From Bacillus sp. ISL-37 (GTDB taxonomy: Bacteria > Bacillota > Bacilli > Bacillales > Cytobacillaceae): 64,000 bases of DNA. The notes under the pieces are model-generated. The model worked only from the letters and a program-made list of their open reading frames with translations, was not told where the DNA came from and made no database searches. The stretch is from NCBI RefSeq assembly GCF_018613315.1, contig NZ_JAGGQL010000012.1:10257-74256 (forward strand). Direction: 5' to 3'. The first letter of the stretch is position 1. The number at the start of each line of letters is the position of its first letter. Of this stretch, positions 1 through 64,000 are shown piece after piece. A program made the position numbers and the translations under genes.

Positions 1-120
1 GAAAAAATGTCCGTCATCAGGGCGATGACGGACAAAAGTCATGAGAAATCTCGAAAAAATGTCCGTCATCATGGCGGTGATGGACAGAAATCCGGAGAAT
101 CTTCAACAGGTGTCCGTAAA
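1..120. repeat. 52-bp hairpin repeat array (family A), cut by left edge
   Basis: Two and a half units. The arm TGTCCGTCAT is followed, after a 7-8 nt loop, by ATGACGGACA; the units start at 7 and 59 (52 bp apart) and a degenerate arm lies at 111. The second unit has TGATGGACA as right arm, which keeps the stem through a G-U wobble. The array lies just beyond the 3' end of ytqB and continues off the left edge. It is the same family as the array at 23861-24182. Confidence 0.85.
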
Positions 121-133
121 AAGGGGACCTCTC

Positions 134-706
134 TTATCTCTTCTCAATCGCAATAATAAAGGGCGGATTGTTTTTCTGGTTAAGAAATTTATATTCCAAT
201 ACATGTGCGATATTTTGATCCAATGATTTTACATACCGCAATAGATACTCACGTTCAACCTTGCCTTCTGGGTGTCCGTGGTAGATCACAATTACGATGA
301 TGCCTTCTGGGGCCATGATTTCCAGCAGCTGGTCGATGGCCGAGATGGTTGTCTCGGGGACAGTGACGATGTCCTTATCACCACCGGGAAGATAACCTAG
401 GTTGAAAACGGCGCCGGTTATTTTTCCGAAATGCAGTGGCGGAATGCATTCAGTGATGTTTTCATGTCCGGTATGGAAAAGTGTGACCTGATCCTGCAAA
501 TCATGTTCGCGAAGCTTCGTTTTGCAGGACATGAGGGCTTCATCCTGAATATCGAAGCCGTAAATCCTCCCGGAAGGTCCGACCAGGTTGGCTAAAAATA
601 AGGTATCATGCCCGTTGCCGACTGTCGCATCGACAGCGATATCACCTGGCTTTACGGCTAATTCAAGAAGGTTCCTGGCAAATGGAAGGATCCGTTCAAG
701 CTTCAT
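134..706 (-). CDS. ytqB: class I SAM-dependent methyltransferase, YtqB family
   Basis: A protein of 190 residues with a Rossmann methyltransferase core. The SAM-binding motif I (VDATVGNGHDTLFLA) lies near residues 25-40, followed by the acidic loop GFDIQ and the motif FNLGYLPGGDK typical of the YtqB/rRNA-methylase-like family. The ATG at 706 is preferred over an upstream TTG at 712 because the weak GGTGATTG Shine-Dalgarno is better spaced. It overlaps the 3' end of ytqA by 11 bases, so the two are co-transcribed and probably translationally coupled. The substrate is not evident from sequence; an RNA base is the usual inference. Confidence 0.85.
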   Translation of the reverse strand: MKLERILPFARNLLELAVKPGDIAVDATVGNGHDTLFLANLVGPSGRIYGFDIQDEALMSCKTKLREHDLQDQVTLFHTGHENITECIPPLHFGKITGAVFNLGYLPGGDKDIVTVPETTISAIDQLLEIMAPEGIIVIVIYHGHPEGKVEREYLLRYVKSLDQNIAHVLEYKFLNQKNNPPFIIAIEKR

Positions 707-1670
707 TTTCAATCACCACTTTGTTCCCAGTATAAAATTTCCCCTGCCAGCTATCGCGACACTTCAATTCTTTATCAATCGCATTCAGTACTTCCCATTT
801 ATTGACGCTCCACATCGGCCCGACCATCAGCTCGATCGGTCCATCCCCGGTAATTCGGTGGATGATCATTTCAGGAGGCAGTATTTCCAGCTGGTCACAG
901 ACTAATTTTACATAGTCCTCGAAGTTAAGAAATTCAAGCAATCCTTTTTCATATTGCTTAACCATTGGGGTTCCCTTCAACAAATGAAGAAGATGGATTT
1001 TGATTCCCTGAACATCAAGCTTCGCGACTTCACGTGCTGTTTCCATCATCATTTCCGGAGTTTCCATCGGCAATCCGTTGATGATATGGGAGCAAACCCT
1101 GATGCCATGCTTACGGAGCTTGTCCACGCCTTCTTTGTACGTTTCATAATCATGAGCGCGGTTGATTAAATTGGCGGTTTTTTCATGGACTGTCTGAAGT
1201 CCTAGTTCAACCCATAAATACGTTCGCTCGTTCAGCTCAGCCAAATATTCCACGACATCATCAGGAAGGCAGTCCGGTCTAGTTGCGATCGAAATCCCGA
1301 CAACTCCTTCTTCGTTCAATACAGTTTCGTACTTCTCCCGCAGCACATCGACTGGTGCGTGTGTATTGGTGAAAGCCTGGAAATAGGCCATGTATTTGCC
1401 ATCTTTCCATTTAGAATGCATTTTTTCTTTTATCTTTGCGAACTGTGTGCCGAGATCTTCTACTCGGTCACCGGCGAAATCTCCTGAACCAGATGCACTG
1501 CAAAACGTACAGCCGCCATGGGCTACTGTGCCATCGCGGTTCGGGCAATCGAATCCGCCATCAAGTGCAACCTTGAAAACCTTATGGCCAAAATGGTTGC
1601 GCAAATGGTAATTCCAAGTATGGTACCGTTTATCGTCAGTAGCATAGTGAAAAGGGTTGGTCTGTTTCAT
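696..1670 (-). CDS. ytqA: radical SAM protein, YtqA family
   Basis: A protein of 324 residues. The radical SAM cluster motif is seen near residues 41-58 as CPNRDGTVAHGGCTFCSAS, i.e. the spaced C-x-C-x2-C pattern of the YhcC/YtqA subgroup rather than the plain CxxxCxxC. The remainder has the TIM-barrel features of the family (GLQTVHEKT, HIINGLPMET). The ATG at 1670 has a good GGAGG upstream. It is the first gene of a two-gene unit with ytqB. Its 5' flank is occupied by a dispersed repeat (1681-1837). The substrate is not known to me; an RNA-modifying role is plausible given the methyltransferase partner. Confidence 0.88.
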   Translation of the reverse strand: MKQTNPFHYATDDKRYHTWNYHLRNHFGHKVFKVALDGGFDCPNRDGTVAHGGCTFCSASGSGDFAGDRVEDLGTQFAKIKEKMHSKWKDGKYMAYFQAFTNTHAPVDVLREKYETVLNEEGVVGISIATRPDCLPDDVVEYLAELNERTYLWVELGLQTVHEKTANLINRAHDYETYKEGVDKLRKHGIRVCSHIINGLPMETPEMMMETAREVAKLDVQGIKIHLLHLLKGTPMVKQYEKGLLEFLNFEDYVKLVCDQLEILPPEMIIHRITGDGPIELMVGPMWSVNKWEVLNAIDKELKCRDSWQGKFYTGNKVVIENEA

Positions 1671-1680
1671 GCCAGAAACC

Positions 1681-1837
1681 TCCTAAAGCCGATTTTAACG
1701 TAATATAAAGCCATTTTGCAGGTCGTTATTAAGTTTGCATGCTCTTTTCTCAAAAAAAGTCAACTTTGCGAAGAAACATAGGCCCTTCAATCCTATTTGT
1801 TAGTCAATAGCAACAAAGTTTAAGAAAGCCTAAATGA
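1681..1837. repeat. dispersed structured repeat R2, copy 1
   Basis: About 155 bp clearly related to 56944-57095 in the same orientation. Shared blocks include TCCTAAAGCCGATTTTAACG, GTAATATAAAG, GCATGCTCTTTTCTCA and AGTCAATAGCAACAAAGTTT. Within the element CTTTTCTCA can pair with TGAGAAA near the far end, and ATAGG..CCTAT forms an inner hairpin, so it is a candidate MITE or structured-RNA element. It abuts the Shine-Dalgarno of ytqA. Confidence 0.75.
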
Positions 1838-2013
1838 ATAATAAAAATTGTACCATTTAGAAAACGTGAATCCAATTGCAAAAAGATGACTATGTGTACC
1901 CAATATAATTGGCATCATTAAACATTGGCAAAATCGTGATAGGAAAATGTTTTGTGAACAAAATAAAGAAGAAGCAGACTTTGCTTCAGCATCAAATAAA
2001 GGAGGGGCTACAA

Positions 2014-2277
2014 TTGGCTACACGTCAATCGGTTGACCAGTTACTTCAGCAATGTGAGGATGCAATCAATCTGGCCCAGGATCAATACAAGGATGCCGCT
2101 ACTCAGCAGCATTATAATGACGGCGATTTTACCAATGCACTGCAGGCGCTCGAGGATGCATATAATGATCTGGCCAAGCTTTCCTTTAGCGCAAACTCCC
2201 AGCAGCGCGAACAACTGCACAGAATGAGGCTTCAACTGCAGCAAGTCCAAAACAATATGATTTTGCTTGATCATTAA
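2014..2277 (+). CDS. ytzC: small helical protein, YtzC family (DUF2524)
   Basis: A protein of 87 residues, rich in Gln and predicted almost wholly alpha-helical, beginning ATRQSVDQLLQQCEDAI. The TTG at 2014 is chosen because AAAGGAGG sits at the right distance (1999-2006); an upstream in-frame ATG at 1909 has no such site and would add non-conserved sequence. The gene is divergent from ytqA. Family function is unknown. Confidence 0.8.
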   Translation: MATRQSVDQLLQQCEDAINLAQDQYKDAATQQHYNDGDFTNALQALEDAYNDLAKLSFSANSQQREQLHRMRLQLQQVQNNMILLDH

Positions 2278-2293
2278 ACAGGAGGGGAAAATC

Positions 2294-2473
2294 TTGAAAA
2301 AGCGCTCAAAGCAGAACAATCCTGAACAAAAAACAAGGAACGGCATCAATAACCAGGATCTAGAGCTCGGAATGGACCATGATCCGGTAAAAGAAGCGAA
2401 GAAAAAATATGAACAAAGCGGCGGGCAGCCCGTAAAATCAAAATTCCATCCTGAACCAGAGCAATCTTCATAA
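2294..2473 (+). CDS. small charged protein of unknown function
   Basis: A 59-residue, highly charged, low-hydrophobicity protein starting KKRSKQNNPEQKTRNG. The TTG at 2294 follows a strong AGGAGGGG. The gene starts 16 bases after ytzC and shares its terminator, so the pair forms an operon. Composition (Lys, Asn, Gln, Gly, no aromatic core) resembles minor small spore proteins, but I do not recognise the family and assign no function. Confidence 0.6.
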   Translation: MKKRSKQNNPEQKTRNGINNQDLELGMDHDPVKEAKKKYEQSGGQPVKSKFHPEPEQSS

Positions 2474-2483
2474 ATTTGTAACA

Positions 2484-2516
2484 CCCTCACTTCCAAAAGG
2501 AAGTGAGGTTTTTTTG
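2484..2516 (+). terminator. intrinsic terminator after ytzC operon
   Basis: The stem CCTCACTTCC-aaaa-GGAAGTGAGG is followed by a run of seven T. Confidence 0.9.
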
Positions 2517-2523
2517 ATTTTCT

Positions 2524-2653
2524 CTCGAGAATTGTCCAGCTCCAGCGCCTAGCCCCTCGAGTCGCTTTGGTCCGCCCAATGAAGTCAAAGAACGACTTCA
2601 CCGGTCGGCCCTCCAGCGCTTGTCGGGGCTGACCAAGGCGCTTTCGCTTTTCT
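2524..2653. repeat. mosaic structured repeat R1, copy 1 (short form)
   Basis: About 130 bp. The ends pair as AGCGCC-t-AGCCCC (2544-2556) with GGGGCT-gaccaa-GGCGCT (2625-2642), and an inner hairpin GAAGTC-aaagaac-GACTTC is present. The same element recurs at 45784, 47322 and, inverted, at 53584. The short reading frame MKSFFDFIGR in these elements is not a gene. Confidence 0.85.
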
Positions 2654-2698
2654 AATAATACCCCCCGTTCACAAATCGGATAAAACTGACGAAAATTC

Positions 2699-2714
2699 CG
2701 TGATTTATATCACA
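2699..2714. promoter_or_regulatory. Fnr/CRP-type palindrome upstream of ccm-nrf run
   Basis: CGTGA-TTTATA-TCACA matches the Bacillus Fnr consensus TGTGA-N6-TCACA at nine of ten positions. A -10-like TTTAAA preceded by TG lies at about 2737-2742, roughly where a class II Fnr promoter centred at -41.5 would place it. The leader would be about 135 nt. Confidence 0.6.
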
Positions 2715-2836
2715 GAAGGGGAGCTTTTAGAAATGGTTTAAATAAGGTAGACCAAAAAGGGTCTTGAGGAAAATAAAGTTTCATTTTGGAAAAATCCCTA
2801 GCCAAAATAAATTGTCATTTTCAATGTAAGTTGTCT

Positions 2837-2852
2837 TGTGAAAACATTCACG
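2837..2852. promoter_or_regulatory. second Fnr/CRP-type palindrome
   Basis: TGTGA-AAACAT-TCACG again matches TGTGA-N6-TCACA with one mismatch. It lies only 32 bases before the first start codon, too close for a standard class II activator site, so it may modulate or block transcription from the upstream promoter. Confidence 0.45.
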
Positions 2853-2883
2853 AATTTGTCACATATAGAAAGGAGCCAATCAA

Positions 2884-3843
2884 ATGAAAGTTATGAAGTT
2901 ATTATCGGCCATCATTTTATTATTCATATTCCAGTTGCCTGATAAGGGTAGTGCTGAGACAAAATCCAATGTCCTGAATATGGAGGAGCTGACGATCCAG
3001 GTGATGCCAGAATATTCGTATCACCCAAAAGATAAGAAGAAGAATGCCCCACTTTTGGTCGGCTATCATGGAGCATTGAAGAACAATGCAGAAGAAGCAC
3101 AAAAAGGCCAGGTAGTCATCCCGCTGCCAATGGATGAGAAGAATTTCAGGATTGGTTTTGTTGCTGATTACTCTCGTGACCTGACTGAAATGAATGAAAT
3201 TCAATATGAACTTGATAAGGAAAACGGAACGATTTCCTGGGAAACGAGCGAGGAAATACAGCCGCAGGAGATCTACAAGTTTGTGATTGAGTACTATACC
3301 AACAGCATCCAGGAAAAAGACGACACTAAGACACTGACTTACGAATTTAAAAACTTCGCTGATATCGGATTGTTGAATTTGATTTTTGTTGAGCCGCTTA
3401 ATTCGGAAAGCTTCAAGCTGGAGCCTGCTTCCGAGCAGCACCAGAAAAACTCTTACAACATGAACATGTTCCTCTATCAAAGCCAGGGAATGAAGCCTGG
3501 TGATGAAAAGAAGATCTCACTTGAATACAAACGAGCTGACGATAGGACTACAGCGGAAATCATGGAGGCTATGGCCGGGGATGCAAAGAAGGCCGGCACC
3601 GTAAAACAAAATGATGAAAAAATGCCTTTGTGGCTTGTCATTACAGTCGTTGGCAGTGTGTCAATTTTTGCGGCAGTACTATTGATTTTCATCATGAAGA
3701 AAAAGAAAGTAAAGCCGGTTAAAGATGATGCTTCAAATGATTATGAAGCCAAAAAGTCAAAGCTCCGTGCCATGCTGGTGGAAGGAAGCATTACCGAAGT
3801 GGAATACAACGAATTAATCAAAAAGCTGGGAGGTAGGAATTAA
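2884..3843 (+). CDS. membrane-anchored exoprotein heading the ccm-nrf run
   Basis: A 319-residue protein I do not recognise by family. It has a signal peptide (residues 1-25, cut near GSAET), an extracytoplasmic beta-rich domain (about 30-235), one membrane helix (about 247-270, PLWLVITVVGSVSIFAAVLL), a KKKK stop-transfer and a cytoplasmic tail ending in a SHOCT-like helical hairpin (LRAMLVEGSITEVEYNELIKKLG). A good AAAGGAG precedes the ATG. Its stop overlaps the ccmE start by one base. Position at the head of the operon implies a role in cytochrome c maturation or in NrfHA assembly; this is inferred from context only. Confidence 0.8.
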   Translation: MKVMKLLSAIILLFIFQLPDKGSAETKSNVLNMEELTIQVMPEYSYHPKDKKKNAPLLVGYHGALKNNAEEAQKGQVVIPLPMDEKNFRIGFVADYSRDLTEMNEIQYELDKENGTISWETSEEIQPQEIYKFVIEYYTNSIQEKDDTKTLTYEFKNFADIGLLNLIFVEPLNSESFKLEPASEQHQKNSYNMNMFLYQSQGMKPGDEKKISLEYKRADDRTTAEIMEAMAGDAKKAGTVKQNDEKMPLWLVITVVGSVSIFAAVLLIFIMKKKKVKPVKDDASNDYEAKKSKLRAMLVEGSITEVEYNELIKKLGGRN

Positions 3844-4292
3844 TGTCCAAAAATAAAAAAATCGTAATGGGGTTGGCCCTTGCATCAGTAGCGTTCGTGA
3901 TCATGATGTTTTCGACAATGCCAAGCGCAGGAAGCAAGGAAATCACGATTGCCGACCTCAGTAAAAATGGTTCGAAATATGAAGGCGATTATATTATGAC
4001 GCAGGGCCTGCTCAATAAAGAGTCAGTAGAATGGGATGCTGACAAGCTGGAACTCCGATTCGAACTTTACGAAGAGGGGCTGGAAACGCTTCAAGTATTC
4101 CATAAAGGCATCAAGCCGGATAACTTCTCGGAGGATGTCATCGTCCTTGTGGAGGGTTTTATCCAAAAAGACGGAGTGTTCGAAGCAGAAAAAGTCCAGA
4201 CGAAATGCCCGACAAAATATGAAGGCGAAGACATGGAGAACTATGATACCGAAATGCATAAGGAAATGTACAAAAATGACAAGCAGGAATAA
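3843..4292 (+). CDS. ccmE: cytochrome c maturation protein CcmE, CXXXY type
   Basis: A 149-residue haem chaperone of cytochrome c maturation System I. The N-terminal membrane anchor (about 5-25) is followed by an OB-fold domain. The usual covalent haem-binding motif HxxxY is replaced by C122-PTK-Y126, i.e. the CXXXY variant known from some sulfate reducers and archaea. The ATG follows GGGAGGTAGG at a good distance and overlaps the preceding stop. CcmE receives haem from CcmC and delivers it to CcmF on the outer face of the membrane. Confidence 0.92.
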   Translation: MSKNKKIVMGLALASVAFVIMMFSTMPSAGSKEITIADLSKNGSKYEGDYIMTQGLLNKESVEWDADKLELRFELYEEGLETLQVFHKGIKPDNFSEDVIVLVEGFIQKDGVFEAEKVQTKCPTKYEGEDMENYDTEMHKEMYKNDKQE

Positions 4293-4301
4293 AACAGATG
4301 G

Positions 4302-6296
4302 GTGGTTATCTGTATGTATCTAATTGGGAACATCTCACTCTACCTTGGAATCGTGATTTCACTTTATGGAATCATTGCCAATATCGTCGGGATCAAGAAG
4401 AAAAGCAGCAAGTGGCTAGAAAGTGCAAGAGGTGCAGTACTTTCTCTTGCTTTTGTGGCAAGCATCGCTTCTTTCCTGCTGCTCTACTTGCTCGGCACAA
4501 GCCAGTTCCAATATAAATATGTGGCTTCCTATACAAATGAAAGTCTGCCCATGGCTTATAAGTTGACAGCCTTCTGGGCAGGGAACGCCGGATCCCTGCT
4601 GTTATGGGCCGTCCTTTTAGCACTATACGCAGCAATGGTCGTTTTTTCAAAAGAAAAGAAAAACCCGATGATGCCGTATGTATCAAGCATCCTGATGGTG
4701 AACATCCTGTTCTTTTTCACAGTAATGGCACTTAATGCAAACCCATTCGAAATGACCGATAAAATTCCGGCAGACGGAAAAGGGCTTAACCCAATGCTGC
4801 AAAACCCGGGGATGATCCTGCACCCTGTAACGCTCTATATGGGCTATGTCGGATTGGCAGTTCCATTCGCGTTCGGAATTGCGGCACTGATCCTGAAAAG
4901 AATAGATTCAGAGTGGATTAAGCTGACGAGAAGGTGGACGCTGCTTGCTTGGCTGTTCCTGACGCTCGGCAATGTGATTGGCGGCTGGTGGGCATACCTT
5001 GAGCTAGGCTGGGGCGGCTACTGGGCATGGGACCCGGTTGAGAATGCGTCGTTCCTTCCATGGCTGACCGTATCGGCCTTCCTTCATTCAGTGATGATCC
5101 AGGAACGGAAAAACATGCTGAAAACATGGAATGTAAGCTTGATCATTCTGTCTTACATCCTGACATTGTTTGGGACTTTCCTTGTCAGAAGCGGAATCCT
5201 GACGAGTGTCCACGCGTTTGGTGACAGCAATCTGGGTACTTACTTTCTAGTTTTCATGGCCTTCATGATGTTGTTTTCTCTTTATATCGTGATGACAAGA
5301 TACGGACTGTTAAAAAAAGATAGCAGTCCGATTGAAGCTTATTTTTCAAAAGAAAGCAGCTTCCTGCTGAACAACATGATTCTCGTTGCTGCTGCTTTCG
5401 CGGTTTTCTGGGGAACAATGTACCCGCTGATATCAGAAACATTTACCGGCACAAAGGTCAATGTCGGAGCGCCATATTTTAATAAAGTGATGGCTCCGAT
5501 CCTGCTGGTGCTGATTGTATTGATGGGAATCTGCCCGCTCATTGCATGGCAAAAAGCGGTGTTCGAAAAGTTCATGAAAAATACGCTTTGGCCGCTGGCA
5601 ATGGGGGTTGCCACAGCAATCATCCTATTCGCTGTTGGCGTCAAGGGAATTTACGCCATTATCGGATTATCGGCAACAAGCTTCATGTTCGGAACGCACT
5701 TGCTTGAATTCGCTAGAGGCATCAGCGCAAGACGAAAAGCTACAAAGGAAAATGTCCTGAAGGCTGCGATCAAGCTGACGGTAAAAAACCAGCGCCGCTA
5801 CGGTGGCTATATCGTCCATATCGGTATTGCAGTCATCGCGGTCGGTGTCATATCTTCGCACACTTACTCAACAGAAGTGCTTAAAACGGTAGATGCCGGC
5901 AACAGCATCAAGACCGGGGATTATAGCTTGAAATTCAACGAACTTACCGAACATACGAAAAACGGCAATGGAATAGTGGAGGCCGATATCGATGTTATGT
6001 ATAAGGGCAAGGATATTGGCAAAATCAAGCCTGAAAAGATCTTCTATGAAACATGGCCTGAACCATCTACAGAGGTAGCAATCAAGACAAATTGGAGCCA
6101 GGACTTATACGTCGTGCTCAGTTCCTGGGAGAACAAAGACAAAGTGACGTTCATGGTAAAAGTAAATCCATTCGTAAGCTGGATCTGGATGGGCGGAATC
6201 ATCATGGTAATTGGAACAGCATTCGCCCTCGTAGGTGGCAAGCCGACAACATCCCGCTACCAAATCAATAAAGGCATTTCGAGAGTGGGAGGGTGA
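4302..6296 (+). CDS. ccmF: cytochrome c haem lyase subunit CcmF
   Basis: A 664-residue polytopic membrane protein of the CcmF/NrfE family, which ligates haem to apocytochrome thiols. The haem-handling WWD signature GGYWAWDPVENASFLPWL is seen near residues 237-254. A GTG at 4302 and an ATG at 4314 are both possible starts; neither has a strong ribosome site, so the first four residues are uncertain. The C-terminal third holds an extracytoplasmic domain (about 530-620) before the last helix. It sits between ccmE and the ccmH-like gene, with stop and next start almost touching. Confidence 0.93.
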   Translation: MVICMYLIGNISLYLGIVISLYGIIANIVGIKKKSSKWLESARGAVLSLAFVASIASFLLLYLLGTSQFQYKYVASYTNESLPMAYKLTAFWAGNAGSLLLWAVLLALYAAMVVFSKEKKNPMMPYVSSILMVNILFFFTVMALNANPFEMTDKIPADGKGLNPMLQNPGMILHPVTLYMGYVGLAVPFAFGIAALILKRIDSEWIKLTRRWTLLAWLFLTLGNVIGGWWAYLELGWGGYWAWDPVENASFLPWLTVSAFLHSVMIQERKNMLKTWNVSLIILSYILTLFGTFLVRSGILTSVHAFGDSNLGTYFLVFMAFMMLFSLYIVMTRYGLLKKDSSPIEAYFSKESSFLLNNMILVAAAFAVFWGTMYPLISETFTGTKVNVGAPYFNKVMAPILLVLIVLMGICPLIAWQKAVFEKFMKNTLWPLAMGVATAIILFAVGVKGIYAIIGLSATSFMFGTHLLEFARGISARRKATKENVLKAAIKLTVKNQRRYGGYIVHIGIAVIAVGVISSHTYSTEVLKTVDAGNSIKTGDYSLKFNELTEHTKNGNGIVEADIDVMYKGKDIGKIKPEKIFYETWPEPSTEVAIKTNWSQDLYVVLSSWENKDKVTFMVKVNPFVSWIWMGGIIMVIGTAFALVGGKPTTSRYQINKGISRVGG

Positions 6297-6301
6297 AGAA
6301 G

Positions 6302-6772
6302 ATGAATAAGAAAATTCTCTTAACAACACTTCTTTTGCTTATCCTGATTCCAAGTATGACGACAGCTTTTACGTATAATTCGAAGGAATTCAAACAGATC
6401 ATCGGACAGCTTGATATGCAGGGCCATGCTGACCATGAGCTATCCACCTGTTCAGTAAAAAAAATCTACTACGATGAAGTGGTTGAGATGCTGAACGGCG
6501 GCAAATCAGAACCGGAAATCATCCAGTCATATGTTGATGAATACGGGCAGGCAGCTTTAAGAACTCCGGGTGGCGGCAAAAGTGGCTGGATTGCCTGGGG
6601 AATGCCAGCTGCGGGAGTGGGAATCGGCAGCGTGATTGTCGGTGTCTGGCTCAGGAAATTGACAGTCAAGAAGGCAGAAACAAAGCTTGAGGCGAAGACA
6701 GCGTGGAAATCGGAAATCGAGAAAGAAATTACTGCAAAAACATTTGACGAAGAGCGCCGGAAGCTTTTCTAG
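6302..6772 (+). CDS. CcmH-like protein with a single cysteine
   Basis: A 156-residue protein with a signal peptide (about 1-22), a CcmH-like helical domain and a C-terminal membrane helix (about 98-118). The family's LRCxxC redox motif appears as LSTC50SVK, so only the first cysteine remains; downstream, the hallmark EMLNGGKSEPEIIQSYVDEYG is intact. The ATG at 6302 is preferred over GTG at 6293 because GGGAGGGTGA is spaced for it. Loss of the second cysteine means it cannot cycle an intramolecular disulfide; it may present the apocytochrome through one mixed disulfide or work with the CcmG-like protein downstream (inference). Confidence 0.82.
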   Translation: MNKKILLTTLLLLILIPSMTTAFTYNSKEFKQIIGQLDMQGHADHELSTCSVKKIYYDEVVEMLNGGKSEPEIIQSYVDEYGQAALRTPGGGKSGWIAWGMPAAGVGIGSVIVGVWLRKLTVKKAETKLEAKTAWKSEIEKEITAKTFDEERRKLF

Positions 6773-6784
6773 GAGCTGATCAAA

Positions 6785-7156
6785 ATGGATTATCTATTTT
6801 TAATAATTGGTTCACTTGTAATCATTACTTGCTTTTACTTCATCATATCTCCTTTTTTCTCATCAGGCGAGATGCCAGCTGAGGGAATGGAGGCGGATGG
6901 CGAAAAGCTGACGCTTGAGCAAGTCTATAGCGCTGTGAATGAGCTGGAGATGGACTTCTTAATGAAGAAAATCACTCGTGAGGATTTTGAGAAATTGAAA
7001 GAGGATTACCAATTGCTCGCCGCCGAAATGTTAAAAGAAGAAACGCAAGGGCGCAAGGCAAAACATCTGCCAGAGAGCAAAAAGAAGATAAAAGATGCCG
7101 AAGCAGAGGCAGAAATTCTTAGAGAACTGAAAAAGCTTCGCCAGCAGAAGGGGTGA
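6785..7156 (+). CDS. CcmI-like small membrane protein 1
   Basis: A 123-residue protein with one N-terminal membrane helix (about 3-25) and a cytoplasmic coiled region containing LEMDFLMKKITREDFEKLKEDY, the pattern of the short helical domain following the first helix of CcmI. The C-terminus is very charged. Twelve bases separate it from the previous gene, and it abuts the next. A CcmI-type role in apocytochrome handling is inferred from architecture and location. Confidence 0.7.
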   Translation: MDYLFLIIGSLVIITCFYFIISPFFSSGEMPAEGMEADGEKLTLEQVYSAVNELEMDFLMKKITREDFEKLKEDYQLLAAEMLKEETQGRKAKHLPESKKKIKDAEAEAEILRELKKLRQQKG

Positions 7157-7161
7157 TCAGT

Positions 7162-7503
7162 ATGGCGCCAGCCTACCATCCTGAATGGCTTGTGAAATTC
7201 TGGCACAGTACTCCGGGGTTGAACATGGTGAATCCACACTATTTGCTGATATTTTTAACTGCTGTCATTATTGTTGTCTGGTTTTTACGAAAGCAGAGGA
7301 AGCCTGCCGAGGACACCATTGGTGAGGAAGACCAGTTGTTCAAACACCTTTTACTAAGAAAAAAAGTGATTGAAGGGGAGCTGGCCGGACTTGAAGCAAG
7401 GCTGTCAGCAGCGGAAATCACTGAAGAGAACTTTGAAAAACTGAAACTTGATTACCAGAGCCATCTCGCCGAGGTAAACAAGGAACTGGAACAATACACT
7501 TAA
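7162..7503 (+). CDS. CcmI-like small membrane protein 2
   Basis: A 113-residue protein with a short extracytoplasmic N-terminus, one membrane helix (about 24-41) and a cytoplasmic coiled coil with LEARLSAAEITEENFEKLKLD, closely echoing the preceding gene. The ATG at 7162 is chosen because AAGGGGTGAT lies just upstream; a GTG at 7153 is possible. The two neighbours look like diverged copies of one module. Confidence 0.7.
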   Translation: MAPAYHPEWLVKFWHSTPGLNMVNPHYLLIFLTAVIIVVWFLRKQRKPAEDTIGEEDQLFKHLLLRKKVIEGELAGLEARLSAAEITEENFEKLKLDYQSHLAEVNKELEQYT

Positions 7504-7520
7504 CGAAAGAGTTGGGGACC

Positions 7521-8225
7521 ATGCTGGAACTGAAGAAAATGACCAAAATGCTGGGAGACAAACTCGTTTTAAGGAATATCACCCTTTCATTGCAAAAAGG
7601 GGAGATCTTAGCTGTGATTGGCCCGAACGGAGCAGGGAAGAGCACATTCTTTAAATGCACGGTCGGACTCCTGCAGCCAACGAGCGGGGAAATTTACCTG
7701 GACGGTAGCCTGGTTAAGAAAAATTCACCACAGGTAAAACAGCGGATTGGGTTTCTGGGTCATGAATCATTTCTTTATAATAATTTGTCCCCGCTTGAGA
7801 ATCTCAAATTTTACGGGAAGCTTTACAAAGTAAAGGATCTTGACAGGAAAGCCAATGAGCTTTTGAAGGAAGTGGGGCTCTATCTTTTTCGGGATATGCC
7901 GATTCGCTCCTTTTCAAGAGGGATGATGCAAAGACTGGCCATCGCGAGAGTGCTGCTCCCGGATCCTGATATCCTGATGCTCGATGAGCCGCACACAGGC
8001 CTCGATCAGGAGGCTGTGGCCCTGCTTAATGGCATCATTAAAAGCAAACGGGACAGCGGGACGTCAATCCTGATCATCTCGCATGATTTTGAGCAGGTTC
8101 ATGCACTTGCTGACAGGGGGGCCGTGCTGAAGAAAGGGAAAATCGTCTCAACAAGGCACCTTGGAAAAGAAGTAAGCCTGGCAGAGATGAAAACCTGGTA
8201 CGAAGCAGAGGTGAAGAGCTCATGA
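7521..8225 (+). CDS. ccmA: ABC transporter ATPase CcmA
   Basis: A 234-residue ATP-binding subunit. Walker A GPNGAGKST (34-42), ABC signature SFSRGMMQRL, Walker B ILMLDEP and the switch histidine (IISHD) are all present. With CcmB and CcmC it drives release of holo-CcmE. ATG at 7521 is preferred to an in-frame TTG at 7512. Its stop overlaps the ccmB start by four bases (ATGA), giving translational coupling. Confidence 0.9.
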   Translation: MLELKKMTKMLGDKLVLRNITLSLQKGEILAVIGPNGAGKSTFFKCTVGLLQPTSGEIYLDGSLVKKNSPQVKQRIGFLGHESFLYNNLSPLENLKFYGKLYKVKDLDRKANELLKEVGLYLFRDMPIRSFSRGMMQRLAIARVLLPDPDILMLDEPHTGLDQEAVALLNGIIKSKRDSGTSILIISHDFEQVHALADRGAVLKKGKIVSTRHLGKEVSLAEMKTWYEAEVKSS

Positions 8226-8905
8226 TTTCGATCCTTAAAGATGCGTGGACGATCGCCAGTAAAGACCTGAGCAATGAGATCAAAACAAAGCAGACGATCA
8301 GCATGATGGTCATCTTCTCGAGTCTCGTCGTCCTGATCTTCAGCTTTGCTTTCGATCCGACAAACAATATGGTAAAGGCCGTCATTCCAGGGCTCGTCTG
8401 GCTGATTACCGTGTTTTCCGGAATTCTGGGGCTGAATCGTTCCTTTCTTTCTGAACACGAAAACGATGCCCTGACTGGGTTGCGTTCGGCACCAATCGAC
8501 CCTTCCAGCATCTATCTTGGAAAGGTGTTAGCGAACTTCATCCTCGTAACGGCAGTACAGCTGGTCAGCATTCCAGTCTTGTTCCTGCTGTTCGACTACC
8601 GCTTTTTTGGAAAAGTGAGCTGGTTCATTCTTGTGGTCATCATCGGTACGCTCGGTTTCATCATCGTCGGGACCTTCCTGGCCGCGCTATCGGCAAACGC
8701 CAAGAACAGCGAGATGCTTTTGCCGGTTTTGCTGCTGCCGTTGCTAAGTCCGTTGCTGATCGCCGGGGTCCAGGCAACAAGGATCATTCTTGAAAATGAA
8801 ATGATTGCAGATGCTGCTTCATGGATCAGGCTGATGGGTGCTTACGATTTATTGTTCCTGGCTGCGTGCTTTTTCTTATTCGAATTTATTATGGAGGGAT
8901 CTTGA
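8222..8905 (+). CDS. ccmB: ABC transporter permease CcmB
   Basis: A 227-residue protein with about six membrane helices and the CcmB signature region near LNRSFLSEHENDALTGLRSAP (contact loop for the ATPase). It is the membrane partner of CcmA. Start and stop overlap the adjacent genes by four and one bases. Confidence 0.9.
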   Translation: MISILKDAWTIASKDLSNEIKTKQTISMMVIFSSLVVLIFSFAFDPTNNMVKAVIPGLVWLITVFSGILGLNRSFLSEHENDALTGLRSAPIDPSSIYLGKVLANFILVTAVQLVSIPVLFLLFDYRFFGKVSWFILVVIIGTLGFIIVGTFLAALSANAKNSEMLLPVLLLPLLSPLLIAGVQATRIILENEMIADAASWIRLMGAYDLLFLAACFFLFEFIMEGS

Positions 8906-9615
8906 TGAAAAAGAATACTGGCATTATCGACCGGCTGTTGCTGTTTACGTTGATTCCGTCATTTTTTATTGCACTTTATCTGATTTTTATATGGTCACCT
9001 GTTGAAAGGATAATGGGCGCTTCACAGAAAATTTTCTACTTTCATGTGGGCAGTGCCTGGGTAGCCTTTTTGGCCTTCGGAGTCGTTGGCTATTACAGCG
9101 TGAGGGTGCTGATCAAACCAAGACTCCAGCATCATATCAATGCCGGAATTTCCGCAGAAATCGGCGTTCTGTTTACAACGATAACGCTGATTACCGGGAT
9201 GATCTGGGGGAAATCGAGCTGGAATACGTGGTGGACATGGGAGCCGCGTCTTGCGACAACACTGATTCTATGGTTCATCTATGTAGCTTATCTTTTCGTC
9301 CGCAAGATGGATGGTTCAACTGAAAAAATCGCCAGGCTGTCAGCTGTTTTTGGCATCATTGGCGCCATCAATGTCCCGATTGTTTTCATGGCCATCCGCT
9401 GGTGGAACACGAAGCTGCATCCAGTCGTCTTCGGTGAAGGCAAAAACCAGTCCGGCGGCGGAATTGAACCAGATATGCTCGTCGCACTGCTGTTCTCGAT
9501 TTTTACGATTACCGTGCTGTACGCGTTCCTAATGCGCAAGGGGATTGAAATTGAAAAAATGAGGCACATCGTCAAAAAGGCAAAGTCAAAAGCAATTGAA
9601 AAGCTTGCAGGCTAA
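8905..9615 (+). CDS. ccmC: haem exporter/transfer protein CcmC
   Basis: A 236-residue membrane protein with six helices. The WWD motif is WGKSSWNTWWTWEPRL (residues about 98-113), with Glu where most CcmC proteins have Asp. Conserved flanking histidines are present (FYFHVGSAW and the later KLHPVV). It loads haem on CcmE. The ATG at 8905 follows ATGGAGGGAT and overlaps the ccmB stop by one base; a longer frame from 8821 has no ribosome site and overlaps ccmB. Confidence 0.92.
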   Translation: MKKNTGIIDRLLLFTLIPSFFIALYLIFIWSPVERIMGASQKIFYFHVGSAWVAFLAFGVVGYYSVRVLIKPRLQHHINAGISAEIGVLFTTITLITGMIWGKSSWNTWWTWEPRLATTLILWFIYVAYLFVRKMDGSTEKIARLSAVFGIIGAINVPIVFMAIRWWNTKLHPVVFGEGKNQSGGGIEPDMLVALLFSIFTITVLYAFLMRKGIEIEKMRHIVKKAKSKAIEKLAG

Positions 9616-9635
9616 TTACTAAGGAGGAATTTAAA

Positions 9636-9767
9636 ATGACTTACTTATTCATGGCTTACTCAGTTATTTGGACGTTGATCGCGGGTTATGTAGTAGTGCT
9701 TGGCCGCCGCCAGAAGCAGCTGAAAAAAGAGCTTGAACTACTTGAAGAATGGAACTCAGATTTTTAA
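9636..9767 (+). CDS. ccmD: CcmD-like 43-residue membrane peptide
   Basis: A 43-residue frame starting MTYLFMAYSVIWTLIAGYV, with one membrane helix (about 4-22) followed by basic residues and a short acidic helix ending LLEEWNSDF. A near-perfect AAGGAGGAA ribosome site lies upstream (9621-9629). CcmD peptides have exactly this plan and normally follow ccmC; they stabilise the CcmABC-CcmE complex. Too short for most gene finders. Confidence 0.85.
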   Translation: MTYLFMAYSVIWTLIAGYVVVLGRRQKQLKKELELLEEWNSDF

Positions 9768-9783
9768 AAAGCGGGTGAATAGA

Positions 9784-10290
9784 ATGGGCAAAAAGATTGT
9801 TCCGGTCATTGTCATCGCTGCCGTCATCGGAGTTCTCGGCTTTTTGGTCAGTGGACTGGAAGGAAAAGCATCGGCCCAGCCTGGTGACCAGTCCATCGAT
9901 TTTGAGCTGCAGGATATCGAAGGCAACACTTATAAATTATCGGATTTTAAAGGCCAGCCAGTGGTCCTTAACTTTTTCGCAACCTGGTGCGCACCGTGCA
10001 TTGACGAAGCTCCTGAACTGGAAGCGTTCGGCAAGGAGTATAAGGATGCAAAGCTTTTGATCCTCGCGAAAGGTGAGTCAAAAAAGCGGATGGCAAAATA
10101 CATCTCGGAAAGCGGCTCTGAGCTTACGTATCTTTTAGATACAAAAGAAGACATTTCAAAAGATTACAACGTCATCGGCCAGCCTGAAACCATCATCATC
10201 GACGGGAACGGAGTCATTGTTGAACGTTTCTCCGGCCCGACAACGAAAGACGATTTAATCAGTATGATCCAGGAAAAAGTTTCACCATAA
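9784..10290 (+). CDS. CcmG/ResA-type thiol-disulfide oxidoreductase
   Basis: A 168-residue protein with an N-terminal signal anchor (about 4-25) and a thioredoxin fold. The active site is FFATWC69APC72, with the TlpA/ResA-style continuation IDEAPELEAF and a cis-proline loop (IGQPETII). It should act outside the membrane to keep the cysteines of apocytochrome CXXCH sites reduced. The ATG at 9784 has GCGGGTGA upstream, 16 bases after ccmD. Family naming (CcmG, ResA, TlpA) is interchangeable at this level. Confidence 0.87.
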   Translation: MGKKIVPVIVIAAVIGVLGFLVSGLEGKASAQPGDQSIDFELQDIEGNTYKLSDFKGQPVVLNFFATWCAPCIDEAPELEAFGKEYKDAKLLILAKGESKKRMAKYISESGSELTYLLDTKEDISKDYNVIGQPETIIIDGNGVIVERFSGPTTKDDLISMIQEKVSP

Positions 10291-10320
10291 CCTTGGTTAA
10301 AGCACATCCGTGTTTTAATA

Positions 10321-10403
10321 AAGCTGTTTTCGCAGAAAGCTGCTAATCGACTAATGTAAAACAGGAGTAAGTTTTTTAAGGTAAAATCAAGCGAAAACAG
10401 CTT
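10321..10403. other. long-range 13-bp inverted repeat between ccm and nrf genes
   Basis: AAGCTGTTTTCGC (10321-10333) and GCGAAAACAGCTT (10391-10403) are perfect complements separated by 57 nt. The right arm is followed by TTTAGTAG, only a short T run. In mRNA this would form a large stem-loop between the maturation genes and nrfHA, suited to processing, differential stability or attenuation. Confidence 0.6.
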
Positions 10404-10446
10404 TTAGTAGATTGCGATAATCCGCTTTAAGGGAGGTGAGAAAAAG

Positions 10447-10971
10447 ATGCTGAAAAAGCTACTGGGAATAGACAAAAAGATGCTGTTATTCATTGGCGTA
10501 TTTGCTGGAATCATTGTTTCTGTCGTCACTGTCAAAACGCTTGCTTATACGGATTCACCTGAATTTTGCTCAAGCTGCCATATAATGACAGAGGTCCATG
10601 ACTCGTTCTCTGATTCCAACCACGCCGGTCTGTCCTGCGGTGACTGCCACTTGCCGCATGATACCATGGTGAATAAATATACCTATAAGGCAAAGGCCGG
10701 AATGACGCATGTGTATTTCAATACACTAGGCGAGGCAAAAATCCCTAAGGTGCTGCACGCAACAGAAGGTTCCGAAGAAGTCATAAATGAGAACTGCATC
10801 AGTTGCCATGAGAGTACGCTGGACAACGTTTCACATGATGCGAAAGACAGCTGTTCAAGCTGCCACCAGGCAGTGCCGCACGGCAAAGGCTTTAAAACAG
10901 AAGACTATTTTAAACCGCCGAAACCTGGCGAGCTTTTAGAAAATAAAGGAGGTACGATGAACAATGGCTAG
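10447..10971 (+). CDS. nrfH: cytochrome c nitrite reductase quinol-oxidising subunit NrfH
   Basis: A 174-residue NapC/NirT-family tetrahaem cytochrome. One N-terminal membrane helix (about 15-33) is followed by four CXXCH sites at residues 41, 64, 117 and 136. It takes electrons from menaquinol and passes them to NrfA. GGGAGGTGAG precedes the ATG. Its last eight bases overlap the nrfA start, typical for a tightly coupled complex. Confidence 0.93.
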   Translation: MLKKLLGIDKKMLLFIGVFAGIIVSVVTVKTLAYTDSPEFCSSCHIMTEVHDSFSDSNHAGLSCGDCHLPHDTMVNKYTYKAKAGMTHVYFNTLGEAKIPKVLHATEGSEEVINENCISCHESTLDNVSHDAKDSCSSCHQAVPHGKGFKTEDYFKPPKPGELLENKGGTMNNG

Positions 10972-12397
10972 AAATTTCCGCTGGGCATTCTTGCTCCTTG
11001 CGGCTGTCATGCTCATCATAACAGGCTGCTCCGGTTCGGAAGAAGAAGCAACTTCCGCAAGCGAGCTGAAAACGGGGCTGAGCAAAGACGAAATCAGCAA
11101 TGAGGCCTTTAAGGACCTTTTCCCGCTGCAATATGACAGCTACAAGCAAAATGAAAAAATGGAGGATACGAAGTACAGCGGTTCCGTCAAACGAAGCAAG
11201 TTCGACCATGATAAGGAACCGTATCTGCCAGTCCTTTTTAACGGCTATGGCTTTGCGACTGAGTACAATGAGGATCGCGGCCATATCTATGCAAATGAGG
11301 ATGTCCGGGCAATCGCGCGTATCACTGACAAATCAATCGGATCATGCTTAACCTGTAAGTCGACTGCTGTTCCTCACATGATTGAGGAAATGGGAGACGA
11401 TTACTGGGGCGGCAATTTTAACGAAGATATCTGGCCAAAAGCAGAAGCGATGGGTCATTCACCAATCGGCTGCTCGGACTGCCACGATCCACAGACAATG
11501 GACTTGAGGGTTACCCGTCCAAGCTTTATCAAGGGAATGGAATCACAGGGAATCGACATGACCAACCCAACGAAGAATGATATGAGGAACTATGTTTGCG
11601 GCCAGTGCCACGTAGAGTACTATTTTGCTGCAGATAACGGAGAAGTAACTTATCCTTGGGCAAACGGCTTCGAGCCTGAAGATATGTACGAGTATTATGA
11701 GACAACCGCAAAGGAACAAGGCTTTGAAAAAGACTGGGTCCACAACGTTTCAGGAACACCTATGCTAAAAGCACAGCACCCTGACTTTGAGACTCATATC
11801 GAAGGCCCGCATGGTGAAGCAGGAGTTACATGTTCAGACTGTCACATGCCATATGACAGGGTAGACGGCAAAAAGAAAATAAGCTCACACTGGTGGACGT
11901 CACCGCTTAAGACGATGGACCAGTCATGCGCAACCTGCCATACCAACAGGGATATGGATAAACTGAAAGAGCGTGTAATCGGTATCCAGGATAAACATAT
12001 GGAAGCACTTCATAAAGCTGAGGATATTTCGATTACCTCACACTATTACGTGAATAAGATGATTACTTCTGGAGTAAGCGAAGAAAAGGTTAAGCAAGCT
12101 CAGGAGCATATCAGAAAAGGACAATGGTTCTGGGATATCGTCGCGGCTGAGAGTGCGGCAGGATTCCATAATCCGCAGGGAGCAATGGATTCATTGAGAG
12201 TATCGATTGAAGAGTCGAATGAGGCGATCAATCTTGCCATCGAGGAATTGACAAAGAAAGGCGTAAACCTGGAAGAAGTCAAAGAAGAGATTGAAAAAGT
12301 GAAGAAGGCTGTTTACGACGAAAAAGATAACTTCAAGAAGAAAGAAAAAGCAGTCAATAGTTACTTCCCAGCACAACAGCCAGCTCCGAAAAAATAG
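10964..12397 (+). CDS. nrfA: ammonia-forming pentahaem cytochrome c nitrite reductase NrfA
   Basis: A 477-residue enzyme for six-electron reduction of nitrite to ammonium. It has a lipoprotein signal (lipobox LIITGC, Cys near 21), expected for a Gram-positive enzyme tethered outside. The catalytic haem site is CLTCK at residue 128, followed by four CXXCH sites at 170, 212, 290 and 322. The CXXCK lysine ligand marks true NrfA. It starts at ATG 10964 after AAAGGAGG. The neighbouring ccm genes probably exist to mature this unusual haem site. Confidence 0.95.
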   Translation: MARNFRWAFLLLAAVMLIITGCSGSEEEATSASELKTGLSKDEISNEAFKDLFPLQYDSYKQNEKMEDTKYSGSVKRSKFDHDKEPYLPVLFNGYGFATEYNEDRGHIYANEDVRAIARITDKSIGSCLTCKSTAVPHMIEEMGDDYWGGNFNEDIWPKAEAMGHSPIGCSDCHDPQTMDLRVTRPSFIKGMESQGIDMTNPTKNDMRNYVCGQCHVEYYFAADNGEVTYPWANGFEPEDMYEYYETTAKEQGFEKDWVHNVSGTPMLKAQHPDFETHIEGPHGEAGVTCSDCHMPYDRVDGKKKISSHWWTSPLKTMDQSCATCHTNRDMDKLKERVIGIQDKHMEALHKAEDISITSHYYVNKMITSGVSEEKVKQAQEHIRKGQWFWDIVAAESAAGFHNPQGAMDSLRVSIEESNEAINLAIEELTKKGVNLEEVKEEIEKVKKAVYDEKDNFKKKEKAVNSYFPAQQPAPKK

Positions 12398-12429
12398 AGA
12401 ATAGTAAATTTAGAGAAAAGATAAATACG

Positions 12430-12469
12430 AAAACACTGTGCAAATGGTAGTTTGTACGGTGTTTTCTTT
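12430..12469 (+). terminator. intrinsic terminator after nrfA
   Basis: AAAACAC and GTGTTTT pair around an extended stem (GTGCAAA with TTTGTAC); TTTC follows. It ends the ccm-nrf transcription unit. Confidence 0.7.
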
Positions 12470-12639
12470 AGTTTTGCAGAAAATGGGTTGAGTGTCAATA
12501 ATCAGGGATTCGTTTTATGAAAAATTAGCGGGAAATCGAGATAGATCAGAACATTTTTATTGGGGACTTGCGCAATGAAAATTCAAAACATGGAAGTAGT
12601 GCTGGACTTGATACAAAGATTTTTTGGAGTATGAAAACG

Positions 12640-12850
12640 AGTCTGATCTCCGCGTAAAATCACTTCAACCTTGGAAAACTAGCATGTTTTCTGCGTGAAA
12701 ATCACTTCACCTTGGAAAACTAGCATGATCCCAACTAAAGAATCACTTCAATACTGGAAAACGAGCATGATTCCCACGTAAAATCACTTCAACCTATGTA
12801 AAAATGCATAATTCTTGAACAAAGCATACTTTAACATGGAAAACGAGCTC
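12640..12850. repeat. 41-42 bp degenerate tandem array (family H)
   Basis: The block AATCACTTCA recurs with CACTT at 12661, 12703, 12744 and 12785 (spacings 42, 41, 41), each followed by TTGGAAAACTAGCATG or a variant. It lies downstream of nrfA and directly left of the 21-bp array. Confidence 0.7.
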
Positions 12851-12876
12851 GGTAATAGGTGCAATCTTCATTTCAA

Positions 12877-13018
12877 TTCGGGCAAAAGCTTTTTATTCCG
12901 CGAAAAGCCCTCATATTCCCGCGAAAAAGCTGCTTGATTCCGCGAAATATGCTCAGAATCCCGCGAAAATACATGGTAATTCCGCGAACTGGAAATTATC
13001 GAGTATTTTTTCCAATTT
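12877..13018. repeat. 21-bp tandem array (family F, copy 1) with conserved flank
   Basis: CCGCGAA occurs at 12898, 12919, 12940, 12961 and 12982, exactly 21 bp apart, within ATTCCGCGAA blocks; a degenerate unit lies near 12877. The last unit runs into a 33-bp flank (12986-13018) beginning GAACTGGAAATT and ending CCAATTT. That flank is shared with arrays at 20082 and, inverted, 41367. Confidence 0.85.
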
Positions 13019-13142
13019 AACTTCAAAAAAATAGAAAATTTCAACTTCATATCCCCTCATAAATTCCTATTGCAACCAATTGTGAAAACCACTAAAATTA
13101 CTTTGGTATTCGAAACTTATTTAATGAAAGAAGGCGTTTTTC

Positions 13143-14327
13143 ATGCCGCGAGCCTTGTGGCTTTTAATTATCGGGATGGCAGTCAATGTTACTGGATCTT
13201 CGTTTTTATGGCCTCTGAACACCATCTATATACATGATCACCTCGGCAAATCGTTGTCTGTTGCCGGAATCGTATTGATGCTAAACTCTGCTGCCAGCGT
13301 TATTGGCAATCTTTTTGGCGGCAGTCTTTTTGATAAAATTGGCGGTTATAAGTCTATTATTCTTGGAATCAGCATTACCATCATAGCGCTGCTTGGCTTG
13401 ACCTTATGGCCTGGCTGGCCCCAGTATATTTTCTTTTTAACACTGGTTGGTTTTGGTTCTGGAATCGTCTTTCCGGCAATGTACGCAATGGCAGGTTCGG
13501 TCTGGAAGGAAGGCGGCCGTAAAGCGTTCAACGCCATCTATGTGGCCCAGAACCTCGGAGTTGCGGTTGGAGCTGCGCTTGGCGGACTTGTCGCATCTTA
13601 TTCATTCCAGCTGATTTTCATGGCCAACGCCGCCATGTACCTGATCTTTATGATGATCGCTATTTTTGGCTATCGCAGCATTGACACCCGGGCAGCGAAG
13701 CAGACGAACGTCCTACAGGAAAACGGAGCGATCAAAAGCCATACCAAGCTGTATGCGCTACTTATCCTTGCTGTTGGCTACTTGCTTTGCTGGGTTGGTT
13801 ACGTACAGTGGCAAACAACGATCGCAGCTTATACTCAGGAATTGAACATCTCTCTGAACCAATATAGTATCCTCTGGACAATCAACGGCGCATTGATCGT
13901 TCTTGGCCAGCCAGTTGTAAACAGGCTGATCAAGCCGTTCCAGAATAAACTGAAATTGCAAATCATCATCGGAATGGTCATCTTCATGGTTTCCTATGCA
14001 GTTGCTGCAGGAGCTCAAGCATTCGCGGGATTCGTGGCTGCTATGGTAATCCTGACGATTGGAGAAATGCTGATCTGGCCGGCCGTTCCGACAATCGCAA
14101 ATGACCTGGCGCCAAAAGGCCGTGAAGGCTTTTACCAGGGAATCGTCAACAGCACCGCAACTGGCGGAAGGATGATTGGCCCTCTGATGGGTGGAATCCT
14201 AGTCGACCTGTACGGCATGCCAATGCTATTCGCGATTCTGATTGCACTTATGTTTGTCGGGATTTTTACTACTGTCATTTACGATCGGAAACTAAAGGAA
14301 TCTCACAATGTGGCTGCACAAGCATAA
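13143..14327 (+). CDS. yttB: MFS transporter, YttB-like
   Basis: A 394-residue major facilitator with about 12 membrane helices. The loop-2 motif GGSLFDKIGGYKS (residues about 59-71) is the classical MFS motif A. Overall character is that of DHA1-type drug exporters such as YttB; the substrate cannot be read from sequence. ATG at 13143 with GAAGGC upstream. It is a single gene between repeat arrays and its own terminator. It follows nrfA but lacks NarK-type nitrate-signature motifs. Confidence 0.78.
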   Translation: MPRALWLLIIGMAVNVTGSSFLWPLNTIYIHDHLGKSLSVAGIVLMLNSAASVIGNLFGGSLFDKIGGYKSIILGISITIIALLGLTLWPGWPQYIFFLTLVGFGSGIVFPAMYAMAGSVWKEGGRKAFNAIYVAQNLGVAVGAALGGLVASYSFQLIFMANAAMYLIFMMIAIFGYRSIDTRAAKQTNVLQENGAIKSHTKLYALLILAVGYLLCWVGYVQWQTTIAAYTQELNISLNQYSILWTINGALIVLGQPVVNRLIKPFQNKLKLQIIIGMVIFMVSYAVAAGAQAFAGFVAAMVILTIGEMLIWPAVPTIANDLAPKGREGFYQGIVNSTATGGRMIGPLMGGILVDLYGMPMLFAILIALMFVGIFTTVIYDRKLKESHNVAAQA

Positions 14328-14337
14328 AGAATCAGTA

Positions 14338-14371
14338 AAGAGCTGGGCCCAGGATGCCCGGCTCTTTTTAA
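14338..14371 (+). terminator. intrinsic terminator after yttB
   Basis: AAGAGCtGGGC pairs with GCCCgGCTCTT, followed by TTT. Confidence 0.85.
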
Positions 14372-14545
14372 AAAATTGGGGATGTGCGGCACCAGAGTTT
14401 GTCTGGACTGAAGAAGGCGCCTGCTCCTATCTAATCAGTCACAATTTATGCATTTTTTCTCGATAAAAAATGCATATTTTACATCTAATATAGGACTGTG
14501 AGATTATGATATAATCATACTTTGAAAGACAAGGGGGTGATTGGG

Positions 14546-15073
14546 TTGAAATTTAAAATCCTCGGAATTGCGTTTTTGGCTGCGGGTTTATTAACTGCCT
14601 GTAGTGGCGGAGAAGAATCTGCTGAACCTGAAAAACAACAAGAAAACATCAAGGAATTGGTGAGTGATTACAGCACGGGCAAAATTAAGGGCCACAATGC
14701 TTCCATCACCTCACAAGAGCTGACAGTTGCTGACAGTGAAGGGGACAAGCAAGTCTATGATATCTCGGAAGAAGACTTCTTCGTCTCAATCGCGCCTTAC
14801 GAAAATCAAACCCATCCTTGAACGAATCATAGCTTGACAGGTTGTCAAGGTGAACTAGTTGAAAAAGAGTTTGATGTATATATTGAGGATGAGGATGGAA
14901 ACGTGGTCGTTGACGAAAAGATGATGTCATACCAGAACGGTTTCATCGATTTGTGGCTCCCGCGTGATAAAAAATTCAAAACAAAGATTGGATATAACGG
15001 TAAAACTGTTGAATCAGAAATATCCACTTTTGAGAATGACGCCACTTGCATTACAACAATGCAGCTAATGTAG
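14546..15073 (+). CDS. cueP: CueP-type copper lipoprotein with in-frame UGA (selenocysteine candidate or nonsense)
   Basis: A frame of 175 codons interrupted only by TGA at 14819-14821 (codon 92). The N-terminus has a lipobox (LLTAC). Text around the stop reads SIAPYENQTHP-UGA-TNHSLTGCQGEL; in CueP proteins, as I remember them, the UGA position is a conserved cysteine eight residues before the cysteine of TGCQ, and both bind copper with a third Cys near the C-terminus (here TCITTMQ). The downstream part is otherwise undamaged. A hairpin CTTGACA-ggt-TGTCAAG begins 11 nt after the UGA. Start TTG at 14546 follows AAGGGGGTGA. CueP is an extracytoplasmic Cu(I)-binding protein. Either Sec insertion, a fresh nonsense mutation or a sequencing error could explain the stop. 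Confidence 0.8.
14833..14849 (+). promoter_or_regulatory. SECIS-like hairpin 3' of the cueP UGA
   Basis: CTTGACA-GGT-TGTCAAG is a perfect 7-bp stem with a G-first loop 18 nt downstream of UGA, within the 16-37 nt window described for bacterial SECIS elements. Caution: the conserved peptide LTGCQ itself favours this complementarity. Confidence 0.35.
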
Positions 15074-15077
15074 ATTA

Positions 15078-15104
15078 AAGCACCTTTTTTAGGTGCTTTT
15101 TTTC
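15078..15104 (+). terminator. intrinsic terminator after cueP
   Basis: AAGCACCT-tttt-AGGTGCTT followed by TTTTT. Confidence 0.92.
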
Positions 15105-15165
15105 TGCCTTTGCATTGTTTTCAGAAAAGTGTGATAAAATCAAAAGAAAAACCAGGTGACGGATT

Positions 15166-16530
15166 ATGAATGCGAAGCTTTTACATATACCCGCAGATAT
15201 TATTGAAACCATTGTAGAGAATGCGTTCGAATGGCTTGTTGTTGTTGATCGAGAAGGAAGGATCATCTATATCAATCATAATTATTGTGAATTCCTTGAA
15301 GTCAATCGTGAAGAAACGATTGGCAGGCATGTGACCGAAGTAATCGAAAATACCAGGATGCATATTGTGGCCCAGACTGGAAAAGAGGAACTGGCTGACT
15401 TGCAATTTATCAAGGGCAATTACATGATCGCCAACCGGGTGCCAATCATTAAAAATGGCGAAGTAATTGCCGCCTTTGGAACGGTATTTTTCAGGGATAC
15501 TCAGGAATGGATGAAGATGGACAGCCATGTAAAAAGCCTGCTGACCAGGATGCAGCCATACATCCAGAAAATTGATTCAGGCGTGAAATATACGCTTGAT
15601 GACATCCTTGGTGAGTCGCAGCAGATTATCAGTTTAAAAGAAAAAGTCAAAATGGTATCCAACAGCGATATTTCGATTCTGATCAGGGGAGAGAGCGGAA
15701 CAGGGAAGGAATTGTTTGCTCACAGCATCCACCAGCTAAGCAGTCGGAGCCAGAAGCCGTTCATCAAGGTGAACTGCGGTGCAATCCCTGAAAACCTGCT
15801 CGAATCCGAGTTGTTTGGCTATGAAGAAGGAGCTTTTACAGGCGCGAAAAAAGGAGGGAAAAAGGGGAAATTCCAGCTGGCTAATGGCGGTACCCTTTTC
15901 CTGGATGAAATTGGGGACATGCCGCTAAGCATGCAGGTAAAACTTTTGCGTGCCCTCCAGGATGGGGAAATAGAACCGATTGGTTCAACGAAATCCATTT
16001 CTGTTGATGTCCGGATCATCGCTGCCACTAACCGGCCGCTTGAAAACATGATTGAAGAGAAGCGATTCAGGGAGGATTTATTTTACCGGATCAATGTCGT
16101 TCCTTTCAGCGTTCCACCATTAAGGGAACGTGCTGAGGACTTAACACTGCTGATCGCTCATTTCATCGACAAGGTCACAAATCGGCTAGGCAAGCGGATT
16201 GCAGGAATCGAAAGCAATGTAAAGGAAATTCTGAAATCATACAGCTGGCCGGGAAATATACGCGAATTGGAAAATGTCATCGAAGCTGCGGTCCATTTGA
16301 CAAAAGGAGAACAGATTACGCTGGATTCCTTGCCGGATTATCTGCAAACACATACAGCCATGTATCGGTTCAATAACAAGAAGCTTAAGGATATCATTGA
16401 AGAAACAGAAAAATGGGTACTGATGCAAAGTCTTGAAAGAAATAAAGATGACAAAGTCCTGGTAGGCAGGGAGCTGGGGATCAGCAGGTCAACCCTTTAT
16501 GAAAAGCTTAATAAATACGGCCTCTTGTAG
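15166..16530 (+). CDS. sigma-54-dependent PAS/AAA+ transcriptional activator
   Basis: A 454-residue enhancer-binding protein. A PAS-like sensor occupies about residues 10-120, the AAA+ domain about 145-375 with Walker A GESGTGKE (175-182), the sigma-54-contacting loop GAFTGA (222-227), GGTLFLDEIGDMP and the R-finger region, and a Fis-type helix-turn-helix ends the protein (VGRELGISRSTLYEKLNKYG). It activates SigL-RNA polymerase. The next genes have a consensus -24/-12 promoter and repeated upstream palindromes, so their operon is the obvious target. The PAS ligand is unknown; a ketone body or related acid is inferred from context. Confidence 0.92.
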   Translation: MNAKLLHIPADIIETIVENAFEWLVVVDREGRIIYINHNYCEFLEVNREETIGRHVTEVIENTRMHIVAQTGKEELADLQFIKGNYMIANRVPIIKNGEVIAAFGTVFFRDTQEWMKMDSHVKSLLTRMQPYIQKIDSGVKYTLDDILGESQQIISLKEKVKMVSNSDISILIRGESGTGKELFAHSIHQLSSRSQKPFIKVNCGAIPENLLESELFGYEEGAFTGAKKGGKKGKFQLANGGTLFLDEIGDMPLSMQVKLLRALQDGEIEPIGSTKSISVDVRIIAATNRPLENMIEEKRFREDLFYRINVVPFSVPPLRERAEDLTLLIAHFIDKVTNRLGKRIAGIESNVKEILKSYSWPGNIRELENVIEAAVHLTKGEQITLDSLPDYLQTHTAMYRFNNKKLKDIIEETEKWVLMQSLERNKDDKVLVGRELGISRSTLYEKLNKYGLL

Positions 16531-16544
16531 TCCGGGAATTCGGA
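16531..16544. promoter_or_regulatory. candidate upstream activator site 1
   Basis: TCCG-GGAATT-CGGA, first of three TCCG-N6-CGGA elements, immediately after the activator stop codon. Confidence 0.55.
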
Positions 16545-16548
16545 ATGC

Positions 16549-16573
16549 TGTCCGAGTTTTCGGACTTTCTTTT
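16549..16573 (+). terminator. terminator of the activator gene; also candidate activator site 2
   Basis: GTCCGA-gttt-TCGGAC followed by TTTCTTTTTT is an intrinsic terminator. The same bases form TCCG-AGTTTT-CGGA (16551-16564), 20 bp from site 1, so the stem may serve both as RNA terminator and as DNA site. Confidence 0.65.
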
Positions 16574-16677
16574 TTCTAGCAATATTTTAATATGTTTTCA
16601 CTGTATGAATGGTAATTAATCAGAGGGAATTGGACAGGTAAAATCTATTAAGTAATGGTAATGGAAGATTGATAGAG

Positions 16678-16691
16678 TCCGGAATTCCGGA
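16678..16691. promoter_or_regulatory. candidate upstream activator site 3
   Basis: TCCGGAATTCCGGA is a perfect 14-bp palindrome of the TCCG-N6-CGGA pattern, centred about 60 bp before the -24 element. Confidence 0.6.
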
Positions 16692-16742
16692 ATTAAATGA
16701 CTGAAAATTGAGAATAAACACTGATTCTCATACTTCAAAAAG

Positions 16743-16759
16743 TTGGCACGATAGTTGCA
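16743..16759 (+). promoter_or_regulatory. sigma-54 (SigL) -24/-12 promoter
   Basis: TTGGCACGATAGTTGCA matches TGGCAC-N5-TTGCA exactly, with GG at 16745-16746 and GC at 16757-16758. Transcription would start near 16770. Confidence 0.92.
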
Positions 16760-16791
16760 ATAAGATAATACAGCAATTTTATTCAATATTT

Positions 16792-16805
16792 TGTAAGCGT
16801 TGTCA
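16792..16805. promoter_or_regulatory. cre box (CcpA operator)
   Basis: TGTAAGCGTTGTCA fits the cre consensus TGWAANCGNTNWCA at every position. It lies about 22-35 bases after the predicted start, a position suited to CcpA roadblock or interference with activation. ccpA itself is in this window at 60963. Confidence 0.8.
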
Positions 16806-16868
16806 TCTTATCGAACAGGGAGGGTAGGGTACGTTAGTCTTTACTTTAAAAAACAAGGGGGAAAAAGA

Positions 16869-18188
16869 ATGCTGAGTATGATTGGATTGATTGGCGGTCT
16901 GGCTTTATTGATTTATTTGACGATGAGAGGCATGAACCTGCTAATTGTTGGACCGATTTCTGCGTTGTTTGTTGCTGTGTTCAGTGGCATGCCACTGTTT
17001 CCGCAGCTCGTTGAAGAAGGAGCTGCCAACTTTGTCGGCAATTATATGTCTGGTTTTTCTGGATTCGTTACTGCATGGTACATGATGTTCCTGCTCGGGG
17101 CGATTTTTGGAAAGGTGATGGAGGATAGCGGCGCGGCTGACAGTGTGTCGGAGTTCATCGTTGACAAATTGGGGATGAAGTTTGCCGTGCTTGCGATCGT
17201 CGCAGCCTGTGCCGTGCTGACTTATGGCGGCGTAAGCTTGTTTGTTGTAGCATTTTCGGTTTATCCAATGGCATTAAGCTTGTTCAGGCAGGCGAATCTG
17301 CCAAGGCGTTTTATTCCGGCAGCACTGGCTTTCGGCTCGGTTACCTTTACGATGACTTCTGCCGGTTCTCCGGAAATCCAGAACTGGATTCCGATTCAAT
17401 TCCTGGATACTTCGCCAGTTGCAGGCTGGGAGGTCAGTGCCATCGTTGCCGTCTTCATGATGATTTTTGGATACTGGTGGCTGAAACGAATGATTACTAA
17501 TGCCGTTGCAAAAGGAGAAAAATTTGAAGCCAGGAAGACCGATCCAATGATGGAAAAGCGAGAGCTTCCTCATCCTCTTATGGGCCTGATTCCTTTGGTA
17601 GTGGTATTGGTGATCTCATTCATTTTCCATGATTCATTAAAACAGTCAGCACTGATCATTGCCCTGCTTGGTGGGGTTGTATCTGCCTATCTATTAAATC
17701 GCAAGTATTTCAAAAATTTCTGGGAAGCACTTTCAGAAGGAACGATGGGCGCATTGATTGCGATTGGTAACACAGCTGCAGTCGTAGGATTCGGCGGTGT
17801 CGCAAAAGCAGTGCCGGCTTTCCAGACTGCTGTTGATGCGATGACGAATATTCCAGGAAGCCCATTGATCGGTGCGGCAATCGCCGTCAGTGTCATTGCC
17901 GGTATGACTGGCTCGGCATCCGGTGGTCAGGCCATTGCGCTTCCATTGCTTGCTCCGCATTACATGGATATGGGCGTCAATCCGGAAGCTCTGCACAGGG
18001 TAGCGGCAATTTCCTCCGGTGCGCTTGATTCACTGCCGCATAATGGTTACGTCGTCACGACCGTCCGGGCAATCTGTGGCGAGTCCCATCAGGATGCGTA
18101 CAATCCAGTTGCTGCTGTGACTGTCATTGTTCCGTTGATTGGTGTGGCAATAGCGATTGTTCTATTCTCTCTAGGATTAGGCATTTAA
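16869..18188 (+). CDS. GntP-family organic acid transporter
   Basis: A 439-residue permease with about 12-14 membrane helices and the GntP/ion-transporter layout (repeated glycine-rich helices, re-entrant AGSPEIQNW region near the middle, GMTGSASGGQAIALPLL near residue 340). ATG at 16869 follows AAGGGGGAAAAAG. It lies behind a sigma-54 promoter and 16 bases before a 3-hydroxybutyrate dehydrogenase gene, so D-3-hydroxybutyrate or a related short acid is the likely substrate; this is contextual. Confidence 0.82.
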   Translation: MLSMIGLIGGLALLIYLTMRGMNLLIVGPISALFVAVFSGMPLFPQLVEEGAANFVGNYMSGFSGFVTAWYMMFLLGAIFGKVMEDSGAADSVSEFIVDKLGMKFAVLAIVAACAVLTYGGVSLFVVAFSVYPMALSLFRQANLPRRFIPAALAFGSVTFTMTSAGSPEIQNWIPIQFLDTSPVAGWEVSAIVAVFMMIFGYWWLKRMITNAVAKGEKFEARKTDPMMEKRELPHPLMGLIPLVVVLVISFIFHDSLKQSALIIALLGGVVSAYLLNRKYFKNFWEALSEGTMGALIAIGNTAAVVGFGGVAKAVPAFQTAVDAMTNIPGSPLIGAAIAVSVIAGMTGSASGGQAIALPLLAPHYMDMGVNPEALHRVAAISSGALDSLPHNGYVVTTVRAICGESHQDAYNPVAAVTVIVPLIGVAIAIVLFSLGLGI

Positions 18189-18204
18189 AGAAAGGAGATT
18201 CCCA

Positions 18205-18981
18205 ATGGTAAAAGATAAGATCGTGATGATTACCGGTGCCGCCCAGGGAATCGGCTATGAGATTGGAAAAAGTTTTGCTGAGCAGGGCGCGAAGGTTTTT
18301 TTAACAGATTTACAGGAAGACACTGTGGAAAAAGCGGCAGCCAGTCTGCGTGAGCAGGGGTATGATGCTGCGGGTTTTAAATGTGATGTCACTAGCGAAA
18401 AAGACGTTGAGGAGGCAGTGGCAAAATGCATTGAGCACTTTGGTACTGTCGATGTTCTCATCAACAATGCTGGCTTGCAATATGTCTCCATGATCGAAGA
18501 CTTCCCGACGGAAAAATTCGAACTGTTGATAAAGGTGATGCTCACAGCACCATTTATAGCCTTGAAGCATGTGCTGCCAGTCATGAAAAAACAAGGTTCT
18601 GGCCGGGTGATCAACATGGCCTCCATCAACGGGCTTGTCGGTTTTGCCGGAAAAGCGGCATACAACAGTGCCAAGCATGGAGTTATTGGGCTTACAAAGG
18701 TTGCAGCTCTTGAAACCGCTGAGCACGGAATCACCGTAAACGCAGTCTGCCCTGGTTATGTCGATACACCGCTTGTGCGCAACCAGCTTTCCAGCCTGGC
18801 GGAGACAAGGAATGTACCACTTGAAAAAGTGCTCGAGGAAGTAATTTTTCCGCTCGTTCCGCAAAAACGCCTGCTGGCTGTAGAGGAAATCGCAAGTTAT
18901 GTTATGTTCCTCGCCAGTGATGCGGCCAAAGGAATCACAGGCCAGGCGGCTGTCATTGATGGAGGGTATACGATTCAATAA
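18205..18981 (+). CDS. D-3-hydroxybutyrate dehydrogenase (SDR family)
   Basis: A 258-residue classical short-chain dehydrogenase. The cofactor loop TGAAQGIG (residues 10-17), NNAG (about 89), catalytic Ser in MASINGLVG and YNSAK (about 152-156) are all present. Length, the NMASINGLVG region and the QAAVIDGGYT end fit 3-hydroxybutyrate dehydrogenase, which oxidises D-3-hydroxybutyrate to acetoacetate with NAD. AAAGGAG precedes ATG 18205. It is second in the sigma-54 operon. Other SDR substrates cannot be excluded. Confidence 0.82.
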   Translation: MVKDKIVMITGAAQGIGYEIGKSFAEQGAKVFLTDLQEDTVEKAAASLREQGYDAAGFKCDVTSEKDVEEAVAKCIEHFGTVDVLINNAGLQYVSMIEDFPTEKFELLIKVMLTAPFIALKHVLPVMKKQGSGRVINMASINGLVGFAGKAAYNSAKHGVIGLTKVAALETAEHGITVNAVCPGYVDTPLVRNQLSSLAETRNVPLEKVLEEVIFPLVPQKRLLAVEEIASYVMFLASDAAKGITGQAAVIDGGYTIQ

Positions 18982-18985
18982 GTTT

Positions 18986-19020
18986 AAAGCCGGCTTACCT
19001 TTTTGGTAGCCGGCTTTTTA
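18986..19020. terminator. intrinsic terminator, probably bidirectional
   Basis: AGCCGGCT-tACC-ttttt-GGTa-GCCGGCT with TTTTT on the right; it separates the convergent dehydrogenase and NERD genes. Confidence 0.88.
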
Positions 19021-19022
19021 CA

Positions 19023-19997
19023 TTATAGTCCGTTGAAAAAATCTTCTGGCGGGGAATAGGTTCTGTTTTTTGTTGTACCTGTAAAAACAAGATTCAGTGA
19101 ATGAAGGATTCGAGTAATTGTATCTTCTAAATTTATACGGAGGAATTCCCGCAATTTTTTATTTGTTAGTGCAGAGCCATTCAAGAGGAAATAGTCTTTA
19201 ACTGCTTGTATGTGTGCATCCTTTGATGTCTTCCCGCAATTTTCACAAAACCATGTGCCATGCATGCGTTCCATACTAAAAAGGCTGCAGTATGGGCACT
19301 GGACTCCAGTTAAGATATCGCTGGGAATATCCATGGCCTTGGGATCAGGAACGAATGGTACATGTTGTTTGAGCAGCAAACGAGTGACTCTTTTAATATC
19401 TTTCTTTGTTAAAATTTCCTTATAGAATTGTGTTTGTAAGGTTGAAATTTTAAAAGGGATTCTCGCAGCACGGCAGGTTCTGTATGATACTACCTTATTA
19501 TTAGTAGGGTTTTTGATTATCGTTTGGGGGTTGCTGATTGTTACAAAAGTCTCAAGGGGAGGCAAAGGCAGTTGATGCTTGATCAGCCATTTTTTGAGGT
19601 GAGCACTTTGGATTTCTGCTTGTAATATTGGATTATTATATCCTTTCTCCGTGCCATCATAGGTTTGAAGTAGCTGGTCCAATTCATGATCAATTTCAAT
19701 TGTACCGGCAAGATTCTTTGATTCAATAATGACCATGAACCACGGACTAATAATCAGGGTATCGATTTGAAAATAACCATTTTTATGTGGGAGCCTGAGG
19801 TATTGGAATATCGTTAAGTCATCATCCGGAAACAGGGAAAGGTAATAGTCCACTTCTATTTCTCCCTTGTACCCTGCTTTCCAGCGGATTAGTTTGGAAA
19901 GGAATTCAGATTTCCGAGGATGATTGTCAGGTAAACGGCGGGTAATTGCGTCAAAAATGAGGATTTCAATGGGGATCGTACGATATTTAGCTATCAC
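19023..19997 (-). CDS. NERD-domain protein with zinc ribbon
   Basis: A 324-residue protein. The nuclease-related (NERD) domain spans about residues 30-150 with the restriction-endonuclease-like core (IDTLIISP...MVIIESKNLAG: the D and ExK residues are intact). A CPYC-x13-CENC zinc ribbon lies near residues 235-255. The GTG at 19997 gives the family-like N-terminus MIAKYRTIPIEI and has GGAG eight bases upstream; TTG 20027 and ATG 20003 are alternatives. Function is unknown; DNA processing is the usual inference for NERD. A second NERD-related gene (ytlQ) is at 35063. Confidence 0.75.
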   Translation of the reverse strand: MIAKYRTIPIEILIFDAITRRLPDNHPRKSEFLSKLIRWKAGYKGEIEVDYYLSLFPDDDLTIFQYLRLPHKNGYFQIDTLIISPWFMVIIESKNLAGTIEIDHELDQLLQTYDGTEKGYNNPILQAEIQSAHLKKWLIKHQLPLPPLETFVTISNPQTIIKNPTNNKVVSYRTCRAARIPFKISTLQTQFYKEILTKKDIKRVTRLLLKQHVPFVPDPKAMDIPSDILTGVQCPYCSLFSMERMHGTWFCENCGKTSKDAHIQAVKDYFLLNGSALTNKKLREFLRINLEDTITRILHSLNLVFTGTTKNRTYSPPEDFFNGL

Positions 19998-20074
19998 TTG
20001 CATCACTCCATATAAATTTGATACCAATTACATTCGTTATCCATGGAAAAAATCCTTTATTGATCACGAATTTA

Positions 20075-20203
20075 TTTAATTCCGCGAAATACGCTTCGAA
20101 TCACGCGAAATTGTCATATAATCCCGCGAAAGTACGGGTTGATTCCGCGAAAGTAGACCTTAATTCCGCGAACTGGAAATTCACCGCGTTTTTTACCAAT
20201 TTT
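20075..20203. repeat. 21-bp tandem array (family F, copy 2) with conserved flank
   Basis: CCGCGAA or a one-base variant at 20082, 20103, 20124, 20145 and 20166, each exactly 21 bp apart. The right flank (20170-20203) begins GAACTGGAAATT and ends in a T run and CCAATTTT, as in the 12877 array. It lies in the divergent interval between the NERD gene and leuS. Confidence 0.85.
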
Positions 20204-20329
20204 GTGTCCAAATCCACCTTCAAAATCCCACACCAAACAAAAGATACAGACATAAACTACTCTCCATAATCATTTATTTTATCTCTGCTTGCATATGGGA
20301 GGGAATTTTATTACAATATCTCTATATTC

Positions 20330-20572
20330 ATAACGAAAGACTTCGACAAGGAGTAGTAGTGGTGCAAAGCCTGATGTAGAGAGCTGGCGGTTGGTGCAAG
20401 CCAGACAGGACCATCATGAACTCGCCTTTGAGTCGCAGACGTGAACACGAGTAGCGTTTGCCGTTTTCCGCGTTAAGGATGAATGAAGCGAGTGTTACAC
20501 ACTAATTTGGGTGGTACCGCGGGAGATCATACATAACCTCTCGTCCCTTTTACAGGGGCGGGAGTTTTTTGT
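20330..20572 (+). ncRNA. T-box leader of leuS
   Basis: The leader has the T-box sequence GGGTGGTACCGCG (20509-20521), a stem I region with GAACTCGCC carrying a CUC leucine specifier, and a terminator CTCTCGTCCCTT-ttac-AGGGGCGGGAG-TTTTTT (about 20538-20570). Uncharged tRNA-Leu should pair with the T-box bulge and favour antitermination, linking leuS expression to leucine charging. Confidence 0.93.
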
Positions 20573-20678
20573 TTTTCTGGAGCCTTTGACTGGGCAGCAT
20601 GTCCAACAATGTCGCTGGCTTTCAATTAGCAAACTTCATCCGCTAAAATAAATCGACTAAAACAGGAGGACAAAAACG

Positions 20679-23093
20679 ATGAGTTTTAACCATCAGGAAA
20701 TCGAGAAAAAATGGCAATCGCATTGGGAACAGAACAAAACGTTCAAAACGACTGAAGATAAAGGGAAAGAAAAGTTCTACGCGCTTGATATGTTCCCGTA
20801 TCCATCTGGTGCCGGCCTTCACGTTGGGCACCCGGAAGGTTACACAGCGACTGATATCCTTTCACGCATGAAAAGGATGCAGGGCTTCAACGTCCTTCAC
20901 CCAATGGGCTGGGATGCGTTCGGACTTCCTGCTGAGCAGTACGCATTGGATACAGGGAATGACCCGGCAGAGTTCACGGAGCAGAACATCAACACGTTCC
21001 GCCGCCAGATCAAGGCATTAGGTTTTTCATACGACTGGGACCGTGAAGTCAACACAACCGACCCAGAATACTACAAGTGGACGCAATGGATTTTCCTTAA
21101 GCTTTATGAAAAAGGTCTTGCATACATTGATGAAGTTGCGGTTAACTGGTGCCCGGCACTTGGAACTGTTTTAGCCAATGAAGAAGTAATCGACGGAAAA
21201 AGTGAGCGCGGTGGACACCCGGTTGAACGCCGTCCAATGAGACAGTGGATGCTTAAGATCACTGCCTACGCAGATCGCCTTCTTGAGGATCTTGATTTAC
21301 TGGATTGGCCGGAAAGCCTGAAGGATATGCAGCGCAACTGGATCGGCCGTTCAGAAGGTGCTGAGATCACATTCAACATCGAAGGACATGACGGAACGTT
21401 CACCGTGTTCACGACTCGTCCGGATACTTTGTTCGGCGCAACTTATGCAGTGCTTGCACCTGAGCATCAATTGGTTGATAAAATCACTACAGCTGAACAG
21501 CGTGCAGCAATCGAAAAATATATCGATGAAATCAAGAGCAAGAGTGACCTTGAGCGTACAGACCTTGCCAAGGACAAAACAGGCGTCTTCACTGGTGCAT
21601 ATGCGATCAACCCGGCAAATGGCGAAAAAATGCCAATCTGGATTGCTGACTATGTTCTTGCATCCTATGGAACAGGGGCAATTATGGCAGTACCAGGCCA
21701 TGACGAGCGCGACTACGAGTTCGCTAAAAAATTCGATCTTGAAATCAGAGAAGTCGTTGCAGGCGGAGACATTGAAAAAGAAGCTTACACTTGCGACGGA
21801 GAGCACATCAACTCTGAATTCCTTAACGGCATGGGCAAGGAAGAGGCAATCAATAAGATGATTGCATGGCTTGAGGAAAAAGGAATCGGTACGAAGAAGG
21901 TTACTTATCGCCTTCGTGACTGGTTGTTCAGCCGCCAGCGCTACTGGGGTGAGCCGATTCCAATCATCCACTGGGAAGATGGAACGATGTCAGCTGTACC
22001 TGAAGACCAGCTGCCGCTTGTCTTGCCAAAAACAACTGAAATCAAGCCATCAGGCACAGGTGAATCTCCACTTGCCAATATTGATGACTGGGTGAATGTT
22101 GTTGACCCTGAAACAGGCAAAAAAGGCCGCAGGGAAACGAACACGATGCCGCAATGGGCTGGCAGCTGCTGGTACTATCTGCGCTATATCGATCCGAAGA
22201 ACGACCAGGCACTAGCTGATGAGGAAAAATTAAAGCAGTGGCTTCCGGTTGATATTTATATCGGTGGAGCAGAGCACGCTGTACTTCACTTGCTTTACGC
22301 TCGTTTCTGGCACAAGGTCCTTTACGATGTGGGTGTTGTCCACACGAAGGAGCCTTTCCAAAAGCTTTTCAACCAGGGAATGATCCTTGGTGAAAATAAT
22401 GAAAAAATGAGCAAATCAAAAGGCAATGTCGTCAACCCAGATGAAATCGTTGAAAGTCATGGTGCTGATACACTTCGTCTTTATGAAATGTTCATGGGGC
22501 CACTTGAAGCATCCATCGCATGGTCGACAAATGGTCTGGATGGATCACGACGCTTCCTTGACCGCTTCTGGCGCCTGTTTGTCAATGAAAACGGCAGCCT
22601 GAGTGAGAAAATCAAGGATGTTGAAAACATAAACCTTGAGAAGGTCTACCATCAGACTGTTAAAAAGGTGACGGAAGATTACGAAGGGCTTCGTTTCAAT
22701 ACAGCTATTTCGCAAATGATGGTCTTCATCAATGAAGCCTATAAAGCGGAAGAGCTTCCAAAAGCTTACGTTGAGGGCTTTGTAAAAATGATTGCGCCGA
22801 TTACCCCGCATATTGCGGAAGAGCTTTGGGCAAAGCTAGGCCACAGTGAGTCAATCACATATGCAGCATGGCCAGCTTATGATGAAGCCAAGCTAGTCGA
22901 CGACGAAGTCGAAATCGTTGTCCAGGTAAACGGTAAAATCAAAGCAAAAATGATGGTACCAGCAGATGCAAACAGAGAAACGCTTGAGCAGATTGCAATG
23001 GGTGATGATGCTGTCAAAGAACAAATTGACGGAAAGACAGTCCGCAAAGTCATTGCAGTACCAGGAAAGCTAGTTAACATAGTCGCAAATTAA
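20679..23093 (+). CDS. leuS: leucyl-tRNA synthetase
   Basis: An 804-residue class I synthetase of the bacterial type. The HIGH motif is HVGH (48-51), KMSKS is at 576-580, and the CP1 editing domain lies between ([12 protein letters not shown] and [15 protein letters not shown] are its conserved parts). The C-terminal [10 protein letters not shown] domain is present. ATG at 20679 has AGGAGG upstream. Regulated by the T-box leader. Confidence 0.97.
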
Positions 23094-23104
23094 GATTTTT
23101 TCCT

Positions 23105-23138
23105 AAAAGGGTCGTGTAATGGCGACCCTTTTATTTTT
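23105..23138 (+). terminator. intrinsic terminator after leuS
   Basis: AAAAGGGTCG-tgtaatgg-CGACCCTTTT followed by ATTTTT. Confidence 0.92.
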
Positions 23139-23274
23139 CTAAAATAAAATACCCCATAAGGTTTATCCTTTGTAATTTAAAATTGGTTTTTATATAATAA
23201 ATAGGGGAAAATACAGTAAGGTATTGTATCCTTTAAATGGGACTAAATTTACTAAATAATGGAGGAAATGACTA

Positions 23275-23586
23275 ATGAATAAAGTTGAAACAATCACACC
23301 TGAAGAACTTCAAAAGAAGCTGGAAGCTGGAGAAAAGCCAGAAATGGTTGACGTTCGTGAACATGATGAAGTTGAATCTGGTATGGTTCCTGGAGCTAAG
23401 CATGTGCCAATGGGCGAAATTCCTGAAAGACTGAACGAATTCGACAAGGACAAGGAATACATCTTCATTTGCCGTTCAAGCGCACGCAGCGGCAACGTCT
23501 GCCACTACATGAACGAACAAGGTTTCAAAGTACGCAACATGGTTGGCGGCATGATGAGCTGGGGCGGAGAAACAAAGCGCCCGTAA
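23275..23586 (+). CDS. single-domain rhodanese
   Basis: A 103-residue rhodanese-like sulfurtransferase. The active-site loop is CRSSAR with Cys near residue 63, and the DVREHDEVESGMVPGAKHVPMGEI segment is typical. GGAGG precedes ATG. Single-domain rhodaneses carry persulfide sulfur; the partner is not evident from the neighbours. Confidence 0.88.
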   Translation: MNKVETITPEELQKKLEAGEKPEMVDVREHDEVESGMVPGAKHVPMGEIPERLNEFDKDKEYIFICRSSARSGNVCHYMNEQGFKVRNMVGGMMSWGGETKRP

Positions 23587-23643
23587 TTATAAAATTCTGA
23601 AAATCTGGCCAGAATGGATGTAAAAAAGGAAGGATGACTTCCC

Positions 23644-23829
23644 TTGATCCAGGTCAGAGTGTTTGATCATGAACATGAAAAAGATCTTGAGCAGGAAATG
23701 AACCGATTTCTTGAAAAGCTCGATGAAAAAAAGCTTTTGGACATTAAGTACAATGTCGCGGTCATTCCCGAAGAAATGGACGAAGAGCAGATATACTGTT
23801 TTTCAGCCATGGTCGTGTACAGAGCCTGA
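23644..23829 (+). CDS. cse60: sporulation protein Cse60
   Basis: A 61-residue protein, MIQVRVFDHEHEKDLE through YNVAVIPEE and YCFSAMVVYRA, which I recognise as the Cse60 family of sigma-E-controlled sporulation proteins. TTG start at 23644 with AAGGAAGGATG upstream. No sigma-E promoter was resolved by eye. Confidence 0.8.
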   Translation: MIQVRVFDHEHEKDLEQEMNRFLEKLDEKKLLDIKYNVAVIPEEMDEEQIYCFSAMVVYRA

Positions 23830-23853
23830 GTGAATTCACTCAGGCTCTGTTTC
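23816..23853 (+). terminator. intrinsic terminator overlapping cse60 stop
   Basis: ACAGAGCCTGAGT-gaattc-ACTCAGGCTCTGT followed by TTCTATTT. Confidence 0.9.
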
Positions 23854-23860
23854 TATTTAG

Positions 23861-24182
23861 TATGACGGACAGAAATAGGCGGGAAACGAGAAAAAATGTC
23901 CGTCATCAAGGTTATGACGGACAGAAATAGGGGGGAAACGAGAAAAAGTGTCCGTCATTAGGGCTATGACGGACAGAAATAGTCAGGAAAACAGAAAAAA
24001 TGTCCGTTATCAAGGCTATGACGGACAGAAATAGTCAGGAAACCGGAAAAAGTGTCCGTCATCAAGGCTATGACGGACAGAAATTGCAGGTGAAAACAGA
24101 AAAGTGTCCGTCATCAAGGTCATGACGGACAGAAAATGCCGGTGAAAACAGAAAAGTGTCCGTCATTAAGGTCATGACGGAC
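23861..24182. repeat. 52-bp hairpin repeat array (family A), six intervals
   Basis: The right arm ATGACGGAC recurs with preceding base at 23861, 23913, 23965, 24017, 24069, 24121 and 24173: every spacing is exactly 52 bp. From the second unit each right arm is preceded by TGTCCGTCAT and a 7-nt loop, giving six 10-bp hairpins. One arm is TGTCCGTTAT, which keeps the stem by a U-G wobble. The array fills the space between convergent cse60 and ytfP. Confidence 0.95.
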
Positions 24183-24240
24183 ACGAATTTTAGAGAAAAC
24201 AGGAAAGCTACCCGTATCAACTAAATCAAATGTTCAATTA

Positions 24241-25509
24241 CTATTTCTGTAACGCATATCCAGCAGCATTGCTGCCCGCAAGCCGACCGGTAACAAGTGC
24301 GGAGGTGATATTGTAGCCTCCTGTATATCCATGGATGTCGAGGATTTCACCGCAAAAGTAAAGTCCTTCTGCTTTCTTGGATGCCATTGTTTGAGGCTCG
24401 ACTTCTTTGACTGATACGCCGCCTCCGGTAACAAATGCTTTATCAAGCGGCAGGGTGCCGTTCACTTTGAATTCGAATTGCTTTACTGATTTGGCGAAGC
24501 TTCTTATTTTTTCATGGCCTAGCTGACCGCCCTGCATCGCTGGGTCAATCTCATTCAGCTCAAGCAGGAACAGTAGATACCGTTCTGGCAGAAGACCCTT
24601 CAATAAATTCTTCACCGCTTTTTTTGGCTCGGCTTTAATCAGTTTATTGATTTCCTGGAACAATTCTTCTTCTTTCATGTCAGGAAGCGCATCAAGGGAC
24701 ATGACGACTTCTTTTAGGTTCCACTTTTGCATCGCTTTGACGACGAACTGGCTGCAGCGCAGAACAGCTGGGCCGCTGATGCCGAAGTGTGTGAAGATCA
24801 TATCCATTTTATGAGTGATCAGCGCTTTCCCTTTTGGGTTAAGCACGCTGAGCCCAATTCCCCTTAACGAAAGTCCCTGCAGAACTTTTTCTTTTATAAA
24901 AGGTTCAGAGGACGTCAATGGAACTTCAGTCGGGAACAGTGTTGTGATCGTGTGGCCCGCTTTTTCAGCCCAGGCATACCCATCCCCGGTGGAACCTGTA
25001 TGAGGCACTGATTTTCCACCGACAGCAATGATGACACTGTCCGCATAAAACAATTCACCATTTTTCAATTCTACAGATTCAGCCTTGCTATCTTTGTAGT
25101 GGACATCGGCAACAGGGGTGTTCGTCTTGATTTCCACTTTTAAATCCTTAAGCTTTGATAAAAGAGCGTCAACAACGGACTGGGCTTTGTCCGTGACCGG
25201 GAACATCCGGCCATGGTCCTCTTCTTTAAGCTTGATTCCGAGTCCTTCGAAAAATGAAATGATATCTTCATTGCTGAAAATCGCCAGTGCGCTGTATAAG
25301 AACCGTCCATTTCCGGGTATATGTTTAATGATTTCATCCACTGGCAGCCGATTGGTCACATTGCAGCGGCCCCCGCCGGAGATAGCCAGCTTTCGGCCTA
25401 GCTTGTCTCCTTTGTCGATCAGCAGCACCTTTGCGCCCTGCTCGCCAGCAGCAATTGCGGCCATCAAGCCAGACGGACCGCCGCCAAGGACGATTACATC
25501 GTATTTCAT
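24241..25509 (-). CDS. ytfP: FAD-dependent oxidoreductase, YtfP/YhiN (BaiN-like) family
   Basis: A 422-residue flavoprotein. The N-terminal dinucleotide site [19 protein letters not shown], the motif [20 protein letters not shown] and the C-terminal GGVSVKEV...[18 protein letters not shown] are diagnostic of the HI0933/YhiN family. ATG at 25509 is preferred over a frame extension of eight residues because GGTGAAGC is spaced for it. Physiological substrate unknown. Confidence 0.88.
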
Positions 25510-25834
25510 TGCTTCACCAACTTTTCGTTTCACTTTTTAGATGCATTAAGCACTTTTATTATTATAATCCATCTCTTCATTAAAAACATTGCCTTTGAAT
25601 GATGTTCTTCAAACGGCAGTTAATGAATTAGCCCGGAAAACTGGCAGTCAGGCTGGAGAAAGAGTAAACTAGGGAATGCAGGAAAATGTGCATCCGGGAT
25701 TCAGGAAGTTTCTTTATACGGGATGCAGGAAATTTCTGTATTCATTGATAAATATCATAGTGTCTGATTGTGTTTATGGTAAAATACAAGTTTGTAATCT
25801 GTTTTTATTTTATAGATTGAAAAGTAGGGATCTT

Positions 25835-27463
25835 ATGTCATCTAAGCTTTTGAGAGGGACGTTCATATTGACGCTTGGCACGATATTATCTAAGGTGCTT
25901 GGGCTGTTTTATGTTATTCCCTTTTTTGCGATAGTGGGAGAGTATGGGACAGCATTATACTCCTTCTCTTACATTCCATATACAATTTTCATTAGTATTG
26001 CTACAGCTGGCGTACCGCTTGCTGTTTCTAAATTTATAGCGAAATACAATGCCCTTGAAGAATATGCGGTTGGAAGGAAGTTGTTTAAATCTGGTGTGGC
26101 AGTCATGCTTGCAACTGGGATTCTATCTTTCTTGATTATGTATGTTACAGCTCCAGGGCTTGCTGAACTTGTCATGGATACAAGTAATGATGAAAATGTG
26201 AAAATAACCGCTGCAGATGTGACCACGGTTATTCGTGCAGTCAGCTTTGCCTTGATTGTTGTTCCGTTCATGAGCTTGATTCGCGGTTTCTTCCAGGGAC
26301 ATCAGTCAATGGGGCCATCAGCAGTTTCCCAGGTTGTTGAGCAAATAGTCAGGATCGTATTCGTGCTGGCCGGTGCTTTTTTTGTCCTGAAAGTACTTGA
26401 AGGAGACATGGTTACAGCTGTTAGTGTAGCCACATTCGCTGCCTTCATCGGTGCGCTTGGCAGTCTTGGAGTCCTTGGCTGGTACTGGATGAAAAGGAAA
26501 CCGCATTTAGATAAACTGCTTGAAAATGACAAGAAGACGATGGATATTTCCTTAAAGGATATTTATAAGGAAATCTTGCTGTATGCAGCACCTTTTGTTT
26601 TTGTCGGGATTGCCAACCCTCTGTTCCAGTTTGTTGATATGATGACCTTCACTAGGGCGATGATGTCAGTAGGTGTCAGCCAAAATGAGGCGAGTTCGGC
26701 ATTTTCAGTTTTGAACTTCCAATCACATAAGCTCGTCATCATTCCGGTTTCTCTGGCTACGGCATTTTCATTGACACTGGTACCAAGCATCACAAAGGCA
26801 TTTACCGAAAACGACCGCAAGGGTATGAGACGGCAGCTTGACCAGACATTCCAGGTGTTGATGTACCTAACCGTCCCTGCCGCGATTGGGATTGCGATAC
26901 TTGCTGAGCCGATGTATACCGTTTTCTATGCACATAATGACCTGGGCACGGATGTACTGACTACTTACGCCCCAGTAGCCATTCTATTCGCACTCTTCTC
27001 GGTAACAGCTGCCATCCTGCAGGGGATCAACGAGCAGCGATTCACGATCTTGAGTTTGCTGACGGGATTATTGGTGAAGCTAACCTTTAATATCCCGTTG
27101 ATTAAGCTGTTTGAAACACAGGGGGCTGTGATGTCAACAGCATTAGGTTATATCGCGGCAATTATCATTAACATGATTGTTATTAAAAAATTCGCCAAAT
27201 ATCCAATGGGCTTTGTGACAAGAAGGATATTCCTGATTTTGATTTTCTCAGGTTTGATGGCTGGCGTTACGATGGCATTCTATGAGGTGCTTGTCGAATT
27301 CCTTTCACCAGCTGCCAAGTTCCAGTCTATCTTGATTATTGGAATTTCTGCACTGGTAGGCGCTGCGGTGTACTTTTACCTGGGCCTCCGGACAAAGCTG
27401 GTGGACAGGCTTTTCGGGGACCGGGTTTCCAAGATCAAGCGTAAATTGAGGCTGCCTGTATAA
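25835..27463 (+). CDS. ytgP: MurJ/MVF-type polysaccharide flippase YtgP
   Basis: A 542-residue membrane protein with about 14 helices, starting SSKLLRGTFILTLGTILSKVLG. It matches the YtgP/SpoVB branch of the MOP exporter superfamily; YtgP is one of the two lipid II flippases of B. subtilis. ATG 25835 has GTAGGGA upstream; an extension to 25676 would add 53 hydrophilic residues and lacks a ribosome site. The upstream 25670-25760 holds three GGGAT(T/G)CAGGAA-like blocks of unknown meaning. Confidence 0.88.
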   Translation: MSSKLLRGTFILTLGTILSKVLGLFYVIPFFAIVGEYGTALYSFSYIPYTIFISIATAGVPLAVSKFIAKYNALEEYAVGRKLFKSGVAVMLATGILSFLIMYVTAPGLAELVMDTSNDENVKITAADVTTVIRAVSFALIVVPFMSLIRGFFQGHQSMGPSAVSQVVEQIVRIVFVLAGAFFVLKVLEGDMVTAVSVATFAAFIGALGSLGVLGWYWMKRKPHLDKLLENDKKTMDISLKDIYKEILLYAAPFVFVGIANPLFQFVDMMTFTRAMMSVGVSQNEASSAFSVLNFQSHKLVIIPVSLATAFSLTLVPSITKAFTENDRKGMRRQLDQTFQVLMYLTVPAAIGIAILAEPMYTVFYAHNDLGTDVLTTYAPVAILFALFSVTAAILQGINEQRFTILSLLTGLLVKLTFNIPLIKLFETQGAVMSTALGYIAAIIINMIVIKKFAKYPMGFVTRRIFLILIFSGLMAGVTMAFYEVLVEFLSPAAKFQSILIIGISALVGAAVYFYLGLRTKLVDRLFGDRVSKIKRKLRLPV

Positions 27464-27467
27464 TAAG

Positions 27468-27499
27468 AAAATGGCCTTCTGCTATGAAGGCCATTTTTG
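27468..27499. terminator. intrinsic terminator between ytgP and the Gly-rich gene
   Basis: AAATGGCCTTC-tgctat-GAAGGCCATTT followed by TTG; usable from both sides. Confidence 0.85.
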
Positions 27500-27507
27500 C
27501 TAAAATT

Positions 27508-27762
27508 CTAATAGTAAAACTGCTGGTCGTTATCACGGATATTTAAACTGCGTTCAATTCTGTCGACCCTGCGGTCCAGGCGATCGATTTGATTGCTCAG
27601 TCTTTGAACTTGCCGTTCAAGGCGATCGAGTCTCTGGTCGAATTGGCCGCCTCCACCCGGATATCCGCCGCCAGGGTATCCTCCACCGGGGAATCCGCCG
27701 CCTCCACCTGGCAGGCCGGGAATCGGGATGTACAAGCCTTGTCCTTGTTGTCGATGGTTCAT
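27508..27762 (-). CDS. Gly-rich protein with C-terminal coiled coil, spore-coat-like
   Basis: An 84-residue protein. Residues about 13-40 are repeats of PGGG/YPGGG type, followed by a strict heptad coiled coil (LDRLERQVQRLSNQIDRLDR) and an acidic, aromatic tail. ATG 27762 is chosen since GAGGAG is nine bases away; the earlier ATG at 27771 is too near. The design resembles small coat or exosporium-type proteins, but no family was recognised. Confidence 0.65.
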   Translation of the reverse strand: MNHRQQGQGLYIPIPGLPGGGGGFPGGGYPGGGYPGGGGQFDQRLDRLERQVQRLSNQIDRLDRRVDRIERSLNIRDNDQQFYY

Positions 27763-27866
27763 TTTGGTCATCTCCTCATCATCTGTAGTAAACTATGATA
27801 TTAGTCTATGTAAGCTAGCTAGAAATGGAATGGGCATCTGCCCATATGAATAAAGGAGGTACAGTA

Positions 27867-28583
27867 ATGCGAATCGATAAAGTGCTTTCCAACCTTGGAT
27901 ATGGAAGCAGGAAAGACGTGAAGAAACTTTTAAAAGATGGCGCTGTAAAAGTTAATAATGAGATCATCAAGGATGCAAAGCACCATGTAGATCCTGAAAA
28001 TGATTCAATTATTTTAAACGGTGAAGAAATTCATTATAGAGAATTTATTTATTTAATGATGAACAAGCCGCCTGGTGTCATATCAGCGACGGAGGACAAC
28101 CGTGATGAGACAGTAATTGACTTACTTGAGATTGAAGACCAGGTGTTTGAGCCATTCCCGGTAGGCAGGCTAGATAAGGATACGGAGGGCCTGCTACTGA
28201 TCACCAATGATGGCCAGCTTTCCCACAAGCTTTTATCGCCAAAAAAACATGTACCAAAAACGTATTTCGCGGTAATTGAGGGAGAAGTGACGGAAGAGGA
28301 TATTGAAGCATTCAAACAAGGTGTCACTCTTGATGATGGTTATGAAACAAAACCAGGTGAACTTGTTATTTTAAAATCAGGCTTGACGTCTGATATAGAA
28401 CTGACAATCACAGAAGGGAAATTCCATCAGGTGAAGCGGATGTTCGAGGCGGTCGGAAAAAGGGTCATTTACCTGAAACGATTATCTATGGGCCCGCTGA
28501 AGCTCGATGAAACGCTGGAGCTCGGGGAATACAGGGAGCTGACCGACGAAGAACTGGAAATGCTGCAAACCTATGAAGTATAA
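27867..28583 (+). CDS. 16S rRNA pseudouridine synthase, RsuA family
   Basis: A 238-residue enzyme with an N-terminal S4 RNA-binding domain (RIDKVLSNLGYGSRKDVKKLL) and the catalytic motif GRLDKDTEGLLLITNDG with Asp near residue 102. B. subtilis YtzG/YtzF is the likely counterpart. AAAGGAGG precedes ATG 27867; in-frame codons upstream are not supported. Confidence 0.87.
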   Translation: MRIDKVLSNLGYGSRKDVKKLLKDGAVKVNNEIIKDAKHHVDPENDSIILNGEEIHYREFIYLMMNKPPGVISATEDNRDETVIDLLEIEDQVFEPFPVGRLDKDTEGLLLITNDGQLSHKLLSPKKHVPKTYFAVIEGEVTEEDIEAFKQGVTLDDGYETKPGELVILKSGLTSDIELTITEGKFHQVKRMFEAVGKRVIYLKRLSMGPLKLDETLELGEYRELTDEELEMLQTYEV

Positions 28584-28616
28584 AAAAATCGCCAAAATTG
28601 CTTTGGCGATTTTTTG
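28584..28616 (+). terminator. intrinsic terminator after rsuA-like gene
   Basis: AAATCGCCAAA-attgc-TTTGGCGATTT followed by TTT. Confidence 0.9.
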
Positions 28617-28632
28617 TAATCTTTATTTCTAC

Positions 28633-28854
28633 CTAAGATGACATCTTTACCTTTTTCTGGGTCGTTGTCCATTTACCTCGGCTCGGACTTTTCACTAAGT
28701 CGTTATAAGCCAGGACATTCAAATCCCTCTGGATGGTTCGAGGAGTAATTCCGAATTCCTCTACAAGATCTTGAGTTGTGACAGTACCATTCTGACATAT
28801 ATACATGTAGATGGATTTGATGCGGTTTATCATCCGGTTAGTCGAAGGTTTCAA
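28633..28854 (-). CDS. ytzE: small DeoR-type HTH regulator, YtzE-like
   Basis: A 73-residue protein consisting only of a winged helix (IKSIYMYICQNGTVTTQDLVEEFGITPRTIQRDLNVL). No effector domain is attached, as in YtzE. Targets are unknown. Confidence 0.75.
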   Translation of the reverse strand: MKPSTNRMINRIKSIYMYICQNGTVTTQDLVEEFGITPRTIQRDLNVLAYNDLVKSPSRGKWTTTQKKVKMSS

Positions 28855-29345
28855 ACAACCACTCCCTATCCTTTTTTAAACCCCTTTGTCATTTTCCTGC
28901 AACCGACAATTGATTGAAGACGAATCCTCAAGTATGTAGTTTTCTTCTTTCCAGACAGCTCCTTTTGCGTCCATTTTAAAGGCAGTCCTAAGATGTCTTA
29001 CCTTTTGGACTATTTTACACTTTAATAAAATATAATTCCAGATAATTTACTGTTTTTTATGAAAAATTAATAATTTACTCAGAATGTACCCCCTTCATAA
29101 TGGTTTATATACTTAACAATATGGTGTTAAACAGGTTAAATATGACAGTTATTAGAAAATTACGAAAATATATCAGACTGTAACTTACCTTTTACCCAGA
29201 GTTTACGAAAAGAGGTTATAAGGAGTAAAATAATATTCAAGTTTTCAAGTGGGGATTTAGAGTACAATAAGAACATCTTCTCGCTTAAGTGTTCCTGAAA
29301 AGGGAATACCACCTTTATACATATAAAATTAAATTGGGAGGTTAC
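28855..29345. other. AT-rich intergenic interval upstream of pepV
   Basis: About 490 bases with no coding potential. A -10-like TACAAT lies near 29262, but the -35 is weak. No repeat array or riboswitch was seen. Confidence 0.5.
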
Positions 29346-29349
29346 ATGG

Positions 29350-30765
29350 ATGACTTCAATCAATTGGACACAGGAAGTAGAAAAAAGACAGAGTGATTTA
29401 ATTAAAGACGCACAGGAACTCCTGAGAATCAAAAGTGTTCTTGACGAAGATAATACGTCTCCGGAGGCACCGCTTGGTGAAGGGGTCAAGGAAGCATTGG
29501 ACTTTATGCTTCAGTTAGGTGAAAAGGATGGCTTCACTCCAAAGAATGTTGGCAATCTTGCCGGCCATCTGGAGTTCGGGCAAGGAGATGAAATTGTCGG
29601 TATACTTTGCCATGTGGATGTTGTACCTGAAGGTGATGGCTGGACAAGTGACCCTTATGGAGCAGATATTCGCGATGGAAAAATCTATGCCCGCGGTGCG
29701 ATCGATGACAAAGGTCCAACCATGGCTGCATACTATGCAATGAAAATTGTTAAAGAATTAGACTTGCCTCTGAACAAGCGGGTCAGGATGATCATTGGTA
29801 CAGATGAGGAAAGTGAATGGCGCTGTGTTGACCATTATTTTGAACATGAAGAAATGCCAGCGATGGGCTTTGCACCGGATGCTGACTTCCCGATTATCTA
29901 CGCTGAAAAAGGAATCGCAGATTATGATTTGGTATCAAAAGCTGCCGGGATCGAAAAAGAAGACTACGATGCTGAAGTTATCGAATTTTCATCGGGCCGC
30001 CGTTACAATATGGTACCGGATTTTGCGAAGGTTGTCCTGGTTGTACAACAAGGACAAACGGATGTTGTTCAGCGCTTTGATGAATTCAAAAGGAACAATG
30101 AATTGGATGGCAAGGCAATCGTAGAAAGCGGCAAACTGATCCTTGAGCTTGAAGGTGTTTCAGCTCACGGCATGGAGCCGGACAATGGGAAAAACGCAGG
30201 ACTTTATATGGCAAGCTTCCTCTCCGAGATTAATCTTGATGGAAACAGTGAAAAGTTTTTTCAATTTGTCGCAAACTACCTGGGCAAAGATTCACGCGGC
30301 AGGGAATTGGGCGTCGCTTATGCCGATGACATTACCGGAGATTTGACGATCAATGTTGGAAAGCTATCTTATTCACGGGAAAACGGTGGCCGCGCTGGCT
30401 TGAATATGCGCTACCCGGTGACAACCAGTCTTGAAAAGACAAAAGAAATATTAAATGGGGTATTAGAAACTGAAGGACTTTCTATCGAGAATTTCTCAAA
30501 CTCTAATCCGCATCATGTTGATGAAAGTGACTTCCTCGTCCAGACGTTGAAAAAAGTATATGAAGAGCAGGTTGGTGAAAAAGCGGAACTTATTTCTATT
30601 GGCGGCGGAACATATGCAAGGTCGTTGAGGTCAGGTGTGGCTTTTGGTCCACTTTTCCCAGGAAGACCTGATATCGCCCACCAGAAGGATGAATATATGA
30701 TTATTGAAGATCTTCTTAGAGCCACTGCGATCTACGCGCAGGCTATCTATGAATTGGCAAAATAA
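29350..30765 (+). CDS. pepV: dipeptidase PepV (M20 family)
   Basis: A 471-residue zinc dipeptidase. The metal-binding motif GILCHVDVVPEGDGW (near residue 85) and DDKGP are present, then EESEW and the lid domain. The ATG at 29350 lies eight bases after GGGAGG; an out-of-frame ATG at 29346 stops early. It is followed by the D-amino-acid transaminase gene, suggesting shared handling of peptide or wall-derived amino acids. Confidence 0.92.
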   Translation: MTSINWTQEVEKRQSDLIKDAQELLRIKSVLDEDNTSPEAPLGEGVKEALDFMLQLGEKDGFTPKNVGNLAGHLEFGQGDEIVGILCHVDVVPEGDGWTSDPYGADIRDGKIYARGAIDDKGPTMAAYYAMKIVKELDLPLNKRVRMIIGTDEESEWRCVDHYFEHEEMPAMGFAPDADFPIIYAEKGIADYDLVSKAAGIEKEDYDAEVIEFSSGRRYNMVPDFAKVVLVVQQGQTDVVQRFDEFKRNNELDGKAIVESGKLILELEGVSAHGMEPDNGKNAGLYMASFLSEINLDGNSEKFFQFVANYLGKDSRGRELGVAYADDITGDLTINVGKLSYSRENGGRAGLNMRYPVTTSLEKTKEILNGVLETEGLSIENFSNSNPHHVDESDFLVQTLKKVYEEQVGEKAELISIGGGTYARSLRSGVAFGPLFPGRPDIAHQKDEYMIIEDLLRATAIYAQAIYELAK

Positions 30766-30801
30766 ACAAGACATTACCGTAAATCAAGGAGGGGGAAGAG
30801 C

Positions 30802-31656
30802 ATGGAATATGTAATTGTAGATGGCGAGGTTCTTGACCGGACGGTCGCCAAGGTAGACATTGAGGACAGAGGCTATCAATTTGGCGATGGTGTATATGAA
30901 GTCATCCGGATATATAATGGCAAAATGTTTACTGGAAAAGAGCATTTGAACAGGCTTGTAGAAAGTGCAGAAAAAATCAGGATGAAGTTGCCTTTCAGTC
31001 CTGAGGAGCTTGAGTCCAAAATGGAAGAGCTGATTGCGAAAAACGAATTAGACACTGGTATTGTTTATATGCAATTTACAAGAGGGACTTCGCCTCGAAA
31101 TCATGTTTTCCCTGCCGGTGATGTTGCGCCAACCTTTGTCGCTTACACGCGCAAGGTGGCACGCCCTGTGGAATCCATGGAAAAAGGAGTCAGGACAATC
31201 CTTGATGAAGACATCCGCTGGCTTCGTTGTGACATTAAAAGCTTGAACTTGCTTGGTAATTTGTTATCGAAGCAAAAGGCAGCAGAGGCAGGTTGTTTTG
31301 AAGCAATCCTTCATCGAGGAGAAACTGTAACTGAGGGAAGCCATTCCAACATCTCGATTGTAAAGGACGACGTAATCATCACACACCAGGCAGACAATTT
31401 CATCCTCAATGGAATCACCAGACAAAAGGTGCTGGAGATTTGCAACAATGAGAGTATTGATTTTGAAGAACGTGCATTCACCCTTGACGAATTGTCATCG
31501 GCTGATGAAGTGTTTTCATCTGGAACAACAGTCGAAGTCATGCCGATTGTTGAAGTGGACGGGAAGCCTGTAGGAAATGGGGAGCCAGGTCCTGTCACCA
31601 GGAACCTGCAAAACCTTTTTAAAGCGGAAATTGAACGCCAGTGCGGCAATTTATAA
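30802..31656 (+). CDS. dat: D-amino-acid aminotransferase
   Basis: A 284-residue class IV PLP enzyme. The N-terminus EYVIVDGEVL...GYQFGDGVYEVIRIYNG is typical; the PLP lysine is in CDIKSLNLLGNLLSKQKA (near 145), and GITRQKVLEI and SGTTVEVMPI complete the signature. It converts D-Ala and alpha-ketoglutarate to D-Glu, used for cell wall synthesis. AGGAGGGGGAA precedes ATG. Confidence 0.93.
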   Translation: MEYVIVDGEVLDRTVAKVDIEDRGYQFGDGVYEVIRIYNGKMFTGKEHLNRLVESAEKIRMKLPFSPEELESKMEELIAKNELDTGIVYMQFTRGTSPRNHVFPAGDVAPTFVAYTRKVARPVESMEKGVRTILDEDIRWLRCDIKSLNLLGNLLSKQKAAEAGCFEAILHRGETVTEGSHSNISIVKDDVIITHQADNFILNGITRQKVLEICNNESIDFEERAFTLDELSSADEVFSSGTTVEVMPIVEVDGKPVGNGEPGPVTRNLQNLFKAEIERQCGNL

Positions 31657-31661
31657 ATTCT

Positions 31662-31695
31662 AACCTGCGGCTATACAGCTGCGGGTTATTTTTTA
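31662..31695 (+). terminator. intrinsic terminator after dat
   Basis: AACCTGCGGC and GCTGCGGGTT pair imperfectly around TATACA; ATTTTTT follows. Confidence 0.75.
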
Positions 31696-31854
31696 AAAAA
31701 AGAGACTGCTGATAATTCCACCTGAAGGTTTTAACGCATGCTTTGTTTTTTCCTGGCAGGAATGGGTATCATAAAAATATTTAAATCATCAGGATACCTG
31801 CTTTTGTTCATACTTAGACAAACTACAGCAGAATACCGAACAGGGGGAACAGAA

Positions 31855-32703
31855 ATGAAGATCACTTCTGAACAGCATATTGAATTGCATGGGTTCAATA
31901 ATCTGACGAAATCATTAAGTTTTAATATGTATGACATTTGTTATACGAAGACAAAAGAAGAGCGTGAAGCTTATCTTGATTATATTGATGAACAGTATAA
32001 CGCCGACAGGCTTACTAAGATCCTCACTCACGTTTCAGATATCATTGGTGCCCATGTCCTGAATGTGGCCAAGCAAGATTATGTGCCGCAGGGGGCGAGT
32101 GTCACCATCCTCGTTTCTGAAGGACCGGTCGTCGAGGTGCCTGATGAAGCGTATGACGAGTCGCCAGGCCCGCTGCCTGACAATGTCGTCTTACAGCTGG
32201 ATAAAAGCCATATTACCGTCCATACGTATCCAGAATTCCACCCGGACGAAGGAATCAGTACGTTCAGGGCAGATATCGATGTATCGACATGCGGAGAAAT
32301 CTCGCCGCTGAAGGCGTTGCATTATTTGATTCATTCCTTCGAAACCGATGTTATGACCATCGATTATAGGGTAAGAGGATTTACTAGAGATAAAGATGGC
32401 AACAAACTATTCATCGACCATGATATCAGTTCGATTCAAAACTATATCCCCGAAAATATTAAAAATCAATTCGATATGGTCGATGTCAATGTTTATCAGG
32501 AAAATATCTTCCACACCAAGTGCAAACTTAGAGAATTTGATTTGGATAATTATCTCTTCGGTTATTCGAAGGAATCACTATCTCCTGAAGAACGAGAAGA
32601 GATCACCGAAAGACTTCAAGCTGAGATGGAAGAGATCGTATCAGGGGTGACGCTCCATTCGGGGACGATTTTTGAGGATGAAGAAGAAGAGATGGAAAAA
32701 TAG
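31855..32703 (+). CDS. speD: S-adenosylmethionine decarboxylase, E. coli-type SpeD
   Basis: A 282-residue proenzyme of the long bacterial class. The self-cleavage site is DKS118HITVHTYPE, where Ser118 should become the pyruvoyl group; [14 protein letters not shown] and [10 protein letters not shown] are conserved with E. coli SpeD. It makes decarboxylated AdoMet for spermidine. CAGGGGGAAC precedes ATG 31855; an extension to 31738 is not supported. B. subtilis has the short SpeH type, so the long type is noteworthy. Confidence 0.92.
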
Positions 32704-32739
32704 CGAGTAAAAAAGGCGTGTGGCTGACACATGTTTCAG

Positions 32740-32776
32740 ACTGCAGATAAACTACCGTTTGTCTGCAGTTTTTTGT
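32740..32776 (+). terminator. intrinsic terminator after speD
   Basis: ACTGCAGA-TAAAC-tacc-GTTTG-TCTGCAGT followed by TTTTT. Confidence 0.88.
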
Positions 32777-32799
32777 TGCAACAGAAAGAATGGCAAGCT

Positions 32800-33219
32800 C
32801 CCGAAAGATACCCTTATGCAAGAGAAGCCCGTCCCATAAGGGTACTATTAAGCCAGAAAGGTACCCTTATGCAAGAGAACTCCGTTACATAAGGGTACTA
32901 TTAAGCCAGAAAGGTACCCTTATGCAAGAGAACTCCGTTACATAAGGGTACTATTAAGCCAGAAAGGTACCCTTATGCAAGAGAATCTCGTCCCATAAGG
33001 GTACTATTAAGCTAGAAAGGTACCCTTATGCAAGAGAACTCCGTTACATAAGAACACTATTAAGCCAGAAAGGTACCCTTATGCAAGAGAACTCCGTTAC
33101 ATAAGGGGACTATTAAGCCAGAAAGGTACCCTTATGCAAGAGAATCTCGTCCCATAAGGGTACTCTATTAAGCTAGAAAGATACCCTTATGCAAGAGAAC
33201 TCCAGCCCATAAGGGTACC
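32800..33219. repeat. 53-bp hairpin repeat array (family B), eight units
   Basis: GTACCCTTATG begins at 32861, 32914, 32967, 33020, 33073 and 33126 (53 bp apart), with variant units at 32808 and 33181 (last spacing 55). Each unit has CATAAGGGTAC 16 nt after the first arm, an 11-bp inverted repeat. Two units near 33050 and 33105 have damaged right arms. It lies between the convergent speD and cysK genes. Confidence 0.95.
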
Positions 33220-33253
33220 CAAAACGCCGTGAAGGTTCGATTCTCCTCCTATA

Positions 33254-33284
33254 TAAAAAAACTCGCCAAATACATGGCGAGTCC
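33254..33284 (-). terminator. intrinsic terminator after cysK
   Basis: Read on the minus strand: ACTCGCCA-tgtatt-TGGCGAGT followed by seven T. Confidence 0.88.
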
Positions 33285-33293
33285 TTTTCATGA

Positions 33294-34229
33294 CTAATCC
33301 TCAAACCTGAATAAATCGCTTGAGAGGTATCTTTCTCCTGTGTCACAGGCAATGTAGATGACGACTTCATCCGGCTTTAGGTCCTTGGCGACATTGATGG
33401 CGGCGAAGCAGGCGGCTCCAGATGACGGTCCGACTAGGATGCCTTCTTCTTTGGCCAGTCTTCGTGCCGTTTCATATGCATCTTCATCCTCAATTTTATG
33501 GATCTTTTCATATACATCCTGATTGAGGATTTTTGGGATGAAGCCTGGACTTGTGCCGACCAGTTTATGCTTCCCGGGCTTGCCGCCGGAGAGCACTGGC
33601 GACCCGGCGGGCTCAACGACGTGTACTGCAAGGTCAGGATACTCTTCTTTTAGAGCCTCGCCCGTACCGGTGATGGTCCCGCCAGTCCCTGCTGTAGCTA
33701 CGAACGCGCTGAGTGGCTTTTTCAGTTCTTCCATCGCCTCCATGATCTCTCTTGCTGTTGTTTGCCTGTGTGCGTCAGGGTTCGCTCCATTTTCAAACTG
33801 CATCGGCATAAAGCTGTTAGGAATCTCCTTTACCAACTCTTCCGCCTTTTTGATCGCACCAGGCATTTTTTCGTCGCCAGGTGTCAGCACGACTTCTGCT
33901 CCATACGCTTTTAACAGATTGATTCTCTCTTCTGTCATCGTGTCTGGCATGACAAGAATCGCTTTATAACCTCTTGCCGCAGCGTTCATGGCCAGGCCAA
34001 TGCCGGTATTGCCGCTTGTGGGCTCAATGATTGTAGCACCAGGTTTCAGCTTTCCTTCATTTTCGGCTGAAACAATCATATTGAATGCTGCCCTGTCTTT
34101 TACACTTTTGCTAGGGTTGAAGTATTCAAGCTTTAAGTAAACCGCTGCCCCGTTCTCAGGTGCCAGCCTGTTCAATTTTACAAGCGGTGTTTCTCCAATT
34201 AATGAAGCAATATTGTTAACGACTCTCAT
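33294..34229 (-). CDS. cysK: cysteine synthase A, YtkP-like
   Basis: A 311-residue fold-type II PLP enzyme. The PLP lysine is in NPSKSVKDRAA (near 43), the phosphate loop is PTSGNTGIG, and the C-terminal GPSSGAA is conserved. It forms cysteine from O-acetylserine and sulfide. Start ATG 34229 has AAGGAGG upstream. Position next to ytlP suggests the YtkP paralogue rather than the main CysK. Confidence 0.9.
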   Translation of the reverse strand: MRVVNNIASLIGETPLVKLNRLAPENGAAVYLKLEYFNPSKSVKDRAAFNMIVSAENEGKLKPGATIIEPTSGNTGIGLAMNAAARGYKAILVMPDTMTEERINLLKAYGAEVVLTPGDEKMPGAIKKAEELVKEIPNSFMPMQFENGANPDAHRQTTAREIMEAMEELKKPLSAFVATAGTGGTITGTGEALKEEYPDLAVHVVEPAGSPVLSGGKPGKHKLVGTSPGFIPKILNQDVYEKIHKIEDEDAYETARRLAKEEGILVGPSSGAACFAAINVAKDLKPDEVVIYIACDTGERYLSSDLFRFED

Positions 34230-34450
34230 GTGATAGCCTCCTTGATCGATATCGACCTGCTTTAGTATTTCCATTTAAGTGAATAATTGATGATAAGCAA
34301 CTGAAAAATAATGTTAGCTTCTTCTTATCATATAAAAAAAGACTATTCCTATCAACTTGTGGGGATTAGAAATGTTCATAAGGAAATTCTGCCAATATTA
34401 CAAACCATTTGCTACAATAAATTCAAGTGGACAAGAAAGGGTGTATTTGA

Positions 34451-35026
34451 TTGACGGGTCAGCAAACACATTATTTCTATGCTCTCGAGATTCCTGGGGA
34501 GACAAAAGAAATCCTGAAAGGCAAAATCCACAGCCTGCAAGGTGAGTTGCCTTTCAAAACCTGGGTACATCCGCAGGATTTACATATTACGCTCGCATTC
34601 CTTGGAAATGCTCCAGAAGCTAAAATACAGGCTGCCAATGAAGTGATTGACGCAGCACTAAATAACGAAGCATCATTTAAAATGAAAATCAATCATTTAG
34701 GCATTTTCGGCCGAAAGGACTCTCCAAGGATTTTTTGGGCGGGGCTAGAGGGATCCGCAGAAATGAATGATGTTAGAGATGCTGTGTTTACTGCATGCGT
34801 GGACTCAGGTTTTACCCTTGAAACACGCCCGTTCAGTCCTCATATCACCATCGCCAGGAAATGGGTCGGCGAGGAAGCTTTCACCGCTGACCAGCTTGAG
34901 GCAATGAACCCATTTAAAAAAGAATTAACTTTTCATGCCGAGAGGGTCGTTTTGTACAAGACTCATTTGGGGAAAAGTCCAAAATATGAACCAATTACAC
35001 TATTCCCGCTTGCTTCCCGGTCTTAA
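34451..35026 (+). CDS. ytlP: RNA 2',3'-cyclic phosphodiesterase (ThpR/YtlP, 2H family)
   Basis: A 191-residue protein with the two HxT motifs of the 2H phosphoesterases: HITLAFLG (near 41) and HITIARKW (near 127). TTG start after GAAAGGGTG. The physiological RNA substrate is not known. Confidence 0.88.
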   Translation: MTGQQTHYFYALEIPGETKEILKGKIHSLQGELPFKTWVHPQDLHITLAFLGNAPEAKIQAANEVIDAALNNEASFKMKINHLGIFGRKDSPRIFWAGLEGSAEMNDVRDAVFTACVDSGFTLETRPFSPHITIARKWVGEEAFTADQLEAMNPFKKELTFHAERVVLYKTHLGKSPKYEPITLFPLASRS

Positions 35027-35062
35027 TATGAATTGGAAGCAGGAATTAAGGCAGGTCAATCT

Positions 35063-36019
35063 ATGGCACAATTAATCAAGCTTCAAGACTATGTATCACG
35101 CTATGCCCAGGACATTTACCTTTACCCCTCAAGATATGTCCGCCTGAAGAAAAAGCAATGGGAGGGCATTAAGGATAAATGGGAAAACGGTCCTGACCAA
35201 AATATTGAAGGCTTCATTAATCCACAACAGGCAGAGCAGCCCAATAATATCCTTCATAAGCTCAAAGGCATCGTGCGACAGCCTGAACCAGTGTATGAGG
35301 AGAGTGTTCCTGAGAACCTGGAAGACCAGGAGAATTTGATGGACGCTGGTTCTTTGAATTCAATCACTAACATAAAAACAATCGAAGAACTAAAACAACA
35401 TTTCCTCGATGGATTGCTGCCATTCCAGCTGAAATGGGCCAGCTCGACTTTGACGGAAAGATCATTTATCGCAAAAGAATACAACAATGATCCGACATTA
35501 AAATTTTTGCTGCAGCGATTTCCTGATACCTTCCTCATTTTATATAAACCTATATTTTTATTAAAAAAAGCGCCGGTCGAGGCGGAGCTAATCATCATCA
35601 CTCCTGCTGCAGCCTTGTGCATTTCGTTTATCGAAGCCGAAGAGGATGCTGCTTATGTCGGATCAAAAGACCGCTTCTGGATTAAGAAAACGAGAAATAA
35701 GGAAAAGAAAATCCTTAATCCGTTGATTGCTCTTAATCGGACAGAGAAAATCGTCAAGACTCTATTTGACATGTACGGTGTCGATCTTCCTGTGCAAAAG
35801 CTGCTGATCAGCAGGAATGGATTCTTTGACTATCCACTCCAGCCTTATGGCGTGCAATTCATTGAAAAACGTAATTTTGAGGAATGGTTCATGACCCTGA
35901 GAGGCATGAAATCTCCATTGAAGCATATGCAATTAAAAGCAGCACAGGTTCTTCTGCAATACTGCCAGACAACATCCGTCAGAAGGCTTGAGTGGGAAAA
36001 CAATCCTAAGAGCGAATAA
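35063..36019 (+). CDS. ytlQ: NERD-related protein YtlQ
   Basis: A 318-residue protein that I place with YtlQ by its gene context (between ytlP and ytlR) and NERD-like central region (LIIITPAAALCISFIEAEEDAAY). The first 100 residues are charged and poorly structured. ATG 35063 has AGGCAGGT upstream; a TTG at 35033 is weaker. The catalytic ExK pair seen in the 19023 gene is not obvious here, so nuclease activity is doubtful. Confidence 0.7.
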   Translation: MAQLIKLQDYVSRYAQDIYLYPSRYVRLKKKQWEGIKDKWENGPDQNIEGFINPQQAEQPNNILHKLKGIVRQPEPVYEESVPENLEDQENLMDAGSLNSITNIKTIEELKQHFLDGLLPFQLKWASSTLTERSFIAKEYNNDPTLKFLLQRFPDTFLILYKPIFLLKKAPVEAELIIITPAAALCISFIEAEEDAAYVGSKDRFWIKKTRNKEKKILNPLIALNRTEKIVKTLFDMYGVDLPVQKLLISRNGFFDYPLQPYGVQFIEKRNFEEWFMTLRGMKSPLKHMQLKAAQVLLQYCQTTSVRRLEWENNPKSE

Positions 36020-36059
36020 AAAATTTTAAAAACCTAATAAATAGATAAAGGTTGATCAT

Positions 36060-37040
36060 ATGGAGAAGATCTATTTTATCGTCAACCCCAATGCAAAAAA
36101 CGGGAGCTGCCGGGAGATTTGGAGAAACATAGAGATAGAGCTGGGGAGTCTTGAAATACCGTATCTTGCGTTTTTTACAGAGTACCCCGGGCATGCGCAG
36201 GAGCTTGCGGAGGCAATTTCCCGTAAGGCTGACGGCAAACCCGCAGTTATTGTGGCAGTCGGAGGGGACGGTACACTGCATGAAGTGGTAAACGGCGCCG
36301 CATCCTATTCAAACGTAACTGTCGGGTTCATTCCCGGCGGGTCAGGGAATGATTTTTCAAGAGGCTTTGCAATACCGAAAAAGTCAGTAGATGCTTTAAG
36401 TTTGATTGTTGATAAAAGTAAATGCCACACCACCGAAATCGATATCGGAAAAATTCAGCATAAAGAATTACAGAAAACCTATTTTATGAATAATATGGGA
36501 GTAGGCTTTGATGCTGCTGTCGCGAAGGATTCAAATGAGTCCAGGATGAAACAGCTGCTGAACCGTTTTTCACTGGGCAGGCTGGTCTATGTATATATTC
36601 TTGTCAGAAAACTGCTTACATTCAGAACGATTCCAATAGAAGTGACGATTGATGGCAAAGTGTACAAATACAGCAACGCCTGGTTTGTCACGATTTCGAA
36701 CCAGCCATACTACGGAGGGGGCATGAAGATTGCCCCTGCTGCTCTCCCGGATGACGGAATTCTCGATATCACTGTCGTGCACCGGATCTCGAGATTGAAG
36801 CTGCTATTGGTTTTCGTCAGCGTCTTCTGGGGAAAGCATACAATGTTCCGGGAGGTTGAGCAGTTTACCGGCAAATCGATCACCGTTGAATCAACCGAAG
36901 AAGTTCTAGCCCATGCAGATGGTGAAGCGATCGGACATACACCGTTGAAAATCCAGGCATGTCCAAAAGTCTTGAAAATTCTATCTGGTAAAAACAATCC
37001 AGGGCATACCGAGGAGTTGAAAATGAATGATTGCCATTGA
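36060..37040 (+). CDS. ytlR: diacylglycerol/lipid kinase family protein YtlR
   Basis: A 326-residue protein with the DAGK catalytic fold. IVNPNAKNG at the N-terminus, VGGDGTLHEVVNG (near 66-78) and PGGSGNDFSRG are the nucleotide and active-site loops. The substrate may be diacylglycerol or another lipid. Its end overlaps the pulA start by 14 bases. Confidence 0.87.
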   Translation: MEKIYFIVNPNAKNGSCREIWRNIEIELGSLEIPYLAFFTEYPGHAQELAEAISRKADGKPAVIVAVGGDGTLHEVVNGAASYSNVTVGFIPGGSGNDFSRGFAIPKKSVDALSLIVDKSKCHTTEIDIGKIQHKELQKTYFMNNMGVGFDAAVAKDSNESRMKQLLNRFSLGRLVYVYILVRKLLTFRTIPIEVTIDGKVYKYSNAWFVTISNQPYYGGGMKIAPAALPDDGILDITVVHRISRLKLLLVFVSVFWGKHTMFREVEQFTGKSITVESTEEVLAHADGEAIGHTPLKIQACPKVLKILSGKNNPGHTEELKMNDCH

Positions 37041-39177
37041 AAGGGAATTTAACGCCTATCTTGATCAAGTGAACGTTATTACTGTATTGCTTCCTTATTC
37101 ATATTTTGAAGGAAACTCCAATGAGTTCCGCCTAAAAGGAGAAGGTGTTGATTTGCCATTGGCAATCCAGGAGAAGGTATTGCTGGAGGATGCAGTAAAA
37201 TACATTTGCTTTTCGAGTATCAGGCCTGAGATCGGCAAAACATACGTAATTTTGGATGAACATGGCGGTCAAACGGATCTGCAAATAGGAGCAGTCATCC
37301 GAACAGAAGAATTTGACTCATTATTTTTTTACGGTGGCGATGATCTTGGTGTCAGCTACACACCTGATAAAGCTCTTTTCAAGTTATGGGCTCCTACCGC
37401 TACAAAAATAAAGCTCAGGCTTTTCAAGGAAGATGACCAAAACCGCGAGCTGATCGATATGACTAGGATTGATAAGGGCGTATGGAGCATAGAGGTAGCC
37501 CGGAATTTGGAGCTTTACCGCTATTCGTTCCTGGTATGTATTAATCTTGAGTGGAGAGAAGCTATTGATCCTTATGCAACTGCATTAACGGTCAATGGTG
37601 AATATGGCGTCGTGATCGACCCGGCAAAAACAGAGGCAGCCGAAATTGATGCCCCGAAATTAAAACGGCCGGTTGATGCTATCATCTATGAAGCTCATAT
37701 CAGGGACCTGACGATGCACCCGAACAGTGGAGCTGTAAGGAAGGGAACATACCTAGGTGCAGCGGAAACGGGAACAAAAAGCGCAATCGGAATGGAGACC
37801 GGGCTTTCCTACATTAAAAATCTCGGTGTCACACATATAGAACTCCTGCCAGTTCACGATTTCGAAGGAGTAGACGAACTTGATCGGGCCAGGGACTATA
37901 ACTGGGGGTATAATCCCGTTCACTATAATGTCCCTGATGGGAGCTATGCTTCTGATCCCGGGGATCCTTATAATCGGATCATCGAGCTTAAACAGTTGAT
38001 TTCTGCGATCCATAGCCAGGGAATGGGTGTCATTATGGATGTGGTCTATAATCATGTCTACATTCGTGAGGACTCTTCTTTTGAAAAAATTGTTCCAGGT
38101 TACTTTTTTCGCCACGATGCACATGGCCTTCCTTCAAATGGAACCGGAGTGGGGAACGATATCGCCTCCGAAAGGCTGATGGCAAGAAAGTACATCGTTG
38201 ACTCTGTCATGTATTGGCTGGAAGAATATCATGTCGATGGCTTCCGCTTCGATTTGATGGGTATTTTGGATATCGAGACAATGGCTGCTATCAGGAATTC
38301 GGTGAATAGCGTGAGTCCTGCCATTTTGATCATAGGGGAAGGCTGGGATTTGAATACACCTCTGCCGCCTGATCGGAAGGCCAATATTTCAAACCAGGCA
38401 AAGCTGCAAGGAATAGGCCAGTTTAATGATTGGTTTCGCGATTCCATTAAAGGCAGTACTTTTAACATTTATGATAAGGGCTACGCATTAGGGAATGATC
38501 GCTACCTGGAAGCTGCAAAACAGGTGATGGCTGGCAGCATTGGAATTGGTAAGCGGAAACATGGCCTGTTTTTGCAGCCGGGACAATCTGTGAATTACAT
38601 TGAATCTCATGATAACCATACATTATGGGATAAGCTGAAAATAAGTGATCCTGACCAGGATGAAGCTATTTTAAAAAAGCAGCACAGGCTGGCTACTTCG
38701 ATGGTATTACTGGCCCAGGGAATACCATTTCTGCACAGCGGCCAGGAATTTTTCAGATCGAAAAAAGGAATTGGCAACAGCTACCGGTCTCCCGATGAAA
38801 TAAACTGGCTGGATTGGGACCTTCGTGATGCAAACATGGATAATGTCCAATACGTCAAAGGAATCATCGATATACGCAAATCAAACGAAGCTTTCCGGCT
38901 TCCTGACAGTGAACAAATCCGCAGGCAAATGGAATTTTTCTCATTACCAGCACGGTTGATCGGATTTTCGCTGAAAGAAATAAAACAAAGTGGACCTTGG
39001 GAAAAAATTCTCGTGTTCATAAACCCATCAATGGATCAGCAGCTTGTGGAACTAACAGAAGATGCGATATGGAGTGTCCTTGCTGACCATGAAAAGGCTT
39101 CAGCACAGCCATTTCGCCATATAGAAGGAGATAAGGTGCTGCTGGAGCCATGCTCGCTGTTTGTGCTGGCAAAATAG
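37027..39177 (+). CDS. pulA: type I pullulanase
   Basis: A 716-residue intracellular debranching enzyme, with no signal peptide. The family signature YNWGYNPVHYN, the nucleophile region VDGFRFDLMGI, the acid IIGEGWDL and the stabiliser YIESHDNHTLWD of GH13_14 are all present, preceded by a CBM48-like domain (FKLWAPTATKIKLRLF). It cleaves alpha-1,6 bonds in branched glucans. ATG at 37027 overlaps ytlR. Confidence 0.93.
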   Translation: MIAIEREFNAYLDQVNVITVLLPYSYFEGNSNEFRLKGEGVDLPLAIQEKVLLEDAVKYICFSSIRPEIGKTYVILDEHGGQTDLQIGAVIRTEEFDSLFFYGGDDLGVSYTPDKALFKLWAPTATKIKLRLFKEDDQNRELIDMTRIDKGVWSIEVARNLELYRYSFLVCINLEWREAIDPYATALTVNGEYGVVIDPAKTEAAEIDAPKLKRPVDAIIYEAHIRDLTMHPNSGAVRKGTYLGAAETGTKSAIGMETGLSYIKNLGVTHIELLPVHDFEGVDELDRARDYNWGYNPVHYNVPDGSYASDPGDPYNRIIELKQLISAIHSQGMGVIMDVVYNHVYIREDSSFEKIVPGYFFRHDAHGLPSNGTGVGNDIASERLMARKYIVDSVMYWLEEYHVDGFRFDLMGILDIETMAAIRNSVNSVSPAILIIGEGWDLNTPLPPDRKANISNQAKLQGIGQFNDWFRDSIKGSTFNIYDKGYALGNDRYLEAAKQVMAGSIGIGKRKHGLFLQPGQSVNYIESHDNHTLWDKLKISDPDQDEAILKKQHRLATSMVLLAQGIPFLHSGQEFFRSKKGIGNSYRSPDEINWLDWDLRDANMDNVQYVKGIIDIRKSNEAFRLPDSEQIRRQMEFFSLPARLIGFSLKEIKQSGPWEKILVFINPSMDQQLVELTEDAIWSVLADHEKASAQPFRHIEGDKVLLEPCSLFVLAK

Positions 39178-39283
39178 GCAGAGTCTCGAATAGTACAGTG
39201 TCTGGCACTTATAGATACTCAATAAAAGGCTTCTGCTTTTGTTTTGATAGCTTTTTCACAATATTAATTTAGGGTCGATGGGG

Positions 39284-39312
39284 TTGACGTACAAAGCCAC
39301 TGGGGATAAAAT
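39284..39312 (+). promoter_or_regulatory. sigma-A promoter aimed at a hairpin
   Basis: TTGACG-N17-TAAAAT (39284-39289 and 39307-39312) is a strong vegetative promoter. The predicted start (about 39319) coincides with the base of the terminator hairpin below. Confidence 0.65.
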
Positions 39313-39318
39313 TTATAA

Positions 39319-39355
39319 GATAGCTATTGTTTCTATCAATAGCTGTCTTTTTATT
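39319..39355 (+). terminator. intrinsic terminator after pulA / at promoter start
   Basis: GATAGCTATTG-tttctat-CAATAGCTGTC, 11 bp with one wobble, followed by TTTTTATTT. Confidence 0.88.
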
Positions 39356-39451
39356 TCCGATAATAGATACAACAACAGTGAATTTTGATTTTATAGAATC
39401 CATTTCCGGTTTTGGCATAAGGGAAATAGTGATAAATGAAGGTGACTAACT

Positions 39452-40225
39452 TTGGAACATTTATTTGGACAGGATTGGGAGATCGTTCCTGCAGGTGGTG
39501 CAACCGGTGCCGCTTATTTTGCGCAGCATGAAGAACAAAGGCTGTTTTTAAAACGCAATTCATCCCCTTTTCTTGCTGTTCTCTCCGCAGAAGGAATTGT
39601 ACCCAAGCTTGTTTGGACGAAAAGGTTAGAAAACGGAGATGTCATTACGGCACAGCAATGGATGAATGGACGAGAGCTAAAGCCCGGGGATATGAACAAC
39701 GACCGTGTGGCCAAGTTGTTGAAGAAAATCCATGCTTCTGAACCGCTTCTTGGGATGCTTACCAGGCTGGGAAAAAGCCCGCTGAAACCCGAGATGTTCC
39801 TTTCAGCGCTTAATGAGGAATTGGATGAGGAGCTTCGCACGAAGCAAGCTGTTATAGATTCATTGAAGTTTTTAACTGTAAACGTTGGCAATATTGATGT
39901 GGACGAGAAGGTCGTCTGCCATTGTGATGTAAATCATAACAACTGGCTGCTTACTGAAGACAACCAGTTGTATTTAATTGACTGGGATGGAGCAATGATT
40001 GCCGACCCTGCCATCGACCTTGGACTTCTCCTGTATTCATATATACCGGAAGAGGAATGGGAGGAATGGCTGGATAAATACGGCATCATCCTGACCGAAA
40101 ATCTTAAGCACCGAATGAAATGGTATGCACTTGCACAATCACTTTCAGCAATCCAATGGCATAAAAACCAGAATCGCATTCCCGAAATGGACAAATGGAT
40201 TGATTTTTTAAAAGCACTTATTTAA
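39452..40225 (+). CDS. ytmP: aminoglycoside phosphotransferase/choline-kinase-like protein YtmP
   Basis: A 257-residue kinase-fold protein. The catalytic loop HCDVNHNNWLL (near 155) and metal site LIDWDGAMIADPAIDLG fit the APH family. TTG start after GAAGGTGAC. The substrate is unknown; no drug-resistance role is implied. Confidence 0.83.
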   Translation: MEHLFGQDWEIVPAGGATGAAYFAQHEEQRLFLKRNSSPFLAVLSAEGIVPKLVWTKRLENGDVITAQQWMNGRELKPGDMNNDRVAKLLKKIHASEPLLGMLTRLGKSPLKPEMFLSALNEELDEELRTKQAVIDSLKFLTVNVGNIDVDEKVVCHCDVNHNNWLLTEDNQLYLIDWDGAMIADPAIDLGLLLYSYIPEEEWEEWLDKYGIILTENLKHRMKWYALAQSLSAIQWHKNQNRIPEMDKWIDFLKALI

Positions 40226-40229
40226 ATTT

Positions 40230-40508
40230 TTATGAGAACTGACCGATATCATTTACCCATTGCGACAGCTGACCCTGGTTTGTCTGGATATGCTGTTCCA
40301 AGTCAGAGGCATTTACGCCATTTTGGCTATACTGATAAACATCCTGAAGAATCGATTTGATGTTGCCGTCAACATTTGTGTTGACCATCAGCGATTTGAT
40401 CAGGCGTTCCAACTGTTGATACTCCGCAACCGAACCGCAGCAGTCAGTTTGCTGGTTGCTTAATATATCCTTTAATAAATTTACCTGGTCATGGTGGCTT
40501 AAAGGCAC
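40230..40508 (-). CDS. ytzH: YtzH-like protein
   Basis: A 92-residue helical protein containing LLKDILSNQQTDCCGSV and LERLIKSLMVN, as in the YtzH family. The GTG at 40508 is chosen because AAAGGGTGAT is spaced for it; a GTG at 40517 is too near. Convergent with ytmP. Function unknown. Confidence 0.78.
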   Translation of the reverse strand: MPLSHHDQVNLLKDILSNQQTDCCGSVAEYQQLERLIKSLMVNTNVDGNIKSILQDVYQYSQNGVNASDLEQHIQTNQGQLSQWVNDIGQFS

Positions 40509-40666
40509 GATGATCACCCTTTCGTTTTAAAGGAATTCACATATAGATTGTGGATTCCTTTTTGTGTTTATGCATCGAGCTGCCAGCCAGGATAAATTTC
40601 ATCTTGAAAACATATGGGTTGCATGATATTGTTTGAAACGAATGAAAATAGTACAGAGGTGTCAGT

Positions 40667-41311
40667 ATGAGACTAAGAAACAAGCCATGGGCTAAAGATA
40701 AATTACGTGAGTATTCAAATTTTGTTATCCACGAACCGGAACAGCACCGTGGAAAATGGGGTCAAGTTTTTGAGAAGGATCAGCCCCTCCACATTGAGAT
40801 TGGGACCGGAAAAGGCCAGTTTATCACTGGAATGGCAAAAGCCAACCCGGACATTAACTATATTGGCATTGAATTGCAGGAAAGCGTCATCGTCAGCGCA
40901 CTGGACAAGCTGATTGAAGAAGATTTGCCAAACTGCAAACTGATGAACGTAAATGGTGCAGAGCTCGCAAAGTACTTTGAAAGCGGAGATGTCAGCCGCG
41001 TTTACTTGAACTTCTCTGACCCATGGCCAAAAACACGCCATGAAAAAAGAAGACTGACATTCAAGTCCTTCCTTGAAGTATACGAATCGATTCTTGTCAA
41101 AAATGGAGAGATTCACTTCAAGACAGACAACCAGGGATTGTTCGAGTACTCCCTTGTCAGCTTCTCGCATTACGGCATGAAGCTTAACTATGTCAGCCTC
41201 GATCTTCACAACAGTGATTTCGAAGGCAATGTTATGACTGAATATGAAGAGAAATTCTCCTCACGCGGCAGCCGCATTTATCGTTGTGAGGTACAATTTC
41301 AATCTAAATAA
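40667..41311 (+). CDS. trmB: tRNA (guanine46-N7)-methyltransferase
   Basis: A 214-residue SAM enzyme. The SAM site [14 protein letters not shown] (near 44-57) and the TrmB signature [17 protein letters not shown] (near 115) are present. It methylates G46 in the variable loop of tRNAs. It corresponds to YtmQ of B. subtilis. Confidence 0.95.
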
Positions 41312-41316
41312 GTAAA

Positions 41317-41347
41317 GAAGCCGATCGATCTGTCGATCGGCTTTTTG
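41317..41347 (+). terminator. intrinsic terminator after trmB
   Basis: AAGCCGATCGA-tctg-TCGATCGGCTT followed by TTT. Confidence 0.92.
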
Positions 41348-41366
41348 CATGGAAAAAAGATCAGCT

Positions 41367-41511
41367 AAATTGGAAAAAAATCACGATAATTTCCAGTTCG
41401 CCAATAAAATTGTGAAAACCGCCAATAAGAATTTATTTTCGCCAATAAAATCTATTTATCGCCAATAAAAATAAATTTTCGCCAATAAACATGTGAAAAC
41501 CGCCAATAAAG
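41367..41511. repeat. 20-21 bp tandem array (family C) with the conserved flank, inverted
   Basis: CGCCAATAAA (or CGCCAATAAG) at 41399, 41420, 41440, 41460, 41480 and 41501; spacings 21, 20, 20, 20, 21. The left flank, read on the minus strand (41399 to 41367), begins GAACTGGAAATTATCG and ends in a T run and CCAATTT, matching the flank of the 12877 array at 30 of 33 bases although the repeat units differ. Confidence 0.9.
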
Positions 41512-41710
41512 TTTTTTCTTGTATGAAAAAAGGCTAGGAAATAAACATAATGATCGAATGAGTAGGTGGAAAATTGTAATTCAGGCTTATTGTTAATGTG
41601 GTTGGACCAAAAAATTGTGAAACTGTGCAAGAAATGAAGCAAAATAAGATGAATTATTTAAAAATTTAAAATCCGAGTGTTACAATCAAGTAAAAAAAGG
41701 GGGATGCAAG

Positions 41711-42550
41711 ATGGAAAAGCTTGAGCTTCGGAATGTTAAACTGGAGTGGCTGAACGGTGGAGTCACTCATCTTGATGGCGGTGCGATGTTTGGGGTTGTC
41801 CCGAAACCGTTATGGTCACGCAAATATGCTGTGAATGACAAAAACCAGATTGAGTTGCGGACAGATCCGATTTTAATCCAGGCCGCCGGGAAAAATTTCC
41901 TTGTTGAAAGCGGCATGGGTAATGGAAAACTGAATGAGAAGCAAAAACGCAATTTTGGAGTCCTCGTGGAATCAAGTCTGGATTCAGAGTTGGAAAAGCT
42001 GGACTTGAAGCCAGAAGATATCGATTACGTATTGATGACGCACATGCATTTTGACCATGCCTGCGGGTTGACGAAGAATTCAGACGGGGAACTTGTTTCG
42101 GTTTTCCAGAACGCGAAAATCATCACTTCCCAGGGAGAGTGGGATGAGATGCGCAATCCGAATATCAGGTCCAAGAGTACATACTGGAAAGAAAACTGGC
42201 AGGGGATTGAACAGCAGGTTGAGACATTTGAGAAGGAATGGTCATTTGGCCCAATCAAAATGCTCCACACTGGTGGCCATAGTGATGGACATTCAATCCT
42301 GATTATTGAAGATGAAGAGATGACAGTCGTTCACATGGCTGATATCATGCCTACTCATGCTCACCAGAATCCTCTCTGGGTGATGGCGTACGATGATTAC
42401 CCTATGGATTCGATTTTCGCCAAGCAGAAATGGCTGGAATTTGGAATCAGCAAGGAAGCCTGGTTCACTTTTTATCATGATGCGGTCTATCGTGCAGTAA
42501 AATTCGATCAGGACGGAAAAATAACAGATACGATTGCGAGAAAAAAATAG
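41711..42550 (+). CDS. ytnP: metallo-beta-lactamase fold hydrolase YtnP (lactonase-like)
   Basis: A 279-residue MBL-fold enzyme. The metal site HMHFDHACG (near 112) and later HTGGHSDGH and [10 protein letters not shown] are intact. The B. subtilis homologue is known as a quorum-quenching lactonase. AAGGGGG precedes ATG at 41711. The second repeat interval (41370-41510) separates it from trmB. Confidence 0.88.
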
Positions 42551-42572
42551 ACCTGCGCTAAGCAGGTCTAGA
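42541..42572 (-). terminator. terminator of the PepSY gene
   Basis: Minus strand: TAGACCTGC-ttagc-GCAGGTCTA followed by seven T. It overlaps the ytnP stop and may serve both genes. Confidence 0.8.
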
Positions 42573-42584
42573 TTCCAATCAATA

Positions 42585-42899
42585 TTAATCTAACGGATAA
42601 GCATCGAGTATCGCTCCAGTGGAAGCGTCAGCGATGAATTCATATTGTTCCACCTTGCCACCGTTATTGCGGGAGATACCGCCTTTATATACCTGGTAAT
42701 CAAGGGGGGCTATTGAATAAGGCTCGGCAGTCATATTGATCCATGAGCCGCTGATTGGCCCTGATTTTTTAAACGCCGCCTTCGCATGATTCAGTACTTT
42801 ATCAGCTGACACGGTTTCTTTTTGTGAAGCAAGTTCCTTTACAGCATACGCACCTGCCAGGCCGGCGCCAACGCCAATGAAAAAGGCTTTCCAGTTCAT
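42585..42899 (-). CDS. ytzB: PepSY-domain small membrane protein YtzB
   Basis: A 104-residue protein with an N-terminal membrane helix (about 3-20) and a PepSY domain ending FIADASTGAILDAYPLD. GGAGGTCC lies nine bases from ATG 42899. PepSY domains are thought to bind and restrain proteases; no target is evident. Confidence 0.82.
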   Translation of the reverse strand: MNWKAFFIGVGAGLAGAYAVKELASQKETVSADKVLNHAKAAFKKSGPISGSWINMTAEPYSIAPLDYQVYKGGISRNNGGKVEQYEFIADASTGAILDAYPLD

Positions 42900-43102
42900 A
42901 GTCAAGGACCTCCAAGGTTAAATATGGAATTTCAAGTTACCTTCATCATAACAAATCGCTCAGGTGTAGCAAAGAAATAATACTGCAAAAAATGTGCATG
43001 ACAGGATTAAGACTGGCAAGGATAATGAATGTTCTGTAAAATGGAATCTATAAATACATAATCTTTAGTAAATCTAAATTTTTGGTGAGAAGGAGAAATT
43101 AA

Positions 43103-44176
43103 ATGAACGAGCAAACATTGAGCCTGTTTAAAACGTTGACAGAATTGCCTGGAGCACCGGGAAACGAGCACGCAGTACGGAAATTCATGCGCGAGCAATT
43201 AGAACAGTATTCTGATGAACTGATCCAGGATAATTTAGGCAGTGTGTTCGGCGTTAAAAAAGGTGACCCGAACGGCCCAAAAATTATGGTTGCTGGCCAT
43301 ATGGATGAAGTTGGCTTCATGGTAACATCCATTACGAAAAACGGGATGATCAGATTCCAAACACTAGGCGGCTGGTGGAGCCAGGTGCTTTTGGCACAGC
43401 GCGTCCAGATCATCACGAACAATGGACCGGTAACAGGTGTAATCGGTTCGATTCCGCCTCATCTACTGGATGAGTCAAAACGCAATAAGCCGATGGAAAT
43501 CAAGAATATGCTGATTGATATCGGTGCAGATGATAAAGAAGATGCCATCAAGATCGGCATCAAACCAGGACAGCAAATCGTACCGATCTGTCCATTCACT
43601 CCGATGGCAAATGATAAGAAGATTCTTGCTAAAGCTTGGGATAACCGCTATGGATGCGGCCTGGCAATCGAGCTTTTAAAAGAAACGAAGGACATCCAGC
43701 TGCCAAACATGCTGTACTCAGGTGCTACAGTTCAGGAAGAGGTCGGCTTAAGAGGCGCGCAGACTGCAGCGAACATGATCGACCCGGACATCTTCTTCGC
43801 ATTGGATGCAAGTCCAGCTAATGATATGTCAGGAGATAAGAACGAATTCGGCCAGCTCGGCAAGGGTACGCTGTTGAGAATCCTTGACCGCTCAATGGTT
43901 ACGCACCGAGGTATGAGAGAGTTCATTCTTGATATGGCTGAAACGCATAATATTCCTTACCAGTACTTCGTTTCCCAGGGCGGCACGGATGCAGGAAGAG
44001 TACACACTTCCAATCAAGGCATTCCAAGCGCAGTAATCGGTATCTGCTCACGCTATATCCATACTGCAGCATCAATGATCCATGTTGATGATTATGCGGC
44101 AGCCAAGGAACTACTCGTCAAGCTTGTAAAAGCAGCAGATAGGACAACTGTGGAAACAATCAAGAATAATAGCTAA
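43103..44176 (+). CDS. ytoP: M42 family metallo-aminopeptidase YtoP
   Basis: A 357-residue enzyme. The M42 zinc ligands are recognised in [12 protein letters not shown] (His near 69), [19 protein letters not shown] and the closing [11 protein letters not shown]. It is a cytosolic tetrahedral or PepA-like glutamyl aminopeptidase family member. AGAAGGAG precedes ATG. Confidence 0.92.
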
Positions 44177-44190
44177 TGAAAAGAAAAATT

Positions 44191-44217
44191 AGGGGCAGGT
44201 AAAACTGCTCCTTTTTC
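44191..44217 (+). terminator. intrinsic terminator after ytoP
   Basis: GGgGCAG-gtaaaa-CTGCtCC followed by TTTTTC. Confidence 0.75.
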
Positions 44218-44241
44218 ATGGCATGAAAGGTGGCACAAGTT

Positions 44242-44769
44242 ATGCAAGTTGCAGTTGGTTCAAAGAATCCAGCTAAAATTAATGCAGTTAAAGAAGCTTT
44301 TAAAGAGTATGAGTACGAAATCATTTCTTTCGATGCTGAATCAGGTGTAAGCGAACAGCCGATGTCTGATGAGGAAACTATCAAAGGGGCAGTCAACAGG
44401 GCCATACAAGCGGCTGAAATAGGTGAAGCTGAAATTGGCATCGGACTCGAAGGTGGCGTTCAGCAGACACCTTATGGGCTGATGCTTTGCAATTGGGGAG
44501 CTCTGGCTGCCAAAGGAATGGATCCAATCATTTCCGGTGGCGCAAGGATTCCACTCCCTGACGAAATTGCCCAACAGTTACTAATGGGTGCCGAACTTGG
44601 TCCAGTAATGGATGAATACGCAAAAAAGCAAAACGTCCGCAAAAACGAAGGCGCAGTCGGAATCTTCACGAATGGACAAATCAACAGAAGCGAAATGTTC
44701 ACACATGTCATGAAATTGCTAGTTGGACAATATGAATATCAAATAGGGCAAGGTAAAAAGACAGTCTAA
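44242..44769 (+). CDS. DUF84/YjjX-type inosine/xanthosine triphosphatase family protein
   Basis: A 175-residue protein starting QVAVGSKNPAKINAVKEAF, with the EIGIGLEGGVQ segment of the YjjX fold. It may hydrolyse non-canonical purine nucleoside triphosphates. ATG 44242 is preferred over GTG 44230 because AAAGGTGG is spaced for it. Confidence 0.85.
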   Translation: MQVAVGSKNPAKINAVKEAFKEYEYEIISFDAESGVSEQPMSDEETIKGAVNRAIQAAEIGEAEIGIGLEGGVQQTPYGLMLCNWGALAAKGMDPIISGGARIPLPDEIAQQLLMGAELGPVMDEYAKKQNVRKNEGAVGIFTNGQINRSEMFTHVMKLLVGQYEYQIGQGKKTV

Positions 44770-44859
44770 TGGCTGTTTTTTTATTTGCTCACTCTGATTC
44801 TAGATTTAAGGGCAATCTATGAAGAAGCGTAGGTGCATGTCCTGAAAAAAATTGGAAGG

Positions 44860-45083
44860 AAGAATAACCAATAAAGTCAATTGCCGCCCGATAAAGTGAA
44901 AAAGCGGAAAAAATTGTCACCAATACAGCCGATTGATGCCTGAGAAAGTAATGAATTGGAAAAAGAGGTCTCCAACGAAGCTGATTGGCGCCCAAGATTG
45001 AGAGATAGTGGATAAAGCAGTCACCAATGAAGCCGATTGGTGCCTAAAAAAGTGAGAAATTAGAAAAAGAGGTCACCAATAGT
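44860..45083. repeat. 52-bp hairpin repeat array (family D/E), copy 1
   Basis: CACCAAT or variants at 44866, 44918, 44970, 45022 and 45074; every spacing is 52 bp. Seven bases later each is followed by GATTGGTGCC, GATTGGCGCC or similar, giving a short stem (best at 45022: CACCAAT-gaagccg-ATTGGTG). The array lies between the DUF84 gene and a lipoprotein gene. Confidence 0.88.
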
Positions 45084-45225
45084 CCGTAACCAAAGATTTA
45101 TCGACAAATTTCTGAAAAATATCATAAATTTCAACAAAAAATGCCCGACAAGCCTTGTCACCCGTCAAACAAGAAAGGTATGATAGAAAAGAAGTGGTTA
45201 AGTCCTTACCAAGGGGGAAAAAAGT

Positions 45226-45729
45226 ATGATAAAGTTCAGAAGGGCATTTGGGCTTATTATAGTGGGGTTATTCCTGCTAAGCGCTTGTTCTGCCTCTTTT
45301 TCCGAACAGAAGGCTGAAATAAAAAAGGAAGTTGCGTCTACTTTTGAAAGCCAACCAGAAAAAACAAACAATAGTACTAAAGATATAGATTATTACTTGC
45401 CGTCTGATGTCAAGGTGGAAGAAGAAACACCTAATAATGTATTGCTCAAAGATGGCTCAAAAACTTATATTCTTTTTTATAATCAGCATGAAAAAGAAGA
45501 TAGTAAAGTCGTCTATGATTCCACTGTGAAGCAACAGAAGGAATGGGACGCTAATGAAACCTTCAGTAAAGATGGCAAATTTGGCTATATGCTTGTAAAA
45601 GAGCTGAAAGAAAACCATTTTCAACTGATTGTCGGGATTGGCGGCGTTAAGCTGACTACAGAAACTGAGAATGTGAGAGAAGACGCAGAAGCGATGATGC
45701 AAATTGCCAACTCTGTTAATATTAAGTGA
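45226..45729 (+). CDS. lipoprotein of unknown function
   Basis: A 167-residue protein with lipobox LLSAC (Cys near 21) and a mature part predicted alpha/beta (KDIDYYLPSDVKVEEETPNN, SKTYILFYNQHE). AAGGGGGAAAA precedes ATG. I do not recognise the family. Confidence 0.78.
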   Translation: MIKFRRAFGLIIVGLFLLSACSASFSEQKAEIKKEVASTFESQPEKTNNSTKDIDYYLPSDVKVEEETPNNVLLKDGSKTYILFYNQHEKEDSKVVYDSTVKQQKEWDANETFSKDGKFGYMLVKELKENHFQLIVGIGGVKLTTETENVREDAEAMMQIANSVNIK

Positions 45730-45757
45730 CGCCATTCGATGATGGCGTTTTTTTTAT
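45729..45757 (+). terminator. intrinsic terminator after lipoprotein gene
   Basis: ACGCCAT-tcgatg-ATGGCGT followed by TTTTTTT. Confidence 0.92.
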
Positions 45758-45783
45758 AATATCAGAATTTATATAATTTCACT

Positions 45784-45966
45784 TCGAGAATTGTCCAGCT
45801 CCAGCGCCTAGCCCCTCGAGTCGTTTCGGTCCTGCCAATGAAGTCAAAGAACGACTTCACTGTCAGGCCCTCCGAGGCACACGACGTGCAAGACCCGCCA
45901 GCCACAGGACGTGGCGTTTTAGGCGGGCAGCGGTTGTCGGGGGTGACCAAGGCGCTTGCGCTTTTC
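45784..45966. repeat. mosaic structured repeat R1, copy 2 (long form)
   Basis: Same as the 2524 element plus an extra arm of about 50 bp: CCCGCC (45894-45899) pairs with GGCGGG (45922-45927), enclosing GCCAC-aggac-GTGGC. Confidence 0.85.
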
Positions 45967-46078
45967 TTATCTCCAGTTCTTGTGGTGGCCAAAAAGCTTT
46001 AATCAGATTAGTTTCTTTTTTTTCAATGCATGGGTAAAATAAGTGAAGTACAATGAGATTTTCCCGGGAGGTTTTCTT

Positions 46079-46393
46079 ATGAAAAACTTGGAATCAATGG
46101 AACAGTTCGAAGCGTTGAAAAACGATGGTAAACATATATTTTTATTTACTGCTGGCTGGTGCCCTGACTGCCGTGTAATCGAGCCGGTATTGCCTGAAAT
46201 TGAAAGCAAATACAGCGAATACGAATTCATTTCTGTGGATCGTGATGATTTCATCGATCTTTGCATCCAGCTCGATGTATATGGCATTCCTAGTTTTGTC
46301 GCTTTTGAAAACGGCACGGAGCTTGGCCGTTTTGTCAGCAAGAACAGAAAGACACAGGCTGAAATCGAAAACTTTATTGAAGGTCTTGCCTAA
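46079..46393 (+). CDS. ytpP: thioredoxin-like protein YtpP
   Basis: A 104-residue thioredoxin-fold protein with active site WCPDC (near residues 28-32) and cis-Pro loop YGIPSFVAF. It is cytosolic. GGGAGG precedes ATG 46079; an earlier ATG at 46043 is not supported. Confidence 0.9.
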   Translation: MKNLESMEQFEALKNDGKHIFLFTAGWCPDCRVIEPVLPEIESKYSEYEFISVDRDDFIDLCIQLDVYGIPSFVAFENGTELGRFVSKNRKTQAEIENFIEGLA

Positions 46394-46398
46394 TTAAT

Positions 46399-46433
46399 CA
46401 TTTCCCTCCATCTTTTGAGGTGGAGGGAAATTT
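46399..46433 (+). terminator. strong hairpin between ytpP and ytpQ
   Basis: TTTCCCTCCA-tcttttgagg-TGGAGGGAAA, with only TTTC after it; possibly a partial terminator. Confidence 0.6.
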
Positions 46434-46482
46434 CATGTAAAATGAGTTGCAGAAACTCCCGAAGAAATGGAGGGATAAGACA

Positions 46483-47277
46483 ATGGATAGCAGAAAAATG
46501 CGGAAAGAGCTTGAGAATCGTCTTCAACATCCTGACCGGACTTTTTCCTATGACCGGGAAAAGGACCAGTTGAGAATTGAAAATAAAAATACTGGTCGCG
46601 GAATCACCATTGCTCTGCCTGGGATTGTCGCCAAGTGGCAGGATCATAAGGAAGAAGCGATTGATGAGGTTGTTTATTATGTGTCGGAAGGCTTGAATGC
46701 GATGGAAAGCCAGGTCGAGCTGTCAGGGAAGGAAAAAAATATCTTTCCTGTCATTCGGTCAACCTCATTTCCATCTGAAGCCGAGGAAGGGATTCCATTC
46801 CTTTTTGACGATCATACCGCGGAAACACGGATTTATTACGCTTTGGATTTAGGCACTACATACAGGCTGATTGATTCGAAGCTTTTGGAAAAAGAAGGAT
46901 GGTCAGCGGGCCAGGTCCGTGAGACGGCTTTGTTCAATGTCCGTTCACTATCCGTAAAATTAAAAGAGGACCGTGTCGCTGATAACACATTTTATTTCCT
47001 CAACAGTAATGACGGCTATGATGCCAGCAGGATTTTGAATACAAGTTTCTTGAATGAAATGAAGAAAAAGATGAAGGGAACCATGACTGTGGCCGTTCCC
47101 CATCAAGATGTTTTGATCATCGCCGATGTGGAAAATAACACAGGTTATGATATATTGGCCCAGATGACGATGAGCTTTTTTGCGAGTGGAAGAGTGCCAA
47201 TTACTGCCCTAAGCTTCCTATATGAAGATGGAGAATTGGAGCCAATCTTTATTTTAGGTAAAACAAAAAAGGAATAG
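46483..47277 (+). CDS. ytpQ: DUF1444 protein YtpQ
   Basis: A 264-residue soluble protein matching the YtpQ family ([13 protein letters not shown] start, [10 protein letters not shown] and [11 protein letters not shown] segments). GGAGGGATAAG precedes ATG 46483. Function is unknown. Confidence 0.85.
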
Positions 47278-47291
47278 TAGCGGTAGAAGCG

Positions 47292-47318
47292 AAAGCCCGG
47301 AATTAACGGGCTTTTTTC
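47292..47318 (+). terminator. intrinsic terminator after ytpQ
   Basis: AAGCCCG-gaattaa-CGGGCTT followed by TTTT. Confidence 0.9.
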
Positions 47319-47321
47319 CTT

Positions 47322-47491
47322 TGTCTAGTTCCAGCGCCTAGCCCCTCGAGACGTTTCGGTCCTGCCAATGAAGTCAAAGAGCGACTTCACCGATCGGACC
47401 TCTGAGGCACAGGATGTGCAGACCCGACAGCCACAGGACGTGGCGTTCTAGTCGGGCAGCGCTTGTCGGGGCTGACCAAGGCGCTTGCACA
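47322..47491. repeat. mosaic structured repeat R1, copy 3 (long form)
   Basis: In the extra arm CCCGAC (47423-47428) pairs with GTCGGG (47451-47456); relative to copy 2 both partners of one pair have changed (C-G to A-T). Confidence 0.85.
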
Positions 47492-47657
47492 TTCCTTTAT
47501 GTACATATGATGTCATGTTTTGTAAATAACTGAGCCTAAAGTTGATTGTTATTGTAGATTTCTTCTCGTAAAAAATGCTCATTCTTTCATTTTATCTCGA
47601 AAAATATTGATTTACTGTTAAAATAATAATGAAATGCGAAAGAAAGAGTGATTTATA

Positions 47658-50600
47658 TTGAGTTGGATTAAAAAGATTTTTACCATGTTCCAAAACGATG
47701 ATGAATTTAATGATATTGAACAAGAACAACCTGTTTCAAAGCCATTAAAGAAAGAACAGAATGAAAAAAGGGATATAGAAGCAAAGGTACTATACCAATA
47801 TCCAAAAGGTCAGTTTCGTTTTCCATTGATCCCGGATGAGGATTCAGTTCCTGAAAAATCCAAGCCGACAAAAAGGCGCCCAGAAAGGGTTAGCCAGGAT
47901 GGTGAGATCAAACCGTTCATTAAAGAGCAAGGTTCACTGAGGATTAAGAATGAGCGGCAAGCTGAAAGTGATACCTTCCACAATCAACGCCGTGAGCCTA
48001 CCGTGGATTCCCGGAGCAAAGTCAAACGTGATACTGCGAGAGAACCAATTGAACCATACAAGCCTAAAAAAACTGTGGACTCTGCACCGAAGTTCCATTA
48101 TGAAACTCGGAAAGACAGCGGACCGAAATTTAGGCAGCCTTTTAAACCAACCGAAATTCCGTCCCCTATTTATGCATTTAACAGACCTCCCAGAAAAAGT
48201 ACGACCCAAATGGACCTGGAGGGTGTTGAATATGAACTGGCTGGTTTTGAAAAGGGTCAGAGCAATGCAGTTGAACAAATAAAGCATGACGATATAAATA
48301 TCATGTCGCAAGCTATGGATTTAAAGGAAGTTCCTGTTTCAACAGAAGGTCAGGATGAGGCAGTGACGCAAGATATATACATAGAAGATGATCTTGCTGA
48401 AACTCAGGATCTTGAGGTCACTGAAGTAGATGAACAAGTAGAACAATCAGAGTTGGAAACAGAGGCGCTCGATATAATTTTTAATAGCGAGCCTGGACCA
48501 GAGTATAGTAGTGTGGATTCCCGAATTGAAACGATCACTGAAGTCGAGCTTGAGCAGGGTGCCGAAAAGACAGAATTGGTCGGTTATCAACATGACCAGG
48601 AAGAGACAGAAGCATCCGGTATGCAAAGTAGACCGGAAGAAGCAATGGCCATTCAAAATAGCCCTGAAGTGGCAGAAGAAATCGCCATTCAAAGTAGCCC
48701 TGAAGAGGACGAAGTAAACGGCTATCAACAAATCGAACATGAGCTAAATGTTCAGCCTGTCGATGTTGCTAAGGTCCAAAACACGAAAACGGAAGAATCT
48801 TTTGAGGTATCAGAGCCAGAACACAGTCCTGACCCTGAACCGAAAATAGAGGATAAGCCTGCAGGACCAAAAAGGCAGCTTCCATTCAATGTGCTTATGC
48901 TTAAGCAGGATAAGAGGAAGTGGGAAGAGCGTAACACGTCTAAATATCCTTCTTTTATGACTGAAGGAAGAAAGACAAGCGCACGCCAAACTCATCCTGA
49001 TGTTGATGCACCTTCTTCAGATGTTAGTGGCCAGAAAAATCAAGTGCTAGAAGGCGAGTTGTCGGCAGGCAGCACTTCATCAGATGTTCTGCTAGTTCAG
49101 CAGGAACAATCTTCAGTTGCCCAGCAGGAAACCTTAATAGTAGCAGAAGATGCGTCGGGTCCTGAAAACCAGCAGGAAACTCTATCAGTTGAAGTTAGTC
49201 CAGTAATGGTTCCATCAAAAAGCGAAGAGCAAACGCAAGCCGAACCGGCTGTGGCGAATTCTTCTTCTGTACCAATCAACCCTCAGTACGAACGGGAAGA
49301 AATCCAATCGAATGATCGAGAAGCGGCTATACAGCCAGAAGTCCACCCAGCAGCGGTATACGACTTCCCGCCTCTTGAACTTTTGAGCCCGCCTGTTTTC
49401 AAAGCGCCTGATCCTGAATGGCTTTCGGAGCAGGAGCATATGCTCAATGAGACGTTGAGGAATTTTAATGTAGGCGCCAGGGTGGTCAATGTGACACAGG
49501 GACCATCGGTTACCCGTTTTGAGGTACAGCCGGAACCGGGCGTTAAAGTTAATAAAGTTACTAATCTATCTGATGATATAAAGTTGAGCTTAGCTGCTAA
49601 AGATATCCGAATTGAAGCTCCAATACCAGGAAAGCATACAATCGGGATTGAAGTGCCGAACCATTCGAGCAGGCCTGTATTGTTAAGTGAAATTTTACAG
49701 TCTGCAGGTTTTATGGATCTTGAATCTCCGTTATCAGTGGCCCTGGGACTTGATATTGCCGGAAATCCAATCGTCACTGATCTGAAAAAGATGCCGCACG
49801 GATTGATTGCCGGTGCCACTGGATCTGGAAAGAGTGTCTGTATCAATACGATGCTTGTCAGCCTGCTTTATAAAGCACATCCAGATGAGGTGAAGCTGCT
49901 GCTGATTGATCCGAAAATGGTTGAATTAGCACCTTATAACAGAATTCCTCACCTAGTCAGCCCGGTCATCACTGATGTAAAAGCAGCGACAGCCTCGCTA
50001 AAGTGGGCAGTTGAGGAAATGGAACGCCGTTATGAATTGTTCGCACATACAGGTGTCCGTGATATAGGCAGGTTTAATGAACTTGCCGAGAAGCATCGCA
50101 GGTTATCTGATAAGCTCCCGTATATCGTAATTGTGATTGATGAGCTGGCAGACCTAATGATGATGGCTCCAGGCGACGTGGAAGAGGCTATTTGCCGGAT
50201 TGCCCAAAAGGCACGGGCTTGCGGCATCCATTTGATCATCGCGACACAGCGTCCTTCCGTTGATGTCATTACAGGGCTGATTAAAGCGAATGTTCCTACA
50301 AGGATTGCCTTCTCTGTTTCCTCACAGGTGGATTCAAGGACGATCATTGATATCAGTGGGGCAGAAAAGCTTCTTGGCCGCGGTGATATGCTGTTCCTGG
50401 AAAATGGATCATCAAAGCCATTCCGTCTGCAGGGAACCTTCGTTACCGATAATGAGATTGATGACATTGTGGCATTTGTCAGGGAGCAACGGGATCCACA
50501 ATACTTGTTTGAACAGGATGAACTGCTCAAGAAGGCCCAGGTGACGGAAGACGAAGATGAACTTTTCTATGAAGCATGTGAATTTGTCATCGACCAGGGT

Positions 50601-50780
50601 GGCGCTTCAACCTCAAGTGTCCAGCGCCGTTTTAAAATTGGCTATAACCGGGCGGCCAGACTGATTGAGATGATGGAGCAGCAAGGATTCATTTCTGAGG
50701 GCAAGGGCAGCAAGCCGAGGGATGTCCTGATTACTGCTGCGGATCTTGAGGCCCTCCAGGAAACTAGTACATTCAATTAA
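47658..50780 (+). CDS. sftA: DNA translocase SftA (FtsK/SpoIIIE family)
   Basis: A 1040-residue translocase without membrane helices. Residues about 20-560 are acidic, Glu/Gln/Ser-rich and probably disordered, with internal duplications ([11 protein letters not shown] and [11 protein letters not shown]). The FtsK alpha-beta domains follow, with Walker A GATGSGKS (719-726), Walker [14 protein letters not shown] and a C-terminal gamma winged helix ([22 protein letters not shown]). It clears DNA from the closing septum. TTG start at 47658 with AGAAAGAGTG upstream. It is about 90 residues longer than B. subtilis SftA, mainly in the linker. Confidence 0.92.
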
Positions 50781-50863
50781 TAAATGGTATTCTTTATTAG
50801 CATGTACTTATAATAAGGATAAATAACTATAGATGTTGGGTTGTTATTGAAGGAGCTTTTTGG

Positions 50864-51964
50864 ATGAAAGAAATCGAATTGAAAATGCAGGGGAAAATCA
50901 GCCGTCTAACCAATCATACATTTAAGTTTGATGAAAGGATTCGTGATGGCTGGTTTTCAGCTGTGTATTTTCTAAAAACTCGAGAGCTTGTAAAGAAATA
51001 TCATGAAGACAATATTATTACGATGCAGTTTTTCCAGAAGGACGAAGCTGTTTTGTGCGGCACAGATGAAGTGATCGCACTGGTAAAAACATTTGCTGAC
51101 CGTCCTGAGGAGCTAGAGATTCATTCACTTAAGGATGGAGATAAAATCTCCCCGTTTGAAACAGTCCTGACCATTACAGGACCATACCAAAGTTTTGGTT
51201 ACCTTGAGGGAATTATTGACGGCATCCTGGCAAGAAGAACTTCTGTCTCAACGAATGTTTATAATGTCGTAAAGGCAGCAAGCTATTCAGGCCAGCAAAA
51301 GCCGGTCATTTTCATGGGAGACCGTGACGACCATTATACAACACAGGCTGGGGATGGTTATGCTGCCTATATAGGAGGCGCTACAGCCCAGGCCACCCAT
51401 GCGATGAATGAGTGGTGGGGCAAGCATGGGATGGGGACGATGCCGCATGCATTGATCCAGATGTTCAACGGCGATATCGTCGCAGCAACCCAGGCTTATC
51501 AGGAAACCTTCCCAAATGATGATTTGATCGCTCTTGTTGATTATAATAATGATGCGATTACTGACTCATTGAAAGTCGCAAGGAAATTTGGGGAAAAGCT
51601 GAAGGGTGTCAGAGTTGATACTTCCCGTACACTAATTGACCAGTATTTCCTTCGCAACCAGCACTTGCTTGGGACATTTGATCCTCGCGGAGTCAATGCA
51701 GAATTAATCTTTGCACTAAGAAAAGCGCTTGATGACGAAGGCTATGACCATGTGAAAATTGTCGTGAGCGGCGGTTTCAGTGAAAAAAGGATCCTGGAGT
51801 TTGAAAAGCAATATGTACCAGTCGACATGTATGGAGTAGGCGGCAGCCTTTTAAAATTGAAAGTTGGTTTTACTGGTGACAATGTCATGTTGAACGGGAA
51901 ACATCAGGCGAAGTCAGGCAGAAAGTACAGGCCGAATCCCCGTCTTGAAAAAGTAGAATTTTAA
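50864..51964 (+). CDS. short-form nicotinate phosphoribosyltransferase
   Basis: A 366-residue enzyme of NAD salvage. Seen motifs are GYLEGIIDGILARRTSVSTN, FMGDRDDH, HALIQMFNGD and KIVVSGGFSEKRI with the catalytic-His region of the NAPRTase family. It is shorter than the usual PncB of about 490 residues. It lies between sftA and murC, where B. subtilis, as I recall, has no such gene. Confidence 0.85.
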   Translation: MKEIELKMQGKISRLTNHTFKFDERIRDGWFSAVYFLKTRELVKKYHEDNIITMQFFQKDEAVLCGTDEVIALVKTFADRPEELEIHSLKDGDKISPFETVLTITGPYQSFGYLEGIIDGILARRTSVSTNVYNVVKAASYSGQQKPVIFMGDRDDHYTTQAGDGYAAYIGGATAQATHAMNEWWGKHGMGTMPHALIQMFNGDIVAATQAYQETFPNDDLIALVDYNNDAITDSLKVARKFGEKLKGVRVDTSRTLIDQYFLRNQHLLGTFDPRGVNAELIFALRKALDDEGYDHVKIVVSGGFSEKRILEFEKQYVPVDMYGVGGSLLKLKVGFTGDNVMLNGKHQAKSGRKYRPNPRLEKVEF

Positions 51965-52283
51965 CAAGTTTGAAAGCAACTAATAAAGGGAATATGTACT
52001 TTTATTGATGATTACGGTCATAATGGAGACATTTTGCTTTGATGATGTAGTTTTTGGAACAGCCCATATTTATGAGGGCTGTGAAATAGCTGCACCTTAT
52101 GAAAACAGCATTAATGAAACTGTGTTATTTACCGTAATGATGTTATAATGATTCAATACATGAGAGACAGATACGATCCGCATTGTATTTTGCGCTGTTT
52201 TATAACGGGAATAGGCGAAATGAGCAATTCAGGATATCTGTCATATACTGTGTTACATACAGACGTTGTTGGAGGTTCTTTAT

Positions 52284-53585
52284 ATGACTATTTACCATTT
52301 TGTAGGTATAAAGGGGTCTGGAATGAGTGCGTTAGCTCAAGTTCTCCATGATATGGATTATCAGGTACAGGGCTCCGATTATGATAAGCACTTTTTTACC
52401 CAGGTGGCCCTTGAGAAATCTGGAATAAAGATCCTTCCGTTTGATAAGGAAAATATACAGCCTGGGATGACGGTTATTGCAGGCAATGCCTATCCGGATA
52501 CACATGAGGAAATTCAGGAGGCAATGAAGCTGGGCCTTCCAATCATCAGATACCATCGATTCCTTGGTGATTTCATGCAAAACTTTACAAGTGTTGCGGT
52601 TACTGGGGCTCATGGAAAAACATCGACTACAGGATTGCTTGCGCATGTGATGAGGGGCGCCAAGCCTACATCATTCCTTATTGGCGATGGCACTGGGAAA
52701 GGTGACAAAGATGCTCAATACTTTGTATTCGAAGCATGTGAGTACCGCCGCCATTTCCTTTCGTATTTCCCTGATTACGCAATCATGACGAATATCGACT
52801 TTGACCACCCGGATTACTTTGCCAATATCGAAGACGTTTTCTCCGCTTTCCAGGAGATGTCATGGCAAGTTAAAAAGGGTATCTTTGCATGCGGTGATGA
52901 TGAGCAGCTGCAAAAAATCCAGGCTAAGGTGCCAGTTGTATTTTATGGTTTTGGCGAAGAAAATGACTTCCAGGCTCGTAATATCGTCAAGTCAACTGAA
53001 GGCACTACATTCGATGTTTTTGTCAGGAATAATTTCTATGACACGTTCTCAATTCCGGCTTATGGAGACCATAATGTCCTGAACTCGCTTGCTGTCATTG
53101 CTTTGTGCCATTACGAAAACATTGAATCAAAAGTGATCCAGGCTCAGCTTGAAACGTTTGAGGGCGTGAAGAGGAGATTCTCTGAAAAGAAGGTTGCAGA
53201 TCAGGTGATCATTGATGACTACGCTCACCATCCTACAGAAATCAAAGTAACAATCGAAGCTGCGAAGCAGAAGTATCCTGATCGTGAAATCGTCGCGGTT
53301 TTCCAGCCGCATACCTTTACCAGGACACAAGCTTTCCTGAATGAGTTTGCAGAAAGCTTAAATAAAGCAGACAAGGTTTACTTGTGCGAAATTTTTGGTT
53401 CAGCCCGTGAGATTCATGGAAAATTATCGATTACCGATCTAAAAGATAAAATCGACGATGCAGAAATCATCACTGAGGAAGATACATCACGTCTGAAAGA
53501 ACATGGAAATGGTGTCATCCTATTCATGGGTGCAGGTGATATCCAGAAGTTCCAGGAAGCATATGAAAATCAATTGCAAGTGTAG
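52284..53585 (+). CDS. murC: UDP-N-acetylmuramate-alanine ligase
   Basis: A 433-residue Mur ligase. [14 protein letters not shown] is the UDP loop, [11 protein letters not shown] the ATP loop (near 106-116), and [10 protein letters not shown] the conserved C-terminal motif. It adds L-Ala to UDP-MurNAc. GGAGG precedes ATG 52284. Confidence 0.95.
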
Positions 53586-53716
53586 GAAAAGCGGAAGCGC
53601 CTTGGTCAGCCCCGACAAGCGCTGGAGGGCCTGACAGTGAAGTCGTTCTTTGACTTCATTGGCAGGATTGAAGCGTTCGAGGGGCTAGGCGCTGAAGCTG
53701 GACAATTCTCGAAGTT
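53584..53716. repeat. mosaic structured repeat R1, copy 4 (short form, inverted)
   Basis: Inverse orientation to copies 1-3, starting at the murC stop. Outer arms AAGCGCC...AGCCCC and GGGGCT-a-GGCGCT pair, and GAAGTC-gttcttt-GACTTC forms the inner hairpin. A reading frame opening MKSFFDFIGR within it is not considered a gene. Confidence 0.85.
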
Positions 53717-53742
53717 AAGAATTTATACATTCGGATACTGTA

Positions 53743-53777
53743 AAAAGGATGCGGCCAATTGGTCCGCATCCTTTTGT
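53743..53777. terminator. bidirectional terminator between murC and ampS
   Basis: AAAAGGATGCGG-cCAATTGg-tCCGCATCCTTTT, T-rich on both strands. Confidence 0.9.
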
Positions 53778-53795
53778 ATGTCCTCAAGCTTTCAC

Positions 53796-54911
53796 TTATT
53801 TAAGATTCTCAGGGTTCAAGACCTCAAGCTCAGGAATGACAAAAATTCCATCTTTACGAATCAGTACGTCATCGAAATAAATCTCACCGCCGCCATATTC
53901 AGGGCGCTGGATGTTGACCATATCCCAGTGGATATTCGAATGATTTCCATTGAATGCATCGTCATAGCACTGTCCTGGTGTAAAGTGGAAGCTTCCATCG
54001 ATTTTTTCATCAAACAGGATGTCCTGCATTGGATGCAAGATATATGGATTCACGCCAATCGCGAATTCCCCGACATAACGAGCTCCTTCATCTGTATCAA
54101 AAATCTTGTTAATACGCTCTGAATCATTTGCGGTAGCCTCAACGATTTTTCCATCCTTGAAAGTAAGCTTCACATTTTCAAAAGTGAATCCCTGGTAAGG
54201 AGATGGTGTATTGTAGGTGATCACCCCATTGACTGAATCACGAACAGGTGCTGTGTAAACTTCGCCATCAGGGATATTCAGCTCACCGGCACATTTTACA
54301 GCCGGGATATCTTTGATTGAGAAGGTCAGGTCAGTTCCTGGTCCGGTAATTCTTACCTTATCTGTACGGTTCATCAAATCTGCCAGGCTGTCCATTGCTT
54401 TGTCCATTTTTCCGTAATCAAGGTTGCAAACGTTGAAGTAGAAATCTTCGAAGGATTCAGTGCTCATCTTCGCAAGCTGTGCCATTGCTGAGTTAGGGTA
54501 ACGCAGCACAACCCATTTCGTTTTTGGAACGCGAATGTCCCTATGTACCTTCTTGCCAACCGTATTGCCATGGATCTTCATTTTATCTGCCGGAACATCA
54601 GCGTGTTCGTTGATGTTATCTCCAGAACGGAGGCCAATGTAAGCATCCATTTTACTCATCACATTTGCTTCAAATTCAGCAATCATGTCGAATTGTTCTT
54701 GCTGGGCACCCATAAGCAATGAACGGTCCACCTGGTGGTCCTTCAATGATACGAATGGATATCCACCTGCTTCGTATGCTTCTTTCACTAAAGCCGTAAC
54801 AAGCTCCCGCTGGAGGCCGAAGTTTTCAATCAGGACTTTTTCTCCTTTTTGAAGTTTGACCGAGTAGTTGATCAAGTTTTTTGCCAGTGTTTGAATCCGT
54901 GGATCTTTCAC
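53796..54911 (-). CDS. ampS: M29 family aminopeptidase AmpS
   Basis: A 371-residue metallo-aminopeptidase. The M29 metal region GGEIYFDDVLI, HWDMVNI and GEFAIGVNPY are conserved. GTG at 54911 gives the N-terminus KDPRIQTLAKNL and has AGGAG eight bases upstream. Somewhat shorter than the 410 residues usual for AmpS. Confidence 0.88.
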   Translation of the reverse strand: MKDPRIQTLAKNLINYSVKLQKGEKVLIENFGLQRELVTALVKEAYEAGGYPFVSLKDHQVDRSLLMGAQQEQFDMIAEFEANVMSKMDAYIGLRSGDNINEHADVPADKMKIHGNTVGKKVHRDIRVPKTKWVVLRYPNSAMAQLAKMSTESFEDFYFNVCNLDYGKMDKAMDSLADLMNRTDKVRITGPGTDLTFSIKDIPAVKCAGELNIPDGEVYTAPVRDSVNGVITYNTPSPYQGFTFENVKLTFKDGKIVEATANDSERINKIFDTDEGARYVGEFAIGVNPYILHPMQDILFDEKIDGSFHFTPGQCYDDAFNGNHSNIHWDMVNIQRPEYGGGEIYFDDVLIRKDGIFVIPELEVLNPENLK

Positions 54912-55030
54912 CGAAATCACTCCTATGTATTAAAATAAAGCACATAACCATATTGTAACCGAAACGCCGCAGTTTGTACTCTTTTCGTTGTGGGAACTTG
55001 TAGGGACTAACTCCGCGAAAATTAGAAGCA

Positions 55031-55202
55031 GTTACAATGGCCGAAGTCGATTGGCGCCCGGAAAAGCGAGTATATGGAAAAATGGGTCACCAATAGAGCG
55101 TATTGGCGCCCGGAAAAGTGATTATATGGAAAAATGGGTCACCAATAAAGCGTATTGGCGCCCAAAAACGTGATTTTCTGGAAAATACGGTAACCAATAC
55201 TA
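55031..55202. repeat. 52-bp hairpin repeat array (family D/E), copy 2
   Basis: CACCAAT at 55088, 55140 and AACCAAT at 55192 (52 bp apart), with a degenerate unit near 55034. Each is followed by GTATTGGCGCCC after a short loop. A lone TCCGCGAAA unit of family F lies just left (about 55012). The array occupies the divergent interval between ampS and ytxG. Confidence 0.88.
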
Positions 55203-55370
55203 GGAGGCACTGGTTGAATAAAGACATCCGCTAGTCCCGAAGATTTACCTGCTTTGCTAGACTAACTCTCTCTCCAATTACAAACATCTTGAACTTTAAT
55301 TTGTAGAAAGATATTCTTATTCAGGAAGGAAAAGGGTATGATTATATTGAAATACATATTAGACAAGGTG

Positions 55371-55395
55371 GTTTACGTCGCTAACTGCGGGGTAA
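55371..55395 (+). promoter_or_regulatory. sigma-B-type promoter of ytxGHJ
   Basis: GTTTAC-N13-GGGTAA fits the sigma-B consensus GTTTAA-N12-14-GGGTAT with one mismatch per element. It lies about 30 bases before the ytxG start. The B. subtilis ytxGHJ operon is known as a general stress operon. Confidence 0.7.
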
Positions 55396-55426
55396 AATGT
55401 ACATATGCTAACGGAGGTGTTCAACA

Positions 55427-55906
55427 GTGGAAATTATTTTGTATTTAAGTGTTGCTGTAATAGCAATTGCATTCTTGGTTTTGGTCGTTTCGTTATCCAA
55501 AACTCTAAAATCCTTACAAACAACTTTAGACAGTGTATCAGGCACACTTGATGGCCTGGAAAAGCAGTTGGATGGAGTAACTCGTGAAACGACGGAGCTT
55601 CTGCACAAAACAAATAATTTGGCCGACGATATTTCCAGAAAATCTGAGAGCTTGAACGGTGTCGTTAATGCTGTGAAGGATGTAGGAAATTCTGTTCAGA
55701 GATTCAATCAATCTATTCATAATGTCCAAACAATGGTGGACCTTCAGATTGACAAAAATAAGGACAAGATTTCTCAGGTTGTTCAATGGAGTAACGTATT
55801 CCTTGAGTTGAGGGATAAGTGGCAATCAAAAAAAACAGCCAAGATTGACCATCAACTAGAAGGCGAAGAGATGGTAACGAGGCAGCGTGAACGTGTTCGG
55901 TATTAA
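55427..55906 (+). CDS. ytxG: DUF948 membrane protein YtxG
   Basis: A 159-residue protein with an N-terminal membrane helix (about 2-22) and a long coiled coil (about 25-120). GTG start after GGAGGTG. A stress protein by family. Followed 20 bases later by ytxH. Confidence 0.9.
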   Translation: MEIILYLSVAVIAIAFLVLVVSLSKTLKSLQTTLDSVSGTLDGLEKQLDGVTRETTELLHKTNNLADDISRKSESLNGVVNAVKDVGNSVQRFNQSIHNVQTMVDLQIDKNKDKISQVVQWSNVFLELRDKWQSKKTAKIDHQLEGEEMVTRQRERVRY

Positions 55907-55926
55907 TGAAAGGTGGAGATAGAGTT

Positions 55927-56406
55927 ATGAACAGAGAACAAAGCCAATATGATGTAAACGGACAGATGAGAGAGGACAACAATAATTCCAGAGATTTTGT
56001 CGCTGGAGCAATTGTTGGCGGGCTTGCCGGAGCACTGGCTGCACTATTGCTTGCTCCTAAGTCAGGCAAAGAGTTAAGAGGGTCGCTTAATGAGCAAACT
56101 TCTACACTAAAGAACAAGAGTGCTGACCTTGCATCGGTAGCGAAGGAGAAAGCAAGCGGCTTGAAAGAAACTGTTTCACAGCAGTCTTCTACGATTGCCA
56201 ACAAGGTGAAAGACATGAAGAACAAGAACGGTAATACTTCAGAGAACACGGATGTTGACGAAGGCGAACTTCAAGAAGTACCAACTTCCATGGCAGAGAC
56301 AAGCACAATGGAAAACACACATACTGCTACTGGAGAAGAAATCCAAAAGAAGCTTGAAGAAACGCAAAAAGCTTTTGATGATACTGAAAACAAGCTGAAT
56401 CAGTAA
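55927..56406 (+). CDS. ytxH: YtxH-like general stress protein
   Basis: A 159-residue protein. The glycine-rich helix FVAGAIVGGLAGALAALLLAPKSGKELR is the YtxH signature; the remainder is an amphipathic coil and an acidic tail. ATG 55927 after AAAGGTGGAG. Cell-envelope stress role by family. Confidence 0.9.
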   Translation: MNREQSQYDVNGQMREDNNNSRDFVAGAIVGGLAGALAALLLAPKSGKELRGSLNEQTSTLKNKSADLASVAKEKASGLKETVSQQSSTIANKVKDMKNKNGNTSENTDVDEGELQEVPTSMAETSTMENTHTATGEEIQKKLEETQKAFDDTENKLNQ

Positions 56407-56552
56407 GTTTGTCAATGAAACGGTGAAGTGGTAAGATAACTTCACCGTTTATTTTTTATAAAAGCCTGTTTTCGCCTTGATTATTAAATCAAGAGGGATT
56501 GTTGCTTTTAGTAGTGAAAGTAACATAGAGGCTTATAAAAGGAGAGAGTAGT

Positions 56553-56882
56553 ATGAAAAAGATTGATTCAATCGAACAGTTTGACACACTTGTCGATTCT
56601 GGTGAAACATTCTTCATGCTGAAGCACAGCACGACCTGCCCAATCAGCGCTGCAGGATATGATGAATTCGCGAAGTTCGAAAACGCCGGCAACGATAATC
56701 TATATTATCTAACAGTCCAGGATTCACGTGACCTATCAAACCATATTGCTGAGAAGTTCCATGTTAAACATGAATCGCCTCAGGCAATTTTATTTGTGAA
56801 TTCAGATGTAGCATGGCATGCTTCTCATTTTAAAATCACCGCAAAATCATTGGCGGGAGCTAAAGAAGAAAATGTAAAGTAA
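56553..56882 (+). CDS. ytxJ: YtxJ monothiol bacilliredoxin-like protein
   Basis: A 109-residue thioredoxin-fold protein with a monothiol active site TTCPIS (Cys near residue 30), as in the bacillithiol-linked YtxJ family. AAAGGAGAG precedes ATG. Third gene of the ytxGHJ group, though 146 bases behind ytxH. Confidence 0.92.
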   Translation: MKKIDSIEQFDTLVDSGETFFMLKHSTTCPISAAGYDEFAKFENAGNDNLYYLTVQDSRDLSNHIAEKFHVKHESPQAILFVNSDVAWHASHFKITAKSLAGAKEENVK

Positions 56883-56911
56883 AAAAACATCCAAACAGGA
56901 TGTTTTTTTAC
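56883..56911 (+). terminator. intrinsic terminator after ytxJ
   Basis: AAACATCC-aaaca-GGATGTTT followed by TTTT. Confidence 0.92.
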
Positions 56912-56943
56912 TTTGGCTGTTTTCGTAATGATTGTTGTTAAAA

Positions 56944-57095
56944 TCCTAAAGCCGATTTTAACGTAATATAAAGCTATTTTGTAGGTCGGTATAAGTTGGC
57001 ATGCTCTTTTCTCATAACAAGAGTCTACTTAGCGAAGAAGCATAGTTCATTCACTTCTATATTGTAGTCAATAGCAACAAAGTTTGAGAAAAAAG
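56944..57095. repeat. dispersed structured repeat R2, copy 2
   Basis: Same element and orientation as 1681-1837. In this copy CTTTTCTCATAAC can pair with the TTTGAGAAAAAAG near the far end. It lies between convergent ytxJ and the FtsA-like gene. Confidence 0.75.
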
Positions 57096-57098
57096 CCT

Positions 57099-59261
57099 TT
57101 ACTTTAGACTTATTGGGCTTTCGAAGATTATATTTAACTCATCACCAGGTGCAAGAAGATCGTCAAACGCTGCTTTTTCTCCGTTTTTCAACAGGGTGAA
57201 TCCGCGGCTGTCTTTAGGGATATCAACCTGTGCAAAGTTGAATAAGTCCTGAAAGATAAACGGCTGGACATCCTTTTTCTTTGTGGATAGATGGTCCCCG
57301 CTATATATGCGTTCGTCCATCCCAAGCTTACTGCCATCACGGGTGAATTGAATTAATTCCTGTTGAAGCTGGATTTGCTGGCCGTTGAAAAAGATCGGCA
57401 TTGATTCAGAAACAGGTATCCCCAGTATTTCTACCAGTCTTCTAAGTGTTGATTCCGTACCTTTTTCAAAACGGATGTCATCAAGATGGTCAATTTTATT
57501 TTGCAATTTTGCTGCCAGGCCGTTTACATAAATTTTTCCGATGAACTCTGTGATTTTGTGTTCTACACCGTCAATCTTTATAAAAAATGGGCGAGTGTCA
57601 TTAAGGAGCTCTGCTAGTTTAAGCTCCTTTAGAACGCCTTCAACAGTGGTGGCCATGTCAAAAATAATCTCGTCTCTGTCTGCGACAGGTTGGGACATCG
57701 AAGCAGGAAAACTATTGCAGGTTAAACCTGCGCTAACTTCATATCTTTTACCGTTGATAATGACGGTCTTGGAAGGAAGCTCACCGATCAAGTCACCAAG
57801 TGTTAGCTCTGGTCTGACTCCATCCTCTCCCTTTTGGACAGTTAATTTATCTCCTCCATCTACCTGATCATCGAATGAGCAAGGTAAACCATTTTTCAAT
57901 AATACGGGTTGCTGTCCATGCTTACCGGGTATGGTCACATTTTTACCATTCAGGCTGACAATCATGGCGAGCCCCGGCCTGCCGTAAAGCTTGTTCATTT
58001 TAATCCCGGCAGCCAGCAGACAGTCTCCAACGGTCAATTTGTTTACCTCGAATAGCCTTACCGGCTGGCCGTTCACATGAACTGTATGATATTGGACAGG
58101 AGATTGCTTCGCTGCAATGGCAATACCGATTGGCGTCACAAGTTCAGGACCTTTCGTTATATGATCTGCAAATGAAACGGAATTGATTGCGTCTAGTCCG
58201 CGGATGGCGACCCTGTTTTCCGGCAGGTTCAACTTGGTAGCAAGCCTCCTGGGCAGATCAGGTGTAAGGCTTCCGCCCCCAACAAGCATCACTGCTTTAG
58301 GGGATTTATTGCCATTGAGCTTCAAGATTTCTTCACCGATTGTTTCTGCCAAACGGTCAATTGCAGGGGCGATACGTTGTACAGCTTCATCCTTGCTGAC
58401 CACTGTTTCAAAGCCAAGTATGTCTGTGATTGAGATTGACTGATTTTCATGCAGGTCCCGCTTTGCTTTTTCAGCAAGAGGGAAGTCCAGCAAAAATTCA
58501 TCACTAACCGCTTCAGTGATTTCATCCCCCGCTACTGGGACCATTCCATAGGCAATTACTGTACCGGAGTCAGTGAGAGCGATATCGGATGTCCCTGCGC
58601 CTATATCAACAAGAGCGACATTCAATCTCCTCATAGACGCAGGAATCAACACATTGATTGCAGCAATCGGTTCAAGAGTAAGAGCGTCCATCTCAACACC
58701 AGCCCGGTCTAAAGCAGATAGCAGTGATTCAACGACAACTTTTGGCAGGAAGGTCGCTATGATTTCCACAGATGCTTCATTTCCTCGCTGGTCAATAAGA
58801 CTTCCTATTTCTTCTCCATCAAGCTGGTAATAAAGTACTGAGTATCCGACACAATAATAGTGATGATCATTGTGTTTTTCACCAGCAACAGCAGCTTGTG
58901 CCAGCTGGACTGCACTTAATTCAAGGTGGAGGATGTCCTGCTTTGAAAACATCGGCTTGCCGGAAATATCGACTACAGCTTTTGATTGTTCAGTTTTCAG
59001 AGCACGGCCAGCTGCAGCAACACAGACCTTTGTTAAGGGGCCATGTGAAACTTCCAGTGCCTCTTTAATTTCAGTGATGATTTCTGATACTGACAAAACA
59101 TCATGGATTTGGCCATCCAGCATCGACCTTTCCTTGTGTTCACGGACAATGATGTCGACAGCTTCATAATGTCCATCAGATTCTTCCAGGATGATTCCCA
59201 CAACAGATCTGGTTCCTATATCTAACGCAAACAGTTTATTATTCACATGCAATTCATGCAC
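57099..59261 (-). CDS. FtsA/PilM-like actin-fold protein with extended C-terminus
   Basis: A 720-residue protein. The N-terminal half (to about 400) is an FtsA/PilM-type ATPase: FALDIGTRSVVGI (phosphate 1), VALVDIGAGTSDIAL (phosphate 2) and AVMLVGGGSLTPDLP (adenosine). The C-terminal 320 residues carry short repeated beta-rich modules: LLKNG-x3-SFDDQVDGGDKLTV near 449-475 recurs as LLKNG-x4-FDDLLAPGDELNI at the very end, and VNGQPVRLFEV, INGKRYEV and FNGQQIQL segments also recur. Absent from the B. subtilis gene order as I recall it. A morphogenesis or surface-system role is possible; no partner gene is adjacent. Confidence 0.8.
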   Translation of the reverse strand: MHELHVNNKLFALDIGTRSVVGIILEESDGHYEAVDIIVREHKERSMLDGQIHDVLSVSEIITEIKEALEVSHGPLTKVCVAAAGRALKTEQSKAVVDISGKPMFSKQDILHLELSAVQLAQAAVAGEKHNDHHYYCVGYSVLYYQLDGEEIGSLIDQRGNEASVEIIATFLPKVVVESLLSALDRAGVEMDALTLEPIAAINVLIPASMRRLNVALVDIGAGTSDIALTDSGTVIAYGMVPVAGDEITEAVSDEFLLDFPLAEKAKRDLHENQSISITDILGFETVVSKDEAVQRIAPAIDRLAETIGEEILKLNGNKSPKAVMLVGGGSLTPDLPRRLATKLNLPENRVAIRGLDAINSVSFADHITKGPELVTPIGIAIAAKQSPVQYHTVHVNGQPVRLFEVNKLTVGDCLLAAGIKMNKLYGRPGLAMIVSLNGKNVTIPGKHGQQPVLLKNGLPCSFDDQVDGGDKLTVQKGEDGVRPELTLGDLIGELPSKTVIINGKRYEVSAGLTCNSFPASMSQPVADRDEIIFDMATTVEGVLKELKLAELLNDTRPFFIKIDGVEHKITEFIGKIYVNGLAAKLQNKIDHLDDIRFEKGTESTLRRLVEILGIPVSESMPIFFNGQQIQLQQELIQFTRDGSKLGMDERIYSGDHLSTKKKDVQPFIFQDLFNFAQVDIPKDSRGFTLLKNGEKAAFDDLLAPGDELNIIFESPISLK

Positions 59262-59626
59262 CCTCTAACTTAAGATCTCATACGATGCTTTATCACTTAA
59301 AAGCGTTTAATTATTAAAGAATTTTTACGTGACAATCAATATTTTTTCAGATATAATTACCTTTATCATATTATAGAGCTTGATTCATAGCACATTTGCT
59401 GCATTTTATTACATCTGGCTTCTATTATATTATCGGCTTTGAAGTGACATTGCTTTAGGTTCGGAGCTGCAGAAAGCTGATTTTATAAAAATTGCACCAT
59501 CAGAAATTCTGGTGCTGTAAAAAAGATCAGATTATACGCATTTCCAGCGTGCAGTGAAGTAATGGTCTTTGTTTGAAAAGTCTTAGGGTTAGGACTAAAA
59601 TGAATTCCGAAAGGACGGGACAGAAA
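59262..59626. other. divergent intergenic region with a hairpin before aroA
   Basis: No gene. GCACCA (59494-59499) and TGGTGC (59510-59515) form a hairpin without a T run. AT-rich promoter-like DNA lies near 59330-59440. No T-box or riboswitch was recognised. Confidence 0.5.
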
Positions 59627-60700
59627 ATGAGTAAAAATCTTGACCAGCTTAGAAATCGTGTGGATGAATTGAATTTAGAGCTTCTATCATTAATTAATGA
59701 AAGAGCCCTGCTCGTCCAGGAAATTGGCCGTGCAAAAGAAACTCAGGGTGTCTACCGTTATGACCCTGTGCGCGAGAGAGAAATGCTTGATTTGATCAAG
59801 GAAAAAAATAACGGTCCTTTTGAGAATTCAACAATAGAACATATTTTCAAGGAAGTTTTCAAGGCAGGCCTTGAGCTTCAATCGGATGACCACCGCAAAG
59901 CTCTTCTCGTCTCCAGGAAGAAAAAGCCTGAAGATACAATCATTGATATTAAGGGTTTAAAAATCGGCGATGGTACACCAGACTTTGTTTTCGGTCCATG
60001 TTCGGTTGAGTCATATGAACAAGTGGCGACTGTGGCTGAAGCAGTTAAAGCGAAGGGCTTCAAGCTGCTGCGCGGCGGAGCTTTCAAGCCACGGACTTCA
60101 CCTTATGACTTCCAGGGACTAGGGATAGAAGGACTTAAGATTTTGAAGAGAGTAGCAGATGAATACGATCTCGCTGTCATTAGTGAAATTGTCACACCTG
60201 CCGATATCGAAATCGCTGTCGACTACCTTGATGTGATCCAAATCGGCGCCCGCAACATGCAAAACTTCGAGCTTCTTAAAGCTGCAGGAGCTGTGAATAA
60301 ACCTATTTTACTAAAACGTGGACTTGCCGCTACAATCGAAGAGTTTATCAATGCGGCTGAATATATCATGTCACAGGGCAATGGCCAAATCATTCTGTGT
60401 GAGCGTGGAATCCGGACGTACGAAAGAGCTACAAGGAATACACTTGATATCTCTGCAGTGCCAATCTTGAAAAAAGAAACACATCTCCCAGTCATGGTTG
60501 ATGTTACCCACTCTACTGGCAGAAGAGACCTGTTGCTGCCAGCAGCCAAAGCAGCACTTGCAATTGGAGCAGATGGAGTCATGGCAGAGGTTCATCCAGA
60601 TCCAGCAATAGCTTTATCTGACAATGCCCAACAGATGGATTTGAAGCAGTTTGATGAGTTTTTAGAGGGATTGAAAAACACTCCATTTGTGAGAGTATAA
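59627..60700 (+). CDS. aroA: chorismate mutase-DAHP synthase fusion
   Basis: A 357-residue bifunctional enzyme. An AroQ-type chorismate mutase occupies residues 1-85 ([27 protein letters not shown]) and a type I-beta DAHP synthase the rest ([54 protein letters not shown]). It makes the first aromatic pathway intermediate; the mutase domain lets chorismate or prephenate inhibit it. ATG 59627 matches family N-termini; ATG 59600 is an alternative. Confidence 0.93.
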
Positions 60701-60706
60701 AGTTCT

Positions 60707-60738
60707 TGAAACCTTCCTTTCTTTAGGAAGGTTTTTTT
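60707..60738 (+). terminator. intrinsic terminator after aroA
   Basis: AAACCTTCCT-ttctt-TAGGAAGGTTT followed by TTTT. Confidence 0.93.
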
Positions 60739-60962
60739 ATGGAGCATTTAAGGGTAACTTAAAAAGAAGTGGTTTTAACAGAAATATTGATAAAAATAAA
60801 TAAATTAAGTTGTTCAGATTGCGGGATTGATAAGGATGTCGTATGATTAATAACATAATTATGCTTGTACATATAATCACAAACTTAAAAAATGATTATT
60901 GTGGCAATTTTTGCTGTAAACTAACTGAAAAGCGCCGTTTATTACCTGAAGGAGTGAAATAG

Positions 60963-61961
60963 ATGAATATTACAATATATGATGTGGCACGGGAAGCAAA
61001 CGTTTCAATGGCAACGGTTTCACGTGTTGTTAACGGAAATCCGAACGTAAAGCCAGCTACGAGGAAGAAGGTCATGGAGGTTATTGACCGTCTTGGATAC
61101 CGTCCGAATGCTGTTGCCCGGGGGCTGGCAAGCAAAAAGACGACGACTGTCGGAGTCATCATTCCCGATATCGCTAGTCCGTTCTTTGCTGAGCTGGCAA
61201 GGGGAATTGAAGATATTGCCACGATGTACAAATATAATATTATCCTGAGCAACTCAGACCAAAATATTGAAAAAGAACTGCACCTGTTAAATACAATGCT
61301 TGGCAAACAAGTAGACGGAATTGTTTTCATGGGCGGCAATATAAAAGCCGACCATGTTGAGGAATTCAAGAAGTCACCGGTACCAATCGTCCTTGCAGGC
61401 TCGATTGAGGAATCTGGTGAAATTCCATCTGTCAATATTGATTATGAGCAGGCAACATTCGATGCTGTTTCTACATTTGTAGAAAAAGGACACAAGCAAA
61501 TCGCATTCGTTATTGGACCACAGCTGGAGCCAATCAACAAGGATAAAAAGCTTGAAGGTTATAAGCGCGCATTAAAAGATGCCGGAATCGAATATAACGA
61601 AGAGCTTGTTGTCGAAGGAGATTATACGTATGATTCAGGTCTCGAGGCTATTGAAAGAATCCTTGAGCTTGATACGAAGCCAACAGCAATCCTGGTCGGA
61701 TCGGATGAGATGGCACTTGGCGTAATCCATGGTGCATTTGACCGAGGTTACAGCGTGCCTGATGACTTCGAAGTAATCAGTTCCGACAATACAAGACTTA
61801 CTCTTATGGTACGTCCGCAGCTTACAACAATTGTCCAGCCTCTATACGATATCGGTGCAGTTGCCATGCGCTTATTGACGAAATATATGAACAAAGAAAA
61901 CGTAGATGAGAATATCGTCGTCCTGCCACACCGAATTGAGAACAGAAAATCTACGAAATAA
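60963..61961 (+). CDS. ccpA: catabolite control protein A
   Basis: A 332-residue LacI/GalR regulator. The DNA-binding part is [34 protein letters not shown], the hinge helix is [14 protein letters not shown], and the periplasmic-binding-like domain includes the HPr contact region. With HPr-Ser46-P it binds cre boxes; a perfect one precedes the 3-hydroxybutyrate operon here. ATG at 60963, AAGGAGTG upstream. Confidence 0.95.
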
Positions 61962-61967
61962 AATTGA

Positions 61968-62003
61968 GAAGCCGTTTGCAGTTGATGCAAACGGCTTTTT
62001 TAT
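61968..62003 (+). terminator. intrinsic terminator after ccpA
   Basis: AAGCCGTTTGCA-gttga-TGCAAACGGCTT followed by TTTT. Confidence 0.93.
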
Positions 62004-62174
62004 AGAAAAACGAAGGCTGGTTTAGGTATTCGATTGAAATCAACGAGAAAAATGGCAAAATAGACAGCTATAATAAAATTACCGGCCAAAGACTTAGATA
62101 TATCAGCATCTAATGCAATAGCAGCCACTTTTTCAGGTAAAATAACCACGAATTCATTTTATTTTAGCAATGTT

Positions 62175-62296
62175 TTCAATTAATTCGACCACATCTTCAA
62201 TTAATTCGACCACTTTTTTGATTAATTCGACCACATATCAAATTAATTAAACCACTTTTTCAATTAATTCGACCAAATCCACAATTAATTCGATCA
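62175..62296. repeat. 21-bp tandem array (family G), six units
   Basis: ATTAATTCGACCA or close variants begin at 62179, 62200, 62221, 62242, 62263 and 62284: all spacings 21 bp. It lies between convergent ccpA and acuC. Neither flank shows the GAACTGG element seen with families F and C. Confidence 0.93.
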
Positions 62297-62335
62297 ACTC
62301 AATGGATGTCGCTTCATCCTATACTTTAAAAAAAC

Positions 62336-62368
62336 ATACAAAAAACCGGGTCAAATGCTCCCGGTTTC
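62336..62368 (-). terminator. intrinsic terminator after acuC
   Basis: AAACCGGG-tcaaatgct-CCCGGTTT; on the minus strand a T-rich tract follows. Confidence 0.87.
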
Positions 62369-62372
62369 TAAC

Positions 62373-63545
62373 TCACACAGTTTCAGATTTCTTATTTGAA
62401 CGGATTGGATACAAGGCTTTCTCCACTGTCTGGGCATTCTTTTCGGTAATTTCCGGTTTGCGCGGGATGGGCGGATATAAATCGTCAGGATCGTCCCACT
62501 CCTGTGGCAATTCTACAGGTGCTTGATCCTTCCATTCTTCTATCCACTCCTGCGGCAAGCTGCCATAACAGTTTGAGTTTTCAATCATTTCAAGCCAGAT
62601 CAGTGACCAGGCTCTTGGCACAACGCGCCAAATATCATAGCCTCCGCCGCCAACAGCAACCCATTTGCCGCCGCAATATTTATGGGCAACTTCATGGGCC
62701 AGCTTTGGGATTTCCCGATAAATTCTCATCGTAGACGATAAATGGGTCAATGGATCAAGATAATGAGCATCTGCTCCATTTTGCGTAAGAATTACATCTG
62801 GTTTAAAGAACTCGGCAACTTCCATCAGTGCATTCCTATAGGCATCTAGCCATGATTCATCCTCTGTGAAAGCATCGACCGGGATATTGAAAGAATATCC
62901 ATAGCCCTTGCCCTGACCTCGCTCATTCACATTTCCTGTACCCGGGAAAAGGTAACGTCCGGTTTCGTGAATCGATAGAGTGCATACATTAGGGTCATCA
63001 TAAAATGACCATTGTACGCCATCTCCATGGTGTGCATCGGTATCGACATATAGTACCCGGGCATTGTATTTTTCCTGCAGGTATTTGATCGCTACAGAAC
63101 TGTCATTGTAAATACAGAAGCCCGACGCTTTTCCCCGGAAGCCGTGATGCAGGCCTCCGCCCAGATGAAGTGCGTGGTTGGCTTTACCGGTCATGACATA
63201 ATCCACTGCTGTCAGGGTGCCCCCGACAAGCAAAGCGCTTGCTTCATGCATATTTGCAAAAATCGGTGTATCTTCCGTTCCCAATCCATATCCTTCCGCA
63301 GATTCACTCTTAAGCTTTCCCTGGCCAGCAAGCTTAACAGCGTTTACAAAATTGGGGTCATGAACGAGGTGGAGTTCCTCATCCGTTGCCATCCGAGGCG
63401 CTACAATATATTCCTCATCAATTGCGCCAATTTTACGCAGCAAATCCAGCGTAAGTTTCAACCTGATCTGGTTGAAAGGATGATGGCTGCTGAAACGATA
63501 ATTCAGCAGCCCTTCGGAAAAGACAAATACAGAGCGATCGCTCAT
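62373..63545 (-). CDS. acuC: AcuC, histone-deacetylase-family acetoin utilisation protein
   Basis: A 390-residue zinc deacetylase. [22 protein letters not shown] and [14 protein letters not shown] carry the metal ligands and charge relay, and [15 protein letters not shown] is the C-terminal signature. The B. subtilis enzyme deacetylates acetyl-CoA synthetase. ATG 63545 overlaps the acuB stop by four bases. Confidence 0.94.
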
Positions 63546-64000
63546 GATGAAACTCCCGGAAGGTTCGGCCAGAGTACATGATGTCCGGCCTTTTTCAAGT
63601 CCTCGATCACAGCGATTGGATTCATCGTCTGGATTCTTACGACGAGGATTTTAAAACGTTCATCCTTTTGGTCAGGGTATACGAGCACACTCTGGATATT
63701 GGCTTTCCTCATACTGATAACAGAAGCAATTTCACAAAGCATTCCTGCTTTGTTTGGTACTTTAACTTCGATTTGCGAGCCTGGCTGATGTGCGCCAGTA
63801 AGCTCAACGAGTGTATGAAGAAGATCGGTCTCAGTGACGATACCTACCAGCTTTTTATCCTTGGTGATTGGCAGGCAGCTGATATTATGTTCATAAAAAA
63901 TGGCCGAAATTTCCTCGACAAAATCTAGAGGGTGCCCAGTGATCACATTAGTTGTCATAATCGATTTGACTGGGTTATCGAGTTCACCCTTATGCTCATC
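63542..64000 (-). CDS. acuB: AcuB, CBS-ACT domain protein (5' part beyond window)
   Basis: 152 codons from the right edge to the stop. The frame stays open to 64000, so the ATG at 63958 is internal, not the start. The visible part has the end of a first CBS pair, a second CBS motif ([20 protein letters not shown]) and an ACT domain ([19 protein letters not shown]...VLVYPDQ). About 60 N-terminal residues lie outside. It is co-transcribed with acuC. Confidence 0.92.

Follow-up and report, generated by a model that had tools for sequence, protein, structure and literature searches.

An in-frame UGA at a metal-site cysteine points to selenocysteine in CueP proteins of Bacilli

Does the in-frame TGA in the cueP gene of Bacillus sp. 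ISL-37 interrupt that gene, or does it encode selenocysteine (Sec) at the metal site of the protein? The gene lies in a window of 64,000 nucleotides, which is the whole stretch of DNA analyzed here, and the original prediction was that it might encode a new selenoprotein. The evidence set out below makes us highly confident that cueP is a genuine selenoprotein gene, and we consider it evenly balanced whether the selenium is a direct copper ligand.

The cueP gene and its product

The cueP frame contains a single internal stop, the TGA at codon 92 (Table 1). The read-through product scored 151.8 bits against the Pfam CueP profile PF21172 (E 1.2e-44; cut-off 27) and 186.7 bits against NCBIfam NF038094 (cut-off 60), and both matches cover the two sides of the TGA. 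The UGA had also been proposed to replace the cysteine that follows HP in CueP proteins, eight residues before the TGCQ cysteine. This placement held in the alignment with Salmonella CueP (PDB 4gqz; E 1.5e-34), where the TGA stands opposite the cysteine of THPC. The distances from the UGA to the TGCQ cysteine (8 residues) and from there to the C-terminal TC (68 more) are identical in 4gqz. By alignment, the TGA codon is at the position equivalent to Cys96 of Salmonella CueP; we take Cys96 and Cys172 to be the correct numbers in that protein, and the spacing of 8 and 68 residues supports them.

Positions 92, 100 and 168 are invariant as Cys or UGA among 31 aligned homologues. The N-terminus carries a lipobox, LTAC, whose Cys19 is invariant in the same homologues, which makes an extracytoplasmic lipoprotein the probable product. 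An AlphaFold model built from 31 relatives had pLDDT values mostly above 90 beyond about residue 33, and superposed on 4gqz with a TM score of 0.84-0.85. The TTG start is conserved among close relatives, and cueP appears to be a single-gene unit.

Table 1. Features of the cueP locus, in window coordinates
Feature	Coordinates	Strand	Basis
Perfect 12-bp inverted repeat TATGCATTTTTT-CTCGAT-AAAAAATGCATA, 5' of cueP, possible operator	14447..14476		sequence
Ribosome-binding site AAGGGGGTGA, 5 nt 5' of the TTG start	14531..14540	+	consensus inference; kept in close relatives
cueP coding sequence, TTG start to TAG stop, 175 codons including one Sec codon; predicted extracytoplasmic lipoprotein	14546..15073	+	profiles, lipobox, homologues
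UGA codon, proposed Sec92, at the Cys of THPC in Cys homologues	14819..14821	+	alignment, conservation
Putative bacterial SECIS hairpin, 7-bp stem CUUGACA/UGUCAAG, apical loop GGU (14840-14842)	14833..14849	+	sequence, covariation, SECIS model
Codon of Cys100 (TGT), aligned to Salmonella CueP Cys104 in LSGCQ	14843..14845	+	alignment
TGC codon for Cys168, third of the invariant cysteine positions in mature CueP	15047..15049	+	31 homologues; 4gqz alignment
Intrinsic terminator-like hairpin closing the single-gene unit	15077..15099	+	sequence

The inverted repeat upstream of cueP is conserved across most close Mesobacillus relatives and was not found in other genera. Within 3 mismatches it is present as a single copy in the genome, with no regulon, and it is possibly the operator of a cueP-specific regulator. 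Further upstream, at 8821-12397 of the window, is a cluster of genes that we named, from reading their ORFs and with no profile search, as cytochrome c maturation-type, NapC/NrfH-like multiheme and NrfA-like ammonia-forming nitrite reductase genes.

Selenocysteine machinery in the host

The original prediction hinged on selA, selB, selD and a tRNA-Sec gene in the same genome, and all four were found. The host genome (G000, 4.74 Mb) contains a tRNA-Sec with anticodon UCA that scored over the cut-off (67.1 bits), and profile searches of the genome recovered selA (563 bits) and selB (358 bits). The selB and tRNA-Sec searches covered the window's own genome, and selA was surveyed across relatives. 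The selD gene lies near selA and has an in-frame TGA of its own, within a GUGCK motif (L010, complement of 2115-3179); read through, it scored 401.6 bits against TIGR00476. Two formate dehydrogenase (FDH) alpha genes also contain an in-frame TGA (L099, G000:C5:15400-17421; L103, G000:C60:140735-141487). The machinery together with these TGA-bearing genes indicates that the host already uses Sec decoding. A reassignment of UGA to tryptophan was rejected: the non-TGA loci that were read all have Cys at the aligned position, and the genome has tRNA-Sec, selA and selB.

Conservation of the UGA across Bacilli

In a first survey of 156 homologous loci, which drew on two collections so that some genomes were counted twice, codon 92 was TGA in 118, TGT in 31 and TGC in 7. 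Three further TGA loci were found in another order. After the addition of class-level loci, the distinct proteins numbered 93 with TGA and 58 with Cys. TGA-type cueP is present in several families of Bacilli, one of them outside the order, and down to roughly 50% protein identity. The nearest named relative by CueP is Mesobacillus selenatarsenatis (97% identity), and CueP matches in plasmid records were all distant (<60% identity). It had been proposed that relatives would keep UGA at this codon along with the hairpin; both are kept, and TGC or TGT is confined to a part of the relatives.

An in-frame stop usually marks a pseudogene, and automated annotation would tend to call it so; cueP is probably recorded as a broken or truncated gene in many genomes. 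A gene broken by a nonsense mutation, or a sequencing error, is nevertheless practically negligible as an explanation of this locus. Many assemblies carry the identical TGA, about 120 loci in all, and none of these stop-bearing loci has TAA or TAG at codon 92. The three metal-site positions are all retained. Downstream of the UGA the median dN/dS is ~0.14, which indicates that the sequence past the UGA is under purifying selection. The conserved TGA and the conserved downstream protein refute the pseudogene and error explanations.

TGA-type cueP is found together with selA. Within the family, 85 of the 87 genomes with TGA-cueP have selA, and the two without it are drafts that are 81% and 80% complete. 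Cys-cueP genomes of the family divide into 8 with selA and 8 without; the 8 that lack selA, none of them with TGA in cueP, agree with expectation. In other families, selA over the cut-off was present in all six TGA-cueP genomes, and in the 46 genomes where no selA exceeded the cut-off, cueP never has TGA at codon 92. These co-distribution and locus counts come from related species and hence lack phylogenetic independence. Only 11 changes between Sec and Cys are required on the CueP tree. Across five independent pairs on supported branches the hairpin stem tracks the Sec/Cys state in four, but five pairs are too few to reach significance (sign test p ~0.125).

One pair of loci, L066 (TGT) and L067 (TGA), is identical at 505 of 537 nucleotides, with the stem in both, and this is consistent with a recent Sec/Cys switch. 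With Sec and Cys forms as similar as these, nature itself provides a test of what Sec contributes at a metal site. In some genomes cueP of the Sec type is present in two or three copies (G210: L095, L124 and L125; G066: L123 and L164; G129: L105 and L163), and G102 has one TGA and one TGT copy (L126, L157). Such genomes would permit a comparison of the two forms within one genome.

A SECIS hairpin conserved beyond the protein

The hairpin (CTTGACA-GGT-TGTCAAG) starts 11 nt after the UGA, with 18 nt between the UGA and the GGT loop. The bacterial SECIS model allows a loop of 3-9 nt, a stem of 4-16 bp, a G in the first two loop positions and a distance of 16-37 nt from the UGA (PMC13188914). The 7-bp stem, GGU loop and 18-nt spacing in cueP satisfy this model, confirming the original description of a hairpin within bacterial SECIS limits. 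The spacing from UGA to GGU is identical in cueP, in both host FDH genes and in E. coli fdhF; for the second host FDH gene the count was taken by eye from the printed sequence. About 120 loci, some with only ~50% protein identity, share the TGA, this spacing and the hairpin, which argues that the hairpin is more than chance.

The original prediction included the doubt that codon choice for the conserved LTGCQ peptide might by itself produce the hairpin. Cys-type cueP serves as a control for this, as the peptide is nearly unchanged in the Cys forms. Codons 97-101 are the five positions of lowest codon entropy among 59 comparable ones in the TGA forms only, whereas codons for the same residues vary normally in the Cys forms (Leu97, for example, is TTA in 17, TTG in 10, CTA in 5 and CTT in 1). 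Between pairs of TGA forms, the synonymous difference averages 0.03 for codons 97-101 versus 0.73 for the rest of the gene. Of the 93 distinct TGA proteins, 92 have the complete 7-bp stem, as against 2 of the 58 distinct Cys proteins.

The stem also varies, mostly in ways that keep its pairing. In L038 and L169 it reads TTGGCA-GGT-TGCCAA, a compensatory change from A-U to G-C, and in L176 and L179 it reads CTGGCA-GGT-TGTCAG, a change from U-A to C-G plus a G-U. L147, another TGA form, carries a G-U in the stem, and the TGA locus L185 has lost one pair and retains six of seven. The stem is kept in three Cys loci, L066, L092 (with the same sequence there as L066) and L107, which are explicable as recent Sec-to-Cys changes. 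An origin of the hairpin in codon choice alone was thus rejected by the synonymous freezing, the compensatory changes and the contrast between TGA and Cys forms. This pattern indicates that the putative SECIS element is conserved as an RNA structure beyond protein coding in the TGA forms.

Hairpins are able to stimulate readthrough, and the case for Sec insertion in CueP is sequence-based. The UGA could accordingly be read through with an ordinary amino acid, or act as a regulatory stop, with no Sec involved. Against this, the UGA falls exactly on a metal-site cysteine, TGA-cueP among complete genomes is present only where selA occurs, and the spacing and loop match both the FDH SECIS elements and the bacterial SECIS model. 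We therefore consider non-Sec readthrough or regulation very unlikely and favor insertion of Sec.

A predicted role for Sec92 at the metal site

In the selenoprotein that we propose, UGA 92 would be decoded as Sec by SelB and tRNA-Sec(UCA) during translation of CueP, guided by the GGU-loop hairpin that itself codes for LTGCQ. Sec-CueP would then be exported and lipid-anchored. Outside the membrane, a site formed by Sec92, Cys100 and Cys168 could bind Cu(I), perform thiol/selenol redox chemistry, or both. Sec92 would be a second donor of the metal site, alongside Cys100; Cys-type CueP has three cysteines at this site, whereas the host protein would have Sec92 and two cysteines. A selenolate is a softer donor than a thiolate; the selenol is the stronger acid and, once oxidized, is more readily reduced again. 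Because of these properties, selenium could tighten Cu(I) binding, limit over-oxidation outside the cell or add redox activity. A copper-ligand role for Sec92 is plausible.

Sec92 might instead serve redox chemistry, such as peroxide or disulfide reduction or the reduction of Cu(II), with no part in copper ligation. Most selenoproteins are redox enzymes (PMC13188914), and Sec92 would be only 8 residues from Cys100. In Salmonella, CueP receives Cu(I) from ScsB and ScsC, which bind the metal and form a disulfide reductase system (as cited in PMC13201067). On the other hand, the CueP family is known for copper binding, and C104 of Salmonella CueP, which corresponds to Cys100 of the host protein, forms a metal-thiolate complex and abolishes CueP-conferred copper resistance when changed to serine (C104S; PMC13201067). 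We put a redox role just short of an even chance. The redox and copper-ligand roles are not exclusive, and they compete on function only, within the reading of CueP as a selenoprotein.

Extended to the many genera of Bacillaceae and the other families of Bacilli in which TGA-cueP occurs, a copper-ligand role would make CueP a surface-anchored selenoprotein whose selenolate coordinates Cu(I) directly. It would be an extracellular, selenium-ligated copper chaperone or detoxifier that has repeatedly been swapped with a Cys form, a picture that we would accept and doubt in equal measure.

A candidate new selenoprotein family

CueP is missing from the main table of a 2026 compilation of 119 prokaryotic selenoprotein families and subfamilies, whose supplements might differ (PMC13188914). 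In the literature searched, CueP was never joined in a relevant way with selenoprotein or selenocysteine, and none of the June 2026 NCBIfam models that match CueP names a selenoprotein. The selenoprotein part of the original prediction is supported by the machinery, the conservation and the SECIS element, and its newness applies within the literature searched. We rate CueP as a new form, with Sec, of a protein family already known, and hence, by the criteria customary in computational work, as a candidate new selenoprotein family. In Mesobacillus and many of its relatives from soil and sediment, selenocysteine appears to stand at a metal-site cysteine of the surface CueP.

If true, this adds one more selenoprotein family and ties selenium to surface copper handling in common Bacilli, aerobic or facultative ones, a group on whose selenoproteins the literature searched says little. 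The minimal and strictly conserved cueP hairpin may also offer a clean element for studies of SelB recognition in Bacillus relatives.

Comparison with known systems

The closest characterized protein is CueP of Salmonella enterica (4gqz), for which copper binding and copper resistance are known (PMC13201067). It shares with the host CueP the family, the fold, the three metal-site positions and an extracytoplasmic location. It differs in having Cys where the host has UGA, and in being a soluble periplasmic protein, whereas the host CueP is a predicted lipoprotein of a Gram-positive bacterium. Close homologues include the Cys-type CueP proteins of Oceanobacillus, Virgibacillus and other Bacilli, which are up to ~62% identical; these have TGT or TGC at codon 92, and the hairpin is usually absent.

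For the decoding signal, the nearest parallel is the FdhA SECIS of E. coli fdhF and of the host copies, which has the same arrangement of UGA, 18 nt and apical GGU. FdhA belongs to another protein family, and the local hairpin in cueP is shorter, with little lower stem. Sec in copper- or metal-handling proteins has precedents in the CopZ-family (2Fe-2S)-binding proteins and the SO_0444 family Cu/Zn efflux transporter (PMC13188914), both from families unrelated to CueP.
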